Source of the DNA: Liolophura sinensis
Lineage: Eukaryota > Mollusca > Polyplacophora > Chitonida > Chitonidae
DNA length: 64,000 nt
Assembly: GCF_032854445.1 (NCBI RefSeq)
Contig: NC_088305.1
Span: 5,151,606-5,215,605, forward strand
Reading direction: 5' to 3'
The position numbers and the translations under genes were made by a program. Each line of letters starts with the position of its first letter. Position 1 is the stretch's first letter. Shown in pieces: positions 1 through 64,000 of this stretch. The notes beneath the pieces are model-generated. The model was not told the DNA's origin, did not search any database, and saw nothing but the letters and a program-made list of their open reading frames with translations.

Positions 1-233
1 GACTGCAGTACTCTGTACAACACAGGGACAACTGACACCATTTTACTTAAGTCATTCATAACCTGTGATATTAAACTCACAGGAATTGAATATAAATAAA
101 AATCTGTGACAGAATATCAAGCAAATCAACATAGTTGCTTGACATTTTTTGTAAACACCTTTCTAGAGATTGTGGTGAGATTCATACGGCCATAATGTTA
201 TATTATGTTATATTGATGGATTGACTGATTCAT

Positions 234-394
234 TGGTGTTTTACGCCGTACTCAAAAATATTTCACTTATACGACGGCTGCCAGCATTATGGTGGGCGGA
301 AACCAAGCAGAGCCCGGGGGGAAACCCACAACCATCCGCAGGTTGCTGCCAACCCTTCCCACGTACAGCCGGATAGGAAGTCAGCATGAGCTAT
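234..394 (-). mobile_element. SINE-A copy, 5'-truncated
   Basis: Reads on the plus strand as tail (TTTTACGCCGTACTCAA), GGCTGCCAGCATTATGG core and CCATCCGCAGGTTGCTG, ending near AGCATGAGCT. The same order recurs more than 15 times in the window. The 5' tRNA-like head is missing. Confidence 0.85.
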
Positions 395-1673
395 TATGTT
401 GTTACTTAACAACCCACAGCTGTAAGATGTACATACCCTGAACAGTACAGGAGTTTTACCATTCTCCTCAAACACGCCAAAGTGGTAGTTTGAAAAATGT
501 CAAGCACTGATTTACAGGCTCAGAATATACAACTCTCTATCTCTGTGGTCACTTTCAGTAAATACTCCACAATTTCTTCCGGTTTCTATAATTTGTACTA
601 TCAGGTGATCATACCATTCAAAATATGTATTAAAACATAGCAAGAAGGCCTTATATTGTATGTGACCCTGTCAACTGACTGACTGCTTTGGATGTATGCC
701 ACTTTTATTATTTGTTTATTTATTTATTTTATTTTTACTGATATAAATAACTTATATGAACAGCTAGTATTCCTTTGCCAGTACATGAATATTTATGGTG
801 GTGCAAACTGAGTGAAGCCAGAAGTAAAACCACCAAACCTTTGGCAAGTATTGGTAGAAAAGCTATCATACTCTTGATATACATGTAATATTCCTACCAA
901 TCAACAAGCAGATAAACTTACTGCCAGTGGGTTTCCAGCAGTAAGTGGGATGGGTAATTTAGTCAGTGTCGTAATTGTCGCAATCTGAGTAAACATTCTT
1001 CATACGACAGCTGATGTGTAGTGGCGTCTCACTGGTTGACGCAACTTTAAAGATTCATGTCATGGGGAAACCCCTAAGCTGACCTTCAGGTATAATGGAG
1101 AATTGATCTATCAGAATATTTATATATGTATTTATCAGTGGGTGATCAAGTAAAAAATGATGACATAGGCCACTGACGATATACATGTGTGGTAGAAGTG
1201 GCCTTTCATCAAACTTCGTGTAAGACAACATGAAATAGTAATGTGAACCGTTTATTACCACAAAGGCCTAGAGGACAACGAGAGCTGGATAATCAGAAGC
1301 CATCATTCTACCTGCCATATCACAACTGTATCTTTTGGTTCCACCTTGTACATGTGTGTACTTCAAATGGTTTCATCATAGAAACTTAGATAGCAGAGAT
1401 GGTAGAATATTCTTGATTACAGGTCTCGCCGTCACACACCTGTCTTAGCCCTAAGTTAGGTATAGTCTTAAATTGTGGTACTATTTTTGAGCTTATATTC
1501 AAGCTTTAAACACTAATCTTTAATTTTGTAAAGTTTAATTTTAAAAATCAAAGATAATTCTAAGTATCAATGCAGTATATAAAAAAGGTATATTATCAAA
1601 ATATTATTTAATATTAAAAGGTATATGGTAAGTCACAAGTTTTTGAGTAGTAAAATTAAAGTTAGGACTAAGT

Positions 1674-1873
1674 NNNNNNNNNNNNNNNNNNNNNNNNNNN
1701 NNNNNNNNNNNNNNNNNNNNNNNNNNNNNNNNNNNNNNNNNNNNNNNNNNNNNNNNNNNNNNNNNNNNNNNNNNNNNNNNNNNNNNNNNNNNNNNNNNNN
1801 NNNNNNNNNNNNNNNNNNNNNNNNNNNNNNNNNNNNNNNNNNNNNNNNNNNNNNNNNNNNNNNNNNNNNNNNN
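1674..1873. other. assembly gap (200 N)
   Basis: Two hundred consecutive N. The round length suggests an arbitrary gap size; a SINE-A copy starts immediately after it. Confidence 0.99.
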
Positions 1874-2110
1874 GTGTTAAACACCGTACTCAAGAATACT
1901 TCACTTCTATGACGGCTGCCAGCATTATGGTAGAGGGAAACCCAGCACAGCCTAGGGGAAAAGCCACGACCATCCACTGGGTTGTTGGCAGACCTTCTCG
2001 CGTACAGCCAGAGAGGAAGCCATTTTGAGCTGGACGAACTCACAGTGCCCCCAGTGGTGAGAGACTCCTGGGTCATTGTGCTGAGCTGACACAATAACCA
2101 CCCTGACTGA
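1874..2110 (-). mobile_element. SINE-A copy next to gap
   Basis: Tail ACACCGTACTCAAGAATAC, core CCAGCATTATGG, through GAACTCACAGTG and CTCCTGGGTCATTG. One end is in the gap. Confidence 0.85.
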
Positions 2111-2216
2111 ATTCTCAGACAGCTTTATGACCCAGAGACCTGGAGTTCTTAAGTTGTGAGCCTGTATCAACATTGATACAACAAAAGTATCAGACATACA
2201 GAAGGGACAAACTTAC

Positions 2217-2290
2217 TCCTGATTCTCTTCAGTCTCCATCTCATTTAACTTCTCCAGCTCTTCTGCAATCTGACCCTCCCTAGCTCTGGT
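2217..2290 (-). CDS. CCDC93: CCDC93 exon 14 (last one in window)
   Basis: Seventy-four nt, phase 0 to 2, [20 protein letters not shown] then EENQ, donor GTAAGT at 2216-2211. No following exon was recognised in 1-2216, apart from what may be hidden in the gap. Confidence 0.88.
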
Positions 2291-5200
2291 CTACAACACA
2301 GCACAGACAAACACTATGATTTTTAATAAATGGGTCATTTAACAGGTGTGTGTACATAAACTATGTTTTTTTTGTGGCAGGGCGAGTCCACTGTGCCACA
2401 GTGCTGCCGCCACTGATGTATCATGTCGAAGACACCAGACATGACACCCCACCCAGTGACATTATACTGACGCTAGGCCAACCAGCCTATATTTCCTTTC
2501 TGACCTCTCAGTGCTGAGCACCACATAAGGCAATAACAAGTAGCATCTTTAAAGATTATAAAGGATTTGATCCCAGATCTCCTGACTCGGAGGCCAATGC
2601 TCTACTCGTTAAGCCACCACAGAGGTACACATTTATTAACGATAAATATCGTCTGATGCAACTCTCAAATGGACGCCTTATTCTCAGCCATTTACCTGTT
2701 ATTTAAAAGTTTTGAGAACTGAACCTATGTTTTAAGGCAGGGTTTCAACTGCTCTCTGTCATGCCTGTCTGTCTACCTATCTACCTGTGTTTCTGTCTGT
2801 CAGAAACTTTGCAGAAAATGTGACAAACGGATTTGTATCAAATTATGAGCAAATCCGTCACATTTTGGAATGAATGAATGAATGAATGCTTGAGGTTTAA
2901 TGTCACACTTAACAATTTTTCAGTCAAATGACGAGAAGGACTCACTACATGTGTGTACATATACTGTGTCTTCTTGTGGCAGGGTGAGTCCATGCCGCCA
3001 AAGTGCTGCTGTCACTGACGTATCATGCCAAAGGCACCAGCCATGACACCTCGCCCAGTCACATTATACTGACCCCGGGCCAAACTATCATGTCTCCTTG
3101 CTCTAACCTCTTAGTACTGAGCACCAAGAGAGGCATCAGCAGGAAAAATCTTTTAAGTCTTTGGTATGACCCAAAGGGAATAGGAATAATTGGAAATAAC
3201 ATCACTGATGCACTTATACTGGGAACACCAGACTACATGTAGCTTTATAGCGCCCCTCTTTTGGGCTCTCGTCCACCAAAATTGTCACATAAGGAAAATT
3301 ATCACGTCACATCCTTTCAAATTCAAGTGGGCAAGTACCTGGTCCCTTCAGGTTTTAAAGTCATACTTTCTCTATATTTCCTGATTCTTTTTTCTTACCT
3401 CCGCCAGTTTAGCCTGAGTCTCCAGGTAGGCCTTGTGTAGTTCTTCGTGCTTGGCTGACACCTGATAACAGAAACATAACAGCAGACGTCAAAGGGAATA
3501 CAAATTATGCCATCATACCATTTTGGCATTGTATCCATGAAGCACGTTTCCTCAACAAGACAAATGGTGTTTAGTTGTGACATTTATTCCTTACAACTTT
3601 GGTACACAGGACCTGTACACAAAAACACTCAGGTTTCCAATATACACATTTTATCCACAGATACACGTGTAAGTTAAGTTTCCAATCCAGCTCCTACTGC
3701 TTCAGTTCAACTCCATACAGCCTAAGTCAGGACACTTTGTCTGGTACCGGCCCAGGGGTAATCTGTTTCTTTCACACATATACCTGACCATCATAATACT
3801 TGATATACACAAGTGGCAAAATCTCGAACACAGTGTTAAACATCAATCAATAACAATTTTCCTAATTATATTATGGACAGAATTACTTAAGCACGTCAAA
3901 CAGGCATTATGAAGTCTGGTTTTAATCCTATTTTGTTTCCTGAGGTGTTGCTAATCCTTGTAATCTGGATCAGATATTAAAGCAATAGGGGAATGGATTA
4001 TCACTATGCAAGATTGCATTCGAACCTACCCTGAGCAGTATTTAAAGGGATGTCAATTGTTTCCACACCTCACATGAGTAATTTTAATCAACAACCAGCA
4101 CTTCAACCCCAGTCATTTATTTTTGATTTACGCAGTCATGCAACATGATTAGTTTTGGATTGTTTTCAGTTTTAATCGTCTTCTGCCAGCATTGTCGTAG
4201 CTGTCAAACGGCCATTGCATTGTTGTTCACAGTTCACAATTTGTTTGAAGCTCACTCATTGGTTCACAGGAGGGACACAGCCAATGAGATAGCGTGTATC
4301 ATAGCCTAATTCATTGGAAGCCATCATATGGTTGTATCTATTTTTCTTTCACTTTACCCGCATATCAAAGATTGATCAAACTAATGACAAATGAACCCTC
4401 ACTTTCCGCATGAGGAGTAATATTTTATGACATTTGCTTGCATCTGACTTTTGCACCCACCAAGCCCTATCACCAGAGTTTATATACATACACACATAAA
4501 GCCTAATTTTTCCTCCATGCTGTTAAAATTTAGCTACTCGCCAGGATTTCTTATTTCAACTGGTGTAAGCCCGGTAAAGATTTGGTTGTGTTTGATGAGT
4601 ATAAAACCCTTCCATCTTGTGCCGTGAATCCAGGCTTTCCTCAGGGACAAATCGTCTGGGAACTTGAAATAAAAATCTCCATGGTTCTTTAGCGACCTGT
4701 TTTTATACCCGTATGCAGAACAGCAAACCATTTCATGGAGAAATTTGATATGCTTGTTGTCACTTATACGGCTTTTTAACGCTGAACTAAATGGCGAAGC
4801 TCTCACAGCTTGTGGAGGTTGGACTTGTATGACAACATTTGGTGGAGACTACCGAGTGCTGGCCGAAAAAATGCATAAACTGAGCCTCAATACCTACTGA
4901 TTTTAATGCCATATTACTCAGATTGTACTTTTTTCCAATAATTTTTTACACTCAATTTAACAATATACATGGGGGTAGCTAATGATGAATACATAACCAA
5001 CCTGGACACTAATCCTTTAAAGAAAAATTGAAAAAAAAAAATCTGAACACTACATATACAATTAACTTTTCGAGTTCTTTAATCTGAGCTCAATGTAATT
5101 TTTGACAGACTCAAGTGAGAAAACACATTCAACAAATGCAAATTAAGAACTTGCTTTTTTTTTTCACTCCTAGCAGCCAAACTGAGTTGTCATTACAAAA

Positions 5201-8200
5201 CTGAACTGATATCTCTGTGTTATACATGGCCGTCTTACCTCGTCCCGCTTGGTCTGTTGTTGTTGTATTTGTTTCTGAAGTGAGGCCGTGACCCGTTTGT
5301 GATGTTGGACTCCCCCCACCTTCTCTCCTCTATCCATCTGCTCTATCTCTGCATGCTGACAACACAAAATCTCAGCTACAGATTGGGCAAAATGCAATTT
5401 GTAAAGTTCATCCTGACTCAGATTTACTGTATGAACATTTTCTATTTATAATTTTCCCCTCTAAAGTTTTGTACATAAGTTCTCATAGGAAAGATACATC
5501 AACAAAATAATTGATTAATTTGAACCACTCACTTTTCACTTTTTACATGAACAAAGCACACACACCATGCTCCAGGATTCATCCTTGACTGTGCTACATT
5601 TATTATCTATTTGATTGGTGTTTTACGCCCTTCTCAAGAATATTTCATGCCAAGGGCTTGCATTATGGTGGGAGGAAACTGGGAAGATCCCTGGAAAAAC
5701 CTATGACCATCTGCAAGTTGTTGGCAGATCTTCCCATGTATGGCCAGAGAGGAAGTCAGCACGAGTTGAACTCACAGTGACCAACTCTGTGCGAGACTGT
5801 GCTATAATTTATTTATTTATTTATTTGAATGTTGCTTAATGTGTTTTACTAAATAAATGTTCACTTCAACAATGGTGATCATTATTAAAGACACTTCTAC
5901 ACACTGTAAATCTTCAACCTTTTTGATCGCTAAAACACTTTTCAGTCAAATTTATGCATACAATTGTGACACTCTAATGATTTTTAAGAGTCACTAGAAA
6001 GATGCAAGCTTCAAAAAACTAAGCAAATTATTTTTCTAGACAGAACAGTTCTCTCAGAATGTTTCAAAATACTTATCAGAGAGACGGGTAAGGTATCTGC
6101 TAGAACATGTCTATATCATACTGGTGACGAACAAACTAGACAGCGTCACAGAGATGCTACTATTCTTAACAAGGGAAATAGCTAAAAACGATTTTTAATA
6201 AATATTTCCAATAATTTACTATATTATAGTTCACCTACTTAATCATTGACATGAACGACCTGTTTATGTACCTTAATTCCTTCACCTTTTCACAAATGAA
6301 AGAGCAATTTTCAGTGCAATTTATGCTCATTTAAATTTGATTTTGGTGACAACACTACACTGGATGGTTGACCAATTTCAGGGCTTCACAAAAAGTATAA
6401 TTTTATCAGTCTACACAGAATAATGCCTTCAGAATATACTTGAGTAAACACCTTGTAAACATGTGAAAAGATTGAAAAATTACAGTACGGTTAGTTCCAA
6501 ACACATCTATCCAGTACTGCATGTAACACTACACAAAGTTCAATGCATCCTACTTACTAACAGAGTGCTACTTTCTAGTTTTCTACCCACAGCAAATCAC
6601 ACAGGGCAAAGAGCTCCCAGCTGCCATGTTAGTACTTCAGGTAACATGACATAAGGCTCCAGGACACACTCACCTTTGTTCTAGTCAACGGCATGCTAGT
6701 TTCTACATGTATTCACTGAATCGTTGACATTAAACAATGTCAGTAAATGCTTCAAGTCACACCACATGAAATTTTATGAAAATTCATTGTTTTTATACTC
6801 TGTCCTATTTCCTATCAACAGAACCACTGACAGGACAGAGAGCTTCAGCACTCGTGTTTCTCCTTACAAATTTCATTGCCTTCACACTCTGTCCTCTTTC
6901 CTATCAACAGAACCACTGACAGGACAGAGAGCTTCAGCACTCGTGTTTCTCCTTACAAATTTCATTGCCTTCACACTCTGTCCTCTTTCCTATCAACAGA
7001 ACCACTGACAGGACAGAGAGCTTCAGCACTCGTGTTTCTCCTTACAAATTTCATTGCCTTCACACTCTGTCCTCTTTCCTATCAACAGAACCACTGACAG
7101 GACAGAGAGCTTCAGCACTCGTGTTTCTCCTTACAGATTTCATTGCCTTCACACTGTCCTATTTCCTATCAACAGAACCACTGACAGGACAGAGAGCTTC
7201 AGCACTCGTGTTTCTCCTTACAAATTTCATTGCCTTCACACTCTGTTGTATTTCCTCTCCACAGAACCACTGACAGGACAGAGAGCTTCAGTACTTCATG
7301 TTATATCACACAAATTTCATTAACAACTCACCTTGTCTTCATACTCTGAGGCAATCTGCCGGATCTCTTCAGACTGCATGCCCACAATAGAGCCCACAGC
7401 ACTAGCCGTTAGGCGAGCCTATGACAAACATGCGAAAACAGAACCTATCAGCACACACTGAACGAACAGAACAAGAGAGAGAGACAGAGAGAGGGAGGGT
7501 GGGGGACGGATGTGGGGACAGGAGGTGAGACAGAGGGAGATTAAACCTTATTAGTCACAATGGCTGTTTCTGGTTTACCATTTCTTTTTTTCTGTTAGAC
7601 AAACATAAATTCGCGATTTTGAATATTTCACTTAATATATAATTCATTAACATGATTTAAAGACCTACTGGAGTGGAAGATCTGCACATGTTTGTCTTCA
7701 AAGCAAGCTTAACTGATAAGGACTGAGACAGTCTGAATTACTTTCCTAAATTGGAAAAAATATCAATGCATCAAAACCGCCATCACTAGTTTCGGAGGAT
7801 AGTACAGAAAAGAAAAAAGAAAAAAGTTTTTTGTCATTTCCAATTTTGCCTGGTGTGACATCATGCAAGAAGCTTGGTGTCACCCACTGCTGACACCAAT
7901 GACGTCATATTTTCAAATGCATTTGATGTCAGTCAAGCACAACCGCCTTACTCAACGTCACATCTAATTGTCTCATCGTCACATAAGGAATATTTTCCCA
8001 TCAGCAAAATTTTACGGAAACTGCCGAAGATTCTGTTTTTGAGGACTCTTCACTTACACGAGTTAAACAGTGTTATTTGTCGTAAATCTTTCTGAACCAC
8101 GTTGTTAGCTCTATTCCTTAGGGCATCCTTCATATTATTTGAAAAGGACTGCAGACGCACTTTAAATTAACATGATGTTACAAAAATGTGTTGTTGTTTT

Positions 8201-11200
8201 TTTTTTTTTTTGAACTGATAACTGTAAGTGTACAAGAGAACCGTATGTGCTTTGTTAAACTCCCAGGATCTACCGCTCCCGAAGAGGAAGGTGTTCAAGA
8301 AATTATTCTTGGCCGTCCTTAACAAAATTCTTTGTTGGGTGTAAGCTGATCCTACCAGGAAAAATACACCTGGAAATCGTTTTTGTGTAATTCTGGCTAA
8401 ATCATAATCCTGTCAAAAAGGTCTTCCAGGTTACGTCCAACATGATCCTACCAGGAAAAATACACCTGGAAATCGTTTTTGTGTAATTCTGGCTAAATCA
8501 GAATCCTGTCAAAAAGGTCTTCCAGGTTACGTCCAACATGATCCTACCAGGAAAAATACACCTGGAAATCGTTTTTGTGTAATTCTGGCTAAATCAGAAT
8601 CCTGACAAAAAGGTCTTCCAGGTTACGTCCAACATGATCCTACCAGGAAAAATACACCTGGAAATCGTTTTTGTGTAATTCTGGCTAAATCAGAATCCTG
8701 ACAAAAAGGTCTTCCAGGTTACGTCCAACATGATCCTACCAGGAAAAATACACCTGGGAATTGTTTTTGTGTAATTCTGGCTAAATCAGAATCCTGGCAA
8801 AAAAGGTCTTCCAGGTTACGTCCAACAAACATGTTTTTAATGATGGCCCTTTATACAGCAGCACATGGGCAGGGGGTTGTAACCAATATTAGTTATAAAA
8901 CATTTAGATCTGCCAGCAACCTGCGGATGGTCATGGGTTTCCCCTGGGCTCTGCCCAGTTTCATTCCACCATAATGCCGGCCACCGTCGTATAAGTGAAA
9001 TATTCTTGAGTACGACGTAAAACAACAATCAAATAAATCAAATAAATAAAACATTTAGAGAGAGTGTGACTGCTAAACATGAATACTAAAATCGAATTTC
9101 AAACTGAGAATATACACATCAGTCCTGCTGAAAAATTAACATGATGTTTTCAGATACTGGTTGTATTAAATGTTTGAAAAACAATGCTTTTTGGATAAAA
9201 TCTTTTCAATTCTTTTTTTAAATAAACTGCTCATGAAAATTCTGTTTCTTGCTACATGTGCCATCTTTTAGAATTAGAGGTAGAGCTATGCAGGCAGTCT
9301 GCAATGTGGAAAATGTTTCAAAAAGCAACATCATCCAAAAAGCATTTGTTAATAATTGATTGAATAAAAATATGAACAATACATTAACAAGTACCATGCA
9401 TCTATAAGAGTGTCCAATGAAATTACATATAGGTGAATGTATGGTGTAATATTAAAACAAATGTGCACGTCGTAAAGAGAAAAACAATAATCTTAACATT
9501 ATAAATGTACAGTAAAAAACACCTGAATACTCCATGCTGAAAAAATTGATTGCTCAATGCTGAAACACTTGAATGCTCAATGCTGAAACACCTGAATGCT
9601 GAACGCTGAAACACTTGAATGCTCATGCTGAAACACTTTTCATAAACAACATTCAAAAAACTTCCAATCGTAACATGAAACAAACATCAGCAGACTGTTA
9701 GACGAGGTGTAGTCTTACCTCTTGGAGTCCCATCGCTGACATTCCGCTCATCAGGGCATTAATACGTCGCTGGGAAAGGAAGAGAAACAAAATTATGCAA
9801 CATCCTTCACTTTTGATTTTTTCCATAACCATTAACTTTAAACTGTAGGAGTTTATTGCTATAAAGGATCCAAGTAAATGAAGTGTTGAGTATTTAATTT
9901 CAGTTATTGGTGTTTTATGCCACACTTCTATTTTACTTATACATGAGTGACAGGGAAGGCCAGCATTATTATATGATGGGAGGATGGCGCATGTATTTGT
10001 AAAGTTTGTTCTTCATCAAAAAGTTGTTCTTCATCAAAAAAAGTGAAAAATGCAATACATGCAATGTTTTAGTGTTAGTGTTTAGGAGCAGTTGTTTCCA
10101 AGATATCTCATACAAGCGTTTTTTTTTGTTTTGACTGACACATTAACTGAATTCTTCAGGCTTCAGGCTTCCAGGCTGCTACATGTTACTTAAAATCCAC
10201 TTTCTAAATGACACCTATACCAGTTTAACTGCCAAAATACATCTATTTATGTTTCATATATTAATTATTGAATGAAAACATAACATCTTCCATTCTTTCT
10301 CTGTCACTTGATGAAATTTCAAAGCAGACCACACTTTACATCTTTGTTAATTTCTTCGAGTCAACACAATGAGTCCCACTGTGTGCACAGCTAGGTGTTT
10401 GCAGAACAATTTTATATGTTACATGAAAACAGAAGTGTAGACAGTCAGTGTGCCCCACTGGTTCTGACCCTCACCTCTTCCTCAGCCTCAAGGTCAACAT
10501 CAGACTCGCCCTTCTGGAGCCCCGCAGCCACAGCTCTTTTCTTAGCAGCCTTTTCATCTTCCTGAAGAGAGAAAAGAAAATCCACTTTGCATCACAGTAT
10601 TCTGTGCTCTGTCAAATACACAATGTTCTGCCAAAATAGAGTAAATAACATGTATTTCACCTTAGAGTTCTGTTGATCTTCCTGTCCGTGCTGGAAAACT
10701 TTGAGTCAGCACCAAAAGTAACACTTTATGACACTGAACTGCCTCAAAAAACACACATTGATATGTAAAATTTTAGCTCATTTCATCGCCACCAGAGGAC
10801 ACAGCGTGACGTCCCAATGTTGGGGAGGTCGTGACAAGTCGTGTGAGCTAAGACACTACAACACATACCACTCGTGTCCTTCACTGCCACTATAACCTCT
10901 CTGTTGTCCCACAGTTATTATTGGTATGTCTATGGGTCAATAGGGCTCGCCTGCTCTTTACAAAGGGAAGTAAGTCTTGTAACTGATACAACAACAGCGC
11001 CTTCTACCTACCTGAACAACAATGCCAGTTATCTCAATCACAACTCAAGTGATTACAAATACCGTACTTCAGGTATTAAGTTCACAATTCTGTAATTTTG
11101 CTTGACTTTGATTGATTCACTTAATGGTTGGCAGCAAAAGTATGCATGTGATTCTGAAAATGCATGTTTACGTACCAAATGTAAGGTTTAACAAGGTCAA

Positions 11201-14200
11201 TCTTAGCTAATGTTGTTATTTAAGTAGTAGCAAACATTGCTCTGTCAGGAGTTACAAAATTTGCTTCCCTTTGTAGAGGGCTGCCAAGCCTCAGAGAATA
11301 CCGGTAGCTCACTTGATTGAGCAGTTCATAAAACTGCATAATGTTCAAGCCATGCGATACATTCAAATATTGACCTCTACACCAAAATAAAGTAGAGTGA
11401 TTGACACTGTCATGCACAGCTATTATCCTCTAATCAGATAGTGCTACGACCTTGCCATTAAATCAACAAGAAAGGCCAGAATTATTATACTATCACGACT
11501 ATGGCTACTGTGACAGTAGATTTCATATGTTTGTGCACAAATTTACCACAGAGGTCTTAGATATGCAAATGGCAAATTGCATTTGGCAATTCACGTACTA
11601 TGGGTGTCAACTGCAACCCTGTGCATGGCTGAGAAAATGTTGAGCTATAAGGTAAAAAACTGAGTGAGTGAGTGAGTGAGTGAGTGAATTTGGATATTTG
11701 GCCTCAGGTAAAACACTCCCTTGGTCTTTGATATACAAATTGCTGCTGATGATTGGCTATCTGTGTACTTTGTAGCCCTATGATTGGCCAAAAACTTTAT
11801 CCAATCTGTAAACTGATACCGCCACTGACAGCATCTGATCCCCCTCTCATAATACATCCCTTACGTCCAACATGTAGTTGGTCTTTGATATGCAAATCAC
11901 TTCCGATGATTGGCTATCTGTACACTATGACACCACCTCCAACAGCATCCGATCCCCTCTTACAATACCCCTCCTTACTGTGTACAGGCGAGCTAGAAAA
12001 AAGGCCAATTTCTCTTACCTTGTCAGCTTTTTCCTTGCTGTAACCATAGCGGCTGTCAAGAGAAAATGTGCGTGCACATGGTATTAGCAAGACAAGCAAT
12101 ATTCTGAAATTCTTCAACCCCCTTGCAGGTTTTGCTAGGTGTTTATTCAAGCATATTCTTAAACATTATTCTGTGTTCCGTATGACTTTTGTGAAACCCC
12201 AAAATTGGCCATTCAAACCAAAAACTTTTTGTCTCCAAAATCAAAAGGAAAATGTTCATAAATTGCCCCGAAAGTTGCTGTCATGTGAAGAATTAGGGTA
12301 CTTGCAAGATGCTATTGCACGTTCTATTTAGAATTAAGGAATAAATTGGTTTTAAGACAATAAAGCAGTTGTATGAATTACTAACATATACCTCAAGCAT
12401 ACTTTGAAAAAAACCTTCAGAAAACAAAAGAGCTGCAAGAAATCACATTATACTTCCACCTAATTGAGCTTTGTCACTACATGTAAATCATTCTAAGCAG
12501 TTCAGTTATCGATCAGTCCATCAAATATGACTATTAACTCACCGCCCATATTCCAAAAGTGTTGAGTGGACACGAGATTCTTCGTCTCGAATTTTCCCAT
12601 CGTCATGGCGGCGATATCTCCTCTGTGGTTTGTAGGCGTCCTTATAAAATCAAAAATTTCATCACCAATAATTGACTGCTATAGTGGCGTAATGGTTAGT
12701 GTCTTCACCTCAAAGTTTGGTGACCTGGGGTCAAACCCGGGTAGGGTCATACCAAAGATTCTAAAAAATAGTGCTTGCTGCTGCCTCGCTTAGCGCTCAG
12801 CACTGAGAGGTTAAAACAAGGGAACAGGGCTGGTTGGCCCAGTGTCAGTACAACGTGACTGGCTGGAGTGTCATGTTTGGTGTCTTCGGCATGATACTTT
12901 AGTGGCGACAGAATCCCAATCCCACAAGAAGACACAGCAAAAGTACTCACACATGATGATTCCTCTTCGTTCTAGGATTTAAAAATTGTTAATTACAACA
13001 TAAAACCCATGCTTAAATACACATATACATCACCAATCACTGAATCATGGCAGCCTGTTCGCTTAAATCTCACTTATATATGTCTAGTTTTTAAAAAGAC
13101 AAAATAGAAATTGAGACAGAATTAAATTATTGATTTATTTATATATTTGTTTACTTGACCCAGGTTTCTTTCACTTAAATACAACAAAAGTCACTTATTG
13201 GGTGTAAATTATACAAAAGGAGGAGTGTTCGGTAAGTAAATGTGAGAGGTTTTCCACATGTGACGTATGGGACTGGTGCAAGGCAACTGTCACTGGTGCA
13301 AGGCAACTGTCACTGGTGCAAGGCAACTGTCACTGGTGCAAGGCAAATGTCATTGGTATAGGTAACTGTCAATGGCGCAAGGCAACTGTCACTGGTGCAA
13401 GGCAACTGTCACTGGTGCAAGGCAACTGCCATTGGTGCAAGGCAAATGTTATTGGTATAGGTAACTGTCACTGGTGCAAGGTAACTGTCACTGTTGCAAG
13501 GCAACTGTCACTGGTACAAGGCAACTGTCACCAGTGCAAGGCAAATGTCATTGGTATAGGTAACTGTCAATGGCACAAGGCAACTGTCACTGGTGCAAGG
13601 CAACTATCACTGGTGCAAGGCAACTGCCATTGGTGCAAGGCAAATGTCTTTGGTATAGGTAACTGTCAATGGCACAAGGCAACTGTCACTGGTGCAAGGC
13701 AACTGTCACTGGTGCAAGGCAACTGTCACCGGTGCAAGGCAACTATCATTGGTATAGGTAACTGTCAATGGCGCAAGGCAACTCTCACTGGTGCAAGGCA
13801 ACTGCCATTGGTGCAAGGTAAATGTCATTGGTATAGGTAACTGTCAATGGCACAAGGCAACTGTCACTGATGCAAGGCAACTGTCACTGGCCCAAGGCAA
13901 CTGTCATTGGCGCAAGGCAACTGTCATTGGTGCAAGGCAAATGTCACTGGTGCAAGGCAACTGTCATTGGTGCAAACCAACTGTCACTGGTGCAAGCCAA
14001 CTGTCACTGGTGCAAGGCAACTATCATTGGTATAGGTAACTGTCAATGGTGCAAGGCAACTGTCACTGGCGCAAGGCAACTGTCATTGGTGCAAGGCAAC
14101 TGTCACTGGTGCGAGGCAAATATCATTCGTGCAAGGAAATGATCGCTAACAAACTTCACGTGAGACCATTTAATGGGGAGAATGTCATTTCGAGAACATT

Positions 14201-17200
14201 ATAGGTGAAGGAATAATGATGATTTCCAGTAAGAAGCTGCCATTGAATAAACACCTTGTGTCCAAGGGATAGAACAACAGCAATCTTTGAATATCAGCCA
14301 TGACCCATTTAAACGCAGATTTGAAAAAAAATGACATTCAAAAAAGAAACCTTAGTCAGATGACTCACCTTAACCACCTTCACAGAGCTGACAGCTTTGT
14401 CTTTTGTATTCTTGAATTCTTCATCCTTCAAAAATAACATCACAAGGTAAGCAAATAGTAATATAGCAGACTCATCTTCATACATGGAAAACCGGTTCAT
14501 CAACCTTTTCACATATGATAGACCTACCTTCAGTCCAATTTATGCACATTTATAATTTCATTTTGGAGACAAAACTACATTGGTTGGATTGCCACATTTC
14601 AGGGTTTCACAAAAAGTAGAACTTTAGCTGTTAACATAGATTAATGCCTCCAGAATTTGCTTGAATAAACACCTTGCAAACATGTGAAAAAGTTGAGGAA
14701 TAACAATAATCCAAAGACTGAAATAATTTTCTATTCAATATTTCAGCATTTTATTATGACGAATTACGAGAGAAAACATTAAAATTATGCAAATATCAGA
14801 TGAAAATACGATCTTTAGTATATTTTTTCATTAAGGAGAACAGGGTATTTGAAAATATGTTTGTATGGTGGGCATTTGAGACCATCTCTTGGTACACATG
14901 TTCTGTGCGTTATAATGTTCTAAATAAGGCTGTGATGGATGTCTAATAAATTTACTTCAATCCAAATTTGTTTATATCCAAAGACATGCATTTAATTATG
15001 ACAAATATTTATGAATATATTAAAAATATAACAGGTTGAGCACATTTCTTTGTTGAAAAGACCAATTTCTAGCCCAAATTTATCTAGAACATTATTGTGC
15101 ACAATTACCCTCAGAAGGGCAATGTTACACTGGTTTGACTTGCCAAAGTGCATAGTTTTGAGTCCATGTTCTTGCCAAAATCTCCAGTGTAACCTTTTCC
15201 ACAATGATGAGCTTTCTTGTGTGTGCTGTGATATAACAGATTAATGTACACATACATGTACATGGCTTCACTGTGGCTTCCCTATGTATCCCTGTGGCTT
15301 CTCTATGAATCCCTTTGGCTCCCTCATGTGACACTGTGACTTCCCTATGTATCACTGTGGCTTCCCTGTGTATCACTGTGGCTTCCCTGTGTATCACTGT
15401 GGGTTCCCTATGTATCCATGTGGCTTCCCTGTGTATCCCTGTGGCTTCCCTATGTATCCCTGTGGCTTCCCTATGTATCCATGTGGCTTCCCTATGTATC
15501 CATGTGGCTTCCCTATGTATCCCTGTGACTTCCCTATGTATCCATGTGGCTTCCCTATGTATCCCTGTGGCTTCCCTATGTATCATTGTGGCTTCCCTAT
15601 GTATCCATTAGACTTCCCCAGGTGTGCTGTGACTCTTGTTGAACTGTGACACAGAGAACAGCCTAATGCAATCCCCCATCCCCTATGTTTCTCTGTGACT
15701 CACCTCAGGTGTGCTGTGACTCTTGTTGAACTGTTGCACAGAAAACAGCCTGATGTAATCCCCCATCCCTTATGTTTCTCTGTGACTCACCTCAGGTGTG
15801 CTGTGACTTTTGTTGAATTGTTGCACAGAAAACAGCCTGATGTAATCCCCCATCCCTTATGTTTCTCTGTGACTCCCCTCAGGTTTGCTGTGACTTTTGT
15901 TGAACTGTGACACAGAGAAGAGCCTAATTTAATCCCCCACATGTTTCTCTGTCACTCACCTCAGGTGTGCTTTGACTCTTGTTGAACTGTGACACAGAGA
16001 ACAGCCTAATGTAATCACACATATGTTTCTCTGTGACTCACCTCAGGTGTGCTGTGACTCTTGTTAAACTGTGACACAGAGAACACCCTGATGTAATCCC
16101 CCTTATGTTTCTCTGTGACTCACCTCAGGTGTGCTGTGACTCTTGTTGAAATGTGAAACAGAGAACAGCCTAATGTAATCACCCACATGTTTCTCTGTAA
16201 CTCACCTCAGGTGTGCTGTGACTCTTGTTGAACTGTGACACAGAAAACACCCTGATGTAATCCCTCACATGTTTCTCGGAAACTCACCTCAGGTGTGCTT
16301 TGACTCTTGTTGAACTGTGACACAGAGAACAGCCTAATGTAATCCCCCATATGTTTCTCTGTAACTCACCTCAGGTGTGCTGTGACTCTTGTTGAACTGT
16401 GACACAGAGAACACCCTGATGTAATCCCCCATATGTTTCTCTGAAACTCACCTCAGGTGTGCTTTAACTCTTGTTGAAATGTGACACAGAGAACAGCCTA
16501 ATGTAATCCCCCACATGTTTCTCTGTGACTCACCTCAGGTGTGCTGTGACTCTGGTTAAACTGTGACACAGAACACCCTGATGTAATCCCCCACATGTTT
16601 CTCTGAAACTCACCTCAGGTGTGCTTTGTGCTTGTTGAACTGTGACACAGAGGACAGCCTAATGTAATCCCCCACATGTTTCCCTGTGACTCACCTCAGG
16701 TGTGCTGTGACTCTTGTTGAACTGTGACACAGAAAACACCCTGATGTAATCCCCCATCTCTTCACGAGTCTCTATAGCTCTCTTTACCAGCCACTGAAAG
16801 AAACAGGCCATCCTCTGTCTGGTCATTTGGTAGGTGATTTGTTTGTTTGTTCAATATAAAATATACGAATTTATTTAACAGTCAAACTGTTGTTTAATGC
16901 CACACTCGCAGATTTTCATTTCAAAGATGGTAATCAGTTTCACAGCTGCAGAACAAGGCCAATAAACCACCAACCTTTGGTATGTTGTGACTCAGGTTTA
17001 AAGAGGCTATACCATGTACTCTGGAGATGTTTGGTAAAAAAAAAAGTTAAATCAACTTTTATGCATTTACCTGGAATAGCTCAAAATTCTTGCCTTTCAC
17101 TAAAAATGTCACACTGTCTTGTACCTGTATCTGTTTATAGTGTTAAGATGATTCTGAAGTTTAAAAATGTGAGCAGCTTTATAAATTTTAGGAACGTTAC

Positions 17201-20200
17201 CAATTTTGAATGGTAACATATGCACTGACATTTTATTGGATTTGTGCTGATCAACTTCTCTAGAGAAGCCTTTTTAACACCGATGAACTTTCATTTGTGT
17301 ATTGTGATGTACAGGATTAATATACACATATATACATATGCCAGGAGGAAACTAGGCAGAACAAGGAGGAAACTAGGCAGATCAAGGAGGAAACTAGGCA
17401 GAACAAGGAGGCAACCAGGCAGAACAAGGAGGAAACTAGGCAGATCAAGGAGGAAACTAGGCAGAACAAGGAGGCAACCAGGCAGAACAAGGAGGAAACT
17501 AGGCAGAACAAGGAGGAAACTAGGCAGATCAAGGAGGAAACTAGGCAGATCAAGGAGGAAACTAGGCAGAACAAGGAGGAAACTAGGCAAATCAAGGAGG
17601 AAACTAGGCAGATCAAGGAGGAAACTGGGCAGATCAAGGAGGAAACTAGGCAGATCAAGGAGGAAACTAGGCAGAACAAGGAGGAAACTGGGCGGAGATC
17701 AAAGAATACTCAGCATCTGGAGGCAGGCGGTAGCTTAAGATAGGCAGAGCCTGGAGAAAACTGGGTGGAGCCTGGAGAAAACTGGGTGGAGCCTGGAAAA
17801 AACTGGGCAGATCCAGGTGAAACCAGCACACTTTGCCAAGTGTATGTACCTGACAATATTCCTGATACAGGTGTCCATTACACGTCTGTACATTTAACAC
17901 AGACGTTCTGAATATGTCAGAACATATCATAACTCTACATCTGTGAGAAAACAGGACTATACCTGCACCACAGGGAAGATATGAATGAAGTCCAGTCCCT
18001 GGATCTGATGAGGCTCTATACGGTGAGGGCATTTCATCTTGGGCAAAACTTCTACGATTTTCTCCGTTAGAGCTCTGCAGGCAAAGGACATGATAGGTAC
18101 ACCCGTTGTGTATCATATATGTAATTAATCACCTCTCCGTGACATCATGATTTTTATAGAGACGAGCACCCCAACTGTTTTTCTTTTCCATGAAAGACAT
18201 CTTGGAATGTATATATTTTATTTAGGCCAAGGTTTCATTAATTCTGTTCAAAATGTCATGATCAAAACAATCGCATTAACAAGAAAAAAGAACACATTTT
18301 AAGGCTTTGCTTGAATAAATGTATAATAATAATAATGTAGTTTATAGGCTTAAAAGACTTACATCTTCTGACCAATGGTGGAGTTTTCTTGGAAGAGAAG
18401 GTCCACATCAACATCAAAGTTACAGGTCACCAGGCACCATGTCATCCCACCCACCACCTGTAAATAATCACAGACCTGTACAGGGAAATGTAACTCGTCT
18501 AATGCCAGTCAGGGGCCATGTACATCACCCTGTTGTCTCCACCTGATGATCTCACCTTTATGTACCACACTGGTCATATTGCAAGGCCATTCGCAGGCTG
18601 CTGAAAGACATTTCTATACAGCCAGCATGAGCCAGAAGCCAGCATGAGCCAGAAACCAGCATGACCTAGAATTGAACTCACAGTGTCCTTGGTCATTGCA
18701 AGGATTTTGAAAAGATGTTTTCAGGTTTGAGCCGAAGATAAGGTGATATCCTGCTGGACAAATGCAAGTTTCTGCCCCAGAAGTAATATTTAATGACCTT
18801 TCCATACTAGCTCTGATATTGGCAAAGTACTGACTTATTCACAGGATAACAACTGCATACCATGGTGGACACAAAAAAGATCACCTTGTCAAAGGGAGAT
18901 AACCCCTTGATGCGAGCTCTGAAATATCCTGCTGCCAACAACAAGTCAATTGTTTGCTGTAATTTGACATTCTGTTCCTCATCTTCTCGCACATCATACT
19001 GAAAATACATATACAAAAATTGCATTAAAATTTATAAAAGATGCCCATTTTTAATTTTACGGTGGATACATGTCTAAAGAACTGATGATGAAAATGAGAA
19101 ACCACATTTTTATTAAGTTTCATTATAAATACAAAGACAAGCAAGGTTCTATTTACAAATAAAGGCTGTTTTAAAGTGCTCTCAGCCACACTAACATGTT
19201 GTCAGAAGGGTGATAGAGCACTGAATCTACTTGTACAGGAACAAACAGAAGAAGATCCTTTCTAAGGCTTTCAAAAACTAATAATATCAGGTTTGTACAT
19301 TTTTGCAGGATTAGATTGTTCGGTACAGTTTGCAGTTTGAGCATGTATCATACATTCAGCAGAATTCTCACTCACACCCTGAAGAAGTGTGGTGACAAGT
19401 GACTGTATGCAGCTAAGGTTCTTTAAATAATATGGCAAGTTATATCTGTTAACTACAGACCTTAATGTTGACTTTTTTTTTTTGGTCTTTAAAGCCACTG
19501 TCCTAAACAAAATGACGAAGACCCTAAGCTTCACAAATGTACTAATGCAGAGACACTCTGTCTACTCCGCTGAAAGAGCTCGCCAATGTGACACAGATGG
19601 CTAATTAACATAATCCAGAATGATCAATGAAAATGAACGTACCATCTTCAGCTGTAACAACTTTCTGTTTCATTGACCTAGATTGGGTTTAAATACGAAG
19701 ACAATCTATGGTTGACCTGTGGGTAACTGGTGACATCAGATATTGCTAAAGTAGTTTTGATTTTGTAGGAGATGTGAGTCTTGATTTGATTTGATATTGA
19801 CTGCTTGGTGTTTTACGCCATACTCAAGAATATTTCGCTTATACAATGGTCGCCAGCCTGGGAGAAACCCATGATCATCTGCAGATTAATGTCAGACCTT
19901 CCCATGTACAGCCGGAGAAATCCACCATGGGCTGGACTTGAACTCACAGCGACTGAATTGTTGGGAGGCTCCTGGGTCATTGCGCCGCAGTGGAGTTGCT
20001 CTGAATCAAGTCAGAACTTAGCCCCAGGTGACTATTTCAGCTCCTCTCTTTCTACTACGCTGGCGGAGTGTTACAGCCACAGGGGCATGCTCGATAAGTC
20101 CTTTCTAAATGATACCTGCAGATATGTGGCTCTTCCCTGTCAGCTTGCCCTCACACGCAACATCCCAGGTATATTCCACTCGGTAATGACATACCAGCCT

Positions 20201-21427
20201 CTGATACTGCAACCTATTTCAAAACAAATCCGCCATTAGGCTTGTCTTTTCAGGGTCAACGCACATGCGCCATCCACGAACAACAGCTTTTTCAAGACCA
20301 ATAACTGTGGTGAATGTAAAATGTTTGTTGCTTCAGTGATGTCCGTTTCATAATTTCAGAGCTGGTGTGCCATTATTGAGTGGAATATACCTGCGATGTT
20401 GTGTGTTTGGGAGAGCTGACAGGTAAGAGCCACAGATGACGCCTGTTTTGAACTGCAGACATTATTTAGCAAGGACCTATCGGACATGACTTGAATAGAT
20501 GTATGGTTTACCATGGCTTGCCCCTGTGGCTACAATACTGCGCCAGCACAGTATAAAGAGAGAAGCTGACAGAATTAGTCAGAACGCACTCTAGCCAGTA
20601 TGCCTTCTACCTTAACACCCTCTATATATAACACATGTTCAAGCTAGTGGCATGGGCTCTGATGTATGCCTTAGATTCTATATACATTCTCTATATATAT
20701 GGCCGGTAAATGTTCCTCCAGTAAAATACACATTTTTAAATTTAAAAATGATTGCAAGTAAATATGATTGCTGTTGTATAGAGAAATGAACAATGCATTG
20801 TGGACTTAATATTCTTGACACAGATTACACAGCTAGGCCTACTGATATTGGTCACATACTTCCAAATACGTAGGCTAACATAGACATGTACATGATGCCT
20901 GCTGACAGACCAGTGTTGTTGTAGACTGTCAACTGCACACACACGTTAGACCCCTGGCATTTAGGCAGAGGGTGTTTAGGTAGAGAGCGTTCTTGCAAGA
21001 GGGCGTTTTGACCTGATCCCAGCTGAAGCAGCCACCTGGGGCTAGACAGAACTATAAACACACAAAAAATGACAATTTTTTGCCAGAAATGGTCAACATG
21101 ATCATAACTGGAGCTGACTGTGGGCCAACAAAATACTAAATGCACATTAATAAAAGTTAGCCGTGAGATACAGGCTAAATAAAAACAATTAATGAAAACA
21201 GCCATGTCCTAATCATGATACAGGGTCCATTTACCGTTACTGTCAACTATCGTGTCACGTCCAAAAAAAAAGATTTGCTACTATAAAATTCAACTTTCTT
21301 TTGCTTTTAACAAACACGGTTATGCGTTGGTTACCTCAATTTCATTTCCATCTGCATCATACTGAGCAGACGATAATTTTGAACCACTTCGAGGTCTTCC
21401 GGCAAAAACACTCCCACTCGTCGCCAT
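2217..21427 (-). CDS. CCDC93: CCDC93 (coiled-coil domain protein 93), 5' 14 coding exons; 3' end outside window
   Basis: CCDC93 is a subunit of the CCC complex (COMMD-CCDC22-CCDC93), part of Commander, which works with Retriever and WASH to recycle endosomal cargo such as LDLR. Fourteen exons on the minus strand join without a phase error: 21427-21335, 18998-18885, 18457-18363, 18074-17963, 16793-16695, 14425-14369, 12640-12543, 12052-12019, 10561-10475, 9769-9719, 7418-7332, 5355-5239, 3461-3399, 2290-2217, giving 1181 nt or about 394 codons of roughly 630 in the human protein. The N-terminal conserved domain shows [29 protein letters not shown] and [19 protein letters not shown]; the middle shows [18 protein letters not shown] and [13 protein letters not shown]; residues from about 310 on are charged, glutamine-rich coiled coil. 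The start ATG (21427-21425) has G at +4. Introns 5, 6, 10 and 11 carry tandem arrays. Identification is by remembered similarity to vertebrate CCDC93 and is strong. Confidence 0.95.
2375..2630 (-). mobile_element. SINE-B copy (tRNA-derived)
   Basis: On the minus strand it starts GTGGCTTAACGAGTAGAGCA with a B box GGGATCAAATCC, then the body with CAGTATAATGTCACTGGGTG and GGTGTCTTCGACATGATAC, ending TGCCACAAAAA. It is a tRNA-like head plus a shared family body. Confidence 0.85.
2868..3175 (-). mobile_element. SINE-B copy with (GAAT)n end
   Basis: Begins on the plus strand with GAATGAATGAATG, then TTTAATGTCACACTTAAC, CTTCTTGTGGCAGG and the family body to GGTATGACCC. The target-side repeat is the CATTC tail in sense orientation. 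Confidence 0.85.
3399..3461 (-). CDS. CCDC93: CCDC93 exon 13 (coiled coil)
   Basis: Twenty-one codons, phase 0, [20 protein letters not shown] then E. Acceptor TGTTATCAG, donor GTAAGA. Confidence 0.9.
3700..5170. other. CCDC93 intron 12, unique sequence
   Basis: I see no gene or clear repeat in this stretch, apart from A/T runs. Confidence 0.5.
5239..5355 (-). CDS. CCDC93: CCDC93 exon 12 (coiled coil)
   Basis: Thirty-nine codons, phase 0, [20 protein letters not shown] then [19 protein letters not shown]. The acceptor TTGTGTTGTCAG was preferred over two downstream AGs because it has the best pyrimidine tract and gives the family length; the start could be 18 nt further in. Confidence 0.85.
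5603..5800 (-). mobile_element. SINE-A copy, diverged
   Basis: GATTGGTGTTTTACGCCCTT tail, CTTGCATTATGGTGGGAGG core, through GAACTCACAGTGACC. An internal deletion lies near the ATACGACGG segment. Confidence 0.8.
5935..6075. mobile_element. repeat-G copy in CCDC93 intron 11
   Basis: AAATTTATGCATACAATTGT, CAAATTATTTTTCTAGACAG and TCAGAATGTTTCAAAATA match the copy in INSIG intron 2 in the same order. Confidence 0.5.
6270..6485. mobile_element. MITE-F copy (about 215 bp, terminal inverted repeats)
   Basis: The left end AATTCCTTCACCTTTTCACA and right end ATGTGAAAAGATTGAAAAAT are inverted copies. Shared internal sequence includes GGGCTTCACAAAAAGTA and AAACACCTTGTAAACATGTG. Four copies are seen in the window. 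Confidence 0.7.
6755..7340. repeat. 89-bp tandem array, 6 copies, derived from the exon 11 end
   Basis: GAACCACTGACAGGACAGAG recurs at 6821, 6910, 6999, 7088, 7175 and 7264 (spacing 89, 89, 89, 87, 89). On the minus strand units start CAGAGTGTGAAGGCAATGAA; the exon 11 end reads CAGAGTATGAAGACAAG then GTGAGTTGTT then AATGAAATTTGT. The array units therefore match the junction with about 13 bases spanning the donor deleted. Confidence 0.88.
7332..7418 (-). CDS. CCDC93: CCDC93 exon 11
   Basis: Twenty-nine codons, phase 0, [20 protein letters not shown] then QIASEYEDK, donor GTGAGT. The exon end and first intron bases begin an 89-bp tandem array extending to about 6755. Confidence 0.94.
7900..7907. 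promoter_or_regulatory. CRE palindrome TGACGTCA
   Basis: An exact 8-bp CREB/ATF consensus in CCDC93 intron 10. No other regulatory evidence is visible. Confidence 0.3.
8345..8825. repeat. about 95-bp tandem array, 5 copies
   Basis: GATCCTACCAGGAAAAATAC recurs five times at about 95-96 bp spacing in CCDC93 intron 10; units are about 95% alike by eye. It is not similar to a neighbouring exon. Confidence 0.9.
8907..9052 (+). mobile_element. SINE-A 3' half
   Basis: From GATCTGCCAGCAACCTGCGG to AATCAAATAAATCAAATAAA; the tRNA-like head is missing. Sense orientation on the plus strand. Confidence 0.85.
9518..9645. repeat. short degenerate repeat, about 23 bp unit
   Basis: CTGAAACACTTGAATGCTCA and variants repeat about five times. 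Confidence 0.7.
9719..9769 (-). CDS. CCDC93: CCDC93 exon 10
   Basis: Seventeen codons, phase 0, [17 protein letters not shown], matching the vertebrate QRIQSLMTKMTAM segment. Acceptor TTCCCAG, donor GTAAGA. Confidence 0.91.
9898..9990 (-). mobile_element. old SINE-A fragment
   Basis: TTATTGGTGTTTTATGCCAC followed by GCCAGCATTATTATATGATG resembles the family tail and core, strongly diverged. Confidence 0.55.
10475..10561 (-). CDS. CCDC93: CCDC93 exon 9
   Basis: Twenty-nine codons, phase 0, [18 protein letters not shown] then [11 protein letters not shown]. This is the charged linker before the QRIQSLM region of the family. Donor GTGAGG. Confidence 0.88.
11660..11688. repeat. (GAGT)n microsatellite
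   Basis: About seven GAGT units, typical of the tail of some lophotrochozoan SINEs. Confidence 0.85.
11722..11985. repeat. diverged tandem duplication, about 155 bp
   Basis: GATGATTGGCTATCTGTGTA (11748) and GATGATTGGCTATCTGTACA (about 11906) start two copies that both continue to CAGCATCYGATCCCC and a T-rich segment. Confidence 0.65.
12019..12052 (-). CDS. CCDC93: CCDC93 exon 8 (34 nt)
   Basis: A very short exon, phase 2 to 0, completing LEYGRRYG and continuing YSKEKADK. Acceptor TTGACAG, donor GTAAGA. Confidence 0.9.
12095..12310. mobile_element. MITE-F copy
   Basis: Left end AAATTCTTCAACCCCCTTGC; internal AGGTGTTTATTCAAGCATAT and GTCTCCAAAATCAAAAGG match the other copies in reverse orientation to the 6.3-kb and 14.5-kb copies. 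Confidence 0.65.
12543..12640 (-). CDS. CCDC93: CCDC93 exon 7
   Basis: Ninety-eight nt, phase 0 to 2, encoding [16 protein letters not shown] and [16 protein letters not shown], close to the vertebrate protein. Donor GTGAGT. Confidence 0.94.
12680..12970 (+). mobile_element. SINE-B copy, sense, with tRNA-like head
   Basis: The head GTGGCGTAATGGTTAGTG (A-box-like) and B box GGGTCAAACCC lie about 45 bases apart, followed by the family body (CAGTACAACGTGACTGGC, CTTCGGCATGATAC) and CCACAAGAAGACACAG. It is a SINE, not a tRNA gene: no cloverleaf extends past the B box. Confidence 0.85.
13262..14140. repeat. 18-bp tandem array, about 48 copies
   Basis: The unit is GGTGCAAGGCAACTGTCACT with 18-bp spacing, with a variant GGTATAGGTAACTGTCAAT inserted at intervals that forms a higher-order pattern. 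It lies in CCDC93 intron 6. Confidence 0.92.
14369..14425 (-). CDS. CCDC93: CCDC93 exon 6
   Basis: Nineteen codons, phase 0, [19 protein letters not shown], donor GTGAGT. It lies where vertebrate CCDC93 has an acidic-basic linker before YKPRRKY. Confidence 0.88.
14495..14710. mobile_element. MITE-F copy
   Basis: Left end CAACCTTTTCACATATGATA, right end CATGTGAAAAAGTTGAGGAA: clear terminal inverted repeats. Internal sequence is like the 6.3-kb copy. Confidence 0.72.
14711..15255. other. CCDC93 intron 5, AT-rich unique sequence
   Basis: Nothing recognisable is seen here between the MITE copy and the 21-bp array. Confidence 0.45.
15258..15615. repeat. 21-bp tandem array, about 17 copies
   Basis: The unit is TGTGGCTTCCCTATGTATCC with 21-bp spacing. 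Because 21 is a multiple of three, long stop-free frames appear on both strands; these are repeat translations. The array directly abuts the 82-bp array. Confidence 0.92.
15616..16760. repeat. 82-bp array of the exon 5/donor junction, about 13-14 copies
   Basis: CACCTCAGGT or a close form (the minus-strand exon end plus donor GTGAG) is seen at 15701, 15788, 15875, 15957, 16039, 16121, 16203, 16285, 16367, 16449, 16531, 16611 and 16692, the last being the functional exon 5 donor. Spacing is 87 twice, then 82, with 80-81 near the exon. Each unit holds about 63 bases of exon-like sequence and 19 bases of intron-like sequence. Confidence 0.95.
16695..16793 (-). CDS. CCDC93: CCDC93 exon 5, whose 3' two-thirds is amplified into an array
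   Basis: Thirty-three codons, phase 0, [20 protein letters not shown] then [13 protein letters not shown], donor GTGAGT at 16694. From about GGGGGATTAC onward the exon is the terminal unit of an 82-bp tandem array that extends into intron 5 down to about 15616. Vertebrate CCDC93 has a comparable SVSQF..LPE segment, so the exon is ancestral and the array derives from it. Confidence 0.94.
16870..16990. mobile_element. repeat-E fragment
   Basis: TTGTTTAATGCCACACTCGC and AAACCACCAACCTTTGG match copies at 45.4 kb and 50.4 kb. Confidence 0.5.
17340..17830. repeat. 21-bp array in CCDC93 intron 4
   Basis: The unit is GGAGGAAACTAGGCAGATCA at 21-bp spacing, about 17 good copies to 17700, then degenerate AGCCTGGAGAAAACTGGGTG units to about 17830. 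Confidence 0.9.
17963..18074 (-). CDS. CCDC93: CCDC93 exon 4
   Basis: One hundred and twelve nt, phase 2 to 0. It encodes [20 protein letters not shown] and [17 protein letters not shown], matching the family. Acceptor CTGCAG, donor GTATAG. Confidence 0.94.
18363..18457 (-). CDS. CCDC93: CCDC93 exon 3
   Basis: Ninety-five nt, phase 0 to 2. It encodes [20 protein letters not shown] followed by [11 protein letters not shown], the core of the N-terminal conserved domain. Donor GTAAGT. Confidence 0.94.
18580..18700 (-). mobile_element. SINE-A fragment with internal duplication
   Basis: GGCCATTCGCAGGCTGCTG, three copies of CCAGCATGAGCCAGAA, then GAATTGAACTCACAGTG. It is an old copy. Confidence 0.6.
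18885..18998 (-). CDS. CCDC93: CCDC93 exon 2
   Basis: Thirty-eight codons, phase 0 to 0. It encodes the highly conserved stretch [20 protein letters not shown]. The acceptor is TATTTTCAG; the donor GTGATC is weak. Confidence 0.93.
19795..20000 (-). mobile_element. SINE-A copy
   Basis: TTGGTGTTTTACGCCATACT tail to GACTTGAACTCACAGCGACT and CTCCTGGGTCATTGCGCC, with a deletion in the core. Confidence 0.85.
20037..20579. mobile_element. foldback (long inverted repeat) element
   Basis: The left arm begins TCAGCTCCTCTCTTTCTACT and the right arm ends TATAAAGAGAGAAGCTGA. Inner matches include AGCCACAGGGGCA with TGCCCCTGTGGCT, GTGGCTCTTCCCTGTCAGC with GCTGACAGGTAAGAGCCAC, and GGTATATTCCACTC with GAGTGGAATATACC. 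Arms are about 200 bp with a loop near 20240-20345. It lies in CCDC93 intron 1. Confidence 0.8.
21335..21427 (-). CDS. CCDC93: CCDC93 exon 1 (start codon)
   Basis: Thirty-one codons from the ATG, beginning [18 protein letters not shown] and ending in phase 0 at donor GTAACC. This is the only upstream exon that joins in phase to exon 2; the low-complexity N terminus is poorly conserved in the family, so the start is inferred from the ATG and the donor. Confidence 0.85.
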
Positions 21428-21445
21428 TTTTGATTCTGAAACCTG

Positions 21446-21455
21446 GTCATGTGAC
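21446..21455. promoter_or_regulatory. E-box of M-box/CLEAR type, GTCATGTGAC
   Basis: The minus strand reads GTCACATGAC about 20 bases upstream of the CCDC93 ATG. MITF/TFE factors bind TCACATGA and GTCACGTGAC. It probably lies in the 5' UTR or at the start site. Confidence 0.35.
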
Positions 21456-22338
21456 ACGGGAGCACAACGAGGTCACAGCAATGCACTGACGGATGTCTGA
21501 GATGAATGTAGGTCGAACTGACACCGGACCCCGATGTGGGACACCAGCTTTTTATCGATCTGTTGTCATTAAAACGTAAGGGTTGTGAGGTGGGGGTTTT
21601 GACTTAAATGATAATTTCTCCATGTTTTTGAATGCAAAGGATGTCATCGTACTTTTGATGTTGTCTCAAGGGGTGTATGTACATTTGATTTAATAAGCAA
21701 ATGACAAGAACCGAGAGATATGTAGGCCAAATGAAATATAACAAAAAAATATAATGATAAGAACACATACTGACTGAAAAAGTACCAGCAGAGAAAAATA
21801 CCAAGAAAAACAAATTTAGAACGTTGAAAAATGAATATAATTTCTATCTTACAAAGGTTATCTAGACTCAAATGGAAAGAGCCTGAATACATTACTAGCT
21901 TGTCTTTATTCTTTTTTTTTTCAAATAACTGATTGATAATTTTCAGAATAAAAACTGATTAAAAGAATTAAGGTATGAAAGCGTACAAATGTGTCATTCA
22001 ATGAGAAACATAAGTTGAGAAAATTAAACTTAATCTCCGGTACAAAATCGTTGTGCTTTAAGTCACGATGCAATAGGAGAATATATGCTTGCCTTCCGTC
22101 CCGCAGTTTACGTCTTGCCTGACGTTGTACGAATACTGGCTACTGCAGTGATATTCCATTATAGGGGTGAATATTACGGAGAGATAAAGTCTTTTCAAGC
22201 GTGGTCAATAATTTCTCAAGGTTTTTAGATTATACGCATTTATCTGGCGACAAAAATCAACAGAGGCGTGTGAAGCCTCATGGTTGACCCAGATCACACA
22301 AAGCGCGGGAGATGGCGCGTGCTGTGTGCTGGTCGCTG

Positions 22339-22351
22339 ATTGGTGGAGTGA
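22339..22351 (-). promoter_or_regulatory. sterol response element abutting a CCAAT box
   Basis: The minus strand reads TCACTCCACCAATCAG. TCACTCCAC (22351-22343) fits the SREBP consensus TCACNCCAC exactly, and CCAATCAG fits NF-Y; the two share one base. It lies about 140 bases upstream of the end of INSIG exon 1. INSIG genes in vertebrates are SREBP targets and NF-Y is the usual cofactor; the usual spacing between the two is longer. Confidence 0.5.
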
Positions 22352-22399
22352 GATCAGCCCAGTTGTAGAATGGTGTGACGCTGTAGTTGTCAGACGAGA

Positions 22400-22492
22400 C
22401 GATATGGTCTGACTGAAAAATCACATCATTGCCGGCTGAAAATCTCTTTGTCCCTGTCGCTTACACTTCTGATCTCTTCTCGAAGCAAGCAG
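22400..22492 (+). other. INSIG: INSIG exon 1 (5' UTR), start approximate
   Basis: The donor AAGCAG then GTAAGT ends at 22492 and would splice to 23355. There is no long ORF; a short ATG-GTC-TGA near 22404 would be a two-codon uORF if transcribed. The 5' boundary is a guess. Confidence 0.55.
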
Positions 22493-23354
22493 GTAAGTCT
22501 CAGTCGTTGTCTGGTGGGGAATTTGGGACCAGGAAGAAGGCTAACTTTGACATCCAGGTTGAGTTTCGTTTTCTGAAGAATCCAGCTGACCTTTAGCCTT
22601 GAGACTGGAGCCTAGAAATGGCTGCTGTGTTTTGCTGATCTAGGAAGTAAGAAATGTCGGGGATTTTGCCAGCCAAGTCATTATAACTCAGGTGTTATCC
22701 ATCCAGAAAGAGGAAGGTGAAAGGAAATTATTAGGAAAGGCTGTACAAATACCAGAAGAGGCAAATAACCGTGTGTAACTCTTATTTTAGAGGTTAATAT
22801 GGGAACGTTTTTTTTACGTGTGCGTGGCAGTTAACAGATGAAGAAAATTAAAATGTAGGTTTTACGTTTTCACTATTTGAATTATTCGCAGCGTTAGGCT
22901 TGTTTTAATTTATCCTGAAAATGTCACAGGTTTCTATTTTATTTGTTTGTTTGTTATTTTTTCATTTTGGACTATCCTCGAGTAGAGTAGTAATTGGTTT
23001 TCTTTTTAACTTACTGTAGTGAAACATTTGACAAGGGTTTGATATTCTCTTACTTTTGGGTCTTCATAATAAACTCGGTTGACTCTAAACCGGGTTATTT
23101 AAGTCTTTGCCATCAAGCACACTCTCTCACCCAGCTTTGATAATTAACATCTGCCTAAAAAGGAAACCATAAAAAAAAGTGGTATAAGGAAAAGTTCATT
23201 CAGACCTTCATGGTGAAAAATTGGCTTACTTGTCTTCTAACTAAGTGATAGGGCTAAATTAATTAACAGAGCGACAGATGTGTACCTGGATTATTGCTTT
23301 TAACTTGCATGCTTTAGTTTAATACATATCTTTATTTTTATATTGCTTCCTCAG

Positions 23355-23559
23355 GTAGTTATTTCCATGCCCATGATCATGGCCTCAGTAGGGTATTTGG
23401 TCCTGAGGGGCACAGTCCTCTTCTCTGTTGGCGTTTTCTTTGCTCTGGTTCTCAATCTCCTTCAAGTCCAGCGCCAGGTCACATTGTTTCCCCCGGAGGA
23501 GCTGGCTAGCCTTTTCTCATCAGCATGGTGGGTTCCGCCCAGCTGTGGAACTGCTGCAG
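23355..23559 (+). CDS. INSIG: INSIG exon 2 (start codon, TM1)
   Basis: Acceptor TTCCTCAG, 12 nt of 5' UTR, then ATG at 23367; phase 1 at donor GTGGGT. It encodes TM1 and [14 protein letters not shown]. Confidence 0.94.
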
Positions 23560-26500
23560 GTGGGTTCTAATAACCAGATGGAACCTTTGGTTTCATTTTC
23601 AGTCATGTTAGTCTAACAGTATGTTACCTGTAATAAGTGGTCAAAGAGTTTGTGCCATGGAAGCATTCATGGCTATAGTAAATCTAAATTGAGAGGGTAC
23701 ATACGGTGGCAGTGCATTGGGTGCGAAAAACAGATCTTTAGGTTGGTGTTTTTTAATTGCTCAGGGCTGCTTCGATAAGAGTCGGAAGGGACCTTCGTTG
23801 AGTAAGAAATTAACACTGCTAGCATTGAGACTCCAACAATGTTAAGACAGTATAAGAAAAGGAGTTAGGAATCTTTCAGGGCCATTAATCTCTTCAATAT
23901 GCCTGACAAATGAAAAATATATACTAACACACCTTTTCATTCACTAGCACTTTCTTCAGATAAATTTATGCATACAGTTACTGTGAAAATGCTAATGGTA
24001 GTGATTTGTTTGTGTCTCTAAAAATACAGGCTTCATTAAACTTTGCAAATTATTTCTCTACACCTCATAGTTCTGTCAGAATGTCTGAAAATATTGGGCG
24101 CACTGCTGGTTGAAAAGATTGTTAGAATTAGGGTAGATCTTTAATGTCGCAGGATGTTACATGATATATAAAATAGATAACAATACTACCACTCACAAGT
24201 CAAAAGTGAACCACCTGTCAGGATTAAAAAATATGTTGCCTCCCCATTGTTGTAAGAAAGTGAGAAGGTCATAAATTTGCAAGAACACCTCTTATATGAA
24301 CGTTGATGTATAGAACTACATTGTATAGATCTGGCAGACAGCCTATATGTATGTCTGGGTCACCTTGCTGTTAATGCCTATATGTCTAGTATTATATATA
24401 TGTGCATAGAGCTGACCCAACATTATTGCTAGGTCAGAGTTTTGGCAAAAGAACAACAGACACCCAGTGCACCTGTACGGTAGACATTTATGTACGTACT
24501 GTAATTCTTCAACCTTTTCGCATGTTTGGAGGGTATTTATTAAAGCATATTATGAGGCCATTATTTTGTGTTGACTCATGAAATTATACTTTTTGTAAAG
24601 CTCTGAAATTGACCAGCTCAGCCAGTGTAGTTTTGTCTCTAAAATCAAATGAAAAAAGGTGTATAAATTGCACTGGAAGTTGCTCTTTCATGTGCGAGAA
24701 AGTTGAGGAATTTGTGTTTACCCATCTTTGTAGCCCGACCGTGACAAACATCTGGTATAAGGGAAGGTCTGATAATTGCATATTTGCACATAATACAACT
24801 TTTATTTATGTCGTTATGGGTACAGATACTTTTTTATTTACTTAAAAAAATTTAAAAGAAAAAAAAATTTTTTTTTAATGGTTAAGGTTGTTTGATTTGA
24901 GATACTATTCAACAACTGAAATGTAAATGTATTATTTATATTAAAGACATCGGGAGAGGATTCTTCAATTTCTTGCTCTAATCTCCGATAACTTCAGCAT
25001 GCATTAACAGTTACGTAACAAATGCATATTTCAGAAGATAAAGTGAAAAATAGTAATAAGCCAGTCTTTTTTCATTAAGGCAAAGAAAGCACTAAAATGA
25101 AATATAATTCAGAAGAATAGTTTGATATTTTACTGAGTAAAATGGTTTTTAAAACATCAGATTACACAATGGCCTGTTTGTCCCAGAAGTCGTGCGTTTC
25201 AAGGTCCACTCAGCAGAAGCCTTCATAGGCCTATATGCATGTTGAATTATGAAATTTAGCAGTCTGTGTGTGCACCAAGATAAATTTGCAGCATTCCTTG
25301 TTTTCATACGTGATCTCCCATCTTTTGTGATTTCAGCCATTATTGGCCTCTTGTATCCCTGCCTCGACAACAAGTTAGGTGAGGTGCATCGCTACAAGAG
25401 GGAGTGGTCCAGCGTCATGAGATGCGTGGCCGTCTTCGTTGGAATCAACCATGCCAGTGCTGTATCCTTTCCTTTCATGCCAGTGTATGTTGTGATCGTC
25501 ATCACTGTAGTTTAAGGGAGCCAAGGTCTGAGGGGTTAAAACCGCTGTCTTTTGATCGCAGGGTAACACAATTCCTGGTTTCTCGGTCTTGATGACAATA
25601 AGTGGTTGATGATGCTCATGTGACCATTTTCACAAACATTCTAATGTTCATTAAAGACATTTGTCCGTTAGCAAGATCGCATGCAAATCAGGATGTCACA
25701 TGTAAAAAAGTTTGCATGTAACTTGCCAAAAGTTGGTGGTTTATTTACGGTCGCTACAAAGTTTTAAATCCACCAATAATTACTCACTCGCAGAGGTCAG
25801 GCCTTACCTTTCAAAGAAGTTGCTGGCCCGATGGCTCAGGTGGTAGAGCAAATACTGGTAAATAATTCTGTTTCAAAGAATAACTCAGCGTAGTTTAATG
25901 GCTACATCAGCATGATAATATAATAACAGCTAGCTGTCTCATTGTTGAGTCAAACATTTGTAGGATGTTTGTAAACGGTCTGTCTGTTATCTGTGGACGG
26001 GGGCTTGTTTGGTCTACTTTTGTGCTTACTGACATGAATTGGTGATAAAGGGCAGAGATAACCTGTTTTAGTGTGGTGTGAGGCATGTCACCTGATCACA
26101 ACATGTAGGCCAGTGTGATGTGAATGGTTCATGTGAACACATGTAGGTAACTAAGACGATATTTGTTTATATTTTGTGTTTTATTTTCTGTTCAAAACCA
26201 GTCCCATTGATTTTGTATCTGACGTTTAAATTAAAACTTTTGCTTACTATTGGACAATCAGCAACATTGTTGTTTTGATTGTATGTTAACTTCAGGTCAT
26301 TATCATTCTGTCTTACAAACTTGTGAGGAACGAGGACTGTGCTCTATTCAACAACCTCCTCAAAATTACATACATGTACATAAGAACAGGAAGAAAAGTC
26401 CGTAAGTTTGTTTGCGCTATCGTTGATCAAAGAAATGTTACGTACCTTATCATACACTTTCATGACTAGACATGACCATGTTGGTATGTAATTTTTATAG

Positions 26501-29500
26501 AAATTTGTTCTATCTCCTCACCCTGTTCACCTGTTGCATTTAGTCAGAAAGTTGGTCGCAAAGGTCGGTTATTCACTCTGGGCACTCTGGTTTCATTCAA
26601 CCATAAACCTGACTGATGTGCAGGCCTAGAATTTCGAAATTTCTTACAAGAATCCAGTAGGATTCCCAAGGTCAGAAACTTCGAGAATCCAAAGTTCCAA
26701 AAAGTAAATAAAATTATTTACTTGGACAAATGGAATCTGTAAAGAAATCATTAATCCTCAGCCTTTTTCATACCTGAAAGAATAACTTTAGTTTACATCT
26801 AAAGTTTAATGAAATTTGTTAATTGAAATAATTTGACTACATGGGGTAGCCAAACTTTTAGGTTTGTTTTCAGGAGGTGCCGCGAGCCTTTATGTCCAAA
26901 AGTCACAACATCTGCGACAGTTTTGTCTTTGTATAAGTTTTTTTATCTTCTCCCTATGTTTCTGACAGACTAGTATCTGGCAGATTGCCAGCAAAGCCTT
27001 ATCTCCCAAATCATCACACACGAACTTATAATTGTCTCTGTGGTCCCGTTCCCTTTGCAAAAGGCATTTTTGGGATATACAGTTCACTTTTTTCGCCGAA
27101 GACACGTCCATTTTTACTGCAGTGGTTACCAAGAAAGAGACCTGTCCGTTCTCCCAACAGTGCAAGCACACCTTTGCTATTTTTGTAAACACAGGTATAA
27201 CCTCCTGCTTTACTTTATTATTATCATAATGGGGAACGTTAAGCGTAACCTGAGACTTACTGTGTAGTGTATATTTAACACAGACGAGGACTGTTAAATT
27301 GATTTTAAATACTCGTGAGTGCTCGGTGAACACGACTGCAGCAGCAGAGGTTGTCACTGAGACGCTTTTGCCTGCCTTTAAGTGTTAGGAGATTGTGTCT
27401 TGTATCACACACTGCCATTGACCAATATATCAAACTCGACCAACGGAAGTTGAAGCGGGGTGGCCGTCATCGTTTCTGATCGGTGTACATTAAAACTGAA
27501 TTCATCATGGGTTTTTTTGGAACACCTCAGGGGAAATAAGTATACACTTCCTCTGTGCGAGTCCGTGTAAATTTTTGTAGACAAGCATGGCAGGAGTCTT
27601 TGCACAAATCGATTCCCAGATTTGCTTTGAAATTCTAGGCCTGGTATGATACGCATGAAACATTTCTGAGTAGGGTATTAAACATGAATTAGTGAATAAA
27701 TTATCTGCAGTATTGGACATCATCTGATCAGATAGCATGCATTTTGGTGTTTGTGCATGTTTGTTAACACCCAGAATCAAGCTGCAGGCATAGATTAAAC
27801 CAGAATTTGAAATCAGACCGTCTCATTTCCAGTTCTCTTCCACTTTACCCTAGCTCTGCTAGTTTTTTTTTCAGAATATAGCATCTCAAAGACTGAGACA
27901 CTCCCTCGGCTAATGCGTGGAGGGTAATAATTGTTTTTCTGTACGTCAGTAAGTCATTATTACCACTGAACTGTTACCTGTACATTTCCCTTAACTGGCT
28001 CCTCAGAAAATCGACTTTGCTAACAACATGCAGCTGTCCCTGTCACTGGCAGCCATGTCTATAGGCTTGTGGTGGCTGTTTGACAGATCTCGAAGCGGAT
28101 TTGGTCTGGGCGTGGCCATCGCCGTCATAGCAACCTTTGTGACACAGCTTTTAGTTTATAATGGTGTTTACAGGTAAGTCGGTTTTGTCATCGGTGGTGG
28201 TGGCGGCGAAACAGATAAATACTTTTAAAGATCATCGACTACCTTGTACCATTTACCCAAAATGACTTTCGTCCATAAAAGTGCATTTTCATAGGCAAAT
28301 AAATGTATTACAAAATATTAGGCAGACCTTCCCATGTACGGCCGGAGAGGAAACCAACATGAGCTGGACTTGAACACACAGGGTCCCCATTGGTGAAAGG
28401 CTCCTGGGTCATTGTGCCCCGCTGGCCTGCTAACCCCCTTGGTCACGGAGGCCCCTTGTTGCAAATGGTTATCTATATCTAAATTTGCAAGACCTACAGT
28501 CTGCTGTTGTGGAAAATATTTACACACTCTTGCAAAGTGGCGAAAAAAAAAAAAAGAATGTTAGGTTTCTAAGCTGCATGATCAACAATACAAAGAATTG
28601 AATGGTAAATTCTTAGGATATTTTGTGCATACTAATAATGGAGTTCATGACACTAGCCTACATTGTCTGTAAAACTTTTCCTTTCAAACTGATTTCAAGC
28701 TTATAAAGAATGTATTTGTGTCCATGTATTTGTTTGAAAATGTGTGTTTTTTTTTCTTTTCACCAGACCCTGACTATGAACTGTCTTTTTTTTGTTTTCT
28801 TGTTAGGTACACTGAGCCTGATTTCCTTTATGTTCGGTCATGGTTACCGTGTATATTCTTCTCAGGAGGTGTAACAATGGGAAAGATCGGCCGACAGTTA
28901 GCCATGGTAAGTTACATGAAGACATGCTGGACAAAGCAGTTGGGAAAATAAGCCATTGAGATAAAAAATAATTCAGTCTACAAAATTGCCATTTTTGTAT
29001 GTTTCTTTTTAGGGGGGAAGGTGGGTGGGTGTTGATTTATAATTATATATTCTTTTCACTGAATCATAAAATTCCTTTGAAAACACACAAGAATATGTCC
29101 AGGAAACAGTTTATGAAAATGCATCATTGTATGTTACGAAAGATGCATGGGAATTTTCTTCTGCAAATTGTCAGAATTGTCCTACAGTGTTTCGCTTGAT
29201 GGTGTTTTGAAATTCTCTTTATAGAGCATGTTTGAAAACATGTATGATACAGTAAGTGTTCATTGCTTGTCATGCTGGCTTAATCTTTGGTCAAAGGTGG
29301 GAAGGTTTGTCAGCAACCTGCAGATGGTTGTGGGATTCCCCAGGGTCTGCCTCCTTGTCATGATGGCTTCCTCTCTGGTCGTATGTTGTTGTATAAGTAA
29401 AATATTCTTGAGAACATTGTAGAACTCCAATCAAATAAATAAGTAGATAAATAATGAAACATTGCTTGACCCCAAAAATTGGTTCACATGTTAGAGTTTG

Positions 29501-29574
29501 GTAAATGAGAAGACTATGCTTGCTGTTTGTTTTTACAGTATGACACTGATGTAGAAAGGGAGAAAACTGACTGA
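23367..29574 (+). CDS. INSIG: INSIG (insulin-induced gene protein), complete
   Basis: An ER membrane protein with six membrane spans that binds oxysterol, retains the SCAP-SREBP complex in the ER and recruits HMG-CoA reductase for degradation. Coding exons: 23367-23559, 25337-25461, 28007-28173, 28807-28906, 29539-29574; 621 nt, 206 aa plus stop (human INSIG2 is 225 aa, INSIG1 277). Recognition motifs in order: [58 protein letters not shown]-like [67 protein letters not shown] and GKIGRQLAM. Asp132 in FDRSRSG corresponds to the SCAP-contact Asp205 of human INSIG1. The start could be the ATG at 23367, 23373 or 23379. It is divergent from CCDC93, with an SRE-like site in the shared promoter. 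Confidence 0.97.
23940..24120. mobile_element. repeat-G copy in INSIG intron 2
   Basis: AAATTTATGCATACAGTTAC, CTTTGCAAATTATTTCTCTA and TCAGAATGT resemble 5935-6075, the other copy. Confidence 0.5.
24500..24715. mobile_element. MITE-F copy in INSIG intron 2
   Basis: Left end ATTCTTCAACCTTTTCGCAT, right end TGTGCGAGAAAGTTGAGGAA. It is the clearest inverted-repeat pair of the four. Confidence 0.75.
25337..25461 (+). CDS. INSIG: INSIG exon 3
   Basis: Acceptor TGATTTCAG; 125 nt, phase 1 to 0. It encodes [16 protein letters not shown] and [19 protein letters not shown]. Donor GTATCC. Confidence 0.95.
25822..25860 (+). mobile_element. tRNA-like SINE head fragment
   Basis: GGCCCGATGGCTCAGGTGGT then AGAGCA has an A-box form; no B box follows. 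It is a truncated insertion. Confidence 0.45.
26621..27643. mobile_element. 1-kb TIR-bounded element in INSIG intron 3
   Basis: CAGGCCTAGAATTTC at 26621-26635 is inverted exactly at 27629-27643. Target duplications are not clear. The interior holds a 155-codon minus-strand ORF and two shorter overlapping minus-strand ORFs. Confidence 0.55.
26890..27357 (-). CDS. unknown Cys/His-rich ORF, 155 aa, inside the TIR element
   Basis: I do not recognise this protein. It is the longest non-repeat open frame outside the three genes. Cys and His cluster in its second half: CLHC (CxxC), CISQKC (Cx4C), [15 protein letters not shown], and CRRCC near the end, which could be a degenerate zinc-binding arrangement. 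A basic region [12 protein letters not shown] precedes the C terminus. It lies antisense in INSIG intron 3. It may be a captured or decayed transposon gene, or a chance frame. Confidence 0.3.
   Translation of the reverse strand: MTTSAAAVVFTEHSRVFKINLTVLVCVKYTLHSKSQVTLNVPHYDNNKVKQEVIPVFTKIAKVCLHCWENGQVSFLVTTAVKMDVSSAKKVNCISQKCLLQRERDHRDNYKFVCDDLGDKALLAICQILVCQKHREKIKKLIQRQNCRRCCDFWT
28007..28173 (+). CDS. INSIG: INSIG exon 4
   Basis: Acceptor CTCCTCAG; 167 nt, phase 0 to 2. It encodes [18 protein letters not shown], then [14 protein letters not shown] and [11 protein letters not shown]. Donor GTAAGT. Confidence 0.95.
28318..28455 (-). mobile_element. SINE-A 5' half with tRNA-like head
   Basis: The plus strand reads GACCTTCCCATGTACGGCCG to GGTCACGGAGGCCCC, i.e. 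the head GGGGCCTCCGTG on the minus strand. The tail half is absent. Confidence 0.85.
28807..28906 (+). CDS. INSIG: INSIG exon 5
   Basis: Acceptor TTCTTGTTAG; 100 nt, phase 2 to 0. It encodes [20 protein letters not shown] and [12 protein letters not shown]. Donor GTAAGT. Confidence 0.95.
29300..29455 (+). mobile_element. SINE-A 3' half
   Basis: GTCAGCAACCTGCAGATGGT to CCAATCAAATAAATAAGTAG, in INSIG intron 5. Confidence 0.8.
29539..29574 (+). CDS. INSIG: INSIG exon 6 (C terminus and stop)
   Basis: Acceptor [20 protein letters not shown] then TGA at 29572-29574. A short charged cytosolic tail as in other INSIG proteins. Confidence 0.9.
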   Translation, partial: YDTDVEREKTD

Positions 29575-31904
29575 AGCAATTTCCTGGGATATCATCTTAA
29601 TTTGAATGGTATGGGTATTCATTTACCATGCTGGGTTTGAGAGTTTGTATCCGAAACTACAGCTTCATCTGTCGGAATGGTTACACAGTGATCTCAAAGG
29701 TGTGACGGAGTAATGTCCCTTGAATGACGCAGTGATCTCCCCTGATTGCTGGTTGTCATATGAGTATGATAGAATGAGCAGCACAGTGAATGGAATGTCT
29801 GGAGGCATTTGTTGTTGTCTTGCTCAGTACTTCAGTATTACATGTACCACGGACACAGACTGAAAATGTGCAATATTTGCTGGAGCATTGTTTCCAGTGG
29901 TGGTGTGTTTGATGTGAAACAATTTCTAAGAGAGATCAAGGCTTTATAAACTGAAAGACCTTTATGTAATCATATTTGTGTATATGACGGGAAAGAAGAT
30001 GTATGTTTTATCAGCGGATCTCTGACAACATAAGCCTGATGTCAAGTGGATTTGTCCGAAGACTGGAAGATGTTCCTCTAGTTCCAGAAGCTTCTGGTTT
30101 ATCTTTTCTGTCATGGTCCCTAATAAAAATTGTGTGCAGGCTGCATAAATGACTTCAAAAGGCAGATAGAGCTGTCTTATCAACACTGAAAACATTATTT
30201 GCAGTTACCCAGCTCAAAGTCTTCGGCAGAAATTTCGCTATGCAAATGTAAGGAAGTTTGATCTGAAACAGTTATTTGTCATTGCGGTAAACTGGTTCAG
30301 CCTTTTGCCTTGGGACTTAATTTTGGCAAACCTCTGCTAACTGACAATTTGTCTTCATAGAACTGACCGCAGATATTTTGCACTGACTCAGTTTTACTGC
30401 AGCTGATTTATAATTAAATAATCTGGTAAGGTGGTGGAAGAAATCTCTCCACCTGAAGTCTTACAGTGACATTGAACTGTGCTAGGAACAAAGGTGTATC
30501 TGTGGCAAGATGCAATGATATTACATGAACAAGTCTCTGTTAACGTGACTGTTGCTTAGACTGTGTACATTGTAGATTGATTGTAAATATTGTATGGACT
30601 TGTTTCTGACAATGTACAGGCAAGTCTCTTTTTTTTTTTTTTTGTGAACTGTAACCACAAAGTTCTGATGGACGCATCCTTTCAAAGTTGTGATTGAGAT
30701 AGAAGTACATACACATGTGGGCTTTCCCATAGCTACATCTAGCACAGGAAATCAGCCATTGTCACTCATGTGGGTAAAGTTGCACTTGAGTAGTTGGTAA
30801 TGGTAGAATTTACTCTTTAGTAAAAGCTTGGAACTACTTAGATGTGACCTGTTACTAAAGTGTATGTTTAATCAGAGTCTGAGTACAAATCCCCGGATAT
30901 TGGACAAATTCCAGACAAATGAGTGCAGACAAACCTGGCTTAAAATGTCTACCCTGTAACATGAACATCCCCTGAAGTTACAGGAAAAACATGAAGTTGA
31001 CCAAAGAACTATGTTGACAAAAAAAAAGGAAGGGAAAAAACTGTACCGTCTAAAGCAGGGGAATATTTATCAGCAGCCTCTTTGAAACATTTGGGATCAA
31101 GAGTGACAATTTACACGTGCTGATTCCATGGATGGAGGTGTGACTGGGCCTTTGTCAGAGGTGTGCAAAGGGAGATAATACAATGGCAGTGAAGAGTTCT
31201 GCCCTTTGCTAGATTAGACTGAATGATCACATAGATCTAATATAGTAATATACACATAATTATGCAATGGGAAGGTAAGTAGGAATCTGTTAAGCTGCAG
31301 TGGTTTTCTCAAGCTTTGTTTTCTTTCCAAATACACATGTAGCCGGACTGGTATTATTCAGTAATATTTGCTTTTGAAAGAAATACTTATCTGTGAAATA
31401 GAAATACTTATCTGTGAAATAGAAATACTGAGCATAATGTTGTTAAATCTGCTTACCTTGCACATGGTTGTGTATGCTTATTATTCATAGACAGGATACC
31501 TCCTATCCGTATTTCATTTGTGTATGTACTGTAACTGTTAAACACAAAATGCTCATTTTTAACTTGCACTGTACATGGAAATATGAATATTTATTCATTT
31601 CAATTAAAAATTGATCAAATTTAGGTATTATGTATGAAAGAAAGACACAGATGTTTTGTATGAACTGCAGGATGTGTGTGCAGAGGTAAAAATGTTTGAT
31701 ACTATGAACTCTTCAGAGTGATGACCTTGGAAACAGTCACATGGAGATGTCAGCTTAGGTCTCCTTTGTGGTGGCTTGAGCTTAATTTGATACTTGTGTT
31801 TTGAGTTCTTCAAAACGACTGATTGGTTGAACATTTTGATCCCTTTTGTGTATAATGGCATAAAGGTATTTTGACAGTTTTTCTGGTTGACACATTGTGG
31901 CATA

Positions 31905-32180
31905 TTACTTGTGTATGCAGTGGACCCCTGAAATGAGATGGTGTGTGTGCAGTGGACCCCTGAAATGAGATGGTGTGTGTGCAGTGGACCCCTGAAATGA
32001 GATGGTGTGTATGCAGTGGATCCCTGAAATGAGATGGTGTGTATGCAGTGGACCCCTGAAATGAGATGGTGTGTATGCAGTGGATCCCTGAAATGAGATG
32101 GTGTGTATGCAGTGGATCCCTGAAATGAGATGGTGTGTATGCAGTGGATCCCTGAAATGAGATGGTGTGTGTGCAGTGGA
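31905..32180. repeat. 32-bp minisatellite in INSIG 3' UTR, 8 copies
   Basis: The unit CAGTGGACCCCTGAAATGAG then ATGGTGTGTATG is repeated with few changes (GGACCC/GGATCC). If the UTR extends this far it is transcribed. Confidence 0.92.
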
Positions 32181-33182
32181 TACATTCAGAACATTTAACC
32201 TAGAAGTGCTGATAGAGATCAAATATATTGGATGATAGAAACCTTTGCAACTCAACTGACACAGTGAAGAAAATGTCACATTTTATTGGTTACATATGTT
32301 TTCATTTTTCACCCATTTGATACGCCCAAGATCTCTAAAGTCTTGCAGTTTACCAAAAATCTACAATGGCGCTTATCTTTTCACAGAACTTTTGGGAATC
32401 AGTTTGCAAAAACTTCTCCTAAATTTATGTCACCATACATGAATAACTTTTGCCAAAAGAAGTTATTACGAATTTGGATTTACTTAGTTTTATGAAATCG
32501 TAACTGTGACTTTGTATTTTATTTGGTAGAAGACGGTTCCGTTGGGCGGCTTTGATTGCATGATTGACAAAGAAAGAAATTAACTTGCTAGGGAACAGAA
32601 TGTGTGTTTGCATTGTTCTGTGTTAGGTTTGAGGAAACTGCCAAACTGAAGTTCTGTACTTGTATATGTGTGTTTTGTATAGGGAAAAGACGTTTGGGTC
32701 CCAAGGTCAAACTCGGAACACAAAAAAAGATCAGTTCAAAAACAGCAGGTAGTTAGAGGTGCTCAAAATGGTTTGTAATGCCAGGAACATTGGTCTGTAA
32801 AGGGGGTCGAATACTCGGCCACAAATAAGGAAAACTGATTTGTTTTCATCTTGCAGTCTGTGAATTTCCCGTTAAAAGCACTGAATTGTAAGACCTGACG
32901 TTGCAGGATTGTTTCTCTAATAAATACACGCTCTTGACATTGATGTCCAACACTCGTCTCACTCATTACACTCGGTAATGGGAGAAAGGTGAAGGTTGAA
33001 TACACAAGGGCTATAGGATAGTAATGTACTTTTATCATTCTCATTCATGTGTGTCCAATATTTCTCAAATACCAGAGTAACAGTTTGCCCCCTTCGACGA
33101 AAAAGTGATATATAGTACCAATAAATAGCTCATATTTATTTGTTTTACGAGATAAGTGCATATTGGTAATATTCATAATTAA

Positions 33183-33188
33183 AATAAA
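33183..33188 (+). terminator. candidate poly(A) signal AATAAA for INSIG
   Basis: AATAAA followed within 40 bases by a GT-rich stretch (TTTTGTGTTGTATATT). An earlier site at 33120 is also possible, and a short form could use 30122. Confidence 0.4.
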
Positions 33189-33253
33189 AATGTTTTATCA
33201 ACTTGAGTTTTGTGTTGTATATTATTGAAGTGTTTTTGATGGTTGAGTTTAGC

Positions 33254-33274
33254 GGGGTGGGGGGGGGGGGGGGG
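33254..33274. repeat. G tract
   Basis: GGGGTGG followed by an uninterrupted G run to 33274. Potential G-quadruplex; also prone to assembly error. Confidence 0.9.
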
Positions 33275-33424
33275 CTGTTAGGTCTGATGTCTTTGGCGTA
33301 AACACTCCACCCGGACACCTTATGACGAAATTGTGTTATCTATAATAAATACCCACGTAATATATGGCATTGTTGAGAAGGTGTACTGGAAGTTTATCTC
33401 ACTTCTTTTAGGAGATTTGAGGGG

Positions 33425-33695
33425 GTAGGGTGCGAACTCGTTGGCTCAGATGCTTAAACTGCTGGCTAGCTACAAATACCGAGATTCCGACAAATGAGAC
33501 CGCGTGTTTGAATCCAGCTATGGCTGTTTTGACTGCGACATTGTCAGGTGGTATGTCAGTTATATGTACAAAATGTACCTGGTGACGGTCAAGGGTATAT
33601 TGCTGTTTCCTTTCAGTCATACAGTCGCCACGATACGGCTGAAATATTGCCGATGTGGCATTAAGCCATAATCATTCATTCATTCAATCATTCAG
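33425..33695 (+). mobile_element. SINE-C copy (tRNA-derived, full length)
   Basis: Head CTCGTTGGCTCAGATGCTTA, B-box-like GTTTGAATCC, tail GTCGCCACGATACGGCTGAA then ATTGCCGATGTGGCATTAAG and a CATTC repeat. A tail-only copy lies at 52318. Confidence 0.82.
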
Positions 33696-34079
33696 CCATA
33701 AAGCTAATGTTTGAAGGCAGGGATATAATGTGTCCGATTCTGCACCATTCATAGCCATGAACATCCGGGCTCCTCGTAAAGACCCAGAGGTGATAAGTAA
33801 CATGGAGCTAAACGCGCGAAATGTTGATATTTGCCGATTTCTTAATTTTAAAGTACTACAGGGCAAAGAAACTATCATATTCGAAGGTTATGCACATTCT
33901 CATTGCCTTTTCCAGAATATTGTTTTTCGTTAAGTTGTAGTCAAGACCTGTCTTGACTGGGGTTCACATAATGATGGCAATTATCGACCTTGGTGTTTCG
34001 GGTTGGTACCAATGTACATCCATTTGTTTTAGCTCTAGTTTTGTGACACTTTTGGTCTGATTCGTCATTTTCTGTCGAT

Positions 34080-34215
34080 TTTGTATTTTGATTAAGTTTG
34101 AAATGTTTAACGCCATAAGAATTTTTCACTTCTGTGATTGTGGTCAGTTTTATGGGTGGAGGAATGCGACGTGCCTTGGGTAAAACACCGACCTTTAGCA
34201 AGTTAATGAAGAACT
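34080..34215. mobile_element. repeat-E copy
   Basis: GTTTAACGCCATAAGAATT, TCAGTTTTATGGGTGGAGGA and AAAACACCGACCTTTAGCAA match the copies at 45.4 and 50.4 kb. Confidence 0.6.
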
Positions 34216-34402
34216 TTCTCTTATTCTGTTTATTGTGACAAAGGCCTCACGAACAGCGAGGGCGTGGAAATCAACACATTTCTTGTCCGGCAGGGTTGAA
34301 CCCGTACCACTTTTGACCTAGCTACTGCAAGAAAGCACTTTTAATCACCATCCCTTCATGCATGTGGGCTGATACTGTTAAATAGGTGCCTCTTTTTATG
34401 AC

Positions 34403-34650
34403 CAGAGCCTTCGTGGCCGAGTGGTTAACGTGCTAGCGTAACACAAGAGCCCAGGAACCTCCTACCAACGCGGTCGCTGTAAACTGATCATGCAGGCATG
34501 CCCCTCGTTCGTACGTGGAAAGGTCGGGCAGCAACCTGCGAATTGTCGTGGGTTTTCGACCAAGTTCCGTCCATCATAATGCTTGTCGAGTAAGTTAAAT
34601 ATTCTTGAGTACAGGGCATAAACCACCAATCAGATAAGAAAATAAATCTA
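34403..34650 (+). mobile_element. SINE-A, near full length
   Basis: Head GAGCCTTCGTGGCCGAGTGG, then CAGCAACCTGCGAATTGTCG, ATATTCTTGAGTACAGGGCA and tail CACCAATCAGATAAGAAAA. It shows the full order of the family. Confidence 0.88.
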
Positions 34651-35110
34651 TATTTGCGATCATGGGCTACAGCCTGCTCCCCATGACAGATCATAGTATG
34701 GCACAATACACCTGTCGCGTTCTTGTTGGTGGGAAAGTTCCAGTCCTTAATAAGAATTGAAGAATACAAAAATGTCAGATATAAGACCATTAAAAACTGT
34801 TCAGGGAATCAGTTCATTTAAAAAAAAAAAGAACAAACAGTAAAATGTATTTGAAACATTTGAAGTGTTTGCCTACAACTAAACTTCAACACGCATATAC
34901 ATAATGTGCTATGAATGCATTCGCTGCGAATTCCGCGGCCTGCATGAATAATATGCGGAAGTGACGTCTTCGATATGCACTGAGCACAGAATCCGACATT
35001 TTATAAGCATCTTACTCCGTTGGAATATTCTATTAAAAAGTCGCTTTATTTTTAAGACAGTATTTAATTGTTTCATCTAATATCATTTGGCATCTTCTTT
35101 ACCATTCATC

Positions 35111-35222
35111 CCATGTATAAGTGGACTACTGTTTACATCCATGTATAAGTGGACTACTGTTTACAGCCATGTATAAGTGGACTACTGTTTACATCCATGT
35201 ATAAGTGGACTACTGTTTACAT
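35111..35222. repeat. 28-bp tandem array, 4 copies
   Basis: CCATGTATAAGTGGACTACT recurs at 35111, 35139, 35167 and 35195. Confidence 0.92.
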
Positions 35223-35489
35223 CCAGAAAGTTGTTTTAGCAGTCTGTATAACACTATACATCAGAATTCAAAGTAAGGAAAAAGAAGTGCACGTGCCTTG
35301 TCGGGCATTCGTCTTTAAGATTGTGTCTACCAATCAAATACGTGATCATGATAGTAAGGGCTGTCTTAGGTCATACTTTCTGGAATATGCTGATTTGGCG
35401 AAATCAGTTAGCCTTGTAAAATGTAAGCGTCTACTTCTCAACGAAAGCAGTAGAGCAAGTACAGAATGTGATGTTCCTTAACGGCAAAT

Positions 35490-35620
35490 TTATGTATTTA
35501 TTTACGTGATTGTTTTACGCCGTTCTCAAGAATATTTCACTTATCCGACGACGGCCGGCATTATGGTGGGAGGAAACCGAGAAGAGTTTGGGGGACACCC
35601 ACAATCACCTCTTCCACCTA
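35490..35620 (-). mobile_element. SINE-A 3' half
   Basis: GTTTTACGCCGTTCTCAAGA tail and CGGCATTATGGTGGGAGG core, ending CCCACAATCACCTC. Confidence 0.85.
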
Positions 35621-35712
35621 TAAAGTAATTCCGGCTATTATTTCATTATTTTCTTTGCGACAACGTGATCTGTGTGCAAATGGGTAACTTGTTACTTATG
35701 TATTACAAGACG

Positions 35713-36065
35713 AGCGGGTCGTGGTATAGTGGTTCAAGGTGCTTGCATGCCTCTGAGGCACACGGGGTGCGGGTTCAAAACCCTCCTATAACCGATCTTA
35801 AACACAGTGGGGTAAACTGACAAAAGGCCGGGTTTTATCGGGGACGCGGGGACCATGTGCCAACTATATATATCACACAGTTGTCGCTGCCTTAGTTTTA
35901 CTGGACACTGAATTTGTAAACTCCCCCACTCTCAGTGTCCGTGGGTGAATGATGCTCCAGCCACCCAATGGTTTGATCACACTTGAACGCGTGACGCCAC
36001 TGAGCCGGAAAGGTTACCCCACGGAATTTGATTGCCTCTTCTAGGGCGTTAAATCTCATGCAGAC
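35713..36065 (+). mobile_element. SINE-D copy (tRNA-derived)
   Basis: Head GGGTCGTGGTATAGTGGTTC, B box GCGGGTTCAAAACCC, then an unrelated body ending near GGGCGTTAAATCTC. Only one copy is seen here, so the family status is inferred from the head and length. Confidence 0.65.
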
Positions 36066-36149
36066 AATGCACTGACAGAAAATCAGAAAACAAATGTGTC
36101 CAAACCGAATGTAAATCTAACAATACTTATATAACTGCACATTACTTTG

Positions 36150-36245
36150 GGCGACGTCGTATTAGTGAAATGTTCTTGAGTATGGCGTAAAACACCAATC
36201 AAATAAGTAAAATCAATCAATCAAAATAAATAATAAATAAGCATA
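36150..36245 (+). mobile_element. SINE-A tail
   Basis: GACGTCGTATTAGTGAAATG and TGGCGTAAAACACCAATCAA followed by an A/T-rich repeat end. Confidence 0.8.
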
Positions 36246-36514
36246 GCCTATATACACAGACAACTTCTGACGATAGTCCAATCGATAAAAAAAAAACGCC
36301 AAAAAACATATTCACCAACACCCACACCAAAGTCTTGTAAATGAAGCAAGTCTTTAATTAGAACCTTTTACATCACGTTCTTTCCAGTTAATGAGTTTGA
36401 CTCATGAGTACAGTAACTATATACACAAATTAGGCATCGACTGGGAAGGGGTCAAAGCTTGTATAAAATGATGATTTCAGACCCTTACTTCCAGGTGGTG
36501 TGTGTCGAGCATGG

Positions 36515-36960
36515 CCTGGTTTTCAGCATGGAAATGTTTCAAACATGGCCTAGTGTCCGGTATGACCTCGTGACCAGCACGGCATGGTGTCCAGCAATGT
36601 CGGGTTTCCAGCATGACCTAGTTTCCAGCGTAATCTGTTGTCCAGCATAACCTAGTATCCAAGCATTGTAATGATGCAAAGCAATGTCCGGTGTCCAGCA
36701 TTGTCTGGTGTCTAGCATCTAGTGTTCAGCATAGACTGACCAGCATTAAATATTATCCAGCGTTTCCCGGTGTTCAGTGTATGTTGCCCAGCATTGTCTG
36801 GTTCAGCAACTATTGCCCAACATTGTCTGGTGTTCAGCCTATATTGTCCAGCATTGCCTGGTTCAGCATATATTGTCAAACAATGCCTGGTTAAGCATAT
36901 ATTGCCAAGCATTAGCTGGTTTTCAACTTATATTATTCAGCATTGTCTGGTGTTCTGCTT
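36515..36960. repeat. degenerate array of about 25-30 bp units
   Basis: CCAGCATTGTCTGGTGTTCA and variants recur about 15 times with uneven spacing. Confidence 0.75.
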
Positions 36961-38370
36961 CAACTCACACAAACACCACACATAGGGACACTTGTTCACC
37001 TTTGCAAAGTTGCCATACACATTCACAGTTAATGTACCGGTATATATATAAAAAAAAATCTTGGCACTATACCTGAAGATATACACAAATGCACCGACAA
37101 TAATAAAAATATTCGACTGTATATATACAAAATTATGTTCACCTGTAGATGAGAGACAAACAGTTTTGTTCCCTGGAAAACAAAAGCATTCATATACAAA
37201 TTGAGAAATCAGCCTTTCTTTTGATCGACAACCATGCATGTAAACTTGTGATGGGTATGTACATATATATATCTTCTCTCGTTATGGGACTGGAATTGTC
37301 ATACAATAGGCCAATGGGGTGTGTCTCTAAATAACACAGTAGTGATAGGATATAAAACAGGCGTATATACAGATAACCCACACGGTGTACATCGTCTTTA
37401 TCGTGACCTTCAACACGGCACTCCAGTCTATGAAGAACTCTGATGAAAGCAACATTTGATTGTTCACTTAGTGGTGCAGGAAGTGTTGGAGGAGTAGGGT
37501 TAGGTGTAGCAAAAAGAGGGCTCGGGGTGTGGACACTGGGGGTAGTCCAGGTCACCAGCCTGACTATTTACCTGTCCAAAATTTCTTTGGGTATCAACAC
37601 CGTGTATATCATCCATACTTCAGTCTCACTGAAGAAGTATTTAGGCAGTGATTACTATGGATAGGGCTTACGACTTCGCCGAGATTGAAGATCAGTCCGT
37701 ACATATTCTGTTTACGATTCTTCAGTTCCTAAGCTTTTAAAATAACTAGCTCACATTTCAAATTCACTGACGAATGTTCAATCTGACTGAAAGCGGAGAT
37801 TTTCGGGGGAGGGGGTAAAAGTGACGTATTTGGAAAAAAAACATTGTAAATATTACATAGTATTAAATTTCAAGCGCGGTATTTGTTATAGCTACTCTGT
37901 CCGACAACAGCCATCTGCACTTAATAGATATTCACCCACTTGCCTTCCGTATTATACATAAAGCAGCCAAGCTTACGCATAAGTACATGTTGAAAAAACA
38001 TCAAAACGTTGAAAAAAAATATGCGATACAAAACAAAGCATAAAAACATAGTATGGCATAATTTAAGAGGAACTATTAAACAGTATATCTGTACATATAA
38101 CTTTGTGTTATAGCGTGTAAATGTTAAAGTCTGGCGTTTAGTTTTGTCTTGAATAAAACACCTGTGGACGGGCCCTACCTGGTGCTACTATAGTGAAACA
38201 TTTAGAATCATCACTTTCACAGAACGATGGGTGTGCATCTTTGATGAAGGACGAGCTTAACACTGTATTAGATCAATACATTGTTGTTTTAGTTTTGATC
38301 AAGACAGCAGTCGTGCTATCTAAACAAGAAACACAGAGATCTACAGGCATGGGTAATTTTGTTTATGGAA

Positions 38371-38376
38371 TTTATT
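38371..38376 (-). terminator. candidate poly(A) signal for the GPCR gene
   Basis: The minus strand reads AATAAA here; another lies at 38706-38701. Either would give a 3' UTR of about 1.6-1.9 kb. Not distinguishable from sequence. Confidence 0.3.
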
Positions 38377-39505
38377 CTCTTAGTTTAAAAGCAAATGTTA
38401 AACTGTTAGCATTTTGTATGTTTAGAAATGTAAAATATGAGACACTGAGAATAAAATCCAGGCGGAAAATTGTTCCATCATATTTAGGATACAGAATTAT
38501 ATATTCACAAAAAACCACAAATGTAAATCGCCAATAAATGAGAAGGAAAACTGCCCCTGAGTATACCAGTATACCATACAGAATGGCGGAAGTACATGAA
38601 TGTCAAGATCACTGGAAATAACAAATTCAAATTGGTGATTGTTCCCCAACATAACCTACTCGACCTTGGTCATTTCAAAGGATACACGAAACGCTTGATT
38701 TTTATTCCTAATATGGAGAATATGGTGAGGCCCCTTCTTGGGGTGTAAATATAGCTTTAAACTAGTTTTCCTGAAGACATTTAGCAGTGGGGGAGAGGTG
38801 AACTGGAACTGGAGGGCGCTCAGTTGGTCTCGTGTTCATCGATGGCGTCATTCCAAACGTTTCCGATCATTGACGGAAAATATTCATAATACGGAGGGGA
38901 TATTAAAAAATATAAAATATACCACATATATAACTTTTTCGGCATATCTTTCTTCATGTTCCCTAAGATCATACTCTTCGTTTTATATCAAATTTTCATG
39001 TATCCTTTAAACGTTCTCTGAAAAAAATGGTAAAGCTGACATTTTTACTTCCATGTCTGGAGATGGTATCTCCGATATAAGCGAGCTTGACGGACCCATG
39101 TGACATAAGAAGGAAAAATAATACATCACGTATTAGGGAAAACGGTACACATGTATGCAAGATCCCGAGGGACGAATCCACGGGACAAATTCAAACTTAA
39201 AACCATGATATACATGAAATACACAATTTGTGGCCCCATGAGTTGAAAGTTTCACATACAAGTGGTATAACATAATACTCGTTAGGTGTTTCCAGTGTTA
39301 AACAGACAGGGCCTAAAAATAAGGGTTTTAATCATATTTCAAATCAAGATTAACGTCAAAAATAATATATGGAAGCGGCCCCCACCGGATGTAAGCCGGT
39401 ATTTACGATTCAAGGTCTCTTGCGGATGGGCTGTAGTAAAGTAGTCCGTACAGACTCGCAGCATTTACACCTGTTTCAAAACCTAACCGACTTGAAAAAC
39501 GCCAC

Positions 39506-39513
39506 TGACGTCA
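39506..39513. promoter_or_regulatory. CRE palindrome TGACGTCA
   Basis: An exact CREB/ATF consensus in the GPCR 3' UTR region; function unknown. Confidence 0.25.
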
Positions 39514-39639
39514 CATATCGAATTCACGGAAAATATACATTTAAGGCATCTGGGGTTCTTGTTTAGTCTTAATAAAGATGCTTGGTATTGTTTAGTTGCG
39601 TGTCATTTTGAGACAAATCATAACTAAAGTATTATACTT

Positions 39640-40190
39640 GTGTGGTACATGTAAAAAAACTATCCAGATTCAGCGAGCTAGTCGCGAAGGTCGTTTTTCC
39701 ATCGTCACAATACGTCTGATGACTTAGTTGATAAAGTCGTCTAGACGACCACTGGCTAGATGTAACGTCTAGCCACAAGAAAAAAAAACAACCCAATGCA
39801 ACCGATACGATAAAGTGGTCCCAATGGCTCCATGTGCAGTCCACATAAAACTCCGCACAGTTGATGAAATTAAGGACAAAGTGGTGTTTAACACAATGGC
39901 TAGCTTTGACATCCACAAACAACATCTAAAACAATTGATGGAATAAAGAGATAAGTCATGTCAATCCCACTAGCTGAGTGTGGCGTCCACAAAACATACT
40001 CCATCCGATTGATGAAGTAAAGAACCAAATCATGTCAATTTCACTGGCTCGTTGTGGTGTTCACAAAACAAAACCCAGAATTAGTAAATGTCATAGAAAT
40101 TCCCATTTGCTAGTGACGTCCACGGACAAACATAAAAGTCGGGTAAAGTCAATAATGCTCTGGCGGGGGGAAAAAACGTTCCAAGTGCAG
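39640..40190. repeat. diverged ~72-bp array in the GPCR 3' UTR, about 6-7 copies
   Basis: Units share a CACTGGCTNGNTGTGGYGTC-like core at about 39750, 39824, 39896, 39970, 40041 and 40108, and a following GATTGATGAAGTAAAGAACC segment. It lies just past the GPCR stop codon. Confidence 0.7.
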
Positions 40191-40269
40191 TGCTAAGAAA
40201 AAAGTGCCAAACGAAAGACTGAACGGTGCAGAAGAGGAAAACGGACGAACATGCCGGTACAAAACCATC

Positions 40270-40362
40270 TCAGCGTCTGATATCGCCATTAGTGCAATCA
40301 TTGCCTTCGTTCCCCAGGGTAGGGGATAACAGTTCATCATTCTCTTCCTCAGGGCAGTCATC
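40270..40362 (-). CDS. GPCR last coding exon (acidic C terminus, stop)
   Basis: Acceptor [29 protein letters not shown] then [10 protein letters not shown] and TGA at 40272-40270. Phase fits but the sequence is not conserved, so another terminal exon is possible. Confidence 0.72.
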   Translation of the reverse strand, partial: DDCPEEENDELLSPTLGNEGNDCTNGDIRR

Positions 40363-43300
40363 CTGTGGCAAAAAAATAAAACATAACTGATGTAAATAAA
40401 AAACATGGACAAAAAAGAACAACATAATAAATGAAAACGACGAAGACTGATGTTCCTCTCGAACAAAAAAAAAACATTAAAGCAAGCGCTGATACACATC
40501 GAATTGAACTCAAGTGACAAATAAACGTAAAGAAGGTGTTCACAATACGGGATGTAATTACAAAAACAATACATCAGATAATTATTAATAGGTACAATCT
40601 GAAAGAATTAAACGCACAACTGTAATAGAGGTAATAACAGAATGTAACCGCACCGATATATCAACAATTTTAACGTTGTGTTATTAACTAGGGTTTAACT
40701 TAATTGTGCACAAAAGAAACAAAAACAAACAAGAAAAAAAAACATCCAGTTGAAAAATCTCGTGCAAAGATGGTGAATCACAAAGAAAGGGGTGAATTAA
40801 GACAAGGATTGGGAAGAGGTCTTCTATAACGATAAGGGCGCTGGAGGGCAGATAACAAACGTGTCAGGCATCTAGGGATTCACTACCATAGTCTAATTAG
40901 TCATTAAAGCAGTTAATGGGTTCGTACCAAACACACAGTACCCTGTGGTCATGACTTTTAGCATGTTCGTTACACGTTAATCATCACTTTCCTTGGCGAA
41001 ATAAAAAGAGTGTGTGATAAAGCCGTGAGTGTGTAGTAGCTAGCACTTCTGTCTGCCATCAACGCCACATTCAAATGACGGTGCGCCATCGCAGAACAGA
41101 TTGTGATTGGATTACAGAATTTTCGGCCAGTTACGGACATAAGAATGGGTAAACTGACAAGAATAGTTTAATTTTGACCAGTTTTGCGAAACTGTTGTTC
41201 TCCAGCGTATATTCTTTCATTTTATACTTTTTATGGAAAACGTTTCAACCAGCATCTGAAAAGTTTTTCAGATTCACAGAACGATTCATTAATGAACTCA
41301 GAACAATTCATCAATGAACTCAGAACAATTCATTTCAGCCTTCACTAAAGAGCCTTAAGCTATCCGCGGTAAATGTACCACTGATATAAAGACTTATCCA
41401 TTACTAAAACCATACAGATAATGCGGATTTCTCACAGTTTCAACGTAAAACTTTTTTTAAATTATGTACTCTACTTAACATGTACGAACAGATAGTGTGA
41501 CTGAAATGCACAAGCACCATTTTGTTTTTTTTTTACTTTCTGCTTTGTTTGAAAATACCAGTTCATCATTTATGTTTTGTTTCCATTGTGTAAAATTTTA
41601 ACCCGTATTTTGTCATGGGTAAATGGTAAGGTCATATGTTGAGTGAAAATCATACTGTCAATCCCCGGGAGAACGTTGAGTTTATAGTTTGGAGATTCAA
41701 GTTCTTTGTCGTCAAATTTAAAGAAAAGTCCTACTGTATCATGTGACATGTCAGAATTGTTAAGGAACTGTTGTTAACATTTGTTTACCGATCACCATGT
41801 TCTGGAAGCATAAATAATTCCTTTAAGGGCTTATTAAATCCACCTGCATTCAGCTCCTCAATACTATACGTCACTCGTTTACAGCTTATCTCAATCTTCA
41901 GCTTTGGGGTAGCTGTAGGCTACTATATCATTAAGTGTTCTGCTGTCATCATTATTTGTTACGCACGACAAATGTAAGCAGTCAAGTTCAGCTGGAAATA
42001 ATGAGAAAGAGTTTGCAATATATTGGCTCTGGTGAGTCTGAAATTAAAAAAAAAATGTTATACCTTTTTCTTGTTAATTTGCGAAAATGACGAGTACCAA
42101 GATTCAAAGATCAAACCATTGAAATAGATTTCCCTCAGAAAAGAGGAAACTACCAGCCATTATAAGTGAGAGAAGGATGTGCAAAGGACAGAGTAGCACA
42201 CTGGTGCACATAGATGTGGAAAAGCAGGTTACCTCCCTTGTTGTGAAGCTGTCACATACCCACTCCAACACGGGTTTTGATTAGTTTGAATTAAAAATGT
42301 TTTTGAAGGATGAAAATGTTTTCGAACAACATGTCATGAAAGATGCAATTCTTTGTCAAGAGGCTTGGCAGAACCATCTCTGCGAAAATTCAACACTTTT
42401 CCAATTTGGAATTATTTTTGTGACTTCAGCACATACTTATTGATTTTTTTTTCTTAACAAAATTAGCACTCATATCAAATTATTTTACTTTTCCAATTGT
42501 ACAACATTTGCAGGCCTTGTACAATTGACAAACAGACAACAAAGGAGTTCGTCGGAACGGCGCAAGATTAGGTGATTCTCAACACATACTATATCCACAT
42601 TTGTGTTTCAAAGAGTCCCGAACAATCACACACGATTTAGTGCCCAGACATTTCTGCTCACACGAAAGCTGAAAGCTATTAAAATCCAGCAATGAATGCC
42701 TGTACAAGACACAAGCCCTTGGGAACATCTGACAGCCTTATGCACGAAGGGTATAGCATATTTCTCTTGACCTCATAGAAAGTTGACAAAAGAGTGCAGT
42801 CCGACTGAAGTCCCATACGAGTCGCCATAACATCTAAACGACTAGCAGTCATGTACTATTTTAACAACCACAAAATTTCAATTACTGAAATCATCACTCT
42901 CTTTGCCCACCCCAAAATCACCTCACCTCACCCCTCCATAAAAGCGGGGCCTTTTCCGCGTATTCGAAACATTTGACCTTGTGTGACCAGACCGTTCGTC
43001 GGGCACTATCGCGAGATTGTTCGGGAAAAAGCGAGATTAGCACACCACTTCCACACAATGACTACACGGAATTGCCTTCCACTTTCTGTGCGGTGGGAGC
43101 CCCCTTCAAGATAACCCGTTCCACCATTCCTTACAGCTTCCAGAGGGGGTCAAGCTCTGCTGCTCGGATTTTGTTGTGCTGATGGCATGCACTACACTTG
43201 GTGCCATGAGAACGGCCTCTAGCGTTTGACTGTTGAAGGCAATCAAACATGATACATATATGTGAGACGTTCAAAGTGAGACGTTCAAAGTGAGACGTTC

Positions 43301-46300
43301 AAAAGGTCACAATAAACCGAACAGACAGGGAAAGAGAGATAGATATTTTGAACAAGATATCACAAGGCAAAGCATAGAAGCATGAGAAGATAGGTTCCTT
43401 GTTTCCACGGATACGACGGAGTGTTCTCTAGACAACACATTCTGACAAAAAAGCACGGTTTACATATGTGTCTAAAAGCTGATAGAAAAAAGAACTGATG
43501 AAAGATCCTCCGAGGCAACGGTTAAGGTGTCATTTTAACAGCATATTGGAGAATAAATGCAGACTTGAAATGCTTTATCAGTCTAAGGTTGTCAGGATTC
43601 ACAACATCAAGAGTTCTTAAATTCGATCTACTGATAAATTATTTTCACTTTTGATATTGTTAAAATTTGTTACTTTTCAAATCAAGGTCACGAGGGTTTG
43701 CAGTTGACAGATTTGTTATTCTTGAGTTGGGCTTACGCCCTGAGTTACCTCGTGGTTTAACAAAGTTTTAATGTCATTTGTGTTGGTTTTCCAGGGAACA
43801 CTTTTTAATTTTATTTAAAATTATACACCTTTCATAAAAACGTTTCAAAAAATCACGAAAAGAAGAAAAGGAATGTTTCAAAAATGTACACAGATAAAAG
43901 CATGAAGTCAGAGCAATTCACCACTAGCCTAAAGTGCCCTTAAACCATCACCGCTACTTGTGCCAGTGGTATAATCTCTTGCAAGACACGTCACCCTGAA
44001 CCAATAAAAATCTAGCTTTCAAGAGCAGTTGGTACTCTGTAGGTGTTGAGAAGGAGACACAAGTTACCTGTTGCCCTATCGGTCTATCATGGCTATTGAT
44101 TAGTACCTGAGCGGTGAGAGATTGAGAGAACACCTGAGTGTATGCTTGAGGAGGACTGTTAGCGCTGGCTTTCCGGGCAGACATCTCCAAGCCAAGAACG
44201 CCTGCATCTCTGGACGTCCTTGACCGTTTGCTGCTTTCTTGCTGCTTAAGTCTCTTGCGCCATTTTCTTTCCAGTAGATTTCGAACCTATTTACATACAT
44301 ACACACAAAACACATTATAATAAACTGCAATAAAGGCAACCGTATGCATGTATGGTAATAGATAGGCATAATAACTACGTCTACGTCTAATTAACCGACA
44401 TTCATTACATTAGTAATTACTCAATGCCCAGTTTCCGTCACATCTTCAACATTGAGGAACCTTTGTCGCCTGAAGCAATTCTGGCCACATTTGTGTAATT
44501 TGTTGTTTATTCCCGCCTTTACCATGACGTTTTGTAGGCAAACTAGTGACATCTTCATGTATTACAAGAGAAAACTGGCCAGTCCACCTTGGACCCTAGT
44601 CGCCATTACGCAGGAAAAGGCAGTCCCTTAGGTAATGTGTCCATATGCATTTTCATGGCTAACGTTAAGCATTTAGGTTTTGCATTCTAAGTGAACATTC
44701 ACAAGGAGTGCATTTCTTCAGACAAGCTTCACAAGAGTACCTAGCTCATCTCTGCATATTTTGACAAGAATACCTACGCGCATTCCAAACCACTAAGCTG
44801 AAATGTACTCAACAGACTCTATAGGGTCGCGAAATTCTCCCAACATGAACAACGTTGGGCTGGTTGACAGTGAAAACCATTATCTTAATAACTCAGAACG
44901 ATCTAAATGATCTCTCAGCCAGTCTGTCGTCGCATTCGTGCCATACACTTCACAACTTCACGTCTTCACAACCCTGCGCAGCTAAAGACATTTAACACCG
45001 ATGAACGGCCTGAGGAATACAGCCTTATCTACTCAGATGATCGCTGACGAAAATAATATATTAAACAACAGCCACATCAACGCGCTGGTGAAAGGCCGTG
45101 TAGATTGCCGTGTGTTCCAGGCTGCGCTCGCTCCCCGGGTTATTTATCAGTTAATACCAGCGAGTGACCTGGCGTTAGACAGCTAACGCTATGTAAGGTA
45201 CCCTTCAGCATTGACATTACCTCGCCGTTCAGGAAACAGAAGAGTAAGGCCACAAAAAATCCCTATAAAAAACAAAACAGAAAAAGCATGTCTCAGAGGG
45301 ATTCCGCTATTACCAGCTGGGCAAAAAGAAACTTTACTTATTAAAGAAGAACCTTACTTTATTTGTTAATTTATTTATTTGATCGTTGCTTAACGTTACA
45401 CTCCCTTATACAATGGCAGTCTTATAAGTAGAGGAATCCGGAATACCCGGCGTAAACCATTGACCTTTGGCAAGTTACTGATGACCTTTACCACGTGTGC
45501 ACGACTAATCTTCAGCGAACGTTAGACTGCGCAAACGGCCATACAATCTTCGTCTGCCACCAATGTCCGATGGATGGTGCGGTAAAATGATCACCTTTTT
45601 TTTGCAATTCCAATTACACGTAGCGTTTTAAACGCAACACTTTCATATTTCGCAACTCATTTAGTGGATATCAGGCATCTATGCAATTTGGTCATACAGG
45701 TAATAAAACAGAGCTGTATTTTTCACTTGGAAAGAAGGCGAGGCATAGGATATAGTTTAAAACGTACAGCATCGAGAGTGAAACCAGATGACAACGGTGT
45801 ATTAGCTGTCAAATGGTCACACGTAGGCTAACCGGAGAAATGGTGATAGGAAAACCGCTACGCAGGCGTTTTATGCTACTCTCATACTGTACATTTAAAT
45901 CAGACATGCATTTTTTAAATCAGACATACGTTTACTCTCTATACTCTACGTCTGTAATTATAATGTATGTACTGCTCCAATTTTGGCCAGAAAAGCGGTA
46001 CAGTTAAATCCAGTAAAAGTTTCAGATGCATTTTACTACGTTGAAATTCTAAAATATTAAATCCAACTATTTTAAAGGACAGAATTTAATGATCTTTTAC
46101 TTGACTTATACTTCACGTTAGTGTTTCATTTGCCTTTAATAAATTACATTTTGAAAAAGCAACTCTACCCTTGGGCAGGATGGGCCTTGCTTTATCCCAT
46201 ATCACTATGCAATACTGTACCTGAAATGATGACAGGAAGGCAACAACGCTTTTGTAGACCAGGTAACCCGGAGTGCCTTCTGCCGGTCGGACAAGCATCA

Positions 46301-49300
46301 ACAAATACTGGATGCCTAGAAGTGGTATAAGAATGAGAGTTGCGCGAACAGCTTTCCTGCAATGAAAACCGGTAATATTTAGACCTAGTCATCAATGTGA
46401 TTATTCGGTAATATAAAACACCGCATAGAGCTACGACGGTGGGATAATTGGCAAATGGTCACACATAACCGTTGGGCATGACAAAACGACAAAACTCTTG
46501 TCAGTTTACCTAAGTTCGGGTTTATTTAAAATGTTGATGTAAATGCTTAAATAATAGCAAGTTTCACCCCAACCCGCCACCCCTCCTCCCTCCCCGGGCC
46601 ATGGCTAAAGCAGAATTAGGTAAAAAATGCATCGATGTTAATTGCAATATTGGGTTTCCCTCGGGCACTGCCCGGTTTTCTCCCATCATTATGCTGGCCG
46701 CCGTTACATGTGATATAGATGTGAAATATTCTTGACTACGGCGTAAAACTACAATTAATCAAATAAATAAATGGCAATATATTAGGCGCCACTGGTCTAG
46801 AATTACTATAAGTGCCGCACCGTCATCACATTTAATATACAATCACACCAAAAGTCGTACTCACCGAATTCTCACTTGTATATGACGGCCGTCAGTTTCA
46901 TGGGTGGGGAAATCCGATATATCATATAGCCTATGCCAAATTGTCAGGGATATTCCACTTCGTGCTGATATTTTTTTAACATACGTTAGTATAAATTCCA
47001 AGGAACAGAACGCACAGTTAGACTGTTCACCACGTGTCGTGATAATCGTCAACGACGAAATCTAGTGAGGTGTAGCACGAAATTAGCATTCAGAATTATT
47101 AGTCGGTTTGAACGTTTCCTTACATTTGAATCATTAAATCTCCACCAAAGCTTATGTGTCTCTGTTTGATTACCATACTCAAGAACTTTACACTTCCGTC
47201 ACTTACTCCAGTTTTACAAATAATTATGACCGAAGCCAATTATCAACCCAGGAATCGGAAATCAGTAGGCCTGCAGGCATTGCATTCCCAATGCGAGTGT
47301 TTCCGGAGAAAGGAAAAAAACATGCTTCCACTCAGAAAGGATCAATCAGGTCTTCTGTGGGGAACAGACATTTTGACATTTTTCTATCAATTTTATTGAT
47401 TTATTGATTGGTGTTTTAACACTGCACTCAACGATGTTTCAGTTTTTCCACGCATGGCGGTCAGGTGGGAGGATACAGTACGTGGTAGTTCACAGCATAC
47501 AGTGCGTGGTAGTTCATAGTATATAGTGCGTGGTAGTTCATAGCATACAGCGCGTGGCAGTTCATAGCATGCAGTCCGTGGTAGTTCATCACACTGGGCC
47601 GCGTTGTTCATAACAGTGCGTTATGTACGTCACAGCATGACATTTTGCAGTTCATTGGGTCGTGTGGTTCACAGCATAGGAATATGTGGTCGCTCTGCAT
47701 TGTTTTAGTGTTATTGTATGTTAAATGTGATGACAACAAAGCAGTTTGAGTATTTCTAGGCCAGTGACGTCTGATCAATTGCAATTAACATCACTGCATT
47801 CTTTTTTTACCTAATTCCGCTTAAGCCTTGGTGCTAGTGGGCGTGTAATTTGCAACCATTTATCCATTTAAATGAACGGTGAGCATAAAACCCTAACCAA
47901 GGTAAATTGACAACATGCCGCATTTCACCAGCTTCGTGTGCCCATTTGCCAGTTATCACACTGTCATCTCTGCTCTGGTTATTCTCTCTGTGCTGTACGT
48001 CTTAATTATATAGCATAGATTTATGCAGTTTATAGCATAGTGTTATGTGGTTCACAGTATAATGTCGTGTAGTTCATAGCATAAGATTGCGTAGTTGACA
48101 ACACAGAGAAGGCGAGTTAAAATGCCTATAAATATTTATAGCGTTTGTTGATATGGTATGCACATCCGTAGTTCACGTGAGAAACTTCATCAGTCGCCTA
48201 TCAAAGGCCGATAGTTCACATAAAACTGACCGACAACGCAAAAGTGAAAAATTCTTGAACATGGAGTTAAACCCCAATAAAAACCAATCAAATAAATACA
48301 TAAATAAATACATACATAAAATGCCCCATTTTGTATAGTTCTTGCTTAGGAATCCGAGAGTATACATCCAGATCCTAATAACCCACTTACCGCGTTTGAC
48401 ATGTTTCTCGTGCGTAACTCGCTCGGAGTTTTGTCAGTAAAATACGGAGAATGTTCAACAAAAACACCAAATTTACCTGCAAGAAAAAAAAGAGAAATAA
48501 ACAACTTAACGCAGGAGAACCAATGACATTCACAGCTCATTAATCATGTCGTCTGCTCTGTTGGGTTCTTGTTCTCATGGAGTCTTTCAAGTTGTATCTC
48601 GAAAGAAATGTTCATACAATTGCTGCAGAATTTGACACAGTCCAAAGGGAGTTAAAACCATACAGAATAATGATCAATCGGCTCTGGATTTTTTTCGCCT
48701 ATTGGACAGGTGGACAAAGTGTGTCAAAGAAAGGGTTGGGAGGAACAAAACAAAAATACAACATCGTTAGGCAGTGTCTCTGGCCAACTATGAGAATAAA
48801 CCCAATCTGTTGGAGGCATTTAAAAGTTAACTTTAAGTCAGTTATATGGATGACAACTTCTATAATGACATAAATCGACGTTCCTGTGTGCCTGTTTTAC
48901 AGTGTTCTCGAAAGTGGAAAGAAATACGGTGGTTCATTTGTGCCATACAATTTCATTAGGATTTTCTTTTATATTTTCTACACCTACTTTCTAGAAAGCC
49001 ACTTCTCTAACGATTTATTTATCTGGACATGTTCGGCAATCAATTATTGTATTTTACGCTGCTTTTCTCCGCGGTTGTACTATTTCAAGCGCGGTGAAAA
49101 TAGTTTGGATTGTGGTGAACCCAGTTTGGACAGCGGTGAAATTGTTCTACATTTGGGACAAAATTAATTCGCCTGAGGTGAATAGTTTGAACACATGACA
49201 CTAATAAGTCTGTACAGAATGAACATTGTTTTCTTATTGGGAGCGCATGTAGACAAATGATAAGAATTATGAACTTACGAATAAGGTAACAATTATGGGT

Positions 49301-52300
49301 ACAACGATGATATATTCTAACGGACCAAACTTCATCCAGCATCTATAAAAGAAACAGACATAACTTTAATCTATTTTAAGGTTAAGTGACTTCTGAACAC
49401 ATTTTATAAATTAATTAAAAGGACATCATTAATTTCACATGTGTGTTTCTGTCGTACATAACAGCCGTGACAGATCTGACAACATCCCTTCATTTTGCGG
49501 TCATTTGTAACTCCTACCTAGGACAGTCCGAATTAATATACCAGCAGAAATTTGTACAGACACTGTTTTAATATATGGACAGTTAATTCTCCAGTCACAC
49601 TAGAAACTCCAGGGCAATACACCTTTATTTTCCACAGGCCAAAGATTTAGCAAAACCTGATCGTCATTTAGTCAGATATTTCGAGAGCTCACATACATGG
49701 CAGGGTAATTATACCATCATGTTTGATCATTGCTTAACTAGTGTAATTATGAACAGTAGTTGCTATAACGTATTTTATGTCATTGAATTTTTGAGATCAC
49801 ATTAGCATCAACATCTGAGTTACAACCGTACGAAATACTAAGGGTTCTATTTGGCCCAGGTGCTAAACCGCCTGACGTGCTGCAAGTGCCATGTCAATGA
49901 CCAATTATGTCTCATCTTTGACGGCAACTCTATCGGTTTTGGTTGAGGCTTTAAGTCAACAAGTTTGTCAAATGCCTGACGAAGGTCGGTGGTTTACTTA
50001 GGACATTCCGGTTTCCTCAACTCATTATATAATAGCCGACTGCCGTCATGTAAGTGAAACGAATTTATTTATTTGACTGGTGTTTTATACTGTGCTCAAA
50101 AATTTCACTTATACGATGGTGACCAGCATTACATGAGTGAAACAAATTTGTTTATTTAATTGGTGTTTTACGCCGTACTCAACGATATACAACTTAAACG
50201 ACGGTGATCAGCATTATATCTGTGATACACAGTGGTACAGTGTAGAAATTAGGTGAGTTTCTTAAATCTCACTTACCGAGTAGAATATCTGTTATTCAAC
50301 CCCCTAGCAACAGAATATGCAACTGTCGGAATAACTGGAACACCTGGATAGAACAGAAATAATCAGAACAGATGCTTGGGAACAAGATTGATTTACTCAT
50401 TTAACAAAGTTTTAACGCTGTGTTCAGGAAGCTTTCAATTATACGGTGGAAAGTCAGTTTTATGGGAGCAGGAAACGAGCGTACTGGGCTTAAACCACCA
50501 ACATTTGGCACGTTACTGACAAACTTTTCCACGTGTGGCGTACATATTTGCAAATCATATTGGTGAAAGACAATAAAGTAGTCTGCGGAAACAGACTCAC
50601 GAGAGTCAGCGACTGCTTATTGTCACCAATGCACCAACAAAAGAAAGCGAAAACTACAAATGCCATGTCCATGTTCGAGTTTGAACCCATCATCACCTTG
50701 TGTGTCCTTGCTCTTAGACAAGACAAGAAAGTCGTGAAAAATGCTCTACTGGTACCACAGGCGGGTGTCTGCCTGGTTTCCTGGAACCATTACGCTGGTC
50801 GCTGAGTTATAATGAAAATATTCTTGTGTACGTCGCCAAACACAAAATGAGAACGTGGTATTAAAACTACTCGTCGGAAGGCCCGGTAGCCAGGTGGAAT
50901 CGGTACCCTGTTAGCACTTCACAGATGTAATTCTGAGTGTTTTAGGGTATAAAATCTTTCTTTACTACCAGCCGACCAACCTTCGTTATACATACTCATG
51001 TTTCGTATGGAAATAATGTAAAATGTCTAAACTTTGAGTAGATATATGTATGAGTTTTAGTGACGAAAGCTTGAAATCGTTGGCTAGAGGGCACAAGGTT
51101 GTGGCGAGACTGACATCCCATTGACGTTGATATATATATTTATGCGGCCAGCATTATGGTGGGTAGAAACCGGACAGAGCCCGGGGGAAACCCACGACCA
51201 TCCGCAGGTTGCTGGCAGACCTTCTCACGAAGCCAGCATGAGCTTGACTTGAACTCACAGCGACCGCATTGGTGAGAGACTCCTGGGTCATTACGCTGCG
51301 CTAGCGCTTTAACCGACTGAGCCACGGAGGCCCCTTGACGTTGATAGGTACCCATCTCCGTAGATTTTGAGGATTAACCCATGTCAAGATTTTTATGAGT
51401 TAAATTATTATTGGCCATGAATGTTTGGGGCTGAGTTACACGGCTAAACGTTGCTTAATAACAAGGGTCTGCACGAGGCACCAGATGGGGGCTTCCTTAA
51501 ACACAGTGACGTCACGGCAAATATTCATGAGAAGGATGCGTGGCTTCTCACCGGAGAAGACTCCAACATGGCGGGACCTTGGAAAGTGCATATTTTGTTG
51601 AATGATATAAAGTTTATCTCTCTCTTACCGAAGGTTTCGAAATTCCAATCCCAAGATTTCAGGTAAGTTACAGTTTATACACGTGGATTGGAGACATAGT
51701 TTTATCAAATGTGGTTTGTTCTTTTACGTCTAGAAACTTTCCATGTTGGATGTTGTGCGAACAACTATGACCTTAAACGTGGGGAAAGCATAAAAATCAC
51801 ATGAAGTTATAATGGAAGAGTGCGAAAAGTTAGTTGTACATAATATTTTTTCGATTTGACTTTAAAGAAAAAAAAACTTTTTTTGATGGCTACTTGAGAC
51901 AACCTCTTGGTATCAGGTTTATCAGGTTTTCATAATAATGTTATGCATGAGGATGTAACACATGTTTAATAATTATATTTCCACTCATCGTATTTATATT
52001 TTTAATATATTCCTAAACACTATCATAATTCAGGTTAAACGCATATTTCTGGATATAAACACAAATTTACACTCAAATAAATTTATCAGACATGCGTTAC
52101 ATCCTTATTTATGCCACGGCTATACATACTAAGAAACTGTCCCTAATATGCATCATACAAAAATATTTTCAAAAATTATTTTCTCTTGAAAGAAAAATTA
52201 AAAACAATATAAGAAAAGATCATAAATGCACACACGTTTTCACGCGCTTTCATCTAAATTTGGCATCATTTTTATGTTTCCTGCTCTTTATACCAAACTA

Positions 52301-55300
52301 CTGACATTACTTTTCCAGTGGACTCGCCACGATATGGCTGAAATATTGCCGATGTGGCGTTAAGTCCTAATCATTCATTAATTTCCAGTGGTAATCGAAC
52401 CAGGAACTCTCAAAAAAAAAATGATCTGGTAAATTTAAAACAACGTTTGTTGACTGTTGAATGACGCTAGAATGTATTCTTTTATTGTAGCAGATTATTC
52501 TGTTAACCATATCACATATATTCATCCTAACATATATCCCATATCCCAGAATACATCCTAGCATCACTCAGACAACGGACTTTCTGTTAAAACTAACAGA
52601 TTATTTTTTTGAGTGAAGTCTTACCCCAACCGACCGCATAGCAGATCCACATGAGTTTAGCCCCCGGACTGAATGGAGTGACTATGATGGTGTGGAGATA
52701 CAGGCCCTCACAGAACATCCAGAAGTAATTACACAGGGTGAAGAAACGGGTGGTCACGTGTAAAACCCGACACCACATCTGAAACGAAGCGGACCAAGGT
52801 ACACACTGTGAAAAAAAACTCTCGCGTACATGTAAAATACAGCCATGCATTTGAAACGAAACAGATCACGTTACACATCTTGAAAAATGCATTGTTACAT
52901 GTAAAAGACGACACCACATCTGAAACGAAATGGACCAAGATAGCGCAGTGAAGAAAGTCTCCGGTACATGTAAAATACGAAACCATGTCACTTTTGCGGC
53001 TTCGAACATATAACCTTAATATACTACATTTCTTGTAGTAAATGACCATACGGCAGTATGGTTTTAGAGTTGGATGTTAGGAAATTCGCTGTAAAAAAGA
53101 CAAAACAATGCAGTCTATTGGCTGACATAGAAAGGTTGTCTTACTGTGTAGTATTTGTTATTGTAAAACAAATTACTCTCCACGCCTATTGTCCAGCATG
53201 CCACTTGTTTTGGCATAATTATGACGTCACCTAGGGCAATGCGTTCTTGTTGAAATGAAGCGCAAATCTGATAGTAATACTTTATTTATATATTTATTTG
53301 ATTGGTATTTTACGCCGTACTCAAGAATATTTCACTTATACGACGGTGACCAGCATTACGGTGGGAGGAAAACAAGCAGAGCCCGGGGGAAATCCACGAC
53401 CATCCGCAGGTTGTTGCCAGACCTTCCCAGGTACAGTGTAATACCTTTTAATTTAAATTACAATAATGTTATTGGACTGAAGTCCGAGCTCAACAGCTTA
53501 TTATGCGTACTTCTATATTAGTAGGGAAAGTTTAAGGGAAAAAAGCAAATTCAGTATGACGTTAGTACATCTTCACGATTTTAAGAGAATCTACTGAGAA
53601 ACAGAGCAAACTCAACACATATTAATCGATAACCCAACACAAGCTCGCCGCATATTAATCGTTATCCCAACACAAACTCAGTGCGTATTAATCGTTATTC
53701 CAACACAAACCCTGCGCATATTAATCGTTATCCCAAGACAAACTCAGCGCATATTAATCGTTATCCCAAGACAAACTCAGCGCATATTAATCGTTATCCC
53801 AAGACAAACTCAGCGCATATTAATCGTTATCCCAACACAAACTCAGCGCATATTAATCGTTATCCAACACAAACTCAGCGCATATTAAACGTTACACCAA
53901 CACAAACTCAGCGCATATTAATCGTTATGCCAACACAAACTCGGCGCGTATTAATCGTTATCCCAACACAAAACTCAGCGCATATTAATCGTTACACCAA
54001 CACAAACTCAGCGCATATTAATCGTTATATCAACACAAACTCAGCGCATATTAATCGTTATCCCAACATAAACCCTGCGCATATTAATCGTTACACCAAC
54101 ACAAACTCAGCGCGTATTAATCGTTATACCAACACAATTTTCAAGTAAACAAGATAATACACGTGTACCCATACAAGAACAATGGACATCCTCTTCAGCA
54201 TTCTAAACTTAGCTACGACTAAACATTCGCCAAGACAATTTTCAATAAAGCATGCGATTTATTCACGGATTCTTTGTCCATACTTATTCCCGCCCCGCCC
54301 CGTTCTTTGTTTTCTGCTCATTTTAGGTCGCGTATTAAGCTTTCGTATACGCATATCTTTACGTTTCTATATTTATTCATCGAGGAGAGTTGGGGGATAG
54401 TGCCCATTGGTGAAGCTGGGACTCCTAAAAAAGTAGAAGTGTTAAAAAGCCTGTTTCTAATTCCTTAAAAGACCACTGGTTGGCTGGTGTGGGAGATAAG
54501 AAAGTCCAGCTAGGCTAATTTGAATTTTCGGTACTGTGCATATAGGCCTACATGTTTTAATCCATGAAACTTTATCTTCGCTTTTGGCCAGTCAGCGTCG
54601 CTTATGTAATTCCTTAAAGGACTCACGGGATTTTCTGTGATGATGACGGCATCCAGGTAGATGAGTTTGTAGCTTAGAATCCAGACGATAGCGGATAGGA
54701 TGTAGGAGACGAAAAGGTGTTGATGAATCAAAACTCGATCACACTTCAGCTGTCTGAATGCAAACAAACGTGAGAAAACATTACTACCATCCATTAATTG
54801 TCACCCATAATTACCTGAAGTATCACAAGTGTGATTCTGGGGGTTGTGAGAGGCTGTTGGTTCACCGCGCTGCACTAACACGCTGGCCATTATAGGCCAC
54901 GAAGGCCATCGAACATCGGCCTCCAATAAAAATGGTCTACGGCCGTACGTGGGAAGGTCTGGCAGCAACCTGCGGATGGTCGTGGGTTTCCGCCTGGCAC
55001 TACCCGGTTTCCTTCCACCATAATGCTGGCCACCGCTGTATAAGTGAAATATTCTTGAGTACGGCGTAAAACACCAATCAAATAAACAAATAAATATAAA
55101 AATGGATATTCCGGGTCAATAATCACGAGGCCAATTCCCAAAACAACATTCAGCACAAATCACCAAAAGATCTAAGAAACTACATTGAGTACGAAATTAG
55201 GACGGAATCATGCAAATGGTGCTGGAAACACGCAGCAGTGTTCTAGGCGAATGAATGAAATCAGTGTCCAAATTGTGTATCATGCTACTCGTAGTTTGTA

Positions 55301-58300
55301 TGTTGTTGATAATCAAAATATGTTTCTCAGTCCAGATTGCAACTGTTCACATTGTCAACGTGGCTTGCAACTGTTCACATTGTCAACGTGGTTTCCACCT
55401 GTTCAAATTGTCAACGTGGCTATCTATAACAATCACCGATCTTGCAAATATTTAAATATGTACAATGATGGGGAGTGTTTATTACATATGGTATCCGTTT
55501 AAAATTCTGACTTTATTATGGCTTCGGTGGCCTTATGGTCAGAGTGTCCGGCAGGTCGTCGGGACACTCGGGATCAAACCCGGTACAGGTCATACCAAAG
55601 ACTTTAAAAATGATAATTGTTGCTGCATCGTTTGGTACGCAGCAAGGAGAGGTTAGAGGAAGGAAACAGGACTGGTTGACCCGGTGTCAGTATAATGGGA
55701 CTGGATGGGGTGTCATGTCTGATGTCTTCGGTACGATACTTCAGCTGTGGCAGCGCTTTGAGGGCATAGACTCCCCTTGCCACAAGAAGCCAAAGTATAT
55801 GTACACACACCTAATGACTCCTCGTCGTCACTTACTGAACAAAATGTTATATGACGATAAATCTCAAGCAAACATACATACATACATGTAGTCGGCTCTG
55901 TGGATCTATGGCTATTTAATATTCATCAATATAATGATCTAAATAAAGAATAAACCTTCAAGACAATGAAATGAGAGTATGGGGCGGGCAAGAGTTCGGC
56001 GTTTGCTTCACTCGATTAGCTCCGCTATTAAGAGCAATACAAAACGTCCTCAAAAACACAAGAGGCGTCTTGCTGTTTTCGTTCAGAAATATTCTTGAAT
56101 CACGATAGGGATTCTTGCAGACATGTTTATTAAGCAGGCAAAAGCCGTTTTCGATTATGCTGTGGCAATGCTCGTAGTTCACAGATCAAAGAAAACCAAC
56201 GAAACGTATAAACTGACGGTCATTGAAATAAGAGATTGTGACAAAGAGTTTCGAAAAAGGTAATACAAAAAATCCCACGAGACGAAATGCAAATGGAAGA
56301 AAGGTAAAAAAAAATTCCACAAGTGCAGATAACAACAGACTAATTTCTATGCTTATCGTTATCATACATACACGACTTGTGTATATATATATATATATAC
56401 TTCTGACGCTTTGAATGGTTTGTCATGCGATTGTTATTCCTAAGTGACAATGCAGAGGGAGCTTTGATAAGACCAGTTAACGGTGCCAGCTGTTCTCATT
56501 AGAAAGGTGAATCACATTTTATACTTACCTAAAGTAGAAAAATATCCCCAGAGCAACGGCCAGGAAGGTAATTGAGATGAAATACCCGCCTATGTACAGA
56601 TAAACAACCTGTTTATGCCCCTACAATCAACACATATAATATTTGTCAGGTGCCATGTTCGTTCACAATGTCAGCCGTCGTATAACTGAAATGCTCTTCA
56701 GAACCGGGTAAAACGCAAATCAAATCAAATAAATAAATAAATAGATAAATAAATAAATAAATATTCACAATGAATCAATATGTGACCGATGGTAACTCTT
56801 TCTTGACATTGATAAGATATATAGCGACAAGAAGACGAACAAAATTAAGAATATAAATCTATTTAAACTACACAGACACACCCATTGTCATTATCCATCG
56901 ATGTGCTTTATGGACCGTTGTCCTGTTCTACCAAACACCTAAGTTGCTTGGTATAGCCACTTTCTTAATGCGGCAATGTGCTTTCCAGACTGGTGTCTAA
57001 TTCAATCCATTGTGACAAACAATGAATAGAAATGCCATCCACAATCGCTCCGGAACAACCTGTGTACTTCTACGCGGGGCGTCCCTGTCCCTGTGTCAAG
57101 GATCGGTTCATATCAGCCCCACGGGCAAGGAAATGGAGAGAACAACAACAACAATAACAAAGGAAAGAAACACTTCTTTGACAATACTTAAAAATACTTA
57201 TGCTAGAGTTCTCCTTACCTCCAAGGATTCATTGTTGACGCAGCCCGTGTAGTTTGTCCAAGGGCGATTACTCTCCGGGTGTTCCCACCAAGTACCGTTC
57301 ACGGTACAGTCTTTGAAGGCTGTAGCTGGTGACAGAAGTGAACGCTATGATACAGTTTTATTCACAAACTAAATGTCTGGGCCTGGATTCACGAAAGATT
57401 TTTATTGCTGACGCATATCCGTTCAGCTTAAGCAACAAAATACTATACTTATGCAGTGTTTGACTTTCCAGATACGCTACATGTAGTACTTAAAAGTAAA
57501 ATTAATCTAAAAAGACTTAAAACTGCGTATTTCAGCAATTTAATGAACTTAAAAAGTTTCGCCAAACCGGGCCCTGATGTCCACAAAACGCACTGGGGTA
57601 GACTGTACATATTGCTTCTGGATATCTCGCTCCTTAAATTACTTATGGATATCTCGCTCCTTTCTTTGCTTATGAATATCTCGCTCATTGCATTGCTTAC
57701 AGATATCTCGCTATTTACACTGCTTACGGATATCTCGTTCCTTACATTGCTTATGGATATCTCGATCCTTACATTGTTTATGGATATCTCGCTACTTACA
57801 TTACTTATGGATATCTCGCTCGTTAAATTACTTATGGATATCTCGCTACTTACATTACTTATGGATATCTCGTTCCTTACAGTACTTTTTATATCTCGCT
57901 CCTTTCATTACCTATGGATATCTGGCTCATTTCATTACTAATGGATATCTCGCTACTTACATTACTTAAGTATATCTCGTTTCTTACGTTACTTATAGAG
58001 ATCTCGCTCCTTACACTGCTTATGAATATCTCGCTCGTTACACTGCTTATGAATATCTCGCTCGTTACATTGCTTATGGATATCTCGCTCGTTACATTGC
58101 TTATGAATATCTCGCTCATTGCATTGCTTACAGATATCTCGCTATTTACACTGCTTACGGATATCTCGTTCCTTACATTGCTTATGGATATCTCGTTCCT
58201 TACATTGCTTATGGATATCTCGCTACTTACATTACTTATGGATATCTCGCTCGTTAAATTACTTATGGATATCTCGCTACTTACATTACTTATGGACATC

Positions 58301-61300
58301 TTGTTCCTTACAGTACTTTTTATATCTCGCTCCTTTCATTACCTATGGATATCTGGCTCATTTCATTACTAATGGATATCTCGCTACTTACATTACTTAA
58401 GTATATCTCGTTTCTTACGTTACTTATAGAGATCTCGCTCCTTACACTGCTTATGAATATCTCGCTCGTTACATTGCTTATGAATATCTCGCTCGTTACA
58501 TTGCTTATGGATATCTCGCTCGTTACATTGCTTATAAATATCTCGCTCGTTACATTGCTCATGGATATCTCGCTCGTTAAATTGCTCATGGATATCTCGC
58601 TCCTTACATTGCTTATGGATATCTCGCTCGTTACATTGCTTATGGATATTTAAAGGCGGAACTAAGACGCTTTCAGTTTTCGCATACATTGTTGTCAACA
58701 TGATCCTCGTGTTATTTTATGAGACTGTGACATTTAACTTTGTGAAAAAACCGACCACCGGTAATTTCACTTCGATCTATCGTTATAATTACAGACTACG
58801 ATAGCAAAAGTTGTTTACTCAAGATACATAGAGATCACTGATAAATTGATACCATATCGCGGAAATATCAGGTAATAAAATAAATAATTACTGTCTCAAT
58901 TACTTCCAATTTTTGTGGTCTTTAATCTTGCAGGAAAATGTGGCATAGGTTTCAACTTAATCAATTTTCACTAAAATATGCTGCGATTGATTAAATGAAA
59001 TAAGAGCAAAAGTTTTTAACATTAATACAAGATTAATTAATAGCTTGTCTTTGGCCATACGTATAAATTGAAATCTCTGATTAATACTTCAAATTTATAA
59101 CTTTACGTAAATTATTTCTTTTCAAGATGCATCGCAAAAGTCTCTTGTTGCTATAAAATATTAATTTATCTGGCGGACAAATCTGCGTGGTCAATCAAAC
59201 GATTTTCTGTACATCTATTTGTGTTTTTTCACTTCAAAATTACAAAGCCAATGGGGAATATTCTCCGTCTAAAGTAATCCCAATCAAAGCTACGTAGTCT
59301 GTTGTCCATTCCTACATATCAAATAACGCTTTGTGCGCAAACCTACATAGTACTCAGGTATCACAACAGAGTATTTATCAAACCAGCTTGGACCCGAGGT
59401 GCCATTGCGCGGGACAATGTATACTCCACTACAGAATCTTACACCCGCACACCTTTGTCATAACACACATCAACTTTTGTGAAATCATCTCTTTAGTCTC
59501 TGACATACTGCGGTGTAACTTCTGATCTGGTTTACGAAAATCTTATTTGGTGTACCCAAAACAAATCGATCAAAACTCGCAACAGTTTTTATACGATTGC
59601 CATTTGATGTCAAAGCCTTCGTAGCCTAGAGCTGTAAAATTATCACACTTTGAATACGTAGTCCTCAATTGAGCGTCCAGCAAAAAAATACAAGTGAGAA
59701 AGGACAAAAATCAATAATCGATCAAAGATAAGATGATGAAGGCACACTGCTAAATTTAGTTGGAGGCCAGCGTTAGCTTTCGTCGAGCTGTGTTCGCCGC
59801 TACCCAAGGCGAGTGTCGATTTCAGCCTGATGAATTACCTCCCACCGTCCACTACTGAGCAGATGTTTCAAGCCCCGATCAATTTTACAAAAGGAAATAC
59901 CCTGCTATCTTTCTATGAAATGTTTCGGTAAGCTTTGCCTTATGTTATGTTCAGCACAATGTTATATTCATTATGCTGATTCTTCGAAACACTTAAAGAA
60001 AAGGCATATTTGAATGAAATAGAACAAAACCCACTGGCCTGATAGTCGCTGCAAGCCAGCGCTGCACATGTAACTATCTGAGCCAGCGCTGCTCATGTAA
60101 TTATCTGAGCCAGCGCTATACATGCAACTATCTGAGCCAGTGCTGTAAATGTAACTATCTGAGCCAGCACTGTACGTGTAACGATCTGAGCAAGCGCTGT
60201 ACATGTAGTCCTCTCAGCCAGCGCTGTACATGTAGCTCTCTCAGCCAGCGACGTGTGCATATCAGGAAATTATACACAATAATAAATAATGGCAGTTTCT
60301 ATAAGACGAAACTGATTAGGATGCATCTCAGGTTCCGAATCGAATCCAGCAATTGGCGATGGTTATCCGAGGCACGAGAGAATCTGCATTGTCGTGGCAC
60401 TACACTGACATGAATATAATTAGTGAAGACATTTTCTGGCGGTTGGAAAAAGGAAATAGCATTCTAAGGACTGACGAAAATGTTATCTATCTATACCGAT
60501 GCTAATTTCTTACCGGACAAACAGTGCAAAAGGCGCTAAGCAATTTATCCGGTCTCCATGGCGCCAGTCAAACCCCATAATACGGTCTTCTCATACTTAC
60601 CTATCGCACGTCTCCTCCCTAAGGGGAGGGAATATGACTTACAAAGTTTATGCCTCCCACGGAAAAGAAACCTAAATCTTATGAGTGATTCCCAACGTGA
60701 GTGGCTGTGACCCGGGGGATACATAGCTGGATTAGACCGTGGGGCTGTGGTGTTATGCTCACGCCGAGTGTCTCTGCTAGACCCAGCACCAACGATGCGC
60801 TATTGGAGATGATTGCGGAACTAAACCTTTTCAATGCAAATCCTATCAACGCTTGTACATCTCCGTGTACATTTATTTTGCATAAAGAGCTCGCCAGGAA
60901 GGGCCTTTGGTCATCTTGGGGACGCCTATGACCAATATTATGATGGTGGAAAGCAGACGCTAACTGTTCACATGACATGAGAATTTCATGAGATACTCCA
61001 GGGACAGGAACCATTTACAGGCACGCAAACTTGTACAGTTACCGTAAAACTACAATTCCCATAATAGCAAATTGTGTCCAATTGCGAATTTGTATGTTTA
61101 TCTTGAGGTAAGAAAAAAAAAACACTAAAAGCAAGATGTGTCCACGGTTTTGGAACTAAGAGAATTGACAAGAGACCGTATTTTACCAGTTGCGTGTGAC
61201 CATTTGCCAGCTGTTACACTGTCGTCGCTGCTCTGGGTTTTCTCTCTATGCTGTACATCTTAATTATTCTAACAATACTATTGCATATATATCTTAAATG

Positions 61301-63254
61301 TAGTGTTTTCAGTTTACGAGATTAGGAATGTGAGCCGCTTTAGATTGTTCCAAAGCACTGGTAGTTTTTAAACATTTTACCTACTTTTCAGCCGATATAC
61401 CACTTTGCTAACTTACAAACCGAAAATATACATTTTAAACAAAGCTCTTTTTAATCCAACTGGAAGGAAAAAATAAAACATTTGAAGATACCAGTCTTAA
61501 GGTAATAAATATTAATCACACATTTCAAACAACGTATTTTTGTGTCCTCGGGGGGGGGGGGGACTTCACTCTTAAGTAGTGATTATATATTTGCAACATT
61601 GTTTTCTTATGTAAAATATCCCAAGAGCAAATCTCAACTGTAACTACCTCCCGTGGAAGAAAAGAAACTTGGATTGGGAGGCAAGGCTACCACAGAGCTC
61701 GCCTTTAGGAGACACGTGAATCGAAAACTTCAGCTCAATACATTAAGTATTGGAATCGTGATAATTTACGGTAATTAATCGGTAATTTAACGCCGATCTC
61801 AAAAATGTTTCACTTATACGAAGGCGGCCGGCATTATAGTGGGATGAAACCCGACAAAATCCGGGGGAATCCCACGACCATCCGCAGGTTGTTGGCAGGC
61901 CTTCCCACGTACGTCCGGAGAGGAAGCCAGCATGAGCTGTTGTACTATTTGAGGTACCACTGCTAACATTTGGTTTAATTTTGGTAATTTACGGTATTTC
62001 GTATGCAATGGAATATTCTCTTCGTGTTATTGTGTTCTACATGTCTGGAAACCCTGAGCTCAATACATGCAGTACCACCCCTAAGATGTTGTCTACCATT
62101 GATTTTAATACAAAATACACTAAGTCAGGAATTCAGTAATTTACGATATTTTATATGTACACACCAAATCAACGATGGAATATCCCCCTCTTGATACTGT
62201 GCCCTACATGTGTGGCAACCCTGAGCTCAATACATGCAGTACTTTTTTTGAGATACCAACCCTAACATATTGTCCTACATTGATCATACAATATACTAAG
62301 TCAGGAATTCAGTAATTTATGGTATTTAATATATACACACCAAATCAAAGATGAGCTATCCCCCTCGCGCTATTGTGTGCAAACCCTGCGCTCAATGTAT
62401 GCAATACTTTTTAAGATATCACCCCTAACATTTTGTTTAACGTTGATTCTAACACACAATACACTATTGAGCTCTCCATACGTGCAAAACCTGATCTCAA
62501 TACAAGTAGAACTTTTTAAGATTTATTTATTTATTTGATTGGTGTTTTACGCCTTACTCAAGAATATTTCACTTACACGACGGCGGCCAGCATTATGGTG
62601 GGAAGAAACGGGGCACAGCCCGGGGGAACCCCCCAAGACCATCCGCAGGTTGCTGTCTGACCTTCCCACGTACGACCGGAGAGGAAGCCAGCATGAGCTG
62701 GACATTTTGTTGCTTTCCCTGTTATTGGGTATTGGACGCCGACGCCGACGCTCAGGGTACAACATAAGCTACGCGTGTGCCTTGTACAGGTCAGCTAAAA
62801 GCACTTCATACAGGGTCATATGCCAAAATCAAATGGGAATTCGCGACTAAATTACAGTTTATAGGCAATGTGGTGCATATATAGTATATGACTCAAATGG
62901 CTTGTCATAACGGAATAGACTGCGGAGCATATTTGCGCCAACCGCAACGGGCCAATTATAGTCGAAGGGTAAAAGAATGGCGCATTTACGTATAAATTGC
63001 ACTAATAATTTCCACTTCAATTCAAACTAGTTTTGCGTAAGCCGCCATTGACGATCCTCTAAATAAACTAACATGTTATAAGATAGGCGAAAAGAAAAGT
63101 AAATTATTATACAGGTGTAACAGTGATAAGCAAGCCTTACCTGTGGGATCAAACCCTTCTCCGTACTCGGGACAAAGTTGTGTTGTTCTGGTACCTGCTG
63201 GAGTGTCATCCCAACACAAAAGACCGTCAAACGTCCGATTACAGTAGAGTTTAC
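40270..63254 (-). CDS. class B1 (secretin-family) GPCR, calcitonin/DH31-receptor-like; N terminus outside window
   Basis: A plasma-membrane peptide-hormone receptor, in its family coupled mainly to Gs/cAMP. Twelve exons on the minus strand join in phase: 63254-63141, 57325-57219, 56620-56529, 54753-54627, 52778-52625, 50343-50277, 49342-49279, 48476-48391, 46356-46221, 45262-45221, 44286-44107, 40362-40270; 1262 nt, about 420 codons to the TGA. The extracellular domain shows [28 protein letters not shown] and [20 protein letters not shown], with five of the six conserved cysteines; the first is in the missing exon. Sequons: NRT, NGT, NYT, NES. Transmembrane signatures: [12 protein letters not shown] (TM3), [11 protein letters not shown] (TM5), [17 protein letters not shown] (TM6 side) and the 42-nt exon [14 protein letters not shown] (TM7). 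Spacing of the hormone-binding domain fits calcitonin/CGRP/DH31 receptors best; PDF or CRF receptors are alternatives. Confidence 0.93.
40363..44106. other. GPCR last intron, mostly unique sequence
   Basis: No exon is needed by phase here. A three-copy GTGAGACGTTCAAA repeat sits near 43262-43302, and an ATCGCGAGAT motif at about 43008, a form seen in CpG-rich promoters. Otherwise nothing was recognised. Confidence 0.45.
44107..44286 (-). CDS. GPCR exon: helix 8 and tail
   Basis: [20 protein letters not shown] then a Ser/Arg-rich tail to SQSLTAQ; 60 codons, phase 0. Several possible phosphorylation sites (SSKRSRTS). Confidence 0.9.
45221..45262 (-). CDS. GPCR exon: TM7 (42 nt)
   Basis: [14 protein letters not shown], the characteristic 42-nt class B exon, phase 0 to 0; skipping it would remove 14 residues in frame, as is known for some vertebrate family members. 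Confidence 0.95.
45360..45570. mobile_element. repeat-E copy
   Basis: ATCGTTGCTTAACGTTACAC, then ACCATTGACCTTTGGCAAGT and CCACGTGTG. It is shared with 16.9, 34.1 and 50.4 kb. Confidence 0.65.
46221..46356 (-). CDS. GPCR exon: TM6, ECL3, TM7 start
   Basis: [20 protein letters not shown] then [20 protein letters not shown] and LSSFQ; 136 nt, phase 2 to 0. Confidence 0.96.
46655..46775 (+). mobile_element. SINE-A 3' half
   Basis: GGGTTTCCCTCGGGCACTGC to ACGGCGTAAAACTACAATTA and ATCAAATAAATAAATGG. Confidence 0.83.
47395..47475 (-). mobile_element. SINE-A tail fragment
   Basis: TTGATTGGTGTTTTAACACT, then GGTCAGGTGGGAGGA; diverged. Confidence 0.55.
47475..47700. repeat. 24-bp array, about 5 good and several decayed copies
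   Basis: CGTGGTAGTTCATAGCATAC repeats at 24-bp spacing from 47481. Related GTTCATAGCATA words continue in places to about 48110. Confidence 0.8.
48240..48325 (+). mobile_element. SINE tail fragment
   Basis: GAAAAATTCTTGAACATGGA, then CCAATCAAATAAATACATAA. Confidence 0.6.
48391..48476 (-). CDS. GPCR exon: TM5 and ICL3
   Basis: [20 protein letters not shown] then YARETCQT; 86 nt, phase 0 to 2. Confidence 0.94.
49279..49342 (-). CDS. GPCR exon: ECL2 Cys and TM5 start
   Basis: [20 protein letters not shown] then F; 64 nt, phase 2 to 0. CW is the conserved ECL2 disulfide motif. Confidence 0.93.
50060..50220 (-). mobile_element. two tandem SINE-A tail fragments
   Basis: TTTGACTGGTGTTTTATACT and TTAATTGGTGTTTTACGCCG each start a tail of about 70-80 bp ending in CCAGCATTA or TCAGCATTA. 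Confidence 0.7.
50277..50343 (-). CDS. GPCR exon: TM4 end/ECL2
   Basis: [20 protein letters not shown] then ST; 67 nt, phase 1 to 2. It follows GWG with the usual class B proline. Confidence 0.9.
50397..50560. mobile_element. repeat-E copy, near full length
   Basis: ATTTAACAAAGTTTTAACGC, TCAGTTTTATGGGAGCAGGA, AAACCACCAACATTTGGCAC, CTTTTCCACGTGTGGCG. Confidence 0.7.
51135..51333 (-). mobile_element. SINE-A with intact tRNA-like head
   Basis: The plus strand runs from GCGGCCAGCATTATGGTGGG to GAGCCACGGAGGCCCC; the minus strand starts GGGGCCTCCGTGGCTCAGTC with A-box form, and GAGTTCAAGTC as B box. Confidence 0.88.
51507..51662 (+). other. candidate first exon and CRE promoter of an unknown nested gene
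   Basis: TGACGTCA at 51507-51514, ATG at 51568 in context CCAACATGG, 31 codons ([20 protein letters not shown] then [11 protein letters not shown]) and a consensus donor TTTCAG then GTAAGTT after 51662. It lies antisense in the GPCR intron between 50343 and 52625. No second exon was recognised; the product is not known to me. Confidence 0.3.
52318..52385 (+). mobile_element. SINE-C tail
   Basis: ACTCGCCACGATATGGCTGA then ATTGCCGATGTGGCGTTAAG and TCATTCATT. Confidence 0.8.
52625..52778 (-). CDS. GPCR exon: ECL1, TM3, start of TM4
   Basis: [52 protein letters not shown]; 154 nt, phase 0 to 1. It contains the disulfide Cys of WCR and the EGLYLH motif. About three decayed copies of its 5' end lie upstream. 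Confidence 0.96.
52779..53000. repeat. about three decayed tandem copies of the TM3 exon 5' junction
   Basis: GAAACGAA (minus-strand TTCGTTTC before the acceptor) recurs at 52781, 52853 and 52922; TACATGTAAAA recurs in each unit where the exon has CACGTGTAAAA. The unit near 52915 keeps CACCACATCTGAAACG, the same acceptor and first codons as the real exon. Spacing 69-72 bp. Confidence 0.8.
53222..53229. promoter_or_regulatory. CRE palindrome TGACGTCA
   Basis: An exact CREB/ATF consensus in a GPCR intron. Confidence 0.25.
53285..53435 (-). mobile_element. SINE-A 3' part
   Basis: TTTGATTGGTATTTTACGCC to CCATCCGCAGGTTGTTGCC and CTTCCCAGGTAC. Confidence 0.87.
53590..54150. repeat. 33-bp tandem array, about 17 copies
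   Basis: The unit CATATTAATCGTTATCCCAA then CACAAACTCAGCG repeats, with one- and two-base slips. It gives a long plus-strand frame, taken as a repeat translation. Confidence 0.93.
54627..54753 (-). CDS. GPCR exon: ICL1 and TM2
   Basis: [20 protein letters not shown] then [20 protein letters not shown]; 127 nt, phase 2 to 0. Class B ICL1 'LxCxRxxIHxxLFxSYIL' pattern. Confidence 0.93.
54925..55105 (+). mobile_element. SINE-A 3' two-thirds
   Basis: GGCCGTACGTGGGAAGGTCT to ACGGCGTAAAACACCAATCA and AATAAACAAATAAAT. Confidence 0.88.
55518..55850 (+). mobile_element. SINE-B, full length
   Basis: Head GCTTCGGTGGCCTTATGGTC, B box GGGATCAAACCC, body CAGTATAATGGGACTGGATG, GTCTTCGGTACGATAC, tail CCACAAGAAGCCAAAGTATA and CTCCTCGTCGTCA. 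It is the most complete copy of the family in the window. Confidence 0.88.
56529..56620 (-). CDS. GPCR exon: TM1
   Basis: [20 protein letters not shown] then [10 protein letters not shown]; phase 0 to 2; donor GTAAGT. Confidence 0.93.
56675..56765 (+). mobile_element. SINE-A tail with (AAAT)n end
   Basis: GCCGTCGTATAACTGAAATG then GGGTAAAACGCAAATCAAAT and a long AAATAAATA run. Confidence 0.82.
57219..57325 (-). CDS. GPCR exon: hormone-binding domain, Cys5-Cys6
   Basis: TAFKDCTV then [20 protein letters not shown] and VNNESLE, phase 1 to 0. Two acceptors six bases apart (57325 or 57319) both keep phase; the longer gives the same P-to-C spacing as calcitonin receptors. Confidence 0.92.
57615..58655. 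repeat. 27-bp array, about 38 copies, with 431-bp higher-order repeat
   Basis: The unit ATGGATATCTCGCTCCTTAC then ATTGCTT is repeated; blocks near 57670-57990 and 58101-58421 are almost identical at 431-bp offset. Long frames on both strands come from the multiple-of-three period. Confidence 0.93.
58660..60030. other. GPCR first visible intron, unique AT-rich sequence
   Basis: No exon, RNA gene or clear repeat was recognised in this stretch. Confidence 0.5.
60040..60250. repeat. 27-bp array, about 7 copies
   Basis: CTGAGCCAGCGCTGTACATG repeats at about 27-bp spacing with point changes. Confidence 0.88.
61785..61945 (-). mobile_element. SINE-A copy, 5'-truncated
   Basis: TTTAACGCCGATCTCAAAAA to CCGGAGAGGAAGCCAGCATG. 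It abuts the 167-bp array. Confidence 0.85.
61945..62518. repeat. about 167-bp tandem array, 3-4 diverged copies
   Basis: GAGCTCAATACATGCAGTAC at about 62055 and 62223, GCTCAATGTATGCAATAC near 62388, and a partial copy near 62492. AAGTCAGGAATTCAGTAATT is shared by two copies. Confidence 0.8.
62518..62705 (-). mobile_element. SINE-A copy
   Basis: TTGATTGGTGTTTTACGCCT tail, GGCGGCCAGCATTATGGTGG core, ending AGCCAGCATGAGCTGGAC. The head is missing. Confidence 0.88.
63141..63254 (-). CDS. GPCR exon: hormone-binding domain, Cys2-Cys4
   Basis: [20 protein letters not shown] then [17 protein letters not shown]; phase 1 at both ends. Acceptor TTGTACAG, donor GTAAGG. Confidence 0.94.
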
Positions 63255-63295
63255 CTGTACAACAAACACAGGTGTAGACATTGATATGGCGGATG

Positions 63296-63372
63296 CTTGA
63301 ATGAATGAATGTTTGGGGTTTAATGTCGTGCTTAGCAATTTTTCAGTCATATGACGACGGGGAGTCATTAGC

Positions 63373-63458
<86 letters not shown>

Positions 63459-63580
63459 GTGTCTTCTTGTGGCAGGGCAAGTCCATGCCGCCAAAGTGCT
63501 ACAGCCACTGAAGTATTATGCCGAAGACATCAGACAAGACACACCACCCAGTCACCGTTCCCAGTCTGGAAAGTGACACA
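63296..63580 (-). mobile_element. SINE-B copy interrupted by a TA expansion
   Basis: GAATGAATGAATGTTTGGGG tail, CAGTCATATGACGACGGGGA, then (TA)n, then CGTGTCTTCTTGTGGCAGGG and the family body. Compare 2868-3175, where the same place reads GTACATATACTG. Confidence 0.87.
63379..63456. repeat. (TA)n microsatellite, about 39 units
   Basis: An uninterrupted TA run inside the SINE-B copy. Confidence 0.97.
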
Positions 63581-63634
63581 TAATACAAGATTATGCTAGC
63601 TATCTTGACAACAGACAGCGCTGGTATGGTGGCA

Positions 63635-63860
63635 TGACGTCATAATAACGCATTACGGAATGCAGCATTACAAAGAAAAATGACGTCAGTCTGCGAAATA
63701 ATTTAGCTGCGCGGGGTACAAATTTAGCGTCACAGAGAAAAACGACGTCAGCAATTCAGCTGCGCAGGGTTTAAATCGCATATACCCCTTGTGGGCATGG
63801 CCTGCAGCTCTGACAGATGTATATCAACATTTTAACTTGTCTGATCAGACAATGACGTCG
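63635..63860. promoter_or_regulatory. cluster of CRE-like motifs
   Basis: TGACGTCA at 63635 and 63681, CGACGTCA at 63743, TGACGTCG at 63853. Two of them lie in a partly duplicated segment (TTTAGCTGCGCGGGGTACAA and TTCAGCTGCGCAGGGTTTAA). It is about 400-600 bases upstream of a GPCR exon in transcription order. Confidence 0.4.
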
Positions 63861-64000
63861 ATAATGACGAATGAAGTTTGACGCATCAAACTATAAAGAC
63901 CGGGATTGAATCTGCAACCGCTGGGGGCTGCTTCTCAAAGAGGTCGTAATGTCACGCCATCCTAATCACCATGGCGTCGCATACTGACGGCATATGCCGC

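Follow-up and report, generated by a model that had tools for sequence, protein, structure and literature searches.

Tandem repeats that span an exon/intron boundary were named 'mirages' in the amphioxus Adh3 gene, and the same papers also describe boundary repeats in the amphioxus globin (BflGb6/BflGb9) and TnC genes and similar ones in PGBD5 (PMC3087553, PMC3902484). Length and somatic instability were reported for the Adh3 mirage (PMC3087553, PMC3902484), and RT-PCR suggested regular splicing across the amphioxus arrays (PMC3087553). Judged by its structure, the array at exon 5 of CCDC93 in the chiton Liolophura sinensis is a mirage from a new phylum, and the class to which it belongs is known but little known. 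As in the amphioxus accounts, where the repeats measure ~10-160 bp, the units span an exon/intron boundary and many carry splice signals, the authentic exon is intact and both 5' and 3' boundaries are affected. The chiton differs in being a mollusc and in having 11 further exon-bearing donor arrays (of up to ~40 units) in two partial samples of its genome; splicing and length instability were studied in amphioxus, whereas the chiton arrays were analysed as DNA. Among the papers listed by literature searches (chiton, mollusc and wider) there was no report of boundary minisatellites outside the lancelets, and in the available text of a paper on cone-snail introns minisatellites appear only in the title of one reference (PMC3862624). 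The number of genes involved appears to be new, and this number together with the new phylum is likely to be the news. The intron-gain model of Rogers (cited in PMC3087553) likewise involves duplication of a stretch holding a splice signal; unlike in that AG/GT proto-splice-site model, the CCDC93 copies sit within an intron and no new intron is seen.

The L. sinensis assembly that was searched comprises 609,464,459 bases in 632 contigs, and the stretch of DNA examined (64 kb, hereafter the window) lies on contig C11, with the CCDC93 array at C11:5167221-5168400. The genome paper gives 609.5 Mb in 632 scaffolds, PacBio HiFi reads with a mean length of 8,347 bp at 14x coverage and RNA-seq from five tissues (digestive gland, foot, gill, gonad and heart; PMC11068029); a published correction changes the species name to Liolophura sinensis (PMC12441733). 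Contig C99 holds seven COX1 occurrences (one match shorter) spaced ~15.5 kb apart in one orientation and is probably a multimer of mtDNA units that the assembly joined head to tail; a single COX1 copy lies on C632. The mitochondrial contig has a gene order of mollusc type, which speaks against an amphioxus host, a candidate raised by the mirage papers and rejected; nor did a search yield a GFP-family match, although this negative does not establish that the family is absent. Elsewhere in the window are a 27-bp minisatellite with a 431-bp higher-order repeat (57611-58649), similar ORF pieces at 53225-53518, 54804-55115 and 62539-62847 that are perhaps a dispersed repeat element, and a run of 200 N (1674-1873; an assembly gap or withheld stretch).

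CCDC93 exons are collinear on the minus strand from 19001 down to ~5220 (tblastn with human CCDC93 as query). The exon beside the array matches human CCDC93 residues 120-154 without gaps (phmmer against PDB entry 8f2u, chain 8f2u_N; E 1.5e-12), and with the neighbouring exons in order on the same strand the gene is CCDC93, as the earlier note had proposed. This exon is 99 nt long and in phase 0 at both ends; its number holds if one exon precedes 19001, as the acceptor at that position suggests. The features of the locus, in window coordinates, are:

16695..16793, minus strand: CCDC93 exon 5, the terminal unit of the array (phmmer, tblastn; acceptor tttctttcag from the sequence)
16689..16697, minus strand: authentic exon 5 donor GAG|GTGAGT, with GT at 16694-16693 (sequence)
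15616..16694, minus strand: 13 copies of the exon end and intron start, 80-87 bp apart (TRF, unit table, alignment)
15959..16613, minus strand: nine intact extra donors in 80-82-bp units, the G of GT lying at 16613, 16533, 16451, 16369, 16287, 16205, 16123, 16041 and 15959 (unit table, motif check)
15872..15880, minus strand: copy ending at 15878 whose donor is lost and now reads GAGGGGAGT (unit table)
15703..15877, minus strand: two of the 87-bp units at the distal end, which number three; the donors at 15790 and 15703 are intact (unit table)
15616..15702, minus strand: last copy (end ~15617), in the 87-bp form, donor lost, CCTGGGGAAGTC (sequence, unit table, alignment)
15271..15606, no strand assigned: unrelated 21-bp minisatellite abutting the distal end of the array (TRF)
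6779..7321, minus strand: 89-bp array in another CCDC93 intron, a near miss without exon sequence (TRF, comparison)

TRF reports a period of 82, 13.7 copies and a score of 1686 over 15619-16756; the unit table and alignment resolve exon 5 and 13 downstream copies reaching ~15616, the number of repeats into intron 5 that had been claimed. Exon-like ends lie on the minus strand at 16695 (the real exon), 16614, 16534, 16452, 16370, 16288 and 16206, followed by 16124, 16042, 15960, 15878, 15791, 15704 and ~15617. Each unit combines the last ~63 nt of exon 5 with the first ~19 nt of intron 5 and so spans the exon-intron boundary, in agreement with the earlier reading of the unit, and the acceptor and ~first 36 nt (about the first third) of the exon are absent from it. 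The octamer AGGTRAGT is intact in 11 of the 13 copies, so many but not all units retain the splice signal; the ladder of near-identical donors described earlier is thus real, but its dozen extra members come down to 11. At the copy ending at ~15617 the lost donor reads GGGGAAGT. That the real exon forms the terminal unit is borne out at 16695, and this position is no additional coincidence, since geometry requires the unit still continuous with the exon body to lie 5'-most. Spacing is 80-82 bp in the proximal units and 87 bp in the three distal ones, which carry 5 bp missing from the 82-bp units; from this comparison the 82-bp form looks derived.

The authentic coding exon is undamaged beside the array (ungapped match to human CCDC93, tblastn). 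The 82-nt boundary sequence has 14 matches across the 609-Mb assembly, all inside the CCDC93 array (a single locus in one haplotype). Tandem exon duplication, as in mutually exclusive exons, also places exon sequence in tandem copies within a gene; unlike such duplications, the CCDC93 array repeats only the exon 3' end and donor, not a whole exon with its acceptor. Two further arrays in CCDC93 were rejected as exon-derived: the 89-bp array, in which most units carry TTTGTAAGG, begins ~5 nt past the end of the exon at 7420-7327, just inside the intron, and a 96-bp array matched none of the exons tested.

The units had also been called homogenising, a view that is weakly supported. The exon is as similar to the copies (89.1% identity) as they are among themselves (88.2%, a difference of ~12%). 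Two types, CATCAGGGTG and CATTAGGCTG, take turns along the ten proximal units, exon 5 being of the first; when all 14 units are counted, 11 of the 13 steps alternate (permutation p 0.025). Mean identity at lag 2, however, shows no significant excess over lag 1 (p 0.25), and several supports in the unit tree are low. A GTG codon common to exon 5 and four copies of its type is a hint that the exon may have taken part in recent exchange. Divergence of the donor nonamer in the CCDC93 array is 0.016 versus 0.061 for the rest of the unit, which could mean that the donors are maintained. Eight arrays have a donor in their consensus; in six of them the nonamer has diverged less than the remainder of the unit and in two it has diverged more, CCDC93 being the strongest case of preservation; selection on donors within arrays was rejected for want of a consistent signal across these eight. 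Differences between copies and exon fall on the three codon positions in 22, 8 and 32 cells (7, 7 and 10 variable columns), a pattern that was rejected as a sign of constraint because the cells are not independent.

A genome-wide search for donor ladders, defined as three AGGTRAGT octamers at 70-100-base steps, found 3,112 places, compared with 1,230 when the motif was reversed; as single octamers the two occur at almost the same frequency (50,973 and 47,894). The first sample consisted of 100 of the 3,112 matches, which correspond to 21 arrays near one end of C1 (to 5.20 Mb on the plus strand and 4.54 Mb on the minus strand); within this span the matches listed give 21 donor arrays versus five reversed-motif arrays. 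All 21 were fetched and 20 tested, L017 being left out as a locus taken up entirely by its array. For each locus a single ORF beginning at or close to the array was tested, picked by hand from up to three longest and not always the longest. Eight of the 20 arrays start with a recognisable coding exon end as their 5'-terminal unit. Six of the exons score above Pfam cut-offs (annexin, ankyrin, SUFU, Core-2/I-branching enzyme, SNF2 domain and prominin), one matches RPTOR in PDB (E 1e-6) and one matches the HEAT part of a 'Helicase-like protein' (PDB, E 3.8e-11). That protein, which we take to be Mot1/BTAF1, is also the one matched by the SNF2 exon (7zb5, E 2.6e-18). These two BTAF1-like exons (L021 and L022; G000 C1:4178239-4193641) lie 12 kb apart on one strand and in protein order, so that a single BTAF1-like gene probably bears two donor ladders, with 48-bp and 33-bp units. 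The remaining 12 of the 20 tested arrays gave no protein match in Pfam or PDB; they include a polycystin-like ORF at L020, which was excluded from the confirmed exons.

The second sample used a ladder of the stricter motif GAGGTGAGT, for which the excess is weaker (252 versus 175 reversed, 1.4-fold). Listing 100 of the 252 matches gave 21 arrays, 19 of them new, over C1-C6, and 18 of the new arrays were tested (L062, filled by its array, was left out). Exons of RyR, VPS9 and Apc1 score above Pfam cut-offs, and a weaker SH2 exon falls below (Pfam E 0.0026; FES in PDB, E 0.002); counting the SH2 exon as a match, 14 of the 18 are unmatched. The unmatched arrays of both samples may be purely intronic. 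An ORF at L066 that, to our eye, resembles DIP2 had no match and is not a confirmed exon; it was nevertheless kept in both comparisons below.

In 14 exon arrays (eight of the first sample, L039, L061, L066, L069, L070 and L076) the last 20 exon nt recur downstream at 15-20 of 20 matches, whereas 20-mers taken 110-245 nt ahead of the donor have no more than 11-14 matches. The weakest case is L022 (15 versus 13), in which only ~12 exon nt are repeated; the RyR array (L069, G000 C6:89836-91636) has the longest exon share, its ~100-bp units closely matching the coding exon. Scaling the match counts, from the matches listed, suggests that donor arrays with an exon number roughly one to a few hundred in the genome. 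Extrapolation by density was rejected, since the sampled C1 stretch holds 100 of the 3,112 places in <1% of the genome.

Twelve reversed-motif arrays served as controls and ten were tested (L029 and L031 being filled by the array). Protein matches were found in two of the ten and the controls are therefore not clean: L039 (VWC) turns out to be an exon-end array carrying donors, and at L033 (7tm_1, E 2.6e-22) the coding ORF ends 116 nt before the array and has no similarity to it. Acceptor ladders, searched with TTTTNCAGG, number 433 versus 125 reversed in the genome-wide ladder counts. The 3' flanks of 14 listed arrays were taken, leaving out four further places of one C2 family, and two of the eight ORFs tested gave matches:

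G000 C2:25316314-25317564 (L056): YjeF_N exon, exon start and acceptor repeated upstream
G000 C1:36215052-36216302 (L046): AhpC-TSA_2 exon, exon start and acceptor repeated upstream

The former is presumably NAXE-like and the latter PRXL2A-like. In both, the real exon is attached to the 3'-most unit, so that the last acceptor, not the first, must serve for the normal protein.

Read past the authentic donor of CCDC93, the frame runs into a stop codon 33 nt on. All 11 extra donors sit 3' of this stop, the first of them at +81. Splicing at a copy donor would truncate the transcript, which by established NMD logic would probably then be degraded. Since the 5'-most unit alone is continuous with the exon body, splicing at its donor yields the ancestral mRNA, and we infer from the DNA that this donor is the one used. 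Among 15 donor arrays that bear an exon (CCDC93, a set of nine including L039 and a set of five including L061 and L066), splicing at the first extra exact donor would cause a stop or frameshift in 13. The frame stays open in L022 (+33), where it remains so past three extra donors, and in L018 (+150). Under a simple random model 1.3 such harmless arrays are expected, a number that the two observed in this small sample approach, as would be the case if extra donors were seldom used; frequent use of copies should favour harmless arrays, which is not clearly so.

These observations are probably best explained by a minisatellite that grew over a splice boundary and was tolerated, since the site attached to the exon still gives the normal mRNA. 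Tandem duplication of a segment that chanced to span the exon 5/intron 5 boundary would have seeded a minisatellite, which then would have expanded by slippage or unequal exchange; the message would stay unchanged while the 5'-most donor serves, the copies departing with the intron. In a minisatellite-rich genome (38 TRF rows in the window) exon ends would be caught in this way at many genes, on donor and acceptor sides, and capture of boundaries is supported by the recurrence at other genes, the donor-ladder excess and the acceptor-side arrays. The copies would mostly be passengers and the arrays near-neutral, as the regular splicing reported for amphioxus arrays of the same build argues (PMC3087553). 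Counted against this explanation are the weaker excess for GAGGTGAGT, the unmatched arrays, the low donor-nonamer divergence in CCDC93 and the unclean controls. Alternatively, an active process such as R-loop formation or breakage of donors during transcription might make minisatellites arise preferentially at exon ends, which we regard as doubtful but the least improbable of the alternatives. Donor ladders do exceed the reversed motif, also as 21 versus five arrays among the matches listed in the same C1 span, and a rough chance estimate of ~2-5 donors caught compares with at least eight seen; this estimate, however, takes intron numbers as assumed and array density from a single window, acceptor arrays also exist and the stricter motif is in just 1.4-fold excess.

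An expression rheostat, in which some transcripts use a copy donor, gain a stop and decay so that copy number tunes CCDC93 output, would fit the stop at +33 ahead of all 11 extra donors and the well-preserved donor nonamer. It is unlikely given the regular splicing reported for amphioxus arrays (PMC3087553), the inconsistent preservation of donors over the eight arrays (six lower, two higher) and the placement of the arrays at unrelated genes. Similarly improbable is the wider proposal that ladders end one to a few hundred coding exons and that copy number tunes splicing fidelity or mRNA output gene by gene; if true, it would amount to an unstable, fast-evolving layer of splicing control over genes such as BTAF1-like, RPTOR, SUFU, RyR and CCDC93. 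Each unit might also supply a 27-nt in-frame mini-exon and so protein length variants, since many units have an acceptor-like pyrimidine run with CAG, phase 0/0 and intact donors, and the 33-bp ladder of L022 leaves the frame open. Exons of 27 nt are hard to define and in-frame arrays are not clearly over-represented (two of 15, 1.3 expected), which makes this very unlikely. That the CCDC93 array is an assembly artefact is hardly credible: the same assembly does contain a probable concatemer error, the seven mtDNA COX1 copies ~15.5 kb apart on C99, but HiFi reads averaging 8.3 kb at 14x (PMC11068029) can span a 1.1-kb array, the ~12% difference between copies lets them be placed and the same type of array recurs at other genes.

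Under minisatellite growth across the boundary the array most likely has no function, and its value lies in the insight it offers into splice-site choice. How the spliceosome chooses among sites of equal quality has long been asked, mostly by way of a few engineered duplications. The chiton genome provides a set of natural experiments: in each, a single donor attached to the exon is followed by near-identical copies, from several to tens of them, and the genes concerned are conserved, so that splicing at the wrong donor would mostly wreck the frame. RNA-seq from five tissues exists for the species according to the genome paper (PMC11068029), so the question of donor choice can be tested at once. 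The occurrence of lancelet-type boundary minisatellites in a chiton suggests that unrelated genomes rich in minisatellites can give rise to them, a point of relevance to models of how introns and exons are gained.
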